A stretch of 43,792 nt of DNA from a virus. Location: IMG/VR virus record IMGVR_UViG_3300042987_001137, positions 1-43,792 of that record. One strand, given 5' to 3'. Position numbers and translations under genes: made by a program. The notes below the pieces were generated by a model. That model saw nothing but the letters and a program-made list of their open reading frames with translations, did not search any database and was not told the DNA's origin. This document shows, in pieces, positions 1-43,792 of this stretch (the stretch's first letter is position 1; every line of letters begins with the position of its first letter).

Positions 1-248
1 TTATTGCCACCCGCGCCGCCCAATGGGGCGCCGACCAGGAGCTGGAGGCGTGCTGTAAGTGGCAAGACACCTTCAACTACCCGAACGCTAGCAACCTCCT
101 CCGCGCCGCCCGCCGCCCCAAGCCTCCCTCATTGAGCGAGCCGGCGATGGAGGCTTTAGACCGAATGGATCAGTTTCCTACTGCTGAAAATCAGTACATA
201 ATCCGCCGCGCTCTGGAGCGCCTGCAGGAGCTCGAGGGCAATGACTGA
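1..248 (+). CDS. hypothetical protein, 3' part only
   Basis: The reading frame is open from base 3 to TGA at 246-248 and its start lies before the window. About 81 residues are visible, rich in Ala, Arg and Leu, with a segment beginning IATRAAQWGADQELEACC. I do not recognise a domain, although the style resembles small hypothetical proteins shared by Synechococcus and its phages. The first ~165 bases are much richer in G+C and GC-ending codons than everything that follows, and the last third of the gene drops to the local composition. This suggests a recombination joint inside the gene. The function is unknown. Confidence 0.6.
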   Translation, partial: IATRAAQWGADQELEACCKWQDTFNYPNASNLLRAARRPKPPSLSEPAMEALDRMDQFPTAENQYIIRRALERLQELEGND

Positions 249-314
249 CATTTCCCGCTAACAAAACGTCCTAGTCATGACGTTAAACTGACCTTCATTC
301 CATGCTCAATTCAA

Positions 315-434
315 ATGTTTGAATCAATCTTTGCTTCTATTGTCCCAGTGCTTAAAGATTTGCTTTGGGCAGCAGCAGGTATGTTGTTTACCTATTGCAT
401 CAACAAACTCCACTCCCAATTCCACACCAACTGA
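315..434 (+). CDS. small membrane peptide (39 aa)
   Basis: ATG at 315 opens 39 codons ending at TGA 432-434, three bases before the ATG of the next gene. This spacing suggests translation in one operon. Residues 5-28 are mostly hydrophobic (Ile, Val, Leu, Trp, Ala, Gly, Met, Phe) and could form one membrane helix, followed by a short polar tail with His and Asn. No family is recognised. An ORF this short could arise by chance; the tight spacing and membrane-like composition favour it being real. Confidence 0.45.
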   Translation: MFESIFASIVPVLKDLLWAAAGMLFTYCINKLHSQFHTN

Positions 435-437
435 ATC

Positions 438-1139
438 ATGTCTCAAATCACTTCAACTAAGCTAAAAGAACTGAATGTCCTTCAGCTGTATCAGCACTAT
501 GATGCCTTGGAACGCTCTCTTCCTTTGCTTACTCCTGAGTCCCAGGACATGGCAAAAGCTGAGCTGGAGACATGTGCTACACTTCGCTCAGAAAAAATTG
601 ATCGTATTTACTATGCAATAGCTTCTAATGAAGATACATTGGAACGTATTAAAAAAGAAACAGAGTTACTGGTAGAAGCAAAGCGGCATCATGAATCACA
701 AATCAAATCTCTTAAAGGTTTGCTTTCGTGGTTGCGTCGCGCTCTGCCCCTTGATTGCAATAAAATTACAGGGCGAAACTACCAGTTTACGCTCGTAAAG
801 AAAAGGGAGTTAAACGTTGAAATTGCGTCGGACCCTCAGCTTTGGAAAACTGAAGAAAGAAATAAATTCTGCATCGAACAAGAAACAACCACAACCAAAA
901 GAACTGTGTTACGTTCAATGTCAGGAGAAGTTCTTTCTGAAAGAACAGAACCTAAAACAAAACATGAGATCCTCCCGAACCTCGATGCCATCCGCAATGC
1001 CTATCAAGCAGGTCAACAACTTCCAGAAGGAGTTAAAGTCTCCCAAGAATATTCCATCCGAACAAAACGTATCTTCTCCACAAGCCGAGTGGAAATGGAT
1101 GCATCCGAATATCCAAGAGAATTTCTATCAGAAGCTTGA
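438..1139 (+). CDS. Gp157-like phage protein
   Basis: This 233-residue protein has a long charged coiled-coil-like N-terminal half (about residues 20-95), then a segment around KITGRNYQFTLVKKRELNVE. That order matches the Siphovirus Gp157 family, in which a helical hairpin precedes a short beta region with a 'tightly spaced basic' motif. Gp157 proteins usually lie near recombination or single-strand-binding genes in phages and were first noted in Streptococcus phages; their biochemical role is unclear. It sits just after a small membrane peptide and before several small hypotheticals on the same strand. The assignment is by pattern only. Confidence 0.6.
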   Translation: MSQITSTKLKELNVLQLYQHYDALERSLPLLTPESQDMAKAELETCATLRSEKIDRIYYAIASNEDTLERIKKETELLVEAKRHHESQIKSLKGLLSWLRRALPLDCNKITGRNYQFTLVKKRELNVEIASDPQLWKTEERNKFCIEQETTTTKRTVLRSMSGEVLSERTEPKTKHEILPNLDAIRNAYQAGQQLPEGVKVSQEYSIRTKRIFSTSRVEMDASEYPREFLSEA

Positions 1140-1173
1140 GCCTCCAACTGATCTGGAAGATGCTCACATTAAA

Positions 1174-1392
1174 ATGTCTTGTCACAACCATAGCGTTGAA
1201 GACTTCAATCTTCAATTGCAAATGAATGAGCTTGAAATGTCAATGCTCTGTGATGGAGACGAGCCTCTTCCTTATCACACAGAAAAGATGGACGATCTTG
1301 AGCAAAAGAAACTTAAGCTCTTATTAGGTAAACGGTTCCATCAAAACGCTGCTCGTTGCTACTGGTATTGGATGGCTAAAGCAGAAAAATAA
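1174..1392 (+). CDS. hypothetical protein (72 aa)
   Basis: The frame that ends at 1392 stays open far upstream, but that upstream part lies antiparallel in phase to the Gp157-like gene and looks like a shadow. I chose ATG 1174, 34 bases after the previous stop, with a GGAAGA purine stretch about 14 bases upstream. ATG 1099 would add 25 residues and overlap the previous gene by 41 bases. The product is polar, with Met- and Glu-rich helices and an aromatic C-terminus (RCYWYWMAKAEK). No domain is recognised. Confidence 0.55.
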   Translation: MSCHNHSVEDFNLQLQMNELEMSMLCDGDEPLPYHTEKMDDLEQKKLKLLLGKRFHQNAARCYWYWMAKAEK

Positions 1393-1431
1393 CTAGACAT
1401 ACAATACATTAATACAAATACGAGGTGTTTC

Positions 1432-1698
1432 ATGGATCGTGACCCGGCTCAGCTTTATCAATTGCTCGCTGGTTTCACTCAAGGTGGAACACCTCTTCCT
1501 GCATTAGTTGGATCTAAACAAGAACTTGGTGTTGTTATCCTTACTGCTGCCATGTTGGCTAATGAAAATCTTGCAGCACAAATGAGTGCTGAAGAAATGG
1601 TTGATGGTGCAATTAATTATTACAATGTCATCCAAGAGCGGCTGGGATATTACCAGCAGCATCAAGCACACTCTTTGGAACGTCTCCTTAATAACTGA
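1432..1698 (+). CDS. hypothetical protein (88 aa)
   Basis: The ATG is preceded by a CGAGG ribosome-binding-like stretch about 8 bases upstream. The product is a small, acidic, probably all-helical protein with no signal peptide and no long hydrophobic segment. Its middle (VVILTAAMLANENLAAQM) is a moderately hydrophobic helix, more likely packed in a soluble fold than in a membrane. It is followed within four bases by the oxygenase gene, so the two are probably co-translated. No family is recognised. Confidence 0.6.
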   Translation: MDRDPAQLYQLLAGFTQGGTPLPALVGSKQELGVVILTAAMLANENLAAQMSAEEMVDGAINYYNVIQERLGYYQQHQAHSLERLLNN

Positions 1699-1701
1699 CA
1701 A

Positions 1702-2205
1702 ATGTTAGCAATTGATTGCTTTTGTCCTTTGCAACAAAAAGCAGAAGAGTTAGTTGATTACGCAAGCTGGGTTATCAATCAAGATTTACCCTGGACATCT
1801 TACTTTGGTTTTCAAGCTAGACCTATTCATGAGTATTGGATAGAACAAGAACCTGCTTTAGCTTTGGTCCATAAGTTTGCTCCTATAAAAAGCCTGGGGC
1901 TTCTTTGTGTTCCTCCTTCTGTAATGTATAACTGGCATAAAGATCTTCATAGGAAATCCTGTATTAACTTGTTGATCAGCGAAAATCATCACAGCCATAC
2001 ACTATTCGGTAAGCAAAGAGATGAACTAAACAGAAGTATATGTGAGCTGGCATACGAACCTAAAACTTATTACTTGTTTAATAATCAAGTAGAACATTGT
2101 GTAATCAATCTTGACACAACAAGATATCTTGTATCTTTGATTTTTGAAAACGAAACTAAATATGAAGATCTTAGGGATTTGTTTTTGCTGAATGAAATCT
2201 GCTAA
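1702..2205 (+). CDS. Fe(II)/2-oxoglutarate oxygenase-like protein
   Basis: This 167-residue protein carries the facial-triad layout of the 2OG-Fe(II) (jelly-roll) oxygenases: H79-x-D81 in YNWHKDLHRK, a distal H132 in NNQVEHCVIN and R141 nine residues later, where the 2-oxoglutarate-binding Arg normally lies. Short strands ending in RYLVSLIF support the double-stranded beta-helix. The closest style is the aspartyl/asparaginyl beta-hydroxylase-like group. The substrate cannot be told; cyanophage members are suspected of modifying proteins or nucleic acid. A second, unrelated-looking oxygenase lies at 5493-6209. Confidence 0.6.
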   Translation: MLAIDCFCPLQQKAEELVDYASWVINQDLPWTSYFGFQARPIHEYWIEQEPALALVHKFAPIKSLGLLCVPPSVMYNWHKDLHRKSCINLLISENHHSHTLFGKQRDELNRSICELAYEPKTYYLFNNQVEHCVINLDTTRYLVSLIFENETKYEDLRDLFLLNEIC

Positions 2206-2230
2206 GCTACTCCTGTCTTTCTAGCCTGTA

Positions 2231-2428
2231 ATGGAACCCATTACCAAACCTAAGCTTACAGTTTCTTTTGCTGTTGACCTTGAAGTAGAGTACGATTCCT
2301 TTGGAGGCAAGACACCTCAGGGCGTTGCCATTTCTCTTCAAGACGAAATGGACGATCTACTCTATGAAGTCAGTCCTGCAGTAAAATCTGTGTTCACCTC
2401 CATCACTGCACTTGATTCCAATGACTGA
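2231..2428 (+). CDS. hypothetical protein (65 aa)
   Basis: This is a small acidic protein. Its first half alternates hydrophobic and charged residues as in a beta strand (KLTVSFAVDLEVEYDSF), and its second half appears helical. Its TGA (2426-2428) lies inside ATGACTGA, so the next gene starts 8 bases before this one ends and is probably translationally coupled. No family is recognised. Confidence 0.6.
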   Translation: MEPITKPKLTVSFAVDLEVEYDSFGGKTPQGVAISLQDEMDDLLYEVSPAVKSVFTSITALDSND

Positions 2429-2738
2429 AGACCTTGCTCAGAAGTTAAAAACAGCAGGTGCTTTTGATAGTCCCTGGTTGAAAGAACAGCTTCTTAACTG
2501 GGACCATGAAGAAGAGCAGCGTAAAACTGACTTCATGGAACACATGTATCATTGTGCTGGTCGCCAGGATCCTTCCCATCCTAAACATTCTCTTTACACT
2601 GGTCTCTGGCAAGACTTCTGCATTAAAGAAGCAGGAATTGCAATGCGTAACTACTACTTCCAAATGCTGGCTGCAGTAGAAATCTACGAAAAAGCAAAAG
2701 CAGAACAAAGCAAAGCTGAAGAGGTTATTGTTTCTTAA
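2421..2738 (+). CDS. hypothetical protein (105 aa)
   Basis: ATG 2421 overlaps the stop of the preceding gene; a TTG at 2412 in the same frame is a less likely start. The protein is helical and charged, with several Trp, His and Glu residues (LLNWDHEEEQRKTDFMEHMYHC) and an Ala/Lys/Glu-rich C-terminal helix. It resembles small cytoplasmic cyanophage proteins of unknown role. A strong terminator follows 23 bases after the stop, so this is the last gene of the first transcript. Confidence 0.6.
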   Translation: MTEDLAQKLKTAGAFDSPWLKEQLLNWDHEEEQRKTDFMEHMYHCAGRQDPSHPKHSLYTGLWQDFCIKEAGIAMRNYYFQMLAAVEIYEKAKAEQSKAEEVIVS

Positions 2739-2761
2739 CCTTTACGTTTAGCTGTTTTCTT

Positions 2762-2800
2762 GTAGGGTGTTCCACAATGGTGGAGCGCCCTACTTCTTTT
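2762..2800 (+). terminator. rho-independent terminator
   Basis: A 14-bp stem (2762-2775 pairing with 2780-2793, including two G-U pairs) closes a 4-base loop and is followed by TTCTTTT. It lies right after the gene ending at 2738. The ATG at 2777 falls in the loop, so it is not a believable start for the next gene. Confidence 0.85.
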
Positions 2801-2803
2801 ATA

Positions 2804-3091
2804 ATGACAGAACCAATTGATGTAATTAACAATTGGCAAATCTGGTATAGAGAAAACAGAACAATGGCTGCACCTAAACATGAAGACCTTGCTTGGGTCT
2901 GTAATCCTTGTGGTACTAAATATGGTAACTGGTACCAAGGAGAGCATTACAGTGGTCCTTTGTACCATGTAGAAACATGTCACGAAGGTAGTTGTGACAT
3001 ATGTGGTGCCATCGATGTGTTTGTTGCAGGTCCAGAAGGATACGGTGGTTTTGTTCCGAATTGGCGTGAACTTAAAAAACAAACTTCTTAG
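2804..3091 (+). CDS. zinc-ribbon-like protein (95 aa)
   Basis: The protein has two Cys pairs, CNPCG near residue 34 and CxxGSCDICG near residue 64, with His residues between them. This is a typical zinc-ribbon arrangement. ATG 2804 is chosen because the in-frame ATG at 2777 sits inside the terminator loop; ATG 2864 (MAAPKHED) is a further option that keeps all the cysteines. Small zinc-ribbon proteins of this type are common in cyanophages and may bind nucleic acid or proteins, but no specific role can be given. The gene stands alone between a terminator and a virion gene. Confidence 0.65.
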   Translation: MTEPIDVINNWQIWYRENRTMAAPKHEDLAWVCNPCGTKYGNWYQGEHYSGPLYHVETCHEGSCDICGAIDVFVAGPEGYGGFVPNWRELKKQTS

Positions 3092-3126
3092 TGGTGCGAT
3101 AATACATATACAGTCCTAATAAACCA

Positions 3127-4443
3127 ATGCCTGTATATAGAGAGATAGGTGAACCTTTACTTTACGAAGTTGTTAAAGCTCAGACGTGCAGCGGTCAACC
3201 TTTAGAAGTGTTCACTGCAACAGGTGATTCTGTTCAGATTAAACCAGCAAATACGGCTGGAGATGCTTTTGGTCGTCTGCGTTCTGTTCAACCCTTTACT
3301 GTTTTTGAAAGCCAACATCGATATCAAGAAAATAGTAAATGGTCAACAGCAACAGGTGTAAACGGAACATCTTCCTACCAAGCAAATGAAAGCGCAATAA
3401 ATCTTACTGTTACAACAACGTCAGGAGATTACATCTATCGAGAAACAAAAAGGGTCTTCCCCTACCAGCCTGGAAAATCTTTTTTGACCATGATGTCTTT
3501 TGTTTTTGCTTCTGGCAAAACAAACCTAAGACAACGTGTTGGTATGTTTAGTACTCAAAATGGTATCTTTTTTGAGCAAAGTGGAAATACTAATTACATG
3601 GTTATGCGTAGTTATGTAACAGGATCTATCTCAGAAACAAGAATTCCACAACAAAACTGGAACTTCGATGCGTTTAATGCTAGTGGTGTAACAGGAAGAA
3701 CACTTGATCCTACTAAAGCTAATATCTTTTGGACAGATGTTGAATGGCTTGGTGTTGGTGACGTACGTGTTGGTTTTGTTGTTGATGGTAGGCCTGAAAT
3801 TGCACACGTCTTCCATGGTGATAACGTCAATGCAACTACTTATATGACAACAGCTCTCTTGCCTTTACGTCAAGAAATTCAAAATCTAAATACAACAACA
3901 TCTAGCTCGACAGCAAAACAAATTTGTGCCACTGTAATCTCGGAAGGTGGCTTTGATCCAAGGGGAAGTGGTGGTACGGCAGGTCATCCAGTAACAGCTA
4001 AATATGATTTGACTTCTGCTGGAACGTTTTACCCAGTGGCTTCTATTCGTCTTAAGTCCACACGGTTAGACGCTGCTGTTGTACTAGCCGGTATCTCCTT
4101 ACTCGGTACAACAAACAATGCTGTCTACAACTGGCAGCTAGTTGCAGGAGGTACTTCTGCTGCAGGTACATGGACTAGTGCTGGTACTAATTCTTCAGTT
4201 GAATACAACATAACGGCAACTGGTTTTACGCAAGGAACAGGGCGTCGTTTGGCTGAAGGATATACTGTTGGTTCTAACCAAGGATCAACAGTAACTGATT
4301 TAACGCGAGATGATTTGCTGAAATACCAACTTGAGCGTGATCCTTTTGTGCCTACTCCATATGAACTGACACTGCTTGTTGCAACTGATCTTGCTGGTGC
4401 AGATGTTGTCGCAGCTATTAACTGGGAAGAAATCACAGAATAA
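3127..4443 (+). CDS. virion structural protein (fibre or head-decoration type)
   Basis: This 438-residue protein contains the phrase AFGRLRSVQPFTVFESQHRY near residue 48. I associate it with a virion protein family widespread in large marine phages. The rest is rich in Thr, Ser, Gly and Val with alternating strands and no enzymatic motif, as expected for a beta-rich surface protein. Another typical segment, FVVDGRPEIAHVFHGDN, lies mid-protein. It is separated from the main structural blocks further right, sitting between a zinc-ribbon gene and the Dps-like gene. It may be a head or tail appendage; the exact location is unknown. Confidence 0.65.
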   Translation: MPVYREIGEPLLYEVVKAQTCSGQPLEVFTATGDSVQIKPANTAGDAFGRLRSVQPFTVFESQHRYQENSKWSTATGVNGTSSYQANESAINLTVTTTSGDYIYRETKRVFPYQPGKSFLTMMSFVFASGKTNLRQRVGMFSTQNGIFFEQSGNTNYMVMRSYVTGSISETRIPQQNWNFDAFNASGVTGRTLDPTKANIFWTDVEWLGVGDVRVGFVVDGRPEIAHVFHGDNVNATTYMTTALLPLRQEIQNLNTTTSSSTAKQICATVISEGGFDPRGSGGTAGHPVTAKYDLTSAGTFYPVASIRLKSTRLDAAVVLAGISLLGTTNNAVYNWQLVAGGTSAAGTWTSAGTNSSVEYNITATGFTQGTGRRLAEGYTVGSNQGSTVTDLTRDDLLKYQLERDPFVPTPYELTLLVATDLAGADVVAAINWEEITE

Positions 4444-4476
4444 AGTTTGTTAAACTAGATTTATTGATTGAAACAA

Positions 4477-5019
4477 ATGTATACACCTGCGCCTCCAGTG
4501 GTTAATCAGCCTCAGCCTGGTTTGCAACCACAACCTCAAGCAAAACCTAAAGCACCTGCTAAATCAAAGAATGGTGATGTCGGGTCCTTCATTCAGCAAG
4601 CCATCTCCCTCTGCTCCTACCTCAAGGAACTTGAGACACAGTCCCATCTTATTCACTTGAACTACGAGGGGGCGAACTTCCTCGGGGTGCATGGGTTCCT
4701 TAAAGACCAGTACGAGGGCCATCTGGAGCAGTTCGACACACTCGCTGAGTTTATCAGGTCCATGGACTACCTCATGCCTATGTGTGGATGTGGCCTCAAG
4801 GACGCGTGCCCTCAGTTCCAGGCTGTCACCTCCTATAAAGGAACTGACATGCTTGCTACCTATTACAAAAATCTAGAACAGTGTGCAGCACTCTGTAAAA
4901 AACTAGAGCCTGCTGCGCAGAAAGTTGGTGCCATTGATATTGCTAACTACATGGCTGATCTTGTCGGCCAAATGTTTAAGGCTGCTTGGTTTGTTAAGGC
5001 AACATTAAGGAGTGCTTGA
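4477..5019 (+). CDS. dps: Dps-like ferritin (DNA protection / iron oxidation)
   Basis: This 180-residue protein has a Pro/Gln/Lys-rich tail (residues 1-33) and then a four-helix ferritin domain. The Dps ferroxidase ligands fall at H60, H72, D87 and E91. The spacing of 12, 15 and 4 residues is exactly that of E. coli H51, H63, D78 and E82. The motif HLNYEGANFLGVH matches the Dps family. Dps proteins form dodecamers that oxidise and store iron, and many also coat DNA; the basic tail could bind DNA. ATG 4477 is preferred over TTG 4468. About 4578-4840 is distinctly GC-rich in third positions and the remainder is not, a sign of mosaic origin. The 3' end overlaps the opposing HNH gene by 15 bases. 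Confidence 0.8.
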   Translation: MYTPAPPVVNQPQPGLQPQPQAKPKAPAKSKNGDVGSFIQQAISLCSYLKELETQSHLIHLNYEGANFLGVHGFLKDQYEGHLEQFDTLAEFIRSMDYLMPMCGCGLKDACPQFQAVTSYKGTDMLATYYKNLEQCAALCKKLEPAAQKVGAIDIANYMADLVGQMFKAAWFVKATLRSA

Positions 5020-5271
5020 TTTTTTCCAGTGCTCTATACGGTGACAATTGCAACACAAGGGAATACATATATCAATTTCTTGTTGGATGCGGCGCCAGCT
5101 GTATCCATCTTTTACTAATCTTGATACGTTCATATTCTTTTGATTAATGTGATGAAAGTCAATTACGCGATAATCTTTCAAGCCACAATGTGCACACTCT
5201 AAAGTTCTCTTGTAGTTAAGAAAACGTTCTTTATTTTTGTTTATACGGTTTTTGTGTGATGCGCTCTGCAT
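5005..5271 (-). CDS. HNH-family zinc protein, probable endonuclease
   Basis: This 88-residue protein has CAHCGLKDYRVIDFHHI and then PLCCNCHRIEHW, i.e. two CxxC zinc pairs flanking the H-H core of an HNH (beta-beta-alpha-metal) fold. The N-terminus is strongly basic. Free-standing HNH proteins in phages are often homing or nicking endonucleases that mark module borders. This one sits between the Dps gene and the tRNA pair. Its 3' end overlaps the end of dps on the other strand. A terminator for the tRNA transcript lies just upstream of its start. Confidence 0.75.
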   Translation of the reverse strand: MQSASHKNRINKNKERFLNYKRTLECAHCGLKDYRVIDFHHINQKNMNVSRLVKDGYSWRRIQQEIDICIPLCCNCHRIEHWKKSSTP

Positions 5272-5274
5272 CCC

Positions 5275-5310
5275 AAAAAATATCCTTTTATCAGGATAAC
5301 AGATAAAAGG
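5275..5310 (-). terminator. terminator of the tRNA transcript
   Basis: Read on the minus strand, a 9-bp perfect stem (5302-5310 with 5284-5292) with a 9-base loop is followed within three bases by a T6 run (5280-5275). It lies directly 3' of the tRNA-Thr gene and 5' of the HNH gene. Confidence 0.65.
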
Positions 5311-5333
5311 GAAATATCCGGATTACTGATAAA

Positions 5334-5404
5334 GCTGAATGTCAGATTTGAACTGACGGCCGGCAGTTTACAAAACTGCTGCTCTACCACTGAGCTAATT
5401 CAGC
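5334..5404 (-). tRNA. tRNA-Thr (anticodon UGU)
   Basis: On the minus strand the 71 bases fold as a full cloverleaf. The acceptor is GCTGAAT paired with ATTCAGC, and the D arm contains the usual GG. The anticodon arm is GCAGT-TTTGTAA-ACTGC, giving anticodon UGU (reads ACA), and the T arm contains GTTCAAATC. It has no encoded CCA. Cyanophage tRNAs often serve codons that are commoner in the AT-rich phage than in a GC-rich host, and ACA fits that. Confidence 0.92.
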
Positions 5405-5408
5405 AATA

Positions 5409-5482
5409 TCGGAGTGGCAGGATTTGAACCTGCGGCCCATTGCTCCCAAAGCAATTGCGCTACCAAACTGCGCTACACCCCG
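5409..5482 (-). tRNA. tRNA-Pro (anticodon UGG)
   Basis: The minus strand gives a complete cloverleaf. The acceptor CGGGGTG pairs with CACTCCG (one G-U), the anticodon arm is ATTGC-TTTGGGA-GCAAT with anticodon UGG (reads CCA), and the T arm carries GTTCAAATC with discriminator A. It is four bases upstream of tRNA-Thr on the same strand, so the two are probably cut from one precursor, which may also include the oxygenase mRNA that ends 11 bases before. Confidence 0.93.
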
Positions 5483-5492
5483 AACTCAATGA

Positions 5493-6209
5493 TTATAGCA
5501 GTTTCCAGGTTTTCGGGTCGGTTACCTGGAGTTCATTGGAGCTGTTAGTAGATGTAGGAATTAAATCGTAAGAAACTGAAAGCCTTGGTGTCTTGCCAAA
5601 GTAAACATCAACACCATGCATCATATTAGAAGGAAAAACAAGTAGACGTTTTGGCTTTGGAGTGTAATACATCTTCTTCATATTGAAGATGGTGGGTGTT
5701 GCGTCAATAGGCAAAGAAGAAAAACAACTGTGAGTATCAGTAAAGTAGAACATACCGGTGTCATTATCATCAGCTTTTAAATAATAAACAACACTCAGTA
5801 TCGAGTTAATGTGCATATGTTCATCTACAGAACCACCCCTTCGACTGCAAACAACAGGCCAAGACTTTTGTGCGTACAGATTAACTGTGCTGGTATCAAT
5901 ACCTAAACGTAAAAAATACTGATCACAAGCGTCAGCAATAGCGCTGTTTAACCATTCAAACTCTGGTTGATTATGAATTGTGTAGTTATTTGAAACGTCT
6001 CCAGTAATGTTCGGCTTGTAATCTTCTTCAGAATCTGCTTGCTCGCTATAGAACTTCTCAACATAATCCGTCATCCTTTCATGGATGTCGTCTGGTGTAT
6101 CTAAAGTTTTGCAATAGATCAGACTAGGAAATAAAGAATGAAAACCTTCTGATGCTTCTGTGGCAAAAATCTCGTAAAGATTTTTGTCCTTGTGATCTAA
6201 AGAAGCCAT
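5493..6209 (-). CDS. 2OG-Fe(II) oxygenase superfamily protein
   Basis: This 238-residue protein resembles the putative 2OG-Fe(II) oxygenase family common in T4-like cyanophages. It has EHMHINSILSVVYYLKA with the proximal metal-ligand region, and FPSNMMHGVDVYFG followed by TPRLSVSYDL with the distal His and the 2-oxoglutarate-binding Arg. The N-terminal third begins with a FPSLIYCKTL-type entry strand. The substrate is unknown; family members are suspected to hydroxylate proteins. The two tRNA genes follow directly on the same strand. Confidence 0.75.
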   Translation of the reverse strand: MASLDHKDKNLYEIFATEASEGFHSLFPSLIYCKTLDTPDDIHERMTDYVEKFYSEQADSEEDYKPNITGDVSNNYTIHNQPEFEWLNSAIADACDQYFLRLGIDTSTVNLYAQKSWPVVCSRRGGSVDEHMHINSILSVVYYLKADDNDTGMFYFTDTHSCFSSLPIDATPTIFNMKKMYYTPKPKRLLVFPSNMMHGVDVYFGKTPRLSVSYDLIPTSTNSSNELQVTDPKTWKLL

Positions 6210-6227
6210 AAAATAAGTAGTGTGATG

Positions 6228-6281
6228 GACCAGGTGTGTCGCCTTTTAGGCTATCTGCCTAACGCGCACAGGGACCTGGTC
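6228..6281 (-). other. structured intergenic RNA element
   Basis: An 8-bp perfect pairing of 6228-6235 with 6274-6281, extended by GTG/CAC, encloses a second hairpin (TAGGC 6247-6251 with GCCTA 6257-6261). It lies in the leader of the oxygenase mRNA, between the genes ending at 6305 and starting at 6209. No T-run follows, so a terminator is unlikely; an mRNA processing or stability element is possible. The function is inferred only from foldability. Confidence 0.4.
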
Positions 6282-6304
6282 TCTATCAGCACAATTTTAA
6301 CAGA

Positions 6305-6853
6305 TCAGAGATCTTCTAACAGTAAACGCTTGCCACGGAACTTGGAGCGTGCTCCCTTGTTTTTTGTGTCAACAGCCGTGACAACTGCAATCTGAGGAGA
6401 ATTACCATTGGTGTACAGCAAAAAATCACCCTTTTTTACTGCATCAGGTTGACACACGTAGTGTGTTTCTTTCCCGTTAATATTGGCTGAGAACGTGTAA
6501 GGCAGTACCTCTTCGATTGTTTTAGGATCCAGGACGTGAATTTCTCCTGTACCTTTTTCCTCAATCAGGTAATTGTTGCTGGAATTTGTACCAATATGGC
6601 TTCCATACGCAGTGGTACCATCTGCTTTTGTAAACGAGTACAGCACTTTTGTTTCCGTCATGGGTTCTTCATTGTTTTCGTAAAGTTTTAACTCACGTTC
6701 AGAGGCTTCAAAGCAACCTTTACTTGGTGCTAAATAACCACAATACCAAATAGGAGCAGCTTCAGAGCCGCGCCACATAACGCGTCTTAGAATACGAGCA
6801 GGTTTTTTGCCGTATTGTTTGACGACAATGTCGCCAATATTAAAATTGGGCAT
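6305..6853 (-). CDS. conserved cyanophage hypothetical protein (182 aa)
   Basis: This is a soluble protein in two parts. Residues 1-60 look like a small SH3/KOW-type beta barrel (FNIGDIVVKQYGKKPARILRR). After an acidic linker, a second part contains the phrase KADGTTAYGSHIGTNSSNNY, which I associate with a hypothetical protein common in T4-like cyanophages. No catalytic residues stand out. The gene is flanked by a tRNA-like element upstream and the structured element downstream. Confidence 0.6.
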   Translation of the reverse strand: MPNFNIGDIVVKQYGKKPARILRRVMWRGSEAAPIWYCGYLAPSKGCFEASERELKLYENNEEPMTETKVLYSFTKADGTTAYGSHIGTNSSNNYLIEEKGTGEIHVLDPKTIEEVLPYTFSANINGKETHYVCQPDAVKKGDFLLYTNGNSPQIAVVTAVDTKNKGARSKFRGKRLLLEDL

Positions 6854-6896
6854 GCTTCAAGGTTTCAGGCGCAACTGAATAAAGTATAGCTTCTAA

Positions 6897-6967
6897 TCAA
6901 CCGTGTAGGTATCGAACCCACTATCCAACTCCCTTGTCGGGGTGTCCTGCCACTAGACTACCGGTTG
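6897..6967 (-). tRNA. tRNA-like element with degenerate anticodon arm
   Basis: The minus strand has a good acceptor stem (CAACCG with CGGTTG), a Glu-like D arm (GTCTAGTGGCAGGAC) and a canonical T arm (GTGGG-TTCGATA-CCTAC), in the right order and at normal total length (71 bases). The 21 bases left for the anticodon arm and variable loop do not form a 5-bp stem with a U33-containing 7-base loop; only CCC/GGG around GACAA pairs. I cannot assign an amino acid. It may be a decayed tRNA, a tRNA mimic or an unusual functional tRNA. Confidence 0.5.
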
Positions 6968-6983
6968 AAATCATAAGCATAGC

Positions 6984-7012
6984 AAAAAATCCCTGGTTGC
7001 TCAACCCAGGGA
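6984..7012 (-). terminator. rho-independent terminator
   Basis: On the minus strand TCCCTGGGTT and AACCAGGGA pair around a GAGC loop (one bulged base), followed directly by T6 (6989-6984). It ends the transcript of the small basic-protein genes that stop at 7067, and separates it from the tRNA-like element. Confidence 0.8.
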
Positions 7013-7066
7013 CACTCTTCCTTCCCACCGCTTTAACGAGCGTGGACTTTGAGCAACAAAATTCTA

Positions 7067-7225
7067 TTATTTTTTCTTTGCTGTTTTAGCTGCTTGTTTA
7101 AAATTCTTTGCAGTTGGTGCGCCTTTGCTTCCGGGTTTACGCATCTTTTCACCACTGCCTTCAGCAATACGTTTGCGTTTGGCATGGATGTTTGCGTACA
7201 AACCTGGCTTAGACTTCTCTGCCAT
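7067..7225 (-). CDS. small basic protein (52 aa)
   Basis: The 52 codons start at 7225 and stop at 7067. Sequence features such as KPGLYANIHAKRKRIAEGSG and a Lys/Ala-rich tail ending in AKKK make it strongly basic and probably unstructured. I recognise this as a small protein type repeated across many marine phages, function unknown; nucleic-acid binding is likely from charge alone. Its start lies 17 bases inside the preceding gene (7209-7367), so the two are coupled, and a terminator follows. Confidence 0.75.
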   Translation of the reverse strand: MAEKSKPGLYANIHAKRKRIAEGSGEKMRKPGSKGAPTAKNFKQAAKTAKKK

Positions 7226-7367
7226 TTTCCTTTTTGCGTTCTTCTAACATTTTAAGGTACTTACACGGTTTAGCACTTTTGGCCCATTCTTTACCAGGGT
7301 TGGGGATTAGTTTTTCTAGCTTCCAGAAAAAATCTTGGAGGCGTTGTGCTTCTGTAATACGTGGCAT
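7209..7367 (-). CDS. hypothetical protein (52 aa)
   Basis: The start codon at 7367 overlaps the stop of the upstream gene as TGATG, and the 3' end overlaps the next gene by 17 bases. The product begins MPRITEAQRLQDFFWKLEKL and is a basic helical protein with a single Cys. The chain of overlaps (7573, 7367, 7225) shows a compact translationally coupled trio. No family is recognised. Confidence 0.65.
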   Translation of the reverse strand: MPRITEAQRLQDFFWKLEKLIPNPGKEWAKSAKPCKYLKMLEERKKENGREV

Positions 7368-7573
7368 CAGATTAAGTTTGTGGGAATGTCAGGCTGTTTG
7401 CAAAAACGTTCCATCAAATCATCCATATGCTCCAAAGATTCAAGTCTGCTCAGTACATCAGAAAGGCTACTGATCAGAAAAATATGTTCAGTGCGAGCTG
7501 CAAAAGCCAATGCTTCTCGCAGTGCCTGAGATGCAGTATCAATAGATTCTTTTGTTTGTTGAGAAAGAGCCAT
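7367..7573 (-). CDS. hypothetical helical protein (68 aa)
   Basis: Start 7573 is chosen because AAGGA lies seven bases upstream; an in-frame ATG at 7618 would add 15 residues but abuts an inverted repeat. The product begins MALSQQTKESIDTASQALRE and is a predicted helical bundle with many Ser, Leu and Glu residues. This type of small protein recurs in cyanophages; its role is unknown. It is the first gene of the coupled trio ending at the terminator near 6990. Confidence 0.6.
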   Translation of the reverse strand: MALSQQTKESIDTASQALREALAFAARTEHIFLISSLSDVLSRLESLEHMDDLMERFCKQPDIPTNLI

Positions 7574-7619
7574 TTCAGATTCCTTGGGTTTCCTTGTTAA
7601 ACCAGTAATAACAAACATT

Positions 7620-7657
7620 GTAGTCCAGTCAATTGTTATTAGTATTAACTGGACTAC
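7620..7657. repeat. inverted repeat between genes
   Basis: A perfect 10-bp inverted repeat (7620-7629 and 7648-7657; arms GTAGTCCAGT and ACTGGACTAC) with an 18-base AT-rich spacer. It lies between the methyltransferase stop (7698) and the next gene's start (7573), both on the minus strand. It could be an mRNA hairpin or an operator; no T-run follows. Confidence 0.55.
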
Positions 7658-7697
7658 GTAAGTTGTCTATACGGGTAACTGAACGATAAAGTATTGT

Positions 7698-8276
7698 TTA
7701 CCAGATCCAGCCAATCTGATATTCATCAAATAAAGGTTCGACTCCAATAGCTTCCATTAATTCAGCAATCAGTCTTCCTTTACCAAGGCGCTTGCCATCT
7801 GTTGTCTTGATGTTATCATCAACAACAATCAACGTACCAGAGCAAATAATGTCTTTGGCTGCAAATAACTCTTTCAGATGATGGGCTGAGGCTTCCCAAT
7901 CATTATTCCAATTCTGAATATTAAAAGAGTCAAGGTAAAGCAAAGCGGCTTTACCTTCAAGGGAACAAAGAAAACTAACCGAATCAGACTCAACTACTTC
8001 TGTTTTTGTTGTATTCTTTTCTGCCAACGCGCAAGCGTTGGGATCAATATCAATTGAAATTAAATCACCTCCTTTGCAGGAAATGTAATTGTCAAAAAGA
8101 AGAGTCGAACAACCATCGCCAGTGTAGTTGTTCTCTTCTCGATAGGTGCCTGTTTCAATAATAAGAGGATTCGTTATTGTATCGAGGTATTCAAAGATTT
8201 GTGTAAAGCCTGACTGACGTGCTCCCAGTAGTGGCTTAATATTTTCAAAGTATTCGTTCCAGGGGCAGGAAGACAT
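7698..8276 (-). CDS. class I SAM-dependent methyltransferase
   Basis: This 192-residue protein has a Rossmann methyltransferase core. Motif I is IIETGTYREENNYTGDG (around residue 40) and the acidic end of strand 2 is LISIDIDPNACALAE. Later come a motif-IV-like ALLYLDSFN and GTLIVVDDNIK. It resembles the small Methyltransf_24 / cephalosporin-hydroxylase-like group found near sugar-processing genes. The substrate cannot be read from sequence. It lies directly downstream of the hli operon on the same strand (gap of six bases), so it is probably co-transcribed with it. Confidence 0.7.
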   Translation of the reverse strand: MSSCPWNEYFENIKPLLGARQSGFTQIFEYLDTITNPLIIETGTYREENNYTGDGCSTLLFDNYISCKGGDLISIDIDPNACALAEKNTTKTEVVESDSVSFLCSLEGKAALLYLDSFNIQNWNNDWEASAHHLKELFAAKDIICSGTLIVVDDNIKTTDGKRLGKGRLIAELMEAIGVEPLFDEYQIGWIW

Positions 8277-8282
8277 GGTGTT

Positions 8283-8420
8283 TTACAAATCAATCCGAGT
8301 ATACTCGATTTGCTTGGCCTCTAGTTCCTTCTCTTTCTGATCGGCTTCTATTGTTTCAACATCTTCAACAACCGGCCAATCTTCAATCTCATAATAAAAC
8401 CGCGTAAGATTACAAGACAC
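8283..8420 (-). CDS. small acidic protein (45 aa)
   Basis: The GTG start at 8420 has GGAAG eight bases upstream, and the gene overlaps the stop of the hli-like gene by 11 bases. The frame is open further upstream, but that part only shadows hli. The product is short and acidic, with a Glu/Lys helix at the end (ADQKEKELEAKQIEY). Its position between hli and the methyltransferase suggests one operon. The function is unknown. Confidence 0.5.
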   Translation of the reverse strand: MSCNLTRFYYEIEDWPVVEDVETIEADQKEKELEAKQIEYTRIDL

Positions 8421-8658
8421 CGATAAGCTTCCAGACGGATTGTTTTGTGAGCAGTTCCCAGAACAAGATGAACACCACTGCGAGCATAGCCGCTCTTCCA
8501 TTAACACGTTCTGAATACCAGAAATAATCATTCGGGTGTGTGGGTGGATTCATAAAGTTTAGGTCTGGCATGCGCTCCTTAATCAATTCTTTCAATACAA
8601 AATAAATACAGTAGCTCCATCCGATAATGGAAAGCCATGCTTTGCGTAAAGGATTCAT
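8410..8658 (-). CDS. hli: high-light-inducible (Hli)-type chlorophyll-binding protein
   Basis: Residues 50-58 read ERVNGRAAM, the signature of the Hli / chlorophyll a/b-binding helix (ExxNGRxAM), followed by a hydrophobic run to the C-terminus. The Glu and Asn are pigment ligands in the family; the Gly that usually follows AMx is Ala here. Cyanophage Hli proteins sit in the thylakoid membrane and are thought to protect photosystems during infection. The 82-residue form adds an N-terminal membrane helix (residues 7-26); an internal ATG at 8571 with AAGGAG just upstream would give a standard 53-residue Hli. The ATG of the long form overlaps the upstream ORF's TGA. Confidence 0.75.
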   Translation of the reverse strand: MNPLRKAWLSIIGWSYCIYFVLKELIKERMPDLNFMNPPTHPNDYFWYSERVNGRAAMLAVVFILFWELLTKQSVWKLIGVL

Positions 8659-8759
8659 TTCGCCAGGGGGAATTCTTGAAGAAAAATAAACAGGTCAAGT
8701 GCTGTCACCAACAAGATAGCAGTCAGGATTGCTGCAATGCTGTACTCAAACCCTTTCAT
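8655..8759 (-). CDS. single-helix membrane peptide (34 aa)
   Basis: This ORF starts at 8759 and ends in ATGA that overlaps the hli start. Residues 7-27 (SIAAILTAILLVTALDLFIF) form one clear membrane helix, between a charged start (MKGFEY) and a short polar tail. It is likely translated together with hli, and could be an accessory membrane peptide. No family is recognised. Confidence 0.55.
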   Translation of the reverse strand: MKGFEYSIAAILTAILLVTALDLFIFLQEFPLAK

Positions 8760-8783
8760 CGCAAGTAGTTAAAAACTGCTAGA

Positions 8784-8809
8784 TTGAGGATAATATAAAC
8801 CATCCTCAA
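8784..8809. promoter_or_regulatory. inverted repeat in a divergent promoter region
   Basis: TTGAGGAT (8784-8791) and ATCCTCAA (8802-8809) form a perfect 8-bp inverted repeat with a 10-base AT spacer containing TATAAA. It ends directly before the GTG start of the exonuclease gene and 25 bases from the start of the hli-operon peptide on the other strand. It could be an operator for either direction or an mRNA hairpin that hides the GTG. Confidence 0.55.
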
Positions 8810-9664
8810 GTGGCTGTTAGAATTGATGCTAAAGACGCCTGGATCAACATCCAGGAACAACAGCCCAAACTCATGCGAAGCCTGAATAAGGCCGCAACCA
8901 GAATTACGTTAAACGGTAAGAGGCACTATACAACTCCCCTTCCTTCTGGTCCTGCACCTTCTGTAACAACTATCATCTCAGAGACAGCTTCTGAAGCAAA
9001 CAAACGGAAGCTTGAAATGTGGTCAAAAGCTAACCCAGGTGTCAAGGAAGCGGCTGCTGAACGTGGCACGGCAGTCCACTTTGCTATGGAGCAGTACCTT
9101 AAAGGGAACAAGGCACCAGATGTACCAGAGGAATATGAAGATTTTTGGGAGGGATTGCCGCCAATCCTCGATCAATTTGAAGAAGTGTTATGGGCAGAAA
9201 CACCTGTTCTTGATAAGTTTAACTTCACCGTTGGTGCCGATGACGTTGCTCGCGTGTGGGGTTGCGATCCTGACGGGAGAGCTTGGGCTGGCGCTCCTGA
9301 CATTATTGGGGTGGCTAATCGTAAACTTACTCTTGCTGATTTAAAGACCAGTGTCAAATTATATAGTCGTAAATGGCCTAAAGATTTGGAGAAAGGATCA
9401 CCTGAATGGCGTGATATGCTAGGGGGTCATATGAAATTCAAGAAGACATGCAAACAACTTGCCGCATATGACATTGCTATTACGCAAACCCTTGGCTTAA
9501 AAGTTCAGCAGGCAGCAATATTAGTTGCCACCCCCAAGCGTACACAGATCTTCATCATCTCACGTAAATTCCTTGACATCCTGCATACCGATTGGTACAA
9601 GATCGTCGAGGAATATTACAAGCAAATTGAAGAAGTTGGCTGTTCTGACAACTCACTCATTTAG
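8810..9664 (+). CDS. PD-(D/E)XK superfamily exonuclease
   Basis: This 284-residue protein carries the PD-(D/E)XK (RecB/Cas4-like) core: RGTAVHFAMEQYL in the first helix, D164 in GAPDIIGV, D177-L-K179 in LTLADLKTS, and a QxxxY motif (Q216, Y220). Such phage nucleases process DNA ends in recombination or degrade host DNA. It begins the replication region, with primase-helicase genes downstream. The start is a GTG right after an inverted repeat, with no clear Shine-Dalgarno. Its 3' end overlaps the opposing small basic gene by 8 bases. Confidence 0.75.
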   Translation: MAVRIDAKDAWINIQEQQPKLMRSLNKAATRITLNGKRHYTTPLPSGPAPSVTTIISETASEANKRKLEMWSKANPGVKEAAAERGTAVHFAMEQYLKGNKAPDVPEEYEDFWEGLPPILDQFEEVLWAETPVLDKFNFTVGADDVARVWGCDPDGRAWAGAPDIIGVANRKLTLADLKTSVKLYSRKWPKDLEKGSPEWRDMLGGHMKFKKTCKQLAAYDIAITQTLGLKVQQAAILVATPKRTQIFIISRKFLDILHTDWYKIVEEYYKQIEEVGCSDNSLI

Positions 9665-9890
9665 AGCGAGTCTTGCCTCCTCCTTGACCTTTGGCTCCTG
9701 ATTTACCAGGGCGCTCTTTTGCACGGCCTGGAGCAACCCCTGTACGGGAAGCAGCAGAAGCAGATTTACCGCGCTCAGAGCGAGGTTTTGCTTTATCTTC
9801 TGGCTTGTCTTTAGCACGGGCCATGCCTTCTTCCCGTTTCTTTTGGCCCATCTCAGAACCACGTCCGGCAAATTTACCAGCGAATTGCAT
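9657..9890 (-). CDS. small basic protein (77 aa)
   Basis: The protein is extremely rich in Lys, Arg, Gly, Ala and Ser (MQFAGKFAGRGSEMGQKKRE and onward) and is expected to be disordered. It is the only minus-strand gene inside the replication region. The reverse frame (9691-9933) is a shadow. It resembles short basic cyanophage proteins that probably bind nucleic acid. A T4-late-like TATAAATA lies 16 bases before the start. Confidence 0.65.
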   Translation of the reverse strand: MQFAGKFAGRGSEMGQKKREEGMARAKDKPEDKAKPRSERGKSASAASRTGVAPGRAKERPGKSGAKGQGGGKTRSK

Positions 9891-9905
9891 GGTGTTTGTT
9901 AAAAC

Positions 9906-9913
9906 TATTTATA
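9906..9913 (-). promoter_or_regulatory. T4-type late promoter-like box
   Basis: The minus strand reads TATAAATA, the core of T4-family late promoters, 16 bases upstream of the start of the small basic gene at 9890. It lies in an AT-rich divergent gap, so it may equally be chance or part of a sigma-70 -10 region for the plus-strand gene at 9940. Confidence 0.35.
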
Positions 9914-9939
9914 TTATAAGTTATCTTTTTTAAAAAAAA

Positions 9940-10134
9940 ATGGCTTGGAATCCTGAAGACCCAGTCGAAAAACAAAAGCGTATCTCCTGGTCGGTTGCAA
10001 CTTCAGCCGCTCTGGTAACTGGAGAAGATCCTTTGGATATCTACAACAGACTCATGGATAGCAACAACAAACCAGAGGTTGGTTCAAGAAATATTACTAA
10101 GACTAATGAGTCTCAAATCTCTGGAAACATGTAA
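9940..10134 (+). CDS. hypothetical protein (64 aa)
   Basis: The ATG follows a long A-run. The product starts MAWNPEDPVEKQKRISW and continues with a helical Ala/Thr-rich stretch and an Asn/Ser-rich, probably flexible tail. No family is recognised. It is the first gene of the primase-helicase transcript. Confidence 0.55.
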   Translation: MAWNPEDPVEKQKRISWSVATSAALVTGEDPLDIYNRLMDSNNKPEVGSRNITKTNESQISGNM

Positions 10135-10188
10135 CCTTTGTCCTGGATTCCCAGGCGTAGGATAAGAAGACACTCAAACAAACCTTCC

Positions 10189-10368
10189 ATGGAAATTCAT
10201 ATTTCTATGGGGGAGTGGATAAACGCACTTCAGCAGCGCATGTCGAATGCGAATGATGGAGATTGCTTTTATCTTCCTACCCTCATGCATCTTCATGCGT
10301 TTCTTTTGCTAAAAGAACGCTGCTTTCCTTGTAGGGATTTTAAAGTGGAGGTTGATCAAGACAAATGA
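10189..10368 (+). CDS. hypothetical protein (59 aa)
   Basis: ATG 10189 is chosen; the frame is open back to a TTG at 10138. The last codon overlaps the next gene as ATGA (10365-10368), so it is coupled to the primase-helicase. The product is compact, with one Cys-x-x-Cys pair near the end (ERCFPCRDF) and several His residues, and might bind a metal. The function is unknown. Confidence 0.55.
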   Translation: MEIHISMGEWINALQQRMSNANDGDCFYLPTLMHLHAFLLLKERCFPCRDFKVEVDQDK

Positions 10369-13013
10369 ACATGGAACATAACCAGTCTCTTTCCCTCAAG
10401 CCTGGCGGTATTTGTCTTGACTACATCCCAATTGAATGGAGCTTGACCCCACTTGGCGGTAACAAAGATCCTTATATTGCCGGGTGGCAAAATAACCCAT
10501 TCACCATAAAAGGAATTGAAGAAGAAATCGTTACTGGCAAATGCAAGGCCATTGGTCTACTTAGTGGTCCTGTCTGCAATTATCCCTACGGTCTGGTTTG
10601 GGTTGATGTCGATGGACCAACTGTATACAAAGAAGTTGAAAAACTATCAGGAAAATCTTTTTCCGACGCACTTCCCAATACCCTGACTATCCTCAGCGGT
10701 AAGGAAGGAAGAGAACGGAAACTCTATCGCATCGATCGTGAAAAGCATAAACACTTTGCACGAAACAAGTACGTTTTCTACACCGAAAAACAAAAAGAAA
10801 AACTAGAGATCCTTTGGTGCAAACATCAGGGTGTCTTGATGGGTTTGCATCCAGAAACAGAAGGATACTACACTGCTCCAGGGCAAGGCTTTGAGTGGGT
10901 AACTAAACTCCCAGAGCTTCCTGATTGGTTGCTTAACGAAATCATCAACAAAAATGTAAAGCAAGGAATCCCTGCCAAAGAAACAACTCGTGTTGTTGGC
11001 AATGGATTTGCCGTTGTCGCCAGGGTTGAACTTGAACGTGACATCCAGGTTGCAACTGAAGCAATGTGGAAAATGCCGGCAGAGGCTGTTGATGACTATG
11101 AGATCTGGATTGCTGTTGGACAATCGCTCCACTCATTAGACGAGTCATTGCTCGATGTATGGGATGACTGGTCTAAACAGTCGAGTAAATACAAAGAAGG
11201 AGAATGCCACCGTCGCTGGCTTTCCTTCAGCAAAGGTGGCGGAAGAGGTATCGGCACGCTCATTCATCTTGCTCAGCAGCAGGGTGTTCGTCTGTCTGAT
11301 AACCAGCGGGTGTTTGGTGTCGATGATGCGATGTTAAATCACCAGGCTGAACTTGTTGCTCAATACGAATCTGGGGCCATGTCTGTAAACGATCTTCTTG
11401 TTGAACTCCATCCTCAAATGGCCGCACCAAAGGAAAATGTTCGATCGTCAAAGATAAGGCGGCAGGGCACAAGCACAGAGGGGAAAGAAAAAACACCACG
11501 CAATTCTTCATCGGATGTCATCGCGGAAACAGTGGTGCACAAGTTTAGCGGTAACGTCATCTACAGTCAAGCCCGTGACTCATTCTTTTATTACGGGCGG
11601 AAAAGCCCTGGCGTCTGGTCCCAGCTCAGCGAGACGGAGATGAAGGGTGTCATCAAAGAGGAGTTCGACCATATCAAAAGAGAGTTGATGCCCAATGGTT
11701 ATGGCATAAAACTTATCAATGATGTTCTTGACATCTTGAAAATTGTCCTCTGCAACGATGATTGGTATGAAGGTAATGAATACCTCCTGTTCACAAATGG
11801 CATCTTGATTGTTGAAACACGGGAGCTTATTCCTTTTGACAGGGAACTCCATATGACACAACAATTACCATACGATTACGATCCAGAGGCAAACTGTCTT
11901 CCTATTATCCAGTGGCTGAAAGATGCACAAGAAAATAACTGGGGTCGTGTACAGGTTCTTAGGGCATGGCTGCGTGCTGTGCTGTTAAGTCACTCTGAAG
12001 TTCAGAAGTTTGTCGAGATTGTTGGACCAGGTAAGTCTGGTAAATCAACCTACTCAAACCTTGCTCACGCTTTAGTAGGAGACGATAACGCCATGATCTC
12101 TTCTCTTGAACACCTTGAAAAAAATAGGTTTGAGACAGCAAACTTATACAAGAAAAAACTACTCCTGTTTAATGATGTGGAACGGTACGGCGGCTCTGTC
12201 TCTGTCCTTAAAGCAATCACAGGACGAGACTTAATTAGGAATGAAAGAAAGTATCAAACAGGATCGCAAAAACCGTTTAAGTTCAATGGGTTGGTTATGA
12301 TCACGGCCAATGAACCGATCCAAACAACTGATCCAACCTCGGGCCTGGCTCGTCGTCGCCTCACTATTCCTTTTGACAAACCTTTTACTGGCAGCTCTGC
12401 TGAGCAACGAACTCTTATTGATATGGACGACAACGGTCGTCCTTTTGGTGAGTTTGCTCCTCTCATTCCTGGACTTGTGAATTGGGTCCTGGCTATGTCT
12501 GAAACAGAGATGAGGGAATATCTGATGGAGACCAACAATAAAGTTGACTTCTTTGCCAAACATCACAGGGATCAAATCTTAAAATCCAACCAAATCATGG
12601 ATTGGATGGAACACTGCGTGGTGTTTGATCCAGGGGTATCGACTGCTGTTGGTCTTGCTAAACGTTCGGCAGGTGGTTCATCTAATGTATACGTGTCTTG
12701 GGATACTTGGTTATACGCAAGCTACTGCGAATTTGCCTGCGCATCCAATAGCAACATCTTGGGCCGTACTCGTTTTGAGACACTGTTAATGGATGTGTGT
12801 GTACATCAGCTTGGACTTAATGTGTACAAGTTCAAGGACAGGAGGGGAATGCGTGTTGTCAATATTGCCTGTCGTGCTTCTGACCAGAAGTACAATAGCT
12901 TCCCTTCCATTGTGGAAGTGGGGCTCAATAAAGAAGAATGGAGAATCCATTATGGAAACGTGCTTGACAGGAAAAACAATGAGACAATAGAAGTTGCAGA
13001 AGAAAGCCAGTGA
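10365..13013 (+). CDS. primase-helicase, D5/P4-alpha type
   Basis: This 882-residue fusion has three parts. The N-terminus (about 1-200) looks like a prim-pol/AEP-type domain with the acidic motif WVDVDGP. The middle (about 245-305) matches PriCT (EIWIAVGQSLHSLDE through WSKQSSKY). The C-terminal half is a superfamily III D5-type helicase with Walker A GPGKSGKST near residue 555, Walker B LLLFNDVE near 600, MITANEP near 645 and RRRLTIPF after it. It would prime and unwind DNA at the phage fork. It is coupled to genes on both sides (ATGA at the start, GTGA at the end). Confidence 0.85.
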   Translation: MNMEHNQSLSLKPGGICLDYIPIEWSLTPLGGNKDPYIAGWQNNPFTIKGIEEEIVTGKCKAIGLLSGPVCNYPYGLVWVDVDGPTVYKEVEKLSGKSFSDALPNTLTILSGKEGRERKLYRIDREKHKHFARNKYVFYTEKQKEKLEILWCKHQGVLMGLHPETEGYYTAPGQGFEWVTKLPELPDWLLNEIINKNVKQGIPAKETTRVVGNGFAVVARVELERDIQVATEAMWKMPAEAVDDYEIWIAVGQSLHSLDESLLDVWDDWSKQSSKYKEGECHRRWLSFSKGGGRGIGTLIHLAQQQGVRLSDNQRVFGVDDAMLNHQAELVAQYESGAMSVNDLLVELHPQMAAPKENVRSSKIRRQGTSTEGKEKTPRNSSSDVIAETVVHKFSGNVIYSQARDSFFYYGRKSPGVWSQLSETEMKGVIKEEFDHIKRELMPNGYGIKLINDVLDILKIVLCNDDWYEGNEYLLFTNGILIVETRELIPFDRELHMTQQLPYDYDPEANCLPIIQWLKDAQENNWGRVQVLRAWLRAVLLSHSEVQKFVEIVGPGKSGKSTYSNLAHALVGDDNAMISSLEHLEKNRFETANLYKKKLLLFNDVERYGGSVSVLKAITGRDLIRNERKYQTGSQKPFKFNGLVMITANEPIQTTDPTSGLARRRLTIPFDKPFTGSSAEQRTLIDMDDNGRPFGEFAPLIPGLVNWVLAMSETEMREYLMETNNKVDFFAKHHRDQILKSNQIMDWMEHCVVFDPGVSTAVGLAKRSAGGSSNVYVSWDTWLYASYCEFACASNSNILGRTRFETLLMDVCVHQLGLNVYKFKDRRGMRVVNIACRASDQKYNSFPSIVEVGLNKEEWRIHYGNVLDRKNNETIEVAEESQ

Positions 13014-13393
13014 CTAATGGCAAGCACTTAATACTGGATTTATACGAATGTGATCCAGATTGTTTGGATGATTATCCACAATTAGAGGAATGGTTGCAGA
13101 CAGCTCTGTTAATGGCTGATGCAACTATTCTTCGGATCCTTGGGGAAAAATTTCAGCCGCAAGGTGTTACCATCCTCGCCTTGCTGGCTGAATCACATGC
13201 CTCTATTCATACATGGCCAGAATTAAAGTATTGTGCTATTGATCTTTACACTTGTGGAGAAAAAACAAAAGGAGAGAAAGCGGCAGCTTTCTTGAAACAT
13301 AAATTGAAAGCTAAGTTAAGCGAAGAAAAACACATAACACGTTCGGCAATTCCTAGTGAATTTGCCCTTCCTTCCCGTGGTATTTGTGTATAG
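13010..13393 (+). CDS. speD: S-adenosylmethionine decarboxylase proenzyme
   Basis: This 127-residue protein contains LLAESHASIHTWPE, the autocleavage and active-site motif of class 1b AdoMetDC. S62 would become the pyruvoyl group, H67 and C82 are the family's processing and catalytic residues, and the spacing matches Thermotoga SpeD (S63, H68, C83). It makes decarboxylated SAM for spermidine synthesis. speD is a known cyanophage metabolic gene. It starts with GTG overlapping the primase-helicase stop, so it is expressed with replication. Confidence 0.9.
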   Translation: MTNGKHLILDLYECDPDCLDDYPQLEEWLQTALLMADATILRILGEKFQPQGVTILALLAESHASIHTWPELKYCAIDLYTCGEKTKGEKAAAFLKHKLKAKLSEEKHITRSAIPSEFALPSRGICV

Positions 13394-13418
13394 TGTGTCA
13401 AGGAATTCCAAATCTTAA

Positions 13419-14684
13419 ATGACTAAAAAACCTAAGCTCCTCTGGTGTGGTGATATTGTCGCCATGACGGGCTTTGCTCGTGTGACAGAAAATGTACTCA
13501 GCCGTATCAAAAATGATTTTGAAGTCGTAGTCCTTGGTCATAACTGGTGGGGAGATCCTACACCACTTCAAACAGAATACAAAATGTACCCGTCATCCAA
13601 TAGGTTCCAGCAGGCACCTTTTGGTGAAGACAGGCTTCGAGAAATTGTTGAGCGTGAACAGCCGGATGTTGTGTTCACAATCAATGATATGTGGATCATC
13701 AACGAACAATACAGGCGAATTGAAGACCTGCATAAACAAAAGAAATTTAAGTTCGTTGGTTATGCACCAATGGATTCGTATAACTGGTTGGGCTGCCTTA
13801 ATGAGACAGCTAATGACTGGGATGGTGTTGTATCTTATACCGAATTTGGTGCACACGAATTCATTAAAGGAGGCATCACAAAACCTATTGCTGTGATTCC
13901 TCATGGTGTCACGCGTAATCAGTTCTATCCCACCAATAAGGCAGAAGCAAGGAAGCGACTGAATCTGTCTCAGGATGCTTTCATTGTGTTCAATGGAAAC
14001 CGTAATCAATTCCGCAAACGGATTGATATCACAATTGAAGGGTTTGCCAAGTTTGCAAAAGACAAGCCTGATGCAATGCTGTACTTGCACATGGGCCTCA
14101 AGGATCAAGGATGGGACATCATGCCCTTGTTTGCACGCGAGATGAGTAAACAAGGCTTAGACCCAAATGGACGCATCATCCTGACCAGCAATAGCCATGG
14201 GCCATCCAATGTGGAAGTGGAAAGCCTGAATGCAATCTATAACGCTGTAGATGTGGGTGTTAACACCTGCAAAGGTGAAGGCTGGGGTCTGGTTAACTTT
14301 GAACATGCCGCTTGCCGTGTTGCCCAAGTAGTACCAAACCACACATCATGCAAAGAAATCTTTGAGGGTTACGGACAACTGATCCGTTGCGATCACATCG
14401 ATGTTGATACCAACTACTCCCGAGAGCTTCCCTGCCCCTCCGGCGATCACCTTGCGGAAATTCTGACGTACCTTTACAACAACCGTAAAGCACTTGAAGC
14501 AACAGCGGAACTGTGCTACCAGCGTGTAACAGATTCTCAGTATGACTGGGATACGATTGCGTCTCAGTTTGGTGGTGTGTTCCAGGATGTGTTGAGTGGT
14601 GTGGACCACACAGTTGAAGAGAAGCCTGTCAAGAAGAAGAAAAAGGAAAGGCCGCAGAAACGCACTGTGGGTAACGTAAACTAA
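13419..14684 (+). CDS. GT4-family glycosyltransferase
   Basis: This 421-residue protein has a GT-B fold. An N-terminal Rossmann half runs from KPKLLWCGDIVAMTGFARVT. IPHGVTRNQF lies at the domain border, and the donor-sugar site KGEGWGLVNFEHAA carries the GT4 E-x7-E pair. The C-terminus is a Lys-rich tail (EEKPVKKKKKERPQK), unusual for the family, which may anchor it to membrane or nucleic acid. It may glycosylate virion proteins, host surface or modified DNA; the target is unknown. It is the last gene before the terminator at 14703. Confidence 0.8.
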   Translation: MTKKPKLLWCGDIVAMTGFARVTENVLSRIKNDFEVVVLGHNWWGDPTPLQTEYKMYPSSNRFQQAPFGEDRLREIVEREQPDVVFTINDMWIINEQYRRIEDLHKQKKFKFVGYAPMDSYNWLGCLNETANDWDGVVSYTEFGAHEFIKGGITKPIAVIPHGVTRNQFYPTNKAEARKRLNLSQDAFIVFNGNRNQFRKRIDITIEGFAKFAKDKPDAMLYLHMGLKDQGWDIMPLFAREMSKQGLDPNGRIILTSNSHGPSNVEVESLNAIYNAVDVGVNTCKGEGWGLVNFEHAACRVAQVVPNHTSCKEIFEGYGQLIRCDHIDVDTNYSRELPCPSGDHLAEILTYLYNNRKALEATAELCYQRVTDSQYDWDTIASQFGGVFQDVLSGVDHTVEEKPVKKKKKERPQKRTVGNVN

Positions 14685-14702
14685 AAAGGTTAGGTAATAC
14701 TG

Positions 14703-14726
14703 CCCTGCCAAAAGGCGGGGTTTTTT
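14703..14726 (+). terminator. rho-independent terminator
   Basis: CCCTGCC (14703-14709) pairs with GGCGGGG (14714-14720) around AAAA, followed by T6. It ends the replication transcript after the glycosyltransferase gene. Confidence 0.92.
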
Positions 14727-15042
14727 ATTGCCTTGTCGGTCTCAATGTGAGACTAAAGTTGGAAACTTGTGGTGGGCTGAGGGGGAGGTGTGCAGACAAA
14801 ACCATGAATAGGATGAATTTCTCTTAGATAGTTAGAAAAATGACACTCGTGTTCTTGGGTTTATTCCTAGAAAAAAGTGAGATACCTGAGACAGGGGGGA
14901 AGGGGGGGCACTAAAACCATGAATGAAACCGTGAACACGAGTGTCATTTTTCTAACTATCTAAGTAAATTTAATCCTATTCACGGTTTTGCTCGCATCCC
15001 TGGTGCCTATTCACGGTTACATTTGTGGTTTCACCCCCAGGC
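14727..15042. other. candidate replication origin or cis element with iterons
   Basis: This non-coding stretch lies between a terminator and the HNH gene. A 13-mer of the form AACC(A/G)TGAATAGG occurs on the plus strand near 14800 and on the minus strand at 14975-14987 and 15007-15019. Two partial tandem copies (AAAACCATGAATG, AAACCGTGAACA) lie near 14913-14938. Together with the 58-bp inverted repeat, G-tracts (14780-14785, 14894-14908) and a small hairpin (GTCTCA/TGAGAC, 14739-14753), this has the layout of an iteron origin. It lies just after the primase-helicase block. Origin function is inference. Confidence 0.5.
14797..14990. repeat. long inverted repeat, near-perfect 58-bp arms
   Basis: The left arm 14797-14854 and right arm 14933-14990 are reverse complements. 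The inner 32 bp (14823-14854 with 14933-14964) are perfect, and the outer 26 bp match at 21 positions. The 78-bp spacer contains a G6-AA-G7 tract (14894-14908). There is no gene here. Arms this long could extrude as a cruciform or form a strong hairpin. Confidence 0.9.
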
Positions 15043-15399
15043 ATGTCCCGCCTCTACAAGCCCATGCCTCCCCTCTGGCGCATTGAGGAGCTGGTGCGGC
15101 TCTCCAGCAACTCACCATCAGCCCTGGAATGGTCCACCACGCGATACGGCCACAGGGAGGGCGAGCCCGCTGGGCGTCTCAACCGTCGCACAGGTTTCTA
15201 CACAATCTCTATCGACAACGAAAGTTACCTTGCTCATAGGATCGTGTTCTACCTACGAACTGGTTGCTTACCTGACAACCATGCCGTTGAACACCTTTAC
15301 GTCAACAAGGAAAAAGACAATCGACAGGAGTTGCGTGCAACCTATAAGGCACGTAAACCAAAAACAAAAACAACCACTGAAGACCTCCTGGACCTATGA
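15043..15399 (+). CDS. HNH endonuclease-like protein (118 aa)
   Basis: ATG 15043 is preferred over an in-frame GTG at 15025. The core HRIVFYLRTGCLPDNHAVEH followed by DNRQELR has the H-N spacing of phage HNH homing endonucleases; the usual D-H pair reads E-H here, so activity is uncertain. The tail is Lys/Thr-rich. The first ~140 bases of the gene are GC-rich and the rest is AT-rich, again suggesting a hybrid gene. It adjoins the inverted-repeat region, a typical homing site neighbourhood, and overlaps the next gene as ATGA. Confidence 0.6.
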   Translation: MSRLYKPMPPLWRIEELVRLSSNSPSALEWSTTRYGHREGEPAGRLNRRTGFYTISIDNESYLAHRIVFYLRTGCLPDNHAVEHLYVNKEKDNRQELRATYKARKPKTKTTTEDLLDL

Positions 15400-16055
15400 C
15401 CACAGAAACTGCTGTCTTTCGATATATCCACAATGTGGATTTGTTAGATGAGGATGCACTCCGAAAGGAAGGTTACTATCGCGGATACCCTTGTCCTCAT
15501 AACCATGTCATAAGAGATCTTGAAAAGCATTGGTGTTATCACTGCGCCATTAAAATCCAATCCAATATTTGCGGTTTTGATATCAACTATTTACACCCAC
15601 ACTACAAAACTAAGTATCACAAACTATGGTCTCAGGTTAATCCAGGGGGTCATGATGATTGCTGGGAGATTAATGCCCCTGGTAAACGAAACCCCAAACG
15701 TATCTGTATACCTTCCTATCGAGCTGCCTATAGCAATCAGCTATCGGAAAATGTAACAATCCACAAGGCATTGTATCAGTGTGCATGGGGGGACGTAGGG
15801 GCATTGCCTGTAACCAAACTCTGCAAGGATCCCTGGTGTGCTAATCCCATTCATATGACATCTGTTTTTAACCGATTGTATCCTCCGCAAAAGGTGCATC
15901 CGTTCACCACTGAATTTGATCCTCAAAAATTAATGTTGATTTCCAAGGCAAGAGATTTGGGCAAAGTTCAGGAAGTAATTCGTTCAGCCTATCGAGCAAC
16001 TATTGATCATCCTTTGAATGCAAAAGATCTCCCCTATTATGATGAAGGAGGGTAA
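15396..16055 (+). CDS. Cys/His-rich HNH-like phage protein (219 aa)
   Basis: The N-terminal half has GYPCPHNHVIRDLEKHWCYH with CxHxH and CxxC groups, then a conserved-looking aromatic block FDINYLHPHYKTKYHKLW. The C-terminal half has KLCKDPWCANPIHM, close to the 'C..CVNP.HL' part of HNH nucleases. Zinc binding is likely; nuclease activity is possible but not proven. I recall similar proteins as hypotheticals in marine cyanophages. It is coupled to the preceding HNH gene. Confidence 0.55.
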   Translation: MTTETAVFRYIHNVDLLDEDALRKEGYYRGYPCPHNHVIRDLEKHWCYHCAIKIQSNICGFDINYLHPHYKTKYHKLWSQVNPGGHDDCWEINAPGKRNPKRICIPSYRAAYSNQLSENVTIHKALYQCAWGDVGALPVTKLCKDPWCANPIHMTSVFNRLYPPQKVHPFTTEFDPQKLMLISKARDLGKVQEVIRSAYRATIDHPLNAKDLPYYDEGG

Positions 16056-16069
16056 TTGTCTACAATAAA

Positions 16070-16837
16070 ATGTCTAGGAGCCAGCTCTCACAGCGGCAGC
16101 GTACTTATAACAATCCAGCCCATCTTGGTACCTTTGGTCAAACAAGTCTTCGTTTATTAAAGGGCAAATTAGGACCTGAAAATAAACCAGTGGGTTATCG
16201 TGACACAAGTCAAAACTCAAATGGGGGCATTGGCGGAGGTACTTACAACCACTGGTTCAAAATAGTCACAACAGTACCAAGCTGGATTATTACAATCAAG
16301 GGTCCCCCAAGACCTCAGTATATCCAAGTAGCTGCTTATGATCTCAACAACACACCTATCACGCCTCGACCAATCTTCCAGAAAGATTCTTATTCACAAA
16401 CAATAAATGGAGTGACAACATATCCTTACGAGAATCACGTTTCGGCAGCTCGCTCAAACCTCTATAACTTTTCGGATGATTCACGAGTAGATCGTGGCGA
16501 TAATCGTTATTTCATTTTGCCTGCCGGTTCGTATCTTCTTTGTATTTCTACAACACGAAACGAACCCCTTGATTACACGCTGGGTCTTGTTATAGAAGTT
16601 GAGACAATCGCATCTGCTAGTCTTCAGCTTGAACCAGGGGGTAATAATTTCTTCGTATATGAGAATGGGTCTGATTTCATTCTTTTGGACTATCCTGATA
16701 ATGCACAACAAGAAGACCCGGAATTGCAAGTCGATCACCAACATTCTTTAACAGACTGGCAAGGAGCATGGGATCGTGATCACCAAGATGACGACCGCTT
16801 TCCTGATCTGTTTATCCCTTACACAACCGAGGCATGA
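16070..16837 (+). CDS. putative virion protein (255 aa)
   Basis: The protein is beta-rich, with a basic N-terminus (MSRSQLSQRQRTYNNPAHLG) and an acidic C-terminus (WDRDHQDDDRFPDLFIPYTT) that resembles the ends of some cyanophage structural proteins. Mid-region strands such as YILPAGSYLLCIS and LDYTLGLVIEVE look like a jelly-roll-type sheet. No enzymatic motif is seen. It is coupled (ATGA) to a 41-residue protein that follows. A virion role is inference from composition. Confidence 0.5.
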   Translation: MSRSQLSQRQRTYNNPAHLGTFGQTSLRLLKGKLGPENKPVGYRDTSQNSNGGIGGGTYNHWFKIVTTVPSWIITIKGPPRPQYIQVAAYDLNNTPITPRPIFQKDSYSQTINGVTTYPYENHVSAARSNLYNFSDDSRVDRGDNRYFILPAGSYLLCISTTRNEPLDYTLGLVIEVETIASASLQLEPGGNNFFVYENGSDFILLDYPDNAQQEDPELQVDHQHSLTDWQGAWDRDHQDDDRFPDLFIPYTTEA

Positions 16838-16959
16838 AACGTTTTCTTCTTAAGCTTTTTGCAAAAAAACCGCAAGTTGTTGCGCAATCAACAGTAGCTT
16901 TTGCAGAGTTCTGCAAACAAAACCCTTCAGCTCCTTCTTGCAAAATATTTGATTGCTAA
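16834..16959 (+). CDS. small cyanophage peptide (41 aa)
   Basis: The start overlaps the preceding stop (ATGA) and the stop overlaps the next start (TAATG). The sequence has a basic, hydrophobic N-terminus (MKRFLLKLFAKK) and a tail FCKQNPSAPSCKIFDC. The pattern FCxxNPxAPxCxIxD recurs in small cyanophage peptides that I recall, often near photosynthesis or structural genes. The three Cys residues may bind metal or form disulfides. The function is unknown. Confidence 0.6.
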   Translation: MKRFLLKLFAKKPQVVAQSTVAFAEFCKQNPSAPSCKIFDC

Positions 16960-17435
16960 TGAAAAGAATCAAAAGAAAGTACAAGGTTTTTACTTGTCAT
17001 CTTGATTCAGAATGGCTTTTACGAATGCGGTTAATTCCGTATTGGTTTGATGTCAATGGTGATTGCATGTGGCTGGCAAGTCTTGCTGTAGCAAAATCCA
17101 ATCGGCAAATCAACGATTGGTTTAACGTAAGATCCAAAAAATCTGTCAGACGTCTTGGGTCTAAACTAACTGGTAAGTTTGGTAACAAAACTCAAGCTAT
17201 TGCTATACGTAAAATCCGGGAGTGGATAAAAGAAATGCCCGAGTGTGATCTTCTATATATGCGCTGTGAGTCCATCGCATCAAAAAAACAATTCCAAGTT
17301 TGGACTAAGTGGATGTTAAGACATGAACTAAACGACAAAGTCTACTGGTCTATTGATTATGGCAACCTTTCTTTAATTGCCCATAAACGAACAGACTCCT
17401 GTGCGTATAATGAAGAAAAGCTACTGAGCGAATAA
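16959..17435 (+). CDS. hypothetical protein (158 aa)
   Basis: ATG 16959 overlaps the previous TAA. The protein is very basic with many Lys, Arg and Trp residues, e.g. RSKKSVRRLGSKLTGKFGNK and WIKEMPECDLLYMRC, and appears to be an alpha/beta soluble protein. It could bind nucleic acid, but there is no recognised motif. It lies in the plus-strand block of small genes after the virion protein. Confidence 0.5.
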   Translation: MKRIKRKYKVFTCHLDSEWLLRMRLIPYWFDVNGDCMWLASLAVAKSNRQINDWFNVRSKKSVRRLGSKLTGKFGNKTQAIAIRKIREWIKEMPECDLLYMRCESIASKKQFQVWTKWMLRHELNDKVYWSIDYGNLSLIAHKRTDSCAYNEEKLLSE

Positions 17436-17487
17436 GTGCAAAATTCTTCTGTTGTTCTTATTGTCTTACGGCTTATTTTCATTTGCT

Positions 17488-17506
17488 ATGGTTACATTTT
17501 AACCAT
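17488..17506 (+). promoter_or_regulatory. hairpin over a start codon
   Basis: ATGGTTA (17488-17494) and TAACCAT (17500-17506) form a 7-bp perfect inverted repeat. Its right arm includes the first two bases of the ATG at 17505, so in mRNA it could reduce initiation of the next gene. An operator is the alternative. Confidence 0.4.
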
Positions 17507-17705
17507 GAGCACTGCAAACGTCTTGAGTTGTGAGCTGCGCGTTCCAGGGCAGTGTGGCAATCAATGGACACAGGCTTTCACAGTCTCCGCTGGTGCTGCA
17601 TCTACGTTGTGGGCTTACATCACAGACAGCCCCAATCAAGGACGAAGAAATCCCCGAAACAAACAAAACGCTGCTAATGTCAATAGTACATCTACAGATA
17701 CCTGA
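17505..17705 (+). CDS. hypothetical protein (66 aa)
   Basis: ATG 17505 is chosen over an in-frame GTG at 17436 that would add a hydrophobic leader of doubtful reality. The product reads MSTANVLSCELRVPGQCGNQ and then a small, Ala-rich hydrophobic helix (FTVSAGAASTLWAYI), ending in a polar Asn/Thr/Ser tail. This looks like a small cyanophage protein I recall only as hypothetical; one membrane helix is possible. It ends one base before the next ATG. Confidence 0.55.
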   Translation: MSTANVLSCELRVPGQCGNQWTQAFTVSAGAASTLWAYITDSPNQGRRNPRNKQNAANVNSTSTDT

Positions 17706-17706
17706 C

Positions 17707-18018
17707 ATGCCTCCAGTTCGTCTCTTCTTGGATTCATTGTTCACTTTCATTATGTTTGGCATTACAGAAGCACTGATCAAGCCGTTGGCAAAATCAATGG
17801 TCGACCGTCCTCTGCGACGGGCAATGCCATACATCTATCGGCGCCTGGACAGTGAGATGCCGTTGCTTCTCAAGAATGCAACACCGTCAATTATGGCGGC
17901 AGAAATCGCAGCAGCCATTGCTCAAGCCACTGGTAATCCTGCCACCGCTCGTCAAATCAAACAGATTGCTGAATTTTACGATCCAATTAAAGCGGCTGAG
18001 CGCAACGTAAAGCGTTAA
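17707..18018 (+). CDS. hypothetical protein with N-terminal hydrophobic segment (103 aa)
   Basis: The start is ATG 17707, one base after the previous stop; ATG 17677 in the same frame is possible. Residues 6-28 (LFLDSLFTFIMFGITEALI) may insert in the membrane, followed by a basic amphipathic region and an Ala-rich helix. Position next to the endolysin (opposite strand) makes a holin-like or lysis accessory role conceivable but unproven. Its TAA shares the palindrome TTAA with the stop of the opposing gene at 18015. Confidence 0.5.
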   Translation: MPPVRLFLDSLFTFIMFGITEALIKPLAKSMVDRPLRRAMPYIYRRLDSEMPLLLKNATPSIMAAEIAAAIAQATGNPATARQIKQIAEFYDPIKAAERNVKR

Positions 18019-18224
18019 TCAGGAAGCGCCTGGAACCAGAATACAACGCCACCTTGTTTGTCTACCCATTCTCTGGTGGCGTATGCTTGGCTTTTTGACA
18101 TAGTTACACATTTCTTTTCGTCACCAACTTCCCAGCAGATATTGACTCTGATTTGGGGTTCTTTATACTTTTTCACCTCAGTAGTTCCACCGGATTTTTT
18201 GCCTGCTTTCTCGGATACCGACAT
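18015..18224 (-). CDS. hypothetical protein (69 aa)
   Basis: Start 18224 is chosen for the AAAGG eight bases upstream; it lies 47 bases inside the end of the endolysin gene. The protein is basic at the N-terminus and has strands such as RVNICWEVGDEKKCV and GGVVFWFQ. It would be made together with the endolysin. It could be a regulator or partner of lysis, but no family is recognised. Confidence 0.5.
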   Translation of the reverse strand: MSVSEKAGKKSGGTTEVKKYKEPQIRVNICWEVGDEKKCVTMSKSQAYATREWVDKQGGVVFWFQALPD

Positions 18225-19188
18225 GAACAAAACCTTTGGGTGCACCATATCCTAAAGAATAAGGCCAGTGCTTGTCGCACCAATCTTGCAATTGATACAC
18301 ACTGATATCTTTAACGTAAAAGTCGATGGCTCCTTTAGATGGGATGCTATAAGTGTGCTCACTATTTCTTGCACCTCCTACTTGAGAGTTAATAGGTTCA
18401 GGCCTAGAAGCACTGGTAATAATCAGAGGCTTATTTCCAAAAGCAGTGCGTGCTTTTTCCAAAAATAAACATAGTTCTACGGCAGTATCGCATTGATACT
18501 GCTTAGTAAAACGACGTGCTTCTTGGTTAAGTGTAAGTTCACCATACGTGATATTAGGTGTGATCTTATAGGTAAATGGGCTCCAGGGGTTGAATTTATT
18601 TGTCTTTGGTTCTTGTGCAGCCGGAGCAGATCCACTGGTACCTAACTGCCTATCCATAATCTGGATAAGTTTGGTACTGTATTTTGGATCAGTGGCATAA
18701 CCTTCTTTTACCAGCAGTTCTGCGCATTCATTCCGGCTTGTGGCTCGATTAACTCCTTTGTAGTTTTTATAGTCTTTGTACCACCTGGTAATAAGGTATT
18801 CAACACAAGTGTTGACATCAGGAAAATCAAGGAAACCGTCTTTAATTACAATCCATTTTCCGTTGATAAATTCCTGTGTTTCATTTTTAGATCCACTTCC
18901 TTTAAGCCCAAATACATTGTTTTTGCCGCTGGTAGCTGCACCCCAGCCGGACTCTAAGGCCCACTGTGCGGCTACAACATCTGGAAACTTTGCACCAGCT
19001 TTTTTAGCTACTTCTGCAATGCCTTTCCAATCCCAAGTTGCTTGTGAATTTTCTTCTTCATTCCGATATTTTTTAGCAAACGACTCAAGCACAGAAGAGT
19101 CAATGTTTTTCTGCAACCAATTCAATGCATCTTTTTGATGCAAAAGTCCTTTATAGTTTGCAGCTACATCGACAAGTTCAATAGCCAT
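18178..19188 (-). CDS. two-domain endolysin: glucosaminidase + M15 peptidase
   Basis: The 336 residues divide into an N-terminal GH73/FlgJ-like glucosaminidase domain (about 45-185) with the catalytic-type Glu in AAQWALESGWGA (E79) and NNVFGLKG, and a C-terminal metallopeptidase domain (about 215-336). The latter resembles M15 D,D/L,D-carboxypeptidases, with TSASRPEPINSQ, H278 in NSEHTYS, D289 in GAIDFY and H322 in GFVHVG as likely zinc ligands. It would cut both glycan and peptide bonds of the cyanobacterial wall. There is no signal peptide, so a holin would be needed. It lies downstream of the fibre genes, as in many cyanophages. Confidence 0.85.
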   Translation of the reverse strand: MAIELVDVAANYKGLLHQKDALNWLQKNIDSSVLESFAKKYRNEEENSQATWDWKGIAEVAKKAGAKFPDVVAAQWALESGWGAATSGKNNVFGLKGSGSKNETQEFINGKWIVIKDGFLDFPDVNTCVEYLITRWYKDYKNYKGVNRATSRNECAELLVKEGYATDPKYSTKLIQIMDRQLGTSGSAPAAQEPKTNKFNPWSPFTYKITPNITYGELTLNQEARRFTKQYQCDTAVELCLFLEKARTAFGNKPLIITSASRPEPINSQVGGARNSEHTYSIPSKGAIDFYVKDISVYQLQDWCDKHWPYSLGYGAPKGFVHVGIRESRQKIRWNY

Positions 19189-19227
19189 TGATCTAAGGTA
19201 TATTTTCTACTCTAGATCCTATCTTGT

Positions 19228-19686
19228 CTATCCTTGTGCATTGGGTTCTTGTGGCCAGATCACGTTCCAAGGGAAGCCTGTCTGTGTTGGAAGATCACGC
19301 AAAGCTTGTCTGTAAGTGGTATAAGCAGCACGTGCATTGACTGGAGAATCAAGAAGCTGTGTCCAATCTGTTGCTGAAAGACGTTGATTTCGCTGCTGCC
19401 TAACACTATCAGCCTTAGATGCTGCCCTCTGATTAAGTTCTTGTTGAGAGAGGGGTTCTACTACCCATGTTTGACGTAAAACACCATTGATGCGCACAGG
19501 TGTACTTTCCCAAACGCGATGAGTATTGATATCGTATGTTGGGTAAACACCTTGTCCTACTTCCTCGTATCCATCAGGAGGTGAGAAAGGGATAGAAAAA
19601 GAGATGTTTGGATACCGCTCTTTAATTTGCCCTGCATGCACAGGGTATTCAACAACTGCCCCGTTTTCAACACGTGCGTATGTCAT
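19228..19686 (-). CDS. tail-fibre assembly / tail chaperone-like protein
   Basis: This 152-residue protein has an N-terminal part typical of fibre-associated proteins (MTYARVENGAVVEYPV) and a C-terminal segment RNQRLSATDWTQLLDSPVNA followed by YRQALRDLPTQTGFPW. I recognise the latter from tail-fibre-assembly/DUF-type phage proteins ('R..LL..tDWTq..D.p....W..YRqaLRd.p.Q.gfP'). It directly follows the propeller fibre gene (gap of two bases), as expected for a fibre chaperone. Confidence 0.75.
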   Translation of the reverse strand: MTYARVENGAVVEYPVHAGQIKERYPNISFSIPFSPPDGYEEVGQGVYPTYDINTHRVWESTPVRINGVLRQTWVVEPLSQQELNQRAASKADSVRQQRNQRLSATDWTQLLDSPVNARAAYTTYRQALRDLPTQTGFPWNVIWPQEPNAQG

Positions 19687-19688
19687 GG

Positions 19689-22304
19689 TTACTTACCAGC
19701 CCCTGGTCCAATTGTAATACTTGTATCTGCTTGTGTAAAACCTGCTGGTGAGGTCATTGTCATTGAATCGGCAGCATCAGTTAATGTACTTGCTGCACTT
19801 GTAAGTGTTGTTGCTGCATCAGTCAAAGTAGTTGTTATGTATTCAAGGTCACCATATATGCCTGTGTTGGTTCCATCCTGAGGTAAACGCGCGATAAATG
19901 TACCTTGATTTTCGCTGTTTCCTGTTGTGTACATTCTTCCGACTACGTAAATGTATCCATCAGCATGAGCTTTGAGATCTGTTACAGCCATGTTTGATGA
20001 AGCTATTCCGCTAGAGATGCTTCTTTGCCATTGCAATGTACCTGAGCTGTTATATTTTGCCAAGATAATACAGTCTAAGGAACTGATTCCGTTTGGCCCG
20101 TATCCAGCAATGTAAACATTGTTACTTGAATCAGTATCTATGCCAACACCAAATTGATTGCCTCCAACACTTCCCAACCTTCTTTGCCACTGTATAGTAC
20201 CAGAGCTGTTATACTTTACAACTAAAATATCGGGATCTGTATTACTTGCTCCAACCCTTACTGATCCTGTTACATATACATTTTCCAGACTATCTACTGT
20301 AACTTTGCTTCCGAATACATCATTTGTAGTTCCTGTAGATAAAGATCTTTGCCATTGAATTGCTCCAGAGCTATTATATTTTGCTAAGAATAAATGAGTG
20401 GCTGTCTGACCTGCAATTCCGTTAGTCGTATAACCCGAAACATATACGTTTGAGCCACTTTCAGCAAGCGCAACTCCTTCTGCCGATGTAACTGTACCTA
20501 CTCCAATAATTCTTTGCCAAGATACAGTAGTTGCGTTCAATAAACAAATTACTTTTGCTCCAGAAACAGTTCCTGATGTTATTCTTTTACCAGAGACGTA
20601 AAAAGTTGATGCTACTATATTTAAATTTGCTACATCTGTCGGTACATCTGTATGTGCAGTTTCTCCTAATAAACGTATACTTATAGAGGATAATAGAGAA
20701 TTGTTGACTTCTTGAATATATATATCTCCTGCTCCTTGTCCTGAAGTTGTAGTTGATCCAACTACAATAAAATCGGAAGTGTCTTTATTTGTTATTGTAA
20801 GAGCATAACCAATAACTGTATCTGCAGTGCTTCCACTTCTTCTGTTAGTTATTATTTGACCTTGTAAATTTAGGTCTGCATAATAAATATCCCTCAGCCC
20901 TCGCGGGTTAGTTCCATTTGTAAAACCTCCTACGACTCTTATGAAAGGAGCGTCTGATGTTTCTACTTCAATTCCAAAAATTACATCACCACTTCCGCCG
21001 TATCTTTTAATCCATGACTTATAAGGCGCATAAGATACTTCGGGTAAAAAAGTAGCGTTTGATTCCGTTAATGTTGCGGCTGCATCGGTTAAGGTACCTG
21101 TTGCACTTGTGTATGTTGGAGTTGTTTCTGTTAGGCCGGAATCAAACCAACTATAAGAGCCATACGGGCCATAACCCAACTCACCATAACTACCAGCACC
21201 AGTTCCATCTGAAGGTAATTTTGCTACATAAGGTGTATTATTCAGAAAACTACCAGTAATGTAAAGGGCATTGTTGTCATACAATATATCGTCAACAGTC
21301 ATAATCAGGGATGCATTCCTTAAAAAGTCGATTTTATTTACCCACTGCAAAACTCCATTAGCGTCGACTTTATAAATTAATGGCCCACCACCAGTATCTA
21401 CAGCAACATAGACAAATGTTTGGTCAGTTGCTACGACTGCTTTTGTAACTGATTGAGTTGAGGCAGTAAACCTAAGGGTTTTTTGCCATTGTAAAGTTCC
21501 AAGATTGTTATGCTTTACTAAAGCAACATCATATTTGTTTACCACGTCACTAGATACTCGGCAGGCAGTATATACGCCAGTTCCACTAGCAATAACAATA
21601 CCTGTTGCATAATTAATTTGGTCCCCATCAAGCTCTCTTTGCCATTGAATTACTCCAGAGCTATTGTATTTTGCAATTAAAATCTTGACTCCTTGGGCAA
21701 CGCCGCCTATGTAAATATCATTTGATGTAGTATCAATTGCAATATCATTTGTATCTATACTAACAGTTGCGCTACTTAATGTAGACTGCCAGACCAAAGC
21801 CGATGTTGCATCATATTTTGCAATTAAGCCGGCTTGTCTTGTGTTTAGGATAGTTGAGCCTGCTAGATAATAAGTGTTACTAAGACCCAATACAAGTCCT
21901 GAATAAAAATCGTCGGAATTTGTGCCGCCCAAAACTTTTGTTGTATTGGCGATTAAAGAGCCTGAAGAGTTATAGATGCAGCTAAAACCATCGGTACCAC
22001 CCGCACCCGCACTGGTGGTAGTGCCACCAATAATGATATTTCCAGATCCATCTACGACTGCCCCATATGCACTTTCTACTCCAGCACCATCTAGTTTTTT
22101 CTGCCAAATAGGAATACCATCAGCAGTTAATTTAACGAGAAACGAACTAGTATTATCTAATGAACCTGCTATATATAAATTTACCGAATCGGTGGCAAGT
22201 GCCGTTCCTAAAGATGATGCTGAATTTTTAAAGAATATAAACCAAGACGCCTTTGGAGGCGTATTGCCATTTGTTGAAACCAATGCTTTAGAAATAGGAT
22301 CCAT
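19689..22304 (-). CDS. large beta-propeller fibre protein (SBBP-type repeats)
   Basis: The 871 residues are made of about a dozen repeats of the form AKYNSSGTIQWQRSL followed by DSSNNVYVAG. These match seven-bladed beta-propeller (SBBP) repeats, arranged as two propeller-like sets separated by a linker near residues 370-420 (GYGPYGSYSWFDSG) with TLTDAAATLTES-type motifs. The C-terminus ends in another TLTDAA-rich stretch. It is probably a receptor-binding or distal fibre protein of the virion; propellers suit sugar binding. Repeated DNA could recombine and change blade number. The gene lies between two TG-repeat fibres and the assembly protein. Confidence 0.75.
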   Translation of the reverse strand: MDPISKALVSTNGNTPPKASWFIFFKNSASSLGTALATDSVNLYIAGSLDNTSSFLVKLTADGIPIWQKKLDGAGVESAYGAVVDGSGNIIIGGTTTSAGAGGTDGFSCIYNSSGSLIANTTKVLGGTNSDDFYSGLVLGLSNTYYLAGSTILNTRQAGLIAKYDATSALVWQSTLSSATVSIDTNDIAIDTTSNDIYIGGVAQGVKILIAKYNSSGVIQWQRELDGDQINYATGIVIASGTGVYTACRVSSDVVNKYDVALVKHNNLGTLQWQKTLRFTASTQSVTKAVVATDQTFVYVAVDTGGGPLIYKVDANGVLQWVNKIDFLRNASLIMTVDDILYDNNALYITGSFLNNTPYVAKLPSDGTGAGSYGELGYGPYGSYSWFDSGLTETTPTYTSATGTLTDAAATLTESNATFLPEVSYAPYKSWIKRYGGSGDVIFGIEVETSDAPFIRVVGGFTNGTNPRGLRDIYYADLNLQGQIITNRRSGSTADTVIGYALTITNKDTSDFIVVGSTTTSGQGAGDIYIQEVNNSLLSSISIRLLGETAHTDVPTDVANLNIVASTFYVSGKRITSGTVSGAKVICLLNATTVSWQRIIGVGTVTSAEGVALAESGSNVYVSGYTTNGIAGQTATHLFLAKYNSSGAIQWQRSLSTGTTNDVFGSKVTVDSLENVYVTGSVRVGASNTDPDILVVKYNSSGTIQWQRRLGSVGGNQFGVGIDTDSSNNVYIAGYGPNGISSLDCIILAKYNSSGTLQWQRSISSGIASSNMAVTDLKAHADGYIYVVGRMYTTGNSENQGTFIARLPQDGTNTGIYGDLEYITTTLTDAATTLTSAASTLTDAADSMTMTSPAGFTQADTSITIGPGAGK

Positions 22305-22306
22305 GA

Positions 22307-23470
22307 TTATGTTGTGTAGTTTGCCAGGCTACTAGCACGCCATCGAGTTCCACCGTCGTCTGTCAAGAAAGTAAACAGATGTGTTTTACCTGTTTGCAGC
22401 ACAGGTGCTAAACCATCTGGCCACTCTACTCCAGCAAACCATGTAATAGTCCCAGAAGTATGTGTTAATTCTAATGTGAAACTATAGGCTCTAGATGCTG
22501 GTACGTTAGACACTGTAAACGTACTGTTTGCTGCGATTGTTTTTGTAAAGTAATTACCTGTAGAACAATCAATGTTTAACGCGGCAACTGCAACAATTGT
22601 TTGAGCATACGTGCCAGCAAGGTCAAGATCTGTGTTGGCAGCAACACTTGATTGGCCAACTGCCATACCTGTAAAAATACCGGTAACACCAGTAAGGCTG
22701 GTAAACGCACCACTCACACCAGTAATAGTTGCACCTGAAAGCCGTGTCGTAAAGTTACCGGTTGTTCCCGTGATACTGGTGTATGCCCCTGTTACGCCTG
22801 TAACAGTTAAACCTGAAAGAGATGTCGTAAAAGTACCAGTTGTTCCTGTCAGGCTGGTAAATGCACCACTTACGCCTGTGACTGTAGCCCCAGAGACCGA
22901 GGTCGTGAAAATACCCGTTACACCAGTGATGCTGGTAAAAGCACCCGAGACACCGGTAATAGTGGCGCCTGATAAACGAGTTGTAAAGTTTCCTGTTGTT
23001 CCAGTGATGCTGGTAAACGCACCAGTCACGCCTGTAACTGTATTACCTGATAAACGAGTTGTGAAGTTTCCTGTTGTTCCCGTAAATGTTGTAAAAGCGC
23101 CTGTTACACCTGTAACAGTGAGTCCTGAAAGAAAAGTAGTAAATACTCCTGTTACGCCAGTAATACTAGTAAACGCACCACTTTCTCCAGTGATCGTCGC
23201 ACCTGAAACAATCTGTGTAAATGTTCCGCTAATACCAGTAACTGTGCTGAATCGAGCTGTGTTTCCTGTTATATTTTGCCCAGATAACGAAGTTGTGAAT
23301 ACACCAGTTACGCCACTAACAGTAGTAAACGCACCAACGCTGCCGGATACCGTTCCTGTAACCGTAATGTTGTCCGCGTTACCTGCATAAAGACTAGATA
23401 CAGTAGTCGTTGTATCTGTACCGTTATACGTGAAGGTGATGTTATCAACTTTGACTGTACCGTATGGCAT
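22307..23470 (-). CDS. repeat-rich tail fibre protein (387 aa)
   Basis: After a short N-terminal part (MPYGTVKVDNITFTYNG), residues about 50-270 are tandem 26-residue repeats such as GATITGVSGAFTSITG and GTTGNFTTRLS, expected to form a trimeric beta-helical shaft. The C-terminal ~110 residues are a non-repetitive head with WFAGVEWPDGLAPVLQTGKT and TDDGGTRWRASS, a type of tip found in many phage fibres. It lies directly upstream of the propeller gene (gap of two bases), so both may belong to one fibre. Confidence 0.8.
   Translation of the reverse strand: MPYGTVKVDNITFTYNGTDTTTTVSSLYAGNADNITVTGTVSGSVGAFTTVSGVTGVFTTSLSGQNITGNTARFSTVTGISGTFTQIVSGATITGESGAFTSITGVTGVFTTFLSGLTVTGVTGAFTTFTGTTGNFTTRLSGNTVTGVTGAFTSITGTTGNFTTRLSGATITGVSGAFTSITGVTGIFTTSVSGATVTGVSGAFTSLTGTTGTFTTSLSGLTVTGVTGAYTSITGTTGNFTTRLSGATITGVSGAFTSLTGVTGIFTGMAVGQSSVAANTDLDLAGTYAQTIVAVAALNIDCSTGNYFTKTIAANSTFTVSNVPASRAYSFTLELTHTSGTITWFAGVEWPDGLAPVLQTGKTHLFTFLTDDGGTRWRASSLANYTT
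22660..23320 (-). repeat. tandem 78-bp coding repeats in fibre gene
   Basis: About eight or nine imperfect copies of a 78-bp unit encode the 26-residue TG(V/T)(S/T)GAFTSITG repeats. The copies are similar enough for slippage or unequal recombination. The reverse strand gives long antisense ORFs with Val/Pro/Thr repeats, which are artefacts. Confidence 0.8.
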
Positions 23471-23507
23471 TGTTGTTTACCTGTCTTTAGCTATTTTACG
23501 TCAGTTA

Positions 23508-25505
23508 TTAAGGCAAGATAGTAAGAGGACCCTGGATAATAAAACCAGCGGTACCGCCAGACACAACACCTGAGCAAACTAAAGCAGGCGTTGCGCCTGA
23601 AGGTGTTGTCAATGCAAGTGTGGCACCTGTAATTGAACTAAAAACACCTGTAATCATATTCAAGTTTGTGCCACTAATGTTGGCGCCAGAAAGCGTTGAT
23701 GTAAAGACACCAGTAACACCAGTTATTGTTGTGAATAGACCAGTTGTACCGGTAATCGTATTACCCGAAAGAGACGTTGTAAAAGTACCAGTTGTTCCTG
23801 TCAGGCTGGTGAATGCACCACTTACGCCAGTGACGGTTAAACCCGAGATGGACGTTGTAAAGATCCCAGCTCCACCGGTGATATTTGTGAATGCCCCTGT
23901 TACGCCTGTTACTGTTAAACCAGAAAGAAGAGTTGTGAATACGCCTGTAACACCAGTAATACTGGTAAACGCACCCGTCGATCCAGTGACAGTAGCGCCG
24001 CTGACTCTTCCAGGGGTAAAAACACCAGAAACAATGTAACCAGAACCAGAAACATTCAGGTCTCCAGAGATTGTGGTGTTGCTAAAACTTAGGTTTGTAG
24101 CGGAGAGAGTATTAAATACACCTGTAGTTCCACTAATAACGTTTCCTGTAATAGAAGCGCCGGAAAGATTAGCAAATACACCTGAAGTACCTGAGATTAA
24201 ATTCCCTGTAATCGAAGCACCTGAAACAAGTGTAGTTCCAATGACGTTAATACCAGTGACTGCTGTGAATACACCGGTATCACCTGTAATAACTAAACCA
24301 GAAAGCCTTGTCGTAAATGTTCCCGTGGTTCCGGTTAAGCTTGTAAAAGCACCAGTCACACCTGTGACTGTTAAACCGGATACTGCTGTTGTAAAAATAC
24401 CAGTGATGCCAGTAACACTAGAAAATACGCCTGTATTTCCAGTGACGGTAACGCCAGAAACTCTACTGGTGAATGTACCTGTTGCTCCTGTTAAGCTCGT
24501 AAATGCTCCTGTTACACCTGTTACTGTCGTTCCAGAAAGCAGTGTATATATGCCAGTAGCACCTGTAATGCTGGTAAACGCACCACTTACGCCAGTAATG
24601 GTGAGGCCGGAAAGGATTTGAGTAAAGGTACCACTAATACCGGTAATGGTACCAAAAGCGCCCGTAACACCAGTAACAGTCGCACCTGAAACTCTTGTGG
24701 TAAATACACCACTAATTCCAGTGATGTTGCTGAATTGGCCTGCGTCACCGGTTACAACAGCACCTGAGACGGCTGCTGTAAAGATTCCAGTAGTACCAGT
24801 AATGCTTGTAAACGCACCTGTTGTGCCTGTAACAGTTATTCCTGATACGGTTCCAGTGACCCTAATCCCTGAAGAAAACTGAGCAAGACCAGTGACTGTT
24901 AAACCACTAGCGACTGCAAGGTTACCTGAGACGGTTAGAGAAGGTGTGTTTAATACCTGAAATGTGCCTGTAGTTGCGTTGACGGTGGTCCCTGTTATTG
25001 TTGCACCACTTAAATTGTTAAAAACTCCAGAGACTCCAGAGATGTTTTCTCCGGTAATAGTTGCACCAGAAACATATTGAAATCTACCGCTGGTAAAGTT
25101 ACCTGTTGCGCCTGTTACCGTTGTTGCATTAACGGTAACGCCGTTGACATTTGTACCTTGAATATTGGTTCCTGTGATAGTAGTGCCACTAATAGTTCCG
25201 GTGATGGTTGCATTAGTTCCGACTACTAAACCGCTGACAGTCGCAAGATTACTTACAGACAACCCTGAGGTTGCTGTGTTTCCAGAGACTGTTAAGCCAC
25301 TGGCAACAATCAAGCCACCACTGATCGTACCGCCTCCACGCTGGAGGTAGTACAGATTCAGGTATGCTTTTGTGCCAGAAATTGTTAACTTCTTGTTTTT
25401 TAAAGTAGGGTCAACCTCACCGACACGAACAACCGTGAAGAGGTCAGCGTCTTGTAGGTCAACCCCAGCCAGTTCTTGTAAGTCGGTAATTCTCCGGTTG
25501 GCCAC
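23508..25505 (-). CDS. repeat-rich tail fibre protein (665 aa)
   Basis: The N-terminus (MANRRITDLQELAGVDLQDA through DLFTVVRVGE) is the conserved attachment part found in cyanophage fibres. From about residue 65 almost to the end it has over twenty degenerate 26-residue TG-repeats, interrupted near residues 470-510 by a divergent stretch (ISGDLNVSGSGYIVSG). The C-terminus TPSGATPALVCSGVVSGG is short. It is probably a long shaft carrying the neighbouring tip and propeller proteins. A TATAAT box (minus strand, ~25540) may drive the fibre transcript. Confidence 0.8.
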   Translation of the reverse strand: MANRRITDLQELAGVDLQDADLFTVVRVGEVDPTLKNKKLTISGTKAYLNLYYLQRGGGTISGGLIVASGLTVSGNTATSGLSVSNLATVSGLVVGTNATITGTISGTTITGTNIQGTNVNGVTVNATTVTGATGNFTSGRFQYVSGATITGENISGVSGVFNNLSGATITGTTVNATTGTFQVLNTPSLTVSGNLAVASGLTVTGLAQFSSGIRVTGTVSGITVTGTTGAFTSITGTTGIFTAAVSGAVVTGDAGQFSNITGISGVFTTRVSGATVTGVTGAFGTITGISGTFTQILSGLTITGVSGAFTSITGATGIYTLLSGTTVTGVTGAFTSLTGATGTFTSRVSGVTVTGNTGVFSSVTGITGIFTTAVSGLTVTGVTGAFTSLTGTTGTFTTRLSGLVITGDTGVFTAVTGINVIGTTLVSGASITGNLISGTSGVFANLSGASITGNVISGTTGVFNTLSATNLSFSNTTISGDLNVSGSGYIVSGVFTPGRVSGATVTGSTGAFTSITGVTGVFTTLLSGLTVTGVTGAFTNITGGAGIFTTSISGLTVTGVSGAFTSLTGTTGTFTTSLSGNTITGTTGLFTTITGVTGVFTSTLSGANISGTNLNMITGVFSSITGATLALTTPSGATPALVCSGVVSGGTAGFIIQGPLTILP
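23680..25250 (-). repeat. tandem 78-bp coding repeats in long fibre gene
   Basis: The same 78-bp repeat family as in the neighbouring fibre gene, in about twenty diverged copies. Shared repeats between the two genes offer homology for deletion, duplication or gene fusion. Confidence 0.75.
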
Positions 25506-25558
25506 TACTTATCTACACAAGTACCCGTAAATCAATTATAGTTGCAGTATGCTAATAG

Positions 25559-25849
25559 CTATTTAACCTTGACTTCAATTTTGGGGAGGACATCAACCGC
25601 AAAAATCCACGCTTGTTGCAGGCCGTAACCTACGCCACAGGAGATAACAAACAGAATGAGTAATTCTGCGACAGTGAGCCGTTTAGAAACGTATACTACT
25701 CGTGGCTGTTGGCTCGGAGCAGGCTTCTGCATTTTCGATTGTGCCTGAAGAATTGCTTGCTGCCTGGCTCGTTCTTTTAGCATTGCCAATTCTTCTGGTG
25801 TAATGTTGCCAGGTAATGGCAGTTGGCTAGGCGGGATTTGGTTTTCCAT
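25559..25849 (-). CDS. single-pass membrane protein (96 aa)
   Basis: The N-terminal half is polar with Pro and Gln runs (MENQIPPSQLPLPGNITPEE, then a Gln/Ala helix). Residues about 60-88 (AELLILFVISCGVGYGLQQA) form one membrane helix, and the C-terminus ends in KIEVKVK. This could be a tail- or membrane-anchored protein; a holin cannot be excluded, but no family is recognised. It lies just upstream of the fibre transcript and divergent from the HTH gene. Confidence 0.5.
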   Translation of the reverse strand: MENQIPPSQLPLPGNITPEELAMLKERARQQAILQAQSKMQKPAPSQQPRVVYVSKRLTVAELLILFVISCGVGYGLQQAWIFAVDVLPKIEVKVK

Positions 25850-25901
25850 TTAAGCAATTTGCTTTTTTACACCCTAGCATTTAACAAGGAAAAATGTTGT
25901 T

Positions 25902-26309
25902 ATGGAACAAGGTTTAAAAAAGAGCTTGGAAGACATTGCTTATCAACTCAAATCAATAAACACGGTGCTGTCTTCTCTCTGGTACAGCAAGTATGAAGGA
26001 ACAGACACAAACGTATTAGATCCCAGGGCTTACGCCGACGAGTACATATCAACAGAGGAGTGTGCAAGACGTTTAGGAGTATCGGATCAAACTATCAGAA
26101 ACTGGATGGCTATTGGAAGAAAGACCCCAGATAAAGGATGGATTGAAGGTGTTCATTACGTAAATGTCACCCCAGATCCAAAGAAAAAAGCGGTGTTTAG
26201 GATTCCCTGGAACAGGCTGATTCAATCTTTTTCTTCCAATAGAAAAGCAGAGCCTGCTGACTATGCCAATACAACGTATCAAACAACAGTTCGTGGAGAG
26301 CCAATATGA
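25902..26309 (+). CDS. helix-turn-helix DNA-binding protein
   Basis: Residues 48-70 contain STEECARRLGVSDQTIRNW, a clear MerR/excisionase-like helix-turn-helix. Long helices at the N-terminus suggest a dimer, and the C-terminal part is basic. SD-like AAGGA lies 11 bases before the ATG. It is the first gene of a plus-strand run, coupled to the next gene by ATGA. It may control the divergent fibre and plus operons; its operator is not identified. Confidence 0.65.
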   Translation: MEQGLKKSLEDIAYQLKSINTVLSSLWYSKYEGTDTNVLDPRAYADEYISTEECARRLGVSDQTIRNWMAIGRKTPDKGWIEGVHYVNVTPDPKKKAVFRIPWNRLIQSFSSNRKAEPADYANTTYQTTVRGEPI

Positions 26310-26764
26310 TAACGCATCGTTTTGACAGTATCGAGATCTCAAAAGTAACCATTGAAAATTATCAAAAGACATTGCCTGCTTCGTTGCAGCAACAGGTTTC
26401 TGGTTTCTTTCCTCCTGTTGGCTCTTTTGACGACTTGTGTCTTCAAAGATACTTAGAAAACCTAAAAAACTTTGAGGAAGAGGATGCAAATTCTGGCATG
26501 ACACTTGCTAATAGATTGCGAATTGCATTCCGTGACATGAACCCAGATACAATTTGTGGTAAGTTTCCACAAGCTGAGCTTCCTCTTAAACGTCGTTTAC
26601 GTTGCGTAGCTGAGTATTTGATACGCTCTGGTGAATTTGACAAACTACGAGATGAATCTGGTAAGCTCGTAAAGAAACGCGGTGTTTTGGGCAAGATGGT
26701 TGTGATGTATAGACCAACGCCAAAGCTGCTTGAATCCTTAACTAAACAGGGGTTAATTACATGA
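26306..26764 (+). CDS. hypothetical protein (152 aa)
   Basis: This is a helical, basic soluble protein with a compact C-terminal region (GKFPQAELPLKRRLRCVAEY and KKRGVLGKMVVMYRPTPKLL). ATGA overlaps link it to the HTH gene before and the next gene after, so it belongs to the same operon. A DNA-related role is possible from charge and context. No family is recognised. Confidence 0.5.
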   Translation: MITHRFDSIEISKVTIENYQKTLPASLQQQVSGFFPPVGSFDDLCLQRYLENLKNFEEEDANSGMTLANRLRIAFRDMNPDTICGKFPQAELPLKRRLRCVAEYLIRSGEFDKLRDESGKLVKKRGVLGKMVVMYRPTPKLLESLTKQGLIT

Positions 26765-27147
26765 ATAGGCGTGAACAGTTAATTGCTTCTGTGATTGGCC
26801 CAGAGCTAGATCAGACCAAGGCCAAGATGCTTGATGCCACCCTAAAGCTTATCCTGGGTGACATGGGTAAACATTATTGTGAGTTTTGGCAACACGAAGG
26901 ACCTGGTGTCATTGTCTTTCAGCCAGACAACAAGGAACGTTCCATGTTTTTCTGGACACTCAAAGAAATTCATGCAGCAGAAGAAGAGTGTGAAAAAGAA
27001 AACAATGGAGATATGGCCGAAACGTTTCGCCGTATTCTAGGAGCCGCTCAGAAAATTGATCCTACAGAAAAAGCGGGTTATATCATCAACGATCAAGCTG
27101 GCATCCGCTATCTTGAAATTGATTACAACCAAGTGACAGATAAGTAA
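26761..27147 (+). CDS. hypothetical protein (128 aa)
   Basis: This is an acidic alpha/beta protein with MNRREQLIASVIGPELDQTK and a C-terminal IRYLEIDYNQ. It is coupled to both neighbours (ATGA, TAATG). It resembles no family I can name; operon context links it to the methyltransferase homologue and dCTP deaminase. Confidence 0.5.
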   Translation: MNRREQLIASVIGPELDQTKAKMLDATLKLILGDMGKHYCEFWQHEGPGVIVFQPDNKERSMFFWTLKEIHAAEEECEKENNGDMAETFRRILGAAQKIDPTEKAGYIINDQAGIRYLEIDYNQVTDK

Positions 27148-27734
27148 TGGGTATTCCAAGAGCAGCAGGACGCAAAGAAGATTTAGAGTTAATCACCAGT
27201 GGGGATCTTGTTTCATCTGCTCATACTTTAATGGGCTCAATTGATTTGGATGTTGCCAGCTCCAAGGTGGCAAATACTTTTGTAGATGCAAAGAATTTCT
27301 ACACACCAAGTGATGATGGCCTAAATGATCAGCTCTGGTATGGCAATGTTTATCTGTTTCCTCCCAGTGGCACATACTTCTGGGATAAAAAGAACACTCG
27401 CTGGAAGCTAACACGTTCCTCATCTCCGAGTCTGGTTTCTTCACACGCTGTATGGTTTAGGCGTCTTTATAGAGAATGGCTTGCAGGACAGATTAAGCAA
27501 GGTCTGTATTTTACAAACTGTCCTGACATGATCCGTTATGAGCAAAAGATATTTGATTTTCCTATTTGCATCTTAAGAGTTGCTCCAACTTTAAGAAAAA
27601 ATACCAGTGACGGAATTGGCTCACACAAAACCAGTACCTCGCTTGTTGTATACTTGCCCCCTGTCGATAATTCTGGGGAAGCAGTGCAAAATTTCATTGA
27701 CTTGTATTCGCCAAAAGGGCGAGTCCTCTGCTAG
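27147..27734 (+). CDS. DNA adenine N6-methyltransferase homologue with altered motif
   Basis: The 195 residues follow phage Dam-type N6A methyltransferases: IDLDVASSKVANTFVDAKNF corresponds to the 'LDVAA...N....F' part, and DDGLNDQLWYGNVYLFPPSG aligns with 'DGL...W.g.v.mNPPY'. The catalytic (D/N)PPY reads FPPS here. Either activity is lost or the family uses another nucleotide. I recall the same FPPSGTYFW form in other cyanophage relatives, so it may be a conserved variant. It is coupled to the gene before it, with dcd downstream. Confidence 0.6.
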   Translation: MGIPRAAGRKEDLELITSGDLVSSAHTLMGSIDLDVASSKVANTFVDAKNFYTPSDDGLNDQLWYGNVYLFPPSGTYFWDKKNTRWKLTRSSSPSLVSSHAVWFRRLYREWLAGQIKQGLYFTNCPDMIRYEQKIFDFPICILRVAPTLRKNTSDGIGSHKTSTSLVVYLPPVDNSGEAVQNFIDLYSPKGRVLC

Positions 27735-27760
27735 GTTTCTTATACGCAAAATAAAGTGTG

Positions 27761-28348
27761 ATGAGCATCCTTGCCGACTGGGAAATCCGTGAGTTAGCTG
27801 AAGAACGAGGGATGATTGAACCTTTTGTTAAAAACCTTGTCAGCGAAAGCAACGGTCATAAAATCCTTAGTTACGGTCTAAGTTCCTATGGATACGACAT
27901 CCGTCTTTCTCCAAAGCAATGTCTTATCTTTGGCCGCATTTCAGAAGGTGAATGTGACCCAAAGAATTTCAAACCTGACATTCTGAAGCCAAGTGACTTA
28001 CTTGAAGACGAGAATGGTGAGTATTTTCTTTTGCCTCCTTATGGCTATTGTCTTGGTGTTGCCCAGGAGCGTTTAAAGCTTCCTCGCGACGTAACCGTGG
28101 TTGCAGTAGGTAAATCTACTTATGCACGATCTGGCATTTTGGTCAACATCACTCCAGCTGAATCGGGCTGGGAAGGTTACTTGACTTTAGAAATCAGTAA
28201 CTGCACTGGTTTATTTAACCGCATCTACGCAAACGAGGGAATCACACAGCTTCTTTTCTATCGCGGTAACCCCTGCCATACGTCATATCAGGATCGTAAG
28301 GGCAAGTATCAAGGTCAGCCAAACGAGGTTGTATTTTCCCAGGTTTAA
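27761..28348 (+). CDS. dcd: dCTP deaminase
   Basis: This 195-residue protein has YGLSSYGYDIRLSP at the N-terminus, GKSTYARSGILVN in the middle and AESGWEGYLTLEI with the catalytic Glu (E134). It is a clear Dcd/dUTPase-fold deaminase. It converts dCTP to dUTP on the way to dTTP and so supplies AT-rich phage DNA. ATG 27761 is preferred to GTG 27758. The stop overlaps the opposing stop at 28345 as TTAA. Confidence 0.92.
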   Translation: MSILADWEIRELAEERGMIEPFVKNLVSESNGHKILSYGLSSYGYDIRLSPKQCLIFGRISEGECDPKNFKPDILKPSDLLEDENGEYFLLPPYGYCLGVAQERLKLPRDVTVVAVGKSTYARSGILVNITPAESGWEGYLTLEISNCTGLFNRIYANEGITQLLFYRGNPCHTSYQDRKGKYQGQPNEVVFSQV

Positions 28349-28716
28349 AACTCTTTTCCGAACTGGGGTTGTGGTTTGCGTGCGTATGCTACGGTCCCAG
28401 TTCGGCCACCAGAATCACCTCTGGATGGAAGCTCAGTGCCGTCAATAGTTGCTCGTGTCCTGGGCGTAACACCTCGCAAGGTTGGTTCAGCAATACCAGC
28501 AGCCTGCCTGAATTTGCCGGCTGTTTTTGCTGCCCTCATGAATTTGGCGACACGATCTTGATCGTCATTGATTGAAGTAGCAGAATCTCGTTGTTCCTGC
28601 TCAATGCGACGTAAGTCAGTGTCGTATGCCTGCTCAGGTCTTAGGTCAGAGACTTCAGCTCCTGAGGTACCAGACATCTGTCTGGGATCGTAGTTGCTGC
28701 CGAATAAATTAGCCAT
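28345..28716 (-). CDS. hypothetical protein (123 aa), possibly disordered
   Basis: Start 28716 (MANLFGSNYDPRQ) is chosen over 28743. The protein is rich in Arg, Gly, Asp, Gln and Thr and has low hydrophobicity, suggesting a flexible or nucleic-acid-associated protein; the C-terminus is RKPQPQFGKEF. It stands alone on the minus strand between two plus blocks. It may be a small virion or scaffold-like protein; this is a guess from composition. Confidence 0.5.
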   Translation of the reverse strand: MANLFGSNYDPRQMSGTSGAEVSDLRPEQAYDTDLRRIEQEQRDSATSINDDQDRVAKFMRAAKTAGKFRQAAGIAEPTLRGVTPRTRATIDGTELPSRGDSGGRTGTVAYARKPQPQFGKEF

Positions 28717-28757
28717 ACTAATATTGTAGAAGGAATAAATCAAACCCAGATATCACC

Positions 28758-29099
28758 ATGCATGCCGCATCTGGTTTTCTAGACAGTTTTGTACAAGATG
28801 AGCTGAAGTGTCGTTGCTTAACACCTGATGATTTTGGTGCTGAGATTGATAATGACACAAACGACGTTCCTCTGTATGATTTATACAACCGTGGTTTAAC
28901 CGCATGTCAACAAGGCCTGGAAAGAAACCCCCTGCACTTGGAGGGGAATCGACCTGGGACTACAGGGTACATCCCATCCATGGAGGAAGCTCTCCAGCAG
29001 GGGGCCTCGCCTCGACCGAAGGAACTGGTGCTGTCACTGGGAGCACCTTCGGAAGGGATGCAGACGGAGTCGAAAAAAAGACGTGGTTTGATCCGGTAG
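28758..29099 (+). CDS. hypothetical protein (113 aa), possible frameshift partner
   Basis: ATG 28758 opens a protein with an acidic N-terminal part (DDFGAEIDNDTNDVPLYDLY) and a less regular C-terminal half. The last ~200 bases overlap the start of the next ORF in another frame. An A7 tract (29073-29079) precedes the TAG, and a -1 shift there would enter the frame of the DUF3310 gene and make one ~217-residue protein. The GC rise within 28920-29060 shows mosaic DNA. Which of two genes, one fused protein or both is made cannot be told here. Confidence 0.5.
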   Translation: MHAASGFLDSFVQDELKCRCLTPDDFGAEIDNDTNDVPLYDLYNRGLTACQQGLERNPLHLEGNRPGTTGYIPSMEEALQQGASPRPKELVLSLGAPSEGMQTESKKRRGLIR

Positions 29100-29410
29100 A
29101 TGCCTTGAGTAGTGAAGAGCTGTTTCCTGACTGTCCCGGTGGAGTTTGTCCAGTGCCGTGGGCAACTGATAAAACTGTTTGCGAAGAGCAGCCTCCTGAA
29201 CTACAGCCTGAGGAAGTAAACCATCCAGCTCATTACACAGATGGTGGTATCGAGTGTATTGAAGCAATTGAGGCTGCGCTGACCGCAGAAGAGTTTAGAG
29301 GTTTTTGCAAAGGCAATATTTTGAAGTATATCTGGCGAGAAAGATTAAAAAAAGGCTCAACTTCACTGAAGAAGGCCTCCTGGTACTTAGATCGTATTAA
29401 GGATCTTTAG
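28904..29410 (+). CDS. DUF3310 domain protein
   Basis: Residues about 105-165 carry EEVNHPAHYTDGGIECIEAI and GFCKGNILKYIWRERLKKG, the DUF3310 signature, a small helical domain in many phages linked loosely to nucleotide metabolism. The first ~70 residues are Gly/Ser-rich and overlap the preceding ORF, with no ribosome-binding site before ATG 28904. The real N-terminus may therefore come from the upstream frame via frameshifting. The protein is independent of the MazG catalytic motif. Confidence 0.75.
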   Translation: MSTRPGKKPPALGGESTWDYRVHPIHGGSSPAGGLASTEGTGAVTGSTFGRDADGVEKKTWFDPVDALSSEELFPDCPGGVCPVPWATDKTVCEEQPPELQPEEVNHPAHYTDGGIECIEAIEAALTAEEFRGFCKGNILKYIWRERLKKGSTSLKKASWYLDRIKDL

Positions 29411-29412
29411 CT

Positions 29413-29715
29413 CTAAAAAGGCTGAAGAAACTCGTCATCATCTTCTTCGTCATCGCATGTAAATGCGGCGGCGAGTTCTTGTAGTTCAAGATCCGTAGGG
29501 ATATCAAAATCCAAGTCAATATTTTCTTCTGCCATCAATGATTTGATTGCATACCATTCCATCATCCGCTGATGGTACAGGTTAAGGAGTGCAAAACGCA
29601 ACTCCTCCCATGTCATTTCTCCAGAGGCAATTTCAGCTTTGCGCATTGAGAACTGAAGCTCCAGGGGGAGTTCAAATTCTCTTGGTTCTGCTGCACGCTC
29701 CATTCCGCTCTGCAT
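29413..29715 (-). CDS. nblA: NblA-like phycobilisome degradation protein
   Basis: Residues about 13-62 match NblA: FELPLELQFSMRKAE aligns with the family's 'ELSLEQqF.lR', and ALLNLYHQRMMEWYAIKSLM aligns with 'L..LYrQMMVREN..k.Ll'. NblA binds phycobiliproteins and delivers them to the Clp protease; phage versions are known in freshwater and marine cyanophages. The 100 residues (M5 gives 96) are longer than the usual ~60, with an acidic tail (CDDEEDDDEF) that may affect docking. It lies next to the lysozyme gene on the minus strand. Confidence 0.65.
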   Translation of the reverse strand: MQSGMERAAEPREFELPLELQFSMRKAEIASGEMTWEELRFALLNLYHQRMMEWYAIKSLMAEENIDLDFDIPTDLELQELAAAFTCDDEEDDDEFLQPF

Positions 29716-29763
29716 TATCCGAATGCAATTATTCTAAGTCTACACGGCAAAGAGCCAGCTGGT

Positions 29764-30423
29764 TTAAGCAGAGAAGAGTGCATCCAGTTCTTCCGGAGAA
29801 CACTCAAACCATTCACTGCTGCTTACATCAAACTCATTGGCAAAACAAGAAAGCACATACGGGTTGATGTTTTCTTCCAGTTTTCTAATGGCTTTTACTT
29901 GATGTAATGCTCCGGAGTAATTACGAAAAGCTCGGAGCAAAATTTCAGTTGAGTACCAAGGATTTGTGTTGACATCTCGCAGGAAAAGCTGAATTTCTTC
30001 ACGTCTCCGATCAACAAGTCCCCCGATGACTTGGTGTTTGTCGTTAAAAATCCAACGGCCAAGTTCTTTGGTGGCACCCGCAAAATCATCCTGTTCAATG
30101 CAATCAATCACAGAACTGTATAGAAAAGGTTCCCAACCAATGGAGTAAACAAAAGAAATCAAAGCCTGACGCATATAGTCATCTAATCCGATGTTGAGTT
30201 TTGCTAGTTCAACATCAATGATGCTTACGTCATGAAATAAGTATTCCAGGGCCTTTTCTTTACTGCAGAGGTGTCCTTTTTTAACAGGACTTCCATCAGG
30301 GTAAAACTGAGTGCCGTAACCAATGGTATAAGGCTCGGCACCAGTCGAGGGATCCGCATAGGCTTTTTCGTTAAAGCCCTCATACTTGCAAATCAAGTTG
30401 ATAGCATGCACAAAATCTGCCAT
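29764..30423 (-). CDS. T4-type lysozyme (GH24)
   Basis: The N-terminal ~150 residues fit phage GH24 muramidases: E15 in LICKYEGF is the catalytic Glu, D24 in AYADPSTG the second acid nine residues later (the T4 spacing), and T33 in EPYTIGYGT the third member. GGLVDRRREE matches the family's conserved end helix. The last ~65 residues are an extra domain without recognised fold. It would hydrolyse the glycan of the host wall. Together with the endolysin at 18178-19188, this gives the phage two lysis enzymes. Confidence 0.8.
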   Translation of the reverse strand: MADFVHAINLICKYEGFNEKAYADPSTGAEPYTIGYGTQFYPDGSPVKKGHLCSKEKALEYLFHDVSIIDVELAKLNIGLDDYMRQALISFVYSIGWEPFLYSSVIDCIEQDDFAGATKELGRWIFNDKHQVIGGLVDRRREEIQLFLRDVNTNPWYSTEILLRAFRNYSGALHQVKAIRKLEENINPYVLSCFANEFDVSSSEWFECSPEELDALFSA

Positions 30424-30457
30424 GCGGATAACAAACAGTTATCCCTAATATACACAA

Positions 30458-30583
30458 TTATTTTCCTTGTCCTCGGCTTTTTTTCCTGCCGTGATTAGGT
30501 AAAGAATTCCTACCTTGTCCTTGACGAGTTTTTTTGGGTTTGGCTTCCAGTTTTACGAATGCTCCTGCTTTTGCACGTGCCAT
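30458..30583 (-). CDS. very basic small protein (41 aa)
   Basis: The ORF starts at 30583 and ends at 30458. It reads MARAKAGAFVKLEAKPKKTR and then QGQGRNSLPNHGRKKSRGQG, i.e. Lys/Arg/Gly-rich and probably disordered, of a type seen repeatedly next to virion genes in cyanophages. Nucleic-acid binding is plausible. It lies 5 bases after the next upstream gene. Confidence 0.55.
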   Translation of the reverse strand: MARAKAGAFVKLEAKPKKTRQGQGRNSLPNHGRKKSRGQGK

Positions 30584-30588
30584 GGGAA

Positions 30589-30876
30589 TCACCAGTTGTA
30601 ATTACACGCCCACCATCCCGGAGTAAGTTTGTCTTTCTTCTCGGAACAGTTGTGACGCGACTTAAAGTTAGCACGTCTATCCTCGTCGCGATGCTGAAGA
30701 TAATCTTGATATCCCCTGGCACCGAAACGAACAATAGCTTCCTTGCCCCCCTGGCAAGCCTTGACAACGTACTTGTGCTTATCTCCTTTAGGAGCACGCT
30801 GTGGTTTGTTACAAGGCATCTTATCTTTCTGATACCTATGCGCAGCAGAAGCTGCTTTACGATGTTGATCAGCCAT
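30589..30876 (-). CDS. small basic phage protein (95 aa), DUF5872-like
   Basis: The pattern KACQGGKEAIVRFGARGYQD followed by RRANFKSRHNCSEKKDKLTPG and WWACNYNW matches a small basic phage family with conserved RFG, ARHNC-like and Trp motifs. Three Cys and several His residues suggest a zinc-binding fold. Such proteins occur near phage structural genes; the role is unknown. The start overlaps the stop of the large virion protein gene by one base. Confidence 0.6.
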   Translation of the reverse strand: MADQHRKAASAAHRYQKDKMPCNKPQRAPKGDKHKYVVKACQGGKEAIVRFGARGYQDYLQHRDEDRRANFKSRHNCSEKKDKLTPGWWACNYNW

Positions 30877-33374
30877 TAGAAAAGACTAAAACCAGAGGTG
30901 AACTCATCCAAAATTTCATTGCCACTCTTACTTTTGTAAGTAGTGCTTTCATCATTCAAGTTTAAGTTAAACATGTTTTCTGTATCTGTTTTCTCTTCAC
31001 CAAAGAAACCTTCCATGGAGCTGAGAGATTTAAAAGGATCTGAGAATGAATCTTTTGTCAGACCCAAGGTATCTGAGTCTTTGGTTTGCTGGAATAGCTT
31101 TTGATCAGCAGGATCCAAATCAGGGAAGAAATTTTTGTAGAACTCATCTTCTGTTCCTTGGTATCCAGCGCTCTGAAACACTTTATACAGCTCTGTCTTT
31201 GGTGTAATCGATGTACTTGTAAAATCAGTTGGACGTTCAATGTAAGAAGATCCCAGCAGTTCTTGGCGGGGTCTTTCCTTGAGTTCATTCAAGATTTTAA
31301 TCTGTTGCCTAATGTCTTCTGCCGAAGATGTCCTTAAAGTTCCTGCAACAAAATTACGCAAGTCTTGATAGGTACCTTCAAAAGAAGTAAGACCATATGG
31401 CTTAAGGACGGCACCCCAGGTTGACTTATCACCTGGATCAATATTCTTAAGAACAGAATCTGCAAATTCTTCGGGAGTAATGAACTGACCAAAAACAGTC
31501 CCCTGTTTCAATGCTTCTTCCTTAAGAGCTGGGAGGATGCGCCCATAAATTTCATCTTGTATATTGCTTGCTGTAAGGATATCTTGAGCCGGATCATATC
31601 CTTGTGCCCGACCTTTTACCTGATAGTGCATTCGCGCAAACTCTTCTTTATTGTTTACATCAACTCCAAATCGATAAGCTTGTTGCGCCCAATAAGCGTC
31701 ACCGTTCTTAGCTGCTTCCCAATCACTTGCAACTGTCTGTGATTGAATTCCATACCGTTCTTCTGCTGCTTTATTTCCATACGGATTAAAGTAAAAATCA
31801 GTATTGAAGTAACGGTCAGGCGTGTTTTGAACCTGCTGTAAATATTGTTCAGCACGCAGGTTTGCCACCATGCTCACGGCATTAAGCATGTCCTGTGTCT
31901 GGAACGGGTTCTGTTCTTGCTTGCTTACGTCTAAATACTCAATAAACTCATTCATAGATTTAGAAGAGTTGAAGCGAGGAGTTAAGTATTTGTCAATAAA
32001 CTCTTTTGCAAATTCTGATTGGATTTTAACGTTCTCTGTCGCACCTTCTTGTGTAAAGCCTAATTCAATATCTTGCTCGTACTTTTTCTTTAGTTCGTTA
32101 TCAAACCAAGCTTGCCAGTTATAACTTGTGTTGTTATTTAAACCCGTAATATTGCTAATTCCTTTTTCAAAACTTTCGGTTGCTTTGTTTCCAGAGGTAA
32201 ACGCCAAGATGCCACCAATGCCAGTATCTCCCAACATTGAGTTACTAATCTCTTTGTTGAAATTCATTACCTCATTAAATCCCGGCAAACCTTGCAAGGT
32301 CGAAAGAAACTGTTCTTTAGCTTTTGCTTCTTTCATTTTCGCGATGGTTTCTTTCAGCACATCCTGTGCCAATGCACCAAAACGTTTAACATCAATGGTC
32401 GCCTTTTCGCCAACTGCAGAGTTGACTGCATCCTCAAGTTCTGTAATACCGTATCCAGCGTTTGCATTGTATTGGAAAGAGATTTGCTTGTCTTCTGGCC
32501 TATCTGACAGACGGAAGAGAGCTGCAAACTCATCAGCTTTTGTAGGATCCAGGGAATATTGCTTGCCTAATTGCGTCCAATAAGGGTCGTTGTTTTTTGC
32601 CTTTTCCCATTCTTGTCCGATCTCTGGAACAGAAAGCAAACGTTCAGTTTGAGTACCTGTATCAATGCCAAGCTGCATATTACGAGCAGCTTGAATATCC
32701 GCGTCTGTAGGTTGGTATTCGACGTAGCTTTCAGAAGCATCGAGTTCTTCTGTGGGATTAGCACGCAAACCTATTTCCTTCCCTTGAGTTGTATAGTGCC
32801 AAAGGTAGAAGGTATTTTCGTTGTACCTCCCAATGATATCAAGATCGTCAGCGTCTACAGCTTCTTGCCATTGAGCAGCAAGGTCAGGTGATTGTTGTTT
32901 ATAAAAAGCGTAATCAAATGTACCGTAAGGAGGTTTTGCTCCTAAGTTTGCATCCCATGTCTGCAGTTTTTCTGTGGCATAAAAGTTACGAAAACTTGTG
33001 TTAATCAAGCTTGTAAAAGTTTCGCCTAAACCAGCCGCATTTATCTGGTTTAATATGCTGTCTCTTTGGGTGGTGTAATCCCCTCCCAGTGTCCTGTTTG
33101 CAGTAGACACTGTGAGATCATATATCTGATTTTTCTGTGCGTTGAGTTCATTTAGTGCTTGGTTTTCTGCATTGAGCTGGGCGTTTCTTTCATTGGTTGC
33201 TGTATCGGGTCCATAAACAGCTGTCTTCGTGCTAGTCGGTACTCCCTTAATAAAAACCGTTGTTGTTTTGTAATCAACAATCTTCTGTACGTTAGTGGGA
33301 TAATCAGTGCGATAGTCGGTCTTTTCGTAGGTTACGTTCCACTGCTTTGCTGTTGTGTCGTATGAAATAGCCAT
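30876..33374 (-). CDS. large virion protein, possibly internal/tail protein
   Basis: This 832-residue, largely helical protein has two related segments (EWEKAKNNDPYWTQLGKQYS near residue 260 and DWEAAKNGDAYWAQQAYRFG near 550), plus AAQWQEAVDADDLDIIGRYN near 165, a phrase recurring in large cyanophage virion proteins. The C-terminus is acidic and flexible. No enzyme motif is seen. It resembles the big internal or tail-tube-associated proteins of cyanophages. It is transcribed ahead of the small basic genes. Confidence 0.55.
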   Translation of the reverse strand: MAISYDTTAKQWNVTYEKTDYRTDYPTNVQKIVDYKTTTVFIKGVPTSTKTAVYGPDTATNERNAQLNAENQALNELNAQKNQIYDLTVSTANRTLGGDYTTQRDSILNQINAAGLGETFTSLINTSFRNFYATEKLQTWDANLGAKPPYGTFDYAFYKQQSPDLAAQWQEAVDADDLDIIGRYNENTFYLWHYTTQGKEIGLRANPTEELDASESYVEYQPTDADIQAARNMQLGIDTGTQTERLLSVPEIGQEWEKAKNNDPYWTQLGKQYSLDPTKADEFAALFRLSDRPEDKQISFQYNANAGYGITELEDAVNSAVGEKATIDVKRFGALAQDVLKETIAKMKEAKAKEQFLSTLQGLPGFNEVMNFNKEISNSMLGDTGIGGILAFTSGNKATESFEKGISNITGLNNNTSYNWQAWFDNELKKKYEQDIELGFTQEGATENVKIQSEFAKEFIDKYLTPRFNSSKSMNEFIEYLDVSKQEQNPFQTQDMLNAVSMVANLRAEQYLQQVQNTPDRYFNTDFYFNPYGNKAAEERYGIQSQTVASDWEAAKNGDAYWAQQAYRFGVDVNNKEEFARMHYQVKGRAQGYDPAQDILTASNIQDEIYGRILPALKEEALKQGTVFGQFITPEEFADSVLKNIDPGDKSTWGAVLKPYGLTSFEGTYQDLRNFVAGTLRTSSAEDIRQQIKILNELKERPRQELLGSSYIERPTDFTSTSITPKTELYKVFQSAGYQGTEDEFYKNFFPDLDPADQKLFQQTKDSDTLGLTKDSFSDPFKSLSSMEGFFGEEKTDTENMFNLNLNDESTTYKSKSGNEILDEFTSGFSLF

Positions 33375-33375
33375 G

Positions 33376-33741
33376 TCAACTTGCTAAACCAAACACCGGA
33401 ATGGGACACAAGAAAACATCAAGTGATTCTTGTTGTACCCAAGTATTGATTCTATCCATCCTAGCTTGATTAAAAAATTCTTGCTTACAGTACCATTCTT
33501 CTAGTTTGTAACTTGCTTTACTTGCATTACATCTTCTGCAAGCTGGCACCAGATTATTCCGTTTGCTGGATCCCGATTTGAAACGAGGGATTATGTGATC
33601 AAGAGATGTTGCACAATCGTTGCAATAAGCACAGCGATTGTCCCAGGCGTCGTATATTGCTTGTCGATATCTTTTCTTTGCCAACTTAGGAGTTAATTCA
33701 ATGAGCAGGTTCAGTGGTTCCTGTTCAGAGTTAAACACCAT
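33376..33741 (-). CDS. HNH endonuclease (121 aa)
   Basis: CAYCNDCATSLDHIIPRFKS and NLVPACRRCNASKAS make a standard HNH nuclease core with two CxxC zinc pairs, D-H dyad and Asn. This form is common in cyanobacteria and their phages, and may be a homing or nicking enzyme. It lies at the end of the large virion gene's upstream border and before a strand switch. It is likely active by motif. Confidence 0.85.
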   Translation of the reverse strand: MVFNSEQEPLNLLIELTPKLAKKRYRQAIYDAWDNRCAYCNDCATSLDHIIPRFKSGSSKRNNLVPACRRCNASKASYKLEEWYCKQEFFNQARMDRINTWVQQESLDVFLCPIPVFGLAS

Positions 33742-33788
33742 ACAGGCTATGCCGTTAACTCATTTTAGATTCACCTCATTTGTTATCG

Positions 33789-33803
33789 CATGTTACAAAC
33801 ATG
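33789..33803. promoter_or_regulatory. palindromic operator candidate
   Basis: CATGTT-ACA-AACATG is a perfect 6-3-6 inverted repeat in the divergent gap between the HNH gene (minus) and the HTH gene (plus). An AT-rich AATATTAAAA follows. Size and position fit a repressor operator, possibly for the HTH protein downstream. Confidence 0.5.
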
Positions 33804-33875
33804 TGAAAATAATATTAAAAAGCTTTATGTCTCAGCGCATCTCGTTAGCCTTTAATGGTAACCAGTCTTTATGCC

Positions 33876-34121
33876 ATGAGCAAAAGCACCGGATGGGTTT
33901 CAATGCAAAGGGCCTCTGAACTCTTGAACATCGACAAAAAACTCCTCTCGACATATCGAGACAATGGTACCTTAAAGCTGGGACCACACTACGCAGCCTT
34001 CCCGGAGACACGTTCCAGGGACAGTTTCCGCTGGAACCCGTACGCCGTCAGGAAAGAACTCCAAAAGACAGGGCTGTTCCCAACTGCTCAAGTTTCTGAA
34101 GGTGGTATTCCTTCTGCATAA
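33876..34121 (+). CDS. small HTH DNA-binding protein (81 aa)
   Basis: ATG 33876 (MSKSTGWVSMQRASELLNID) is preferred to 33855. Residues 7-30 form a helix-turn-helix like those of excisionases (SMQRASELLNIDKKLLSTYR), followed by a winged part with HYAAFPETRSRDSFRWNP. It is probably a small regulator. It converges on the next minus gene, overlapping by 34 bases, and has a palindromic site upstream. Confidence 0.65.
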   Translation: MSKSTGWVSMQRASELLNIDKKLLSTYRDNGTLKLGPHYAAFPETRSRDSFRWNPYAVRKELQKTGLFPTAQVSEGGIPSA

Positions 34122-34324
34122 GCAGCCCATGCAAGACCAAGGGCTTCCATACCAGAACGCTCTGTTGTCTCATAAGGGAGATGCACAACATCTCCCTGTT
34201 TATATACAGTAGGAGACCCTTCGTATGAGATCGGGCTAAATCCATATTTTCTTCGCTCTGTTTGTTGCAGACTTGCGGGATTGTTGGTATCAACAACATC
34301 ACCGAATCCAGGTACATTTGTCAT
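34088..34324 (-). CDS. hypothetical protein (78 aa)
   Basis: The start ATG overlaps the stop of the upstream glycosyltransferase-methyltransferase gene (ATGA). It reads MTNVPGFGDVVDTNNPAS and later PTVYKQGDVVHLPYETTERS, with an Ala-rich helix at the end; it is soluble and beta-rich. No family is recognised. Coupling suggests a joint role with the glycosyltransferase. Confidence 0.6.
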   Translation of the reverse strand: MTNVPGFGDVVDTNNPASLQQTERRKYGFSPISYEGSPTVYKQGDVVHLPYETTERSGMEALGLAWAAYAEGIPPSET

Positions 34325-35937
34325 GGCTTTCTATAGATCATCAAGTTTTGAATGAACCAACCCATATGATATCCTTCGCTGATGTATGAGATGGCTTCCC
34401 ATTCTTCAAGGGTATCACGTACCAAACCTGTATCACTCAACAGTTTTTCCCAATATGATTTCTCTTGACAGTTAATGTGCCCAACTCCGCCTTGCCCAGG
34501 TTTTGCTGCAGTCCAAATCAAAACTCCTCCTGGGTTTAAAGCGTTATACATGATATCTGCAATGTTCTCGTTCTGAGATGAATCAATGTGTTCTGCTACT
34601 TCCATGCAGATAACAAGATCTGCTTTTTCTTCTACTTCATGCAGACTTTTGCAATGGATGTTTGGCATGTCTTTAACACGTACATCGGTGTCATAACCAA
34701 TGCAATCAACACCTAAATGATTAAATACATTCACATAAGTACCGGGGCCACAGCCAAGGTCAAGAACTGTTTCTGGCTTGAAGGTATCAATTAGATAAGG
34801 AACCAGGCGTTCAGCAAAGGGTTTTTCTTCTTGATCTAAAACGTGATAATCAATGACTTCTTTCTTGATATCATGCAGTTCGTACCATCCTTTACGCCAC
34901 AAGTCATTAAGTGTTTGGAAGATGTGATCATAACGTTTGCCACATGCCTCCAGGCTGTAACGATTACGTGCAGTAAAAGCAATTGCTTTTCTGTCTAACT
35001 GATCAACATTGATGATGGCGTCTAACCATTCTTGAAGAGTATGGCACCTAAATCCAGTCAGACCGTTTGCAACAGTCTCAGTGAATGCACCGTAGTCAAC
35101 TGAAATCAATGGTGTACCACACAGCATTGCTTCCACACCACTGCCCCCAAACGGTTCAGTGAAGTTGGTTGGCATCAATGCGGCTCTTGCATTACGCAGG
35201 AAAGCAGATCGTGCCTTGCCTGCAATGGGTCCACCGTAGTGGATGTTGGGATGGCTCCAGGGATTTGGATCGCCCTGACCATGGATGACAATAGGCCATG
35301 GGCTGTATTTTGCGATTTCAAGAATCGTATCCATTCCCTTTTGAGAACAGATACGACCAAGGAAAGCAAGGTATTCACCTGGTTCGTAATTTGGTTCCCA
35401 TTCATCAAGATCAAAATAATTTGGAACTACCCATTCGTAGTTACGCCCTTGCCTATTTTCTTTACCTTGATGGTAATGCATCCAGGCATAAGATTCAAAA
35501 ATACGGAAACTATTTGGCATCAATATCGGATAACCAATACCTGTTTCAACGTGTTGATGATGTGGGAACTCAGCCATTAACCCCTGGTGAGCATGGCCAA
35601 ATGGATGGCAAATAATATCTTCTTTCTGCAGATTCTCCTTTAATGCCGGAAGGAGTTTTGCTTCAAATGCAATATGGCCTTCACTACCAACTGTGGCGTC
35701 GTTACCAAAGAAGTCAGTGTGTTTCCTCTTTCCATAGAAATGGTCGTATTCATCATTTGTCAACATTGTGACATGATGAGTTGCATTAGCTTCTGATCCT
35801 TCGTTTGCGTACTCAAATACCTCATAACCCTGTGCCTGCATCATCTTCGGAAACCGAAGAGCTTTACCAGTAAATGCACAATGTGAATATTCAAGCTGTG
35901 CTTTGGTATGAAAAATACCAATAAGATGCAGACGCAT
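34321..35937 (-). CDS. fusion: GT-B glycosyltransferase + SAM methyltransferase
   Basis: Residues about 1-355 are a GT4-like glycosyltransferase with EYLAFLGRICSQKGMDTILE, the sugar-donor motif EPFGGSGVEAMLCGTPLISV and an N-terminal acceptor half. Residues about 370-538 are a class I methyltransferase with motif I VLDLGCGPGTYVNVF and later LVICMEVAEHID. The order suggests a sugar is transferred and then methylated, or two linked steps on one glycan. The target could be virion protein, modified base or host surface. It is next to virion genes, so fibre decoration is plausible. Confidence 0.8.
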   Translation of the reverse strand: MRLHLIGIFHTKAQLEYSHCAFTGKALRFPKMMQAQGYEVFEYANEGSEANATHHVTMLTNDEYDHFYGKRKHTDFFGNDATVGSEGHIAFEAKLLPALKENLQKEDIICHPFGHAHQGLMAEFPHHQHVETGIGYPILMPNSFRIFESYAWMHYHQGKENRQGRNYEWVVPNYFDLDEWEPNYEPGEYLAFLGRICSQKGMDTILEIAKYSPWPIVIHGQGDPNPWSHPNIHYGGPIAGKARSAFLRNARAALMPTNFTEPFGGSGVEAMLCGTPLISVDYGAFTETVANGLTGFRCHTLQEWLDAIINVDQLDRKAIAFTARNRYSLEACGKRYDHIFQTLNDLWRKGWYELHDIKKEVIDYHVLDQEEKPFAERLVPYLIDTFKPETVLDLGCGPGTYVNVFNHLGVDCIGYDTDVRVKDMPNIHCKSLHEVEEKADLVICMEVAEHIDSSQNENIADIMYNALNPGGVLIWTAAKPGQGGVGHINCQEKSYWEKLLSDTGLVRDTLEEWEAISYISEGYHMGWFIQNLMIYRKP

Positions 35938-35952
35938 GCTTCAATAATTTGG

Positions 35953-36633
35953 TTACACCACGATAGCAAAACTCCTAGCTGTACTACCCCCCTGGAATAT
36001 TAAATTTTCTGTTAGTTCAATAAAAGAAGCATGGTCGGTGACAACAGCATTTTCTGTTGTGTTTACAGTGCCTCCATCGTAAAAAAAGGAACCAGTGTAA
36101 CTCATCGATGCACTTTGCGTAGCCCTGACCCAAATCTCACATATAATGACATCGTTATTAAGGGCGTTAACAGCGGTAGACGTAATACCGGTAATGTGTG
36201 AAACTTGTCTACTGGAAGCTGCTGTAGGTTCAAGACCGCCTAATGAAGTGCCGGCTGCATCTCTTATGGTGCCGACTTTAGTGCCCAAGGAGGGTCGCCA
36301 AACATAAATATTAAGAGAGTTGATCCACCAGTTAGCATTTAAATTGCTTTCAACTTCTGCTCCATTCAGAATCATTGTTCCCCCACCAACCGTTTGATTT
36401 CCCAACAAACGTGGAGAACAAAAAAATCCCATGAAATGATCCTGTGCAGCAAGAGAAGCACTGGTACTCACGCTTAAGGATGTAACGGCTGTCCCAAGAG
36501 ACGTATTCATACTCCTTAATGTTGTGGCATTAGTGGCACTAGCTGTTGGTACAATCGCAGATTGTTCGTTACCTGGAATGGTTGCTGTACCAAGAACAGG
36601 CGCAGCTGCGTGAAAATAAAGTCTTGTTGCCAT
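35953..36633 (-). CDS. virion protein, beta-rich (226 aa)
   Basis: Starts [18 protein letters not shown] and has long Ser/Thr/Ala/Val-rich strands with no catalytic motif, as in phage head-decoration or tail proteins. It ends in STARSFAIVV. It abuts the glycosyltransferase gene and overlaps the next gene at its start, so it belongs to the structural transcript. The exact virion role is unknown. Confidence 0.6.
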   Translation of the reverse strand: MATRLYFHAAAPVLGTATIPGNEQSAIVPTASATNATTLRSMNTSLGTAVTSLSVSTSASLAAQDHFMGFFCSPRLLGNQTVGGGTMILNGAEVESNLNANWWINSLNIYVWRPSLGTKVGTIRDAAGTSLGGLEPTAASSRQVSHITGITSTAVNALNNDVIICEIWVRATQSASMSYTGSFFYDGGTVNTTENAVVTDHASFIELTENLIFQGGSTARSFAIVV

Positions 36634-36926
36634 TACAAGTAGTTCCCTTTTAACGTACAGTTTAGGTTCTTGCTCGCAATTTCTGGCCTTACTGGACTAT
36701 CTGGTCTTTCATCACCACGGGAATCGTAGCAAGCGTTAGGCTGACCAATTGGAGTGCCGGTCCAAACAAGAAAAGGATTATTTGACCCAACTTCACATTC
36801 GCCACATTGATTACAGGTTCCTGTTATATTCCATCTTTCTCCATCTATTGTTTCGTATGTAACATAATCATCGCCTTGATCAATAATCCAGCAATTCGGA
36901 TCACATGTAAATTTTCTTTCCATCAT
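36633..36926 (-). CDS. Cys-rich small protein (97 aa)
   Basis: Cys residues in [11 protein letters not shown] and [12 protein letters not shown], then further single Cys residues, suggest a metal or Fe-S-like site or disulfides. Two ATGs (36926, 36923) lie at the stop of the collagen-like gene. The rest is Asp/Gly/Pro-rich. It may be a small virion part or metal-binding protein; the overlap at 36633 links it to the next gene. Confidence 0.55.
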
Positions 36927-39799
36927 GCGTTAACCAAGACTTCAACTGACACCGTAGCCCTAGTAATACTAACAGGCGTGCCGCTCACCGCAAAACGCAG
37001 GACATCTGCAGTTGTAGAACCATTGATTGTTGTAAACCCTGTCCAGTTTATTGCTGAAGTATTTTTTTGTGCAGACGAAAGAGAAGGAGAGGTTCCCGCT
37101 GATGCGGTGAATGTAGGAAAATTTGTATAAGAAGCTTTGGAGACGTCAACGGTTAATGTACCAGTAACGTCTCCAACTATTGTCCACCTGATAATGGTTG
37201 CATCAAAATCAAGAATGACCTCTGCCTTGTTACCTGTTGTAATTACTGAACCACCACCGTCAATAACAACGTTGATGTTTCTGACTCTTGTATTTGTACT
37301 GACTGTTAACGTTCTTGATGCTGATGCGTTATAAGTAGTTCCAGTATCTAAAGATAATCCTGTAGAAATAGTTAAAGCATTAGCAAGAGTTAATGTTGTA
37401 TTTCCGTTGATAGTTGTGTTACCAGCTGCGTTTACCGTAATTCTCGTCGAGCTGTTGGTACCAATCTTCAAATCATGAGATCCTAATGTACCAAGTGCAA
37501 GCGTGCCTCCTGCTGCATAAAGATATGTTCCATCAATATCACCAAAAAGACCAGGTGATCCGTAGGTAGAAGAGTTAATCCCGAAATCACCATAAATGCT
37601 AGTCCCGCCAACGCGGTCATTATTTACAATGAAATCAGTAGACGCGTTAGTTCCGGTGCTTTTGTTTTGCAGAATAACCTGCACATAAGCATCTGCATCG
37701 CTAACAAAAGTCGCAATTTTATTGGTGTCATTAAATGTTAAATTGGGACCAACACTAAGAAAACCAACGTTATTGTTAGTGGATGGAGGAGTAGAAGAAA
37801 GATTTAAAGTCTGTGTTGTTGTTCCAGAAAGTGTGAGTGTGCTTAAAGAAGGTGTTGATGTCCAGCTCGTATCGTAATCTGTGGCAGATGTCTTACGAAG
37901 AATATCGTTAGTTGCACCGCCAACAGGAACGCCGGGCCCTGCAACACCGGTGGCACCCTGTACTCCAGTAGCTCCTGTAATACCAACTCCTGTGGCACCA
38001 GTAGCGCCTTGCACACCAGTAGCGCCTTGCACGCCAGTGGCACCCTGAACGCCGGTAGCCCCTGTAATACCGACTCCTGTGGCACCAGTTGCTCCTTGTA
38101 CTCCTGTAGCCCCTGTGATGCCGACACCTGTGGCACCAGTTGCTCCTTGCACACCAGTAGCGCCCTGGACTCCAGTGGCGCCTTGCACGCCAGTAGCCCC
38201 CGTAATACCAACTCCTGTGGCACCAGTGGCTCCTGTAGCACCCTCAACGCCGGTAGCCCCCTGAACACCTGTTGCGCCTGTAACACCGACTCCCGTGGCA
38301 CCAGTTGCTCCCTGTGGGCCAACATAACCAAGCGTGATTGCAGTCAGCCAAGAACTTGGTGTACTACCGGAATGCAGAAAATGTGCTGTTACGTTGGACG
38401 CATTTGTTGTTTTGGCATATACCTTGGTAACAATACGATCTGTAGCAGAAATAGCTGTATAAGGTGTTGTTAGTACAGCAAGTTCTGTGTAATAAGAAGA
38501 CGCTGTTGCGTTGATTTCTGGAGATGTAATATTAAAAATTTCTGTTTCTGTTCCTCCTGTGCTACGACGATAAACACGGAAAACTAATCTCGTATCACCA
38601 GTGGCGTCTGATACATAAGACCAAAAACGAATTGTATATTCTCCTGGAGGTAATTCATCTAATCCAGGATCACTTGCATTTGTTGCAAATTCTTCAATGA
38701 GAACTTCACCAAGACTACTGTTGGTGACAGCGGTCATGTCATCCTGTGGACTGCTATCTGGAATATCAGGGATAAGTGTTTCATATCCAGATATGTCAGA
38801 ATTTATTTGGCTGAAGTACCAAATACGACCACTTGCAGAGATCCCAGCAGCGCCAGTCGCTCCTGTGGCACCTGTTACCCCAGCGCCTGTAGCACCCTGT
38901 ACTCCTGTAGCACCCTGCACGCCAGTGGCACCCTGTACTCCAGTAGCCCCTGTAATACCAACGCCGGTTGGGCCCGTTGATCCTTGAATCCCGGTTGCAC
39001 CTGTGATACCTACCCCTGTTGCGCCAGTTGCACCTGTGATGCCTACCCCTGTAGCGCCTGTTGCACCTGTGATTCCAACACCAGTTGCGCCTGTGATACC
39101 TACTCCAGTTGCGCCAGTAGCACCGACCCCTGTAGCACCCGTTGCTCCTTGAACGCCAACTCCTGTGGCACCAGTAGCTCCTGAAACACCAATGGCACCT
39201 GTAGCACCTTGAACGCCCGTAGCCCCTGTAATACCTATTCCTGTTGCACCTGTATTCCCTTGAACTCCGGTCGCACCTTGTACGCCAGTTGCTCCTGTAA
39301 TACCTACTCCTGTAGCACCTGTAGCACCTGTGATGCCTACTCCAGTGGCTCCAGTGGCTCCGGTAGGACCGCTGGGCCCAGTAGGCCCCCCTGGATCCCC
39401 CGCTGGCCCCGTGGCACCAATCATATTGTAATCTTTTTCTAACCCTGTAACTTCATATACATGCCACGTGCCTTCTTGGCTAAGAACTGCTTCTTCACCA
39501 GGACCAAGAGAACCTTGCCAAAGTGTGCTTACATTCGTGCCATCATTATGTTCAACACGTACAGTGTTATCAAATACTGGTCCTTCATTACGTACTACAA
39601 GAGTTCTGATATTTCTTTGAACATTGTTCGGGGGAGATGTAACTACTACAGTTGTACCACTGACTGTAACTGTTTTATTCTGCCTGCCAGCGGTAACAAC
39701 GCCTGCTGCATTGTCTGCATAAGACGCATGAAATTCCAAAGTAGTTGCAGCCGTTGCGACAATCTGGATTACATCAACAGTTGACGTAAGGAGCAACAT
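36923..39799 (-). CDS. collagen-like tail fibre protein (958 aa)
   Basis: After an N-terminal beta domain (about 1-130), two Gly-X-Y collagen blocks ([11 protein letters not shown] and [10 protein letters not shown] types) flank a non-collagen domain of ~180 residues ([20 protein letters not shown]). They are followed by a C-terminal beta domain with the ending [14 protein letters not shown]. Such trimeric collagen rods occur in phage fibres and would be flexible. It is the longest fibre here and is probably a tail-fibre or head-fibre shaft. Confidence 0.85.
37930..38325 (-). repeat. collagen-coding repeat block 2
   Basis: The DNA encodes tandem GATGVxGATG units (about 9-18 bp periodicity). 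It is nearly identical within the block, so copy number may vary by slippage. Confidence 0.75.
38845..39420 (-). repeat. collagen-coding repeat block 1
   Basis: A second block of Gly-X-Y coding repeats, longer than block 2, with [11 protein letters not shown]-type units. Reverse-strand ORFs in both blocks are shadows of the repeat. Confidence 0.75.
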
Positions 39800-39847
39800 T
39801 TGAGCTAAGCCTTATTTCTTTGTTATTGTTTTATTTTAAACGAAGAA

Positions 39848-41482
39848 TCAAACAGCAGGTCGCTGACCAAGGCTTGGTTTGTACATATTACCTTCCTTGT
39901 CGTACATTTCAAAACCATCCATACGAACAAATGTAGAAGGAACGTTAAAGAGTCGTTGCATCATTGGCATCATCATTGGAGATTGACAGTTGTAAGGAGG
40001 AACATCCATATAAGAAAGAGCTGTGCGTGTAAGCTCAACACGAATCTTCTCTTGTTTTTTTTCGTTATCCCTGACAAGTTTCTGTTCAATTTCTGCAATG
40101 CCATATACATCTACAGGAAAATCAGATGGCTCAGGTGGGAACACCCCCTCTTTGAAACGCATGGCATAGATATGCTTACAGTATCTAACCTCATCTAGCA
40201 ACGGAGTCCATGTATCAGTTAAGGATGTCAAATCACCATTAGACGAGCTGTAATCTTCATAGGTAACCAAACTATCCCCCTTGGCTCCAGGGAGAGCAGG
40301 ATCTGTTCCTCTAAGAAACACTGAACCAAAGTCACTATAAACGCCTGGATTATCTCGTGTTGTGCCAGGTACTGTTGTCGAACTTGGCGTAACAGTTGGA
40401 GGCACGTTGTATTGAGGAGCAGGAGACTGAATTGCCATGTCTCGATTGACAGTGGCCGAGGTCATGGCACTGTTATCTAAAACGCCTTTTAAGGTGATAA
40501 TCTCTCGCCTACCTGGTTTAACTGTAGAAATACTATTACGTGGAAAGCACCTTTTATTGTTTTCTTTCAATGAAGTCATGAAGGCAAAATCACGACGTGT
40601 AAAGTCCTGACATGAACAACAGTATCGTGTTCCTGTCATAAAAAATCTACCAACAGATGGAGGCCTAGTTGCAGGCGTAACCAGTGTTCGATCAGGAGTT
40701 GCTTCTACAGATCCTCGTTTTCTTAGTGTGAGTACACCGGTAAATGGATTTGTGTCGACAAGGATGGCTTGAATGTAGCCATAACGTTTCTGAGTTGTTG
40801 GATCAATAGTATCCCTCGTGATTGGAACTCCATTCTGCTCAACAATCCGATCTTCTAATATCTCTCCGTTAATTGCCTTGAGTCCCCCTGGTACTCCTGG
40901 AATAGGAACATAGAGAGGAGGTGGCAGAGGATTTGATGTACTCCAATCCCCCTTTAACTTGACATACCAATACTCATCATCTTCTGTTACAGAAGCAATG
41001 GAAGCAACACTATTGGTTATGTAGAACTCTGGATCAAACCATTGTCCAATGTTTTCGTAATCATTAAATTGAGCATCATGCCAATAAAAAGGATTAGTGA
41101 CTCTAGTGTTTCGTACGTTATCAAACCGAAGGCTGCCAGCTACGCGAATACCTGACCAATGCATTCCAAATTCTTTTGCCACCGTGGGGAAACCCACAAA
41201 AATACCTGGAATGGTTGGTGGATTAGTACCAGACTGCTGCACACCTTGCGGCAAAGGAATGCGGTAGTTGAATGGATACTCATAGGAAGTGTCAGAAACA
41301 GAGGCGGTAGCTAATTCGTAGCCCCGCCTCCAACGTAACCAGGAAGATTCCCGGTCCATTGAATACAATGAGTTCGGAATTGATCCTTTGGAAAATTCAG
41401 TAACAATTGGTTTGACTGGTCTCGGATCAAAATATTGTGTGCTCTGAAAATTACCAAAAGAGTTTCCGCTCTTTTTGGCCAT
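39848..41482 (-). CDS. virion structural protein (544 aa)
   Basis: This 544-residue protein begins MAKKSGNSFGNFQSTQYFD and has many Pro, Tyr, Asp and aromatic residues, typical of a beta-rich virion protein. A short Cys cluster (TRYCCSCQDFTRRDF) near residue 285 could hold a metal or disulfide. No enzymatic motif is found. It may be a tail, baseplate or capsid-associated protein; it lies three bases downstream of a smaller structural gene and upstream of the collagen fibre. Confidence 0.55.
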   Translation of the reverse strand: MAKKSGNSFGNFQSTQYFDPRPVKPIVTEFSKGSIPNSLYSMDRESSWLRWRRGYELATASVSDTSYEYPFNYRIPLPQGVQQSGTNPPTIPGIFVGFPTVAKEFGMHWSGIRVAGSLRFDNVRNTRVTNPFYWHDAQFNDYENIGQWFDPEFYITNSVASIASVTEDDEYWYVKLKGDWSTSNPLPPPLYVPIPGVPGGLKAINGEILEDRIVEQNGVPITRDTIDPTTQKRYGYIQAILVDTNPFTGVLTLRKRGSVEATPDRTLVTPATRPPSVGRFFMTGTRYCCSCQDFTRRDFAFMTSLKENNKRCFPRNSISTVKPGRREIITLKGVLDNSAMTSATVNRDMAIQSPAPQYNVPPTVTPSSTTVPGTTRDNPGVYSDFGSVFLRGTDPALPGAKGDSLVTYEDYSSSNGDLTSLTDTWTPLLDEVRYCKHIYAMRFKEGVFPPEPSDFPVDVYGIAEIEQKLVRDNEKKQEKIRVELTRTALSYMDVPPYNCQSPMMMPMMQRLFNVPSTFVRMDGFEMYDKEGNMYKPSLGQRPAV

Positions 41483-41484
41483 GA

Positions 41485-42270
41485 TCAGAAGAATCCGCCT
41501 TGAGCAATCACCTGAGCACCGGGAGTATAACCACCATTGTTTGGACCATCTGGGAACACTCCAACGTAAATACGATCGCCGCGTTCCAGGAGGATTCCCT
41601 TGTTTCGCAGAGGTGCTGTATTACCTAAACCAGTAGTATTACCAGCCTGCATAAGTGGTGTAGCAAGTTGTGGCATCACATCAGAGCAGTCCACAACACC
41701 GCTGTTGGCTGGAACTGTTTTAGAGAACAGGAGCTTGTAGTCGCCAGAACCAGGAATTGGCGTGGTTGTGCCACGAGTCTGATAGAAAACAAAAGTCACA
41801 GCTTGTTGATAACCATAAGAGATTCCGTTGTAAAGGAATCCATTGGCCGTACCACCTGAGTAGTTAAGTGCAGAGTTAACTCCAGTCAGTGTAGTTGAGC
41901 CTGTATAGGTGTAGTAACCATAACCACTGTAAGGAGCACCTGGTCCTGTCAAGCTGCCTGTGTTGGAGATGAATACAATCTGTCCGCTGACCAAGGAGAT
42001 AGGAGTACCAGACGTAGTGGTATTAACTACAAAATCAGGACCTCGATAATAATCATTTCGCGCAATAGTAATTGAATCTACGATGCCACCAGAATTATTA
42101 TCTTCTGCTAAATCAGCATCCATGTCCACAAGGATAGAAGGCGCCTGCCCACCTTGCACAAATAAGGTATTTGTAGCTGCACTGCCAACGGTCTGTGTGG
42201 TTACCCGAACACTGTCAAACAGTGGACGATCGACAAAGACTGGCTGCTTATTAGACGAGGTAGTGCTCAC
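41485..42270 (-). CDS. virion structural protein (261 aa)
   Basis: Beta-rich, with Gly/Ser/Thr/Tyr runs (GAPYSGYGYYTYTGSTTL) and no catalytic motif; the C-terminus is GAQVIAQGGFF. It lies at the head of the structural pair (41485-42270, 39848-41482), which suggests a shared virion structure. The family is unknown. Confidence 0.55.
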   Translation of the reverse strand: MSTTSSNKQPVFVDRPLFDSVRVTTQTVGSAATNTLFVQGGQAPSILVDMDADLAEDNNSGGIVDSITIARNDYYRGPDFVVNTTTSGTPISLVSGQIVFISNTGSLTGPGAPYSGYGYYTYTGSTTLTGVNSALNYSGGTANGFLYNGISYGYQQAVTFVFYQTRGTTTPIPGSGDYKLLFSKTVPANSGVVDCSDVMPQLATPLMQAGNTTGLGNTAPLRNKGILLERGDRIYVGVFPDGPNNGGYTPGAQVIAQGGFF

Positions 42271-42346
42271 AATGATCTCCTTGAAAAACTGCCGTACTCG
42301 CTGGCATATTAATGATTTTTATTCTAATGCAAGCTTGGATTTTTAA

Positions 42347-42664
42347 CTATTCTCCAAGCTGGGAAAAAACAGAAAAACCAACAGGAACCTTCATCTTTCT
42401 TTCAACGATACCTTCTGGATCCATGGTCAGATTGAGAAATCGTTGAAAGGAAGAACCTTGATCAGGTCCTTGTGATTTAAAAGCACTTGCTTTATCAAAT
42501 AAACGCCCAATTAAAGTATCTGGTTTTTCTCCAAGGGAAACGGTACCCACACCAGAGTTCGATGGAGAAAAAGGTAAAGATCGTGAGCCAATGGCGTACT
42601 GCATCCACTCACTGGGTAACGCCTCATCAGAGAGATAGGAACGTCTGGTAGATGCAGCAGCCAT
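42347..42664 (-). CDS. hypothetical virion-associated protein (105 aa)
   Basis: Polar protein with a basic N-terminus (MAAASTRRSYLSDEALPSEW) and Ser/Phe/Gly-rich middle. Its start overlaps the stop of the transglycosylase gene by one base. It may be a small partner of that enzyme. No family is recognised. Confidence 0.55.
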   Translation of the reverse strand: MAAASTRRSYLSDEALPSEWMQYAIGSRSLPFSPSNSGVGTVSLGEKPDTLIGRLFDKASAFKSQGPDQGSSFQRFLNLTMDPEGIVERKMKVPVGFSVFSQLGE

Positions 42665-43323
42665 TAGTTGAAGAGGTCAAGGTAATCGGTTGGCATTGGC
42701 AGTGACTCGTTGGCAAAAGAAAGAAGATCAAGCGCGGATTCCGGCCTGAAACTTTGCTCTTGTTTTTGTTCAACAAACTTGGACAGGACTTGCTTGAGAA
42801 GTGTTTCTGCAAGGTTATTGCCCTTATCCACTGCCTGAGATGTGGTTGCAGAAGGAGCAGCGGGTGCCGCTGGTGGAATATCTCCAAGGACGCGTTGTGC
42901 GTTCTGATAGAGATCTCCTCCTTGTTTAAACCGAGGTAATACACCTGCAACTGAAGTCCCAAAGGCATCCTTTGAATTCAGAGATACATTTGGATTACCA
43001 CCTAAGACTGTTGCATAAGCACGGGCAATACCCATGCCTGGTTTATAGCCACGATCCTGGAAGTATTGAAGAACCTTTGGCATCTGACCAGCCCTGGTTT
43101 GAGGGCCAGTAATACCATAAATTCTTTGTTCATTTTGCCCAAATTGAATCAGGCCTTTATGACGACCTCCAGCACCACCAACAATGTTGGGATCCATATT
43201 CATCCCTGATTCCAGGGATAAAAATGCACCGAACTCATAGGGATCTAATCCAAGTTGTTTGGCGCCTTGGATAATCGCCATGCGGTCAGATTCAGGGAGA
43301 ATACCAACTCGTTTGGGTGCCAT
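42664..43323 (-). CDS. lytic transglycosylase-like virion enzyme
   Basis: Residues about 10-95 resemble the SLT lysozyme fold: LGLDPYEFGAFLSLESGMNM with a catalytic-type Glu in the position of SLT 'ESxxxP', and then GGRHKGLIQFGQNEQRIYGI. The second half is low-complexity (Ala/Pro/Gln) with a Leu/Lys helix. Virion-borne muramidases open the wall during DNA entry. It lies with virion genes rather than the endolysins. Confidence 0.7.
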   Translation of the reverse strand: MAPKRVGILPESDRMAIIQGAKQLGLDPYEFGAFLSLESGMNMDPNIVGGAGGRHKGLIQFGQNEQRIYGITGPQTRAGQMPKVLQYFQDRGYKPGMGIARAYATVLGGNPNVSLNSKDAFGTSVAGVLPRFKQGGDLYQNAQRVLGDIPPAAPAAPSATTSQAVDKGNNLAETLLKQVLSKFVEQKQEQSFRPESALDLLSFANESLPMPTDYLDLFN

Positions 43324-43339
43324 GGTACTTTTTTCTGTA

Positions 43340-43456
43340 TTAACTTGCTACCCAATTTGAACTTGCCCGGAGACCTGGAATGAACACTGTCTGAAGCACC
43401 AAGGTAGATGCGAGATGGGTCAGGGTTCGTTTAACAAATTTCGGGCAGAGAATCAT
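43340..43456 (-). CDS. possible small basic peptide (38 aa)
   Basis: ATG 43456 opens 38 codons (MILCPKFVKRTLTHLAST and onward, ending in SSNWVAS) that stop just upstream of the transglycosylase gene. It is amphipathic and weakly basic. I recall similar small ORFs in cyanophages, but a chance ORF is also possible. The remaining ~85 bases to the next gene hold nothing I can identify. Confidence 0.35.
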   Translation of the reverse strand: MILCPKFVKRTLTHLASTLVLQTVFIPGLRASSNWVAS

Positions 43457-43542
43457 GGTTTTAAAGCAACAACACTGGCCCCCATAGATCAATGATCTGT
43501 GTCCAGTAGGCTGGGCTTACATGTTAGACAATGCCAGAAAAA

Positions 43543-43792
43543 TCACGCCTGTGTGTTAAAAATTGAATTCTTAAACATTTCCAGGAGTTTTTGCGCTTCT
43601 TCCCCTTTTGGATTAAATTTCTCCACAGGTGAACCGACAGGCTGAATGCCTTGTACCCCATCATGAGATGCAGAAGGAATTTCGGCTGGGATTCCCAGGG
43701 GGGCACTCTGAAGTGTCGGCCCTTGATTGAAAGCTGCATAAGGAGCGGCAGAAGCACCCGCAAACGCATTACCAGGAAGAGCAGAAAGATCC
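43543..43792 (-). CDS. hypothetical protein, C-terminal part only
   Basis: The frame is open from the window edge and stops at 43543; 82 residues are visible, Pro/Gly/Ala-rich (GNAFAGASAAPYAAFNQG, then PAEIPSASHDGVQGIQPV) with a short helix near the end (EEAQKLLEMFKNS). Low complexity suggests a virion protein tail or scaffold-like protein. The start lies beyond the window. Another frame here (43524-43769) is a shadow. Confidence 0.55.
   Translation of the reverse strand, partial: DLSALPGNAFAGASAAPYAAFNQGPTLQSAPLGIPAEIPSASHDGVQGIQPVGSPVEKFNPKGEEAQKLLEMFKNSIFNTQA

Follow-up and report, generated by a model that had tools for sequence, protein, structure and literature searches.

The stretch of DNA analysed here (the window) is the 43.8-kb record of an EIV1-like cyanophage, and it contains a conserved non-coding element in which short repeats are set within a long DNA palindrome directly upstream of the gene for an HNH-type protein, HNH1. 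The element is real, conserved DNA that is undescribed as far as the search tools could show. Its repeats are most likely the binding sites of HNH1, as suggested by one base of the repeat and one residue of the protein that change together, and the reading that we lean towards is that these sites act mainly as an autoregulatory operator of the HNH1-HNH2 operon.

Synechococcus phage S-EIV1, with a PrimPol that is 61% identical, comes nearest among the isolates of the phage collection searched and is the single close isolate of the EIV1-like cyanophages there; 58 relatives were fetched from IMG/VR for comparison. Genes for a PrimPol-D5 primase-helicase, S-adenosylmethionine decarboxylase (SpeD) and a glycosyltransferase lie 5' of the element, and the HNH_3-type gene HNH1 (15043..15399, + strand) and a second endonuclease-like gene, HNH2 (15396..16055, + strand), lie 3' of it. 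The order glycosyltransferase, gap, HNH1 and HNH2 is kept in the relatives that cover this stretch with a gap of 257-843 bp; HNH1 is missing from L041, L042 and S-EIV1. A sequence-only reading of the window had placed the repeats 3' of the PrimPol/SpeD operon and beside an HNH gene; a conserved iteron-like cis element is indeed found there, and it is the link to the HNH gene that proved the important one. A DNA search with the element against 50,697 phage records gave no match, nor did a search of Rfam, which returned two tRNAs alone. Two adjacent tRNA genes, for tRNA-Thr (TGT) and tRNA-Pro (TGG), lie at positions 5333-5483 (- strand) of the window. Marine relatives (e.g. L018 8448-9047 and L037 14239-15079) have longer gaps with an apparent extra gene, cupin-like by eye, 5' of the element, and in L047 (10001-12637) the PrimPol gene aligned in three pieces, reflecting frame breaks or sequencing errors.

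The palindrome spans positions 14786-15001 and is the strongest inverted repeat in the window, with a score of 53 against 14 for the runner-up. It forms a gapped stem with a left arm at 14786..14866 and a right arm at 14921..15001, each of 81 nt and 83% complementary, which are separated by a spacer of 54 nt and include a perfect 32-bp core (14823..14854 pairing with 14933-14964). The inverted repeat and its perfect core had both been recognised earlier, but the length then given, 58 bp, was too short. The G6-AA-G7 tract reported in the spacer is present in the loop at 14894..14908 (+ strand) and is no general feature among the relatives read. Folded as DNA, the palindrome region reaches -71.3 kcal/mol compared to -32.0 +/- 3.7 in shuffled sequences (z -10.5). 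Upstream of the palindrome an intrinsic-terminator-like hairpin with a T run (14703..14726, + strand; CCCTGCC-AAAA-GGCGGGG-TTTTTT) ends the PrimPol/SpeD/glycosyltransferase operon, and comparable hairpins are found at the same place in relatives. Between the two lies a second recurrent motif, the T dyad GTCTCAATGTGAGAC (14739..14753), of which HNH2 as the ligand would be a guess. A GTCTCA-n-TGAGAC dyad precedes the element in many freshwater relatives, with a similar one in S-EIV1, and a shorter variant is located in the loop of many relatives. S-EIV1 and relatives have a few more dyads of this type elsewhere, for example at -6005 from the element in G001 and G003, and the dyad may therefore represent a wider control site.

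Among relatives the palindrome is common. In a stem search that scored every mismatch type alike, 31 of the 32 distinct elements reached scores of 38-108, compared to 18-28 in shuffles; the exception, L003, arises because its element exceeds the tested stretch, and its near-duplicate G005 has arms of 103 nt. In the wider set 14 of 59 elements score 34 or less and fall inside the shuffle range (highest 36), and the palindrome is therefore not universal. The element ranks first among the inverted repeats of the genome in S-EIV1, in five long relatives and in the window, with the top rank in S-EIV1 being a bare one (17 vs 16).

The repeats, termed R, were first described as several copies of the 13-mer AACC(A/G)TGAATAGG in both orientations, which is borne out by three exact copies at 14800 (+), 14975 (-) and 15006 (-), within the palindrome or just beyond it, and by two degenerate copies at 14913-14937. 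With up to two mismatches allowed the window contains seven matches where 1.8 are expected and where the maximum over 100 shuffles is six. R1 (AAAACCATGAATA, 14798..14810, + strand), a putative HNH1 site, is followed by R3 (AAAACCATGAATG, 14913..14925, + strand) with the degenerate copy GAAACCGTGAACA at 14925-14937, by R4 (AAAACCGTGAATA, 14977..14989, - strand) and by an extra copy in this window, R5 (GTAACCGTGAATA, 15008..15020, - strand). R4 and R5 are located 66 bp and 35 bp from the HNH1 ATG, respectively.

Comparison of the 13-mer across relatives, as had been proposed, revealed related repeats whose layout is kept in divergent genomes. Their elements contain up to four repeats in the arrangement R1(+) R2(-) R3(+) R4(-), with the consensus AAAAC-NNN-G/C-AAT-A/G and a centre typical of each phage group; R2 is a weaker copy ahead of the loop. 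Measured from the HNH1 start, R1 lies at about -176, R3 at about -82 and R4 at -11 to -14 in many genomes, and in most genomes R4 is directly 5' of the start codon. The likeness of the R centre is higher within than between genomes (R1-R3, p 0.003; R1-R4, p 0.002; permutation, 18 types). In the window and in four long genomes, copies with no more than one mismatch occur in the element alone, with the exception of one single-mismatch match in G003.

The assignment of these repeats to HNH1 comes from R base 9 and HNH1 residue 47, which covary. Asp47 is accompanied by C in 8 of 8 cases, Asn or His by G in 47, and Ile by T in one, while Glu occurs once with C and once with G. The pairings of Asp with C, of Asn or His with G and of Ile with T fit ordinary base readout. 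The covariation was spotted by eye in the alignment and the columns were scanned afterwards: over 1,957 columns of nine neighbouring proteins, HNH1-47 is the sole column that segregates with R base 9. When one broken genome is dropped, PrimPol is covered over 873 columns, none of which segregates; PrimPol was accordingly rejected as a reader of the repeats. The reduced scan has only four C-type genomes, and here the hypervariable columns HNH1-101 and HNH2-82 separate as well, which shows the level expected by chance. The pairing recurs in a hold-out of 29 new distinct elements from two further scans of the collection (N-G 22, H-G 3, D-C 2, E-C 1 and I-T 1). In about 14 genomes the R sites were picked manually, and among the new elements the automatic calls for L147 and L178, which had scored a chance site, were replaced by hand. 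By mutual information (MI) over 58 genomes, HNH1-47 explains 0.71 of the 0.74 bits at base 9 and ranks first among the HNH1 and HNH2 columns. On the HNH2 tree the two characters switch approximately 5-6 times, the related genomes being non-independent, and both differ even between near neighbours on it, for example L009 and L043. As the covariation also holds in the hold-out, the 13-mers are most likely HNH1-binding sites. Other pairings did not stand up: that of R base 10 with the 'GFY/GYY/GHY' position of HNH1, seen in L043, is not borne out by L123, and the pairs of base 5 with residue 59 and base 13 with residue 2 of HNH1, although the top MI pairs for those bases, follow the clades.

HNH1 is a 118 aa HNH_3-like protein with Asn at residue 47, whose start is most likely the ATG at 15043, where the relatives begin to align. 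It matches HNH_3 (weakly, in 17 of 21 members) and the PHROG HNH endonuclease, so that a descendant of the homing endonucleases is encoded directly 3' of the repeats. Its AlphaFold model (pLDDT 88) has I-HmuI as a first, weak structural match (E 0.54), and a search of solved structures by sequence gave a chance-level match for HNH1 and none for PrimPol. The residue that precedes the invariant H84 is Asp in only 1 of 59 sequences and the usual metal-ligand residues are missing. The HNH_3 pattern leads one to expect Asn after DNR, and HNH1 is without it (NL Asn). HNH2 (219 aa; pLDDT 84) resembles the zinc-loop His-Me finger protein I-PpoI, which is its first structural match, followed by SMAD MH1 domains, all of them weak; the same sequence and fold comparisons weakly favour I-PpoI over a T4 endonuclease VII type resolvase, and the latter was discarded. 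Arg or Lys occupies the position of the catalytic I-PpoI His98 in 57 of 59 sequences, and the H98A exchange in I-PpoI drastically lowers cleavage (PMC11325842). Neither protein thus conserves the catalytic His and metal ligands of an active HNH/His-Me nuclease, and with these key residues missing both are probably dead or poor nucleases.

It is proposed that HNH1, a free-standing relative of the HNH homing endonucleases that probably no longer cleaves DNA, would bind the array R1-R4 (and R5 in the window) within the palindrome at its own promoter, and that the array would chiefly serve as an operator through which HNH1 represses HNH1-HNH2. The earlier statement that no gene explains the repeats would then no longer hold, since the neighbouring HNH1 gene very likely does. 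In a scan that applied the sigma-70 consensus to AT-rich phage DNA, forward-oriented promoter-like sites are concentrated at no more than about 50 bp from the HNH1 start, chiefly in the interval between R3 and R4, whereas reverse ones are spread. The window's own match is weak, its candidate -10 TAAATT between R3 and R4 (14965..14970, + strand) being of low confidence here and clearer in relatives. An autoregulatory operator is the simplest reading and finds its precedent in I-TevI, which represses itself by binding at its own promoter (PMC2988022).

Palindrome features are also present in four genomes that lack HNH1 (L041, S-EIV1, L144 and L158; stem score 72 in L144), and the element is therefore not solely an HNH1 operator. 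R-type repeats were sought in S-EIV1 and L041 and none were found. S-EIV1 has repeats of its own (AATCTTACATATCC; L061 10420-10690), with three copies in two orientations, the last just 5' of the HNH2 start. L144 and L158 share the same right arm about 200 nt 5' of HNH2 (start 2971) but a left arm that pairs with it is present in L144 alone (stem score 72 vs 28 in L158), which looks like arm replacement or template switching from arm to arm. The pairing of the arms outside the R sites could possibly reflect cruciform extrusion, template switching between the arms, or another protein bound there, HNH2 for instance.

The origin of replication suggested by the sequence-only reading is the alternative of most weight, though we hold it only tentatively. 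According to this model the element is an iteron-type origin where R binds HNH1 as an initiator or accessory factor, the A/T tracts that flank it on both sides melt, and the PrimPol-D5 helicase, whose gene lies about 1.8 kb upstream, is loaded, with HNH1 also repressing its own gene like plasmid Rep proteins do. It is in keeping with this model that several copies of a short repeat are present in non-coding DNA beside a replication operon, that their geometry is kept over divergent genomes, and that the top-ranked palindrome in each genome tested lies in one place near the PrimPol operon. Precedents are also available: F-plasmid RepE binds both iterons and an inverted-repeat operator 5' of its own gene (PMC13028717), the SaPI and putative SCCmec origins are located just 3' of a helicase gene (PMC7581432), and geminivirus iterons too vary with a domain of Rep (PMC10653810). 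Against it, about 14 of 59 elements have a weak stem, R covaries with no column of PrimPol, and the cumulative GC skew of six genomes does not point to the element. Whole-genome skew, the check that had been proposed, does not single out the element despite a genuine local flip near 15 kb of the window, and was set aside as evidence for an origin: neither extreme of cumulative skew coincides with the element in S-EIV1 or the five long relatives, and the detrended minimum lies 15-27 kb away, although skew in phages also tracks gene direction. The minimum is at a similar distance in G001-G005, approximately 15-20 kb upstream of the element (27 kb in S-EIV1), and this region is another candidate for the start of replication. 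Loss of the repeats in close relatives that replicate normally had also been named in advance as counting against an origin; R and HNH1 are gone from a few relatives, where the palindrome or traces of it are kept. The conserved iteron-like cis element stands, and its identification as an origin draws no support from the skew. The operator and origin readings can nevertheless both be true at once. A bolder form, in which a free-standing relative of the HNH homing endonucleases has been domesticated across a widespread lineage of cyanophages as a nuclease-dead iteron reader with a one-residue/one-base switch, and acts as a replication-initiation or copy-control factor at an origin, is rated lower still.

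The remaining explanations are improbable to differing degrees. A transcribed structured RNA of the HNH operon, be it a leader, an attenuator or a small RNA, would suit the position directly before the HNH1 start codon, the strong RNA fold (z -10.1) and the long stems common among relatives, yet it is improbable. Selection at the RNA level should leave more G.U pairs than A.C mismatches on the transcribed strand, and the sense strand shows 106 G.U vs 145 A.C in 32 elements and 176 vs 211 in 59 (with kinship among the sequences), which gives no sign of wobble-tolerant pairing there. Nor would a structured RNA predict that R1 and R3, which have the same orientation and do not pair with each other, should agree, or that base 9 should covary with a protein residue, and Rfam holds no match. 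An antisense RNA is possible. Long inverted arms beside genes that descend from homing endonucleases could also be the footprint of a foldback or MITE-like mobile element, or a homing site cut by HNH1 or HNH2, but we regard this as slightly less probable again. The element occupies the same intergenic place in dozens of relatives as a single copy per genome, which led to the mobile element being dismissed, and no empty-site relative with an intact HNH1 was seen. Genomes with HNH1 retain and multiply the R sites, which covary with a protein whose catalytic residues are apparently lost, and this runs counter to the proposal of a target protected from homing. Lastly, the element may be thought of as a packaging end, hairpin telomere or resolution site of the virion genome, since long palindromes can mark genome ends and do so in N15-type telomeres. 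This proposal, made at the outset for a resolution or packaging site, is very unlikely: contigs run across the element and their ends are scattered rather than falling at the site, G002 is apparently circular (123-bp end overlap), the terminase gene of S-EIV1 is about 46 kb away, and the arms are mismatched and separated by a loop.

If the proposed operator is correct, these phages would provide a natural series where the specificity of an HNH-fold protein and that of its DNA site have switched together several times through one residue and one base. The rules of the switch (Asp-C, Asn or His-G and perhaps Ile-T) would make recognition by the HNH fold directly testable. The series would also outline how, in phages, a homing endonuclease can turn into a regulator or a replication factor, and the element would be the first candidate control site for EIV1-like cyanophages.

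Parts of this arrangement are reminiscent of several known systems. As in the F plasmid, an array of short repeats and inverted copies lies directly 5' of the gene of the presumed binding protein (PMC13028717), but the F plasmid Rep is a winged-helix initiator with tandem iterons, whereas HNH1 is an HNH-type protein whose initiator role would be hypothetical and the repeats are far apart (94 and 69 bp). Geminiviruses and nanoviruses likewise have repeats that differ from virus to virus, lie near a stem-loop and vary in step with one part of the protein that binds them, the iteron-related domain of Rep (PMC10653810); these small ssDNA viruses use rolling-circle origins and a Rep that nicks, and no homology is claimed. 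The SaPI and SCCmec origins share the repeats and inverted repeats 3' of a replicative helicase/primase operon (PMC7581432), but there the helicase binds the repeats, while here PrimPol does not covary with R and two genes lie between. The SMAD MH1 domain has been called a degraded homing endonuclease (Grishin 2001, cited in PMC4999995) and would by that account likewise be a His-Me finger that has lost catalysis and become a DNA-binding domain, and it is a weak structural match to HNH2; it belongs to a eukaryotic transcription factor and no close kinship to HNH2 is shown. The I-TevI operator of phage T4 also involves a phage endonuclease-family protein with a binding site, putative in the present case, at its own promoter (PMC2988022). 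I-TevI, a GIY-YIG enzyme, is active and has a single operator, which is located within an intron, whereas HNH1 is a free-standing and probably dead protein of the HNH fold with at least four sites in a palindrome, and it is present in nearly all relatives.
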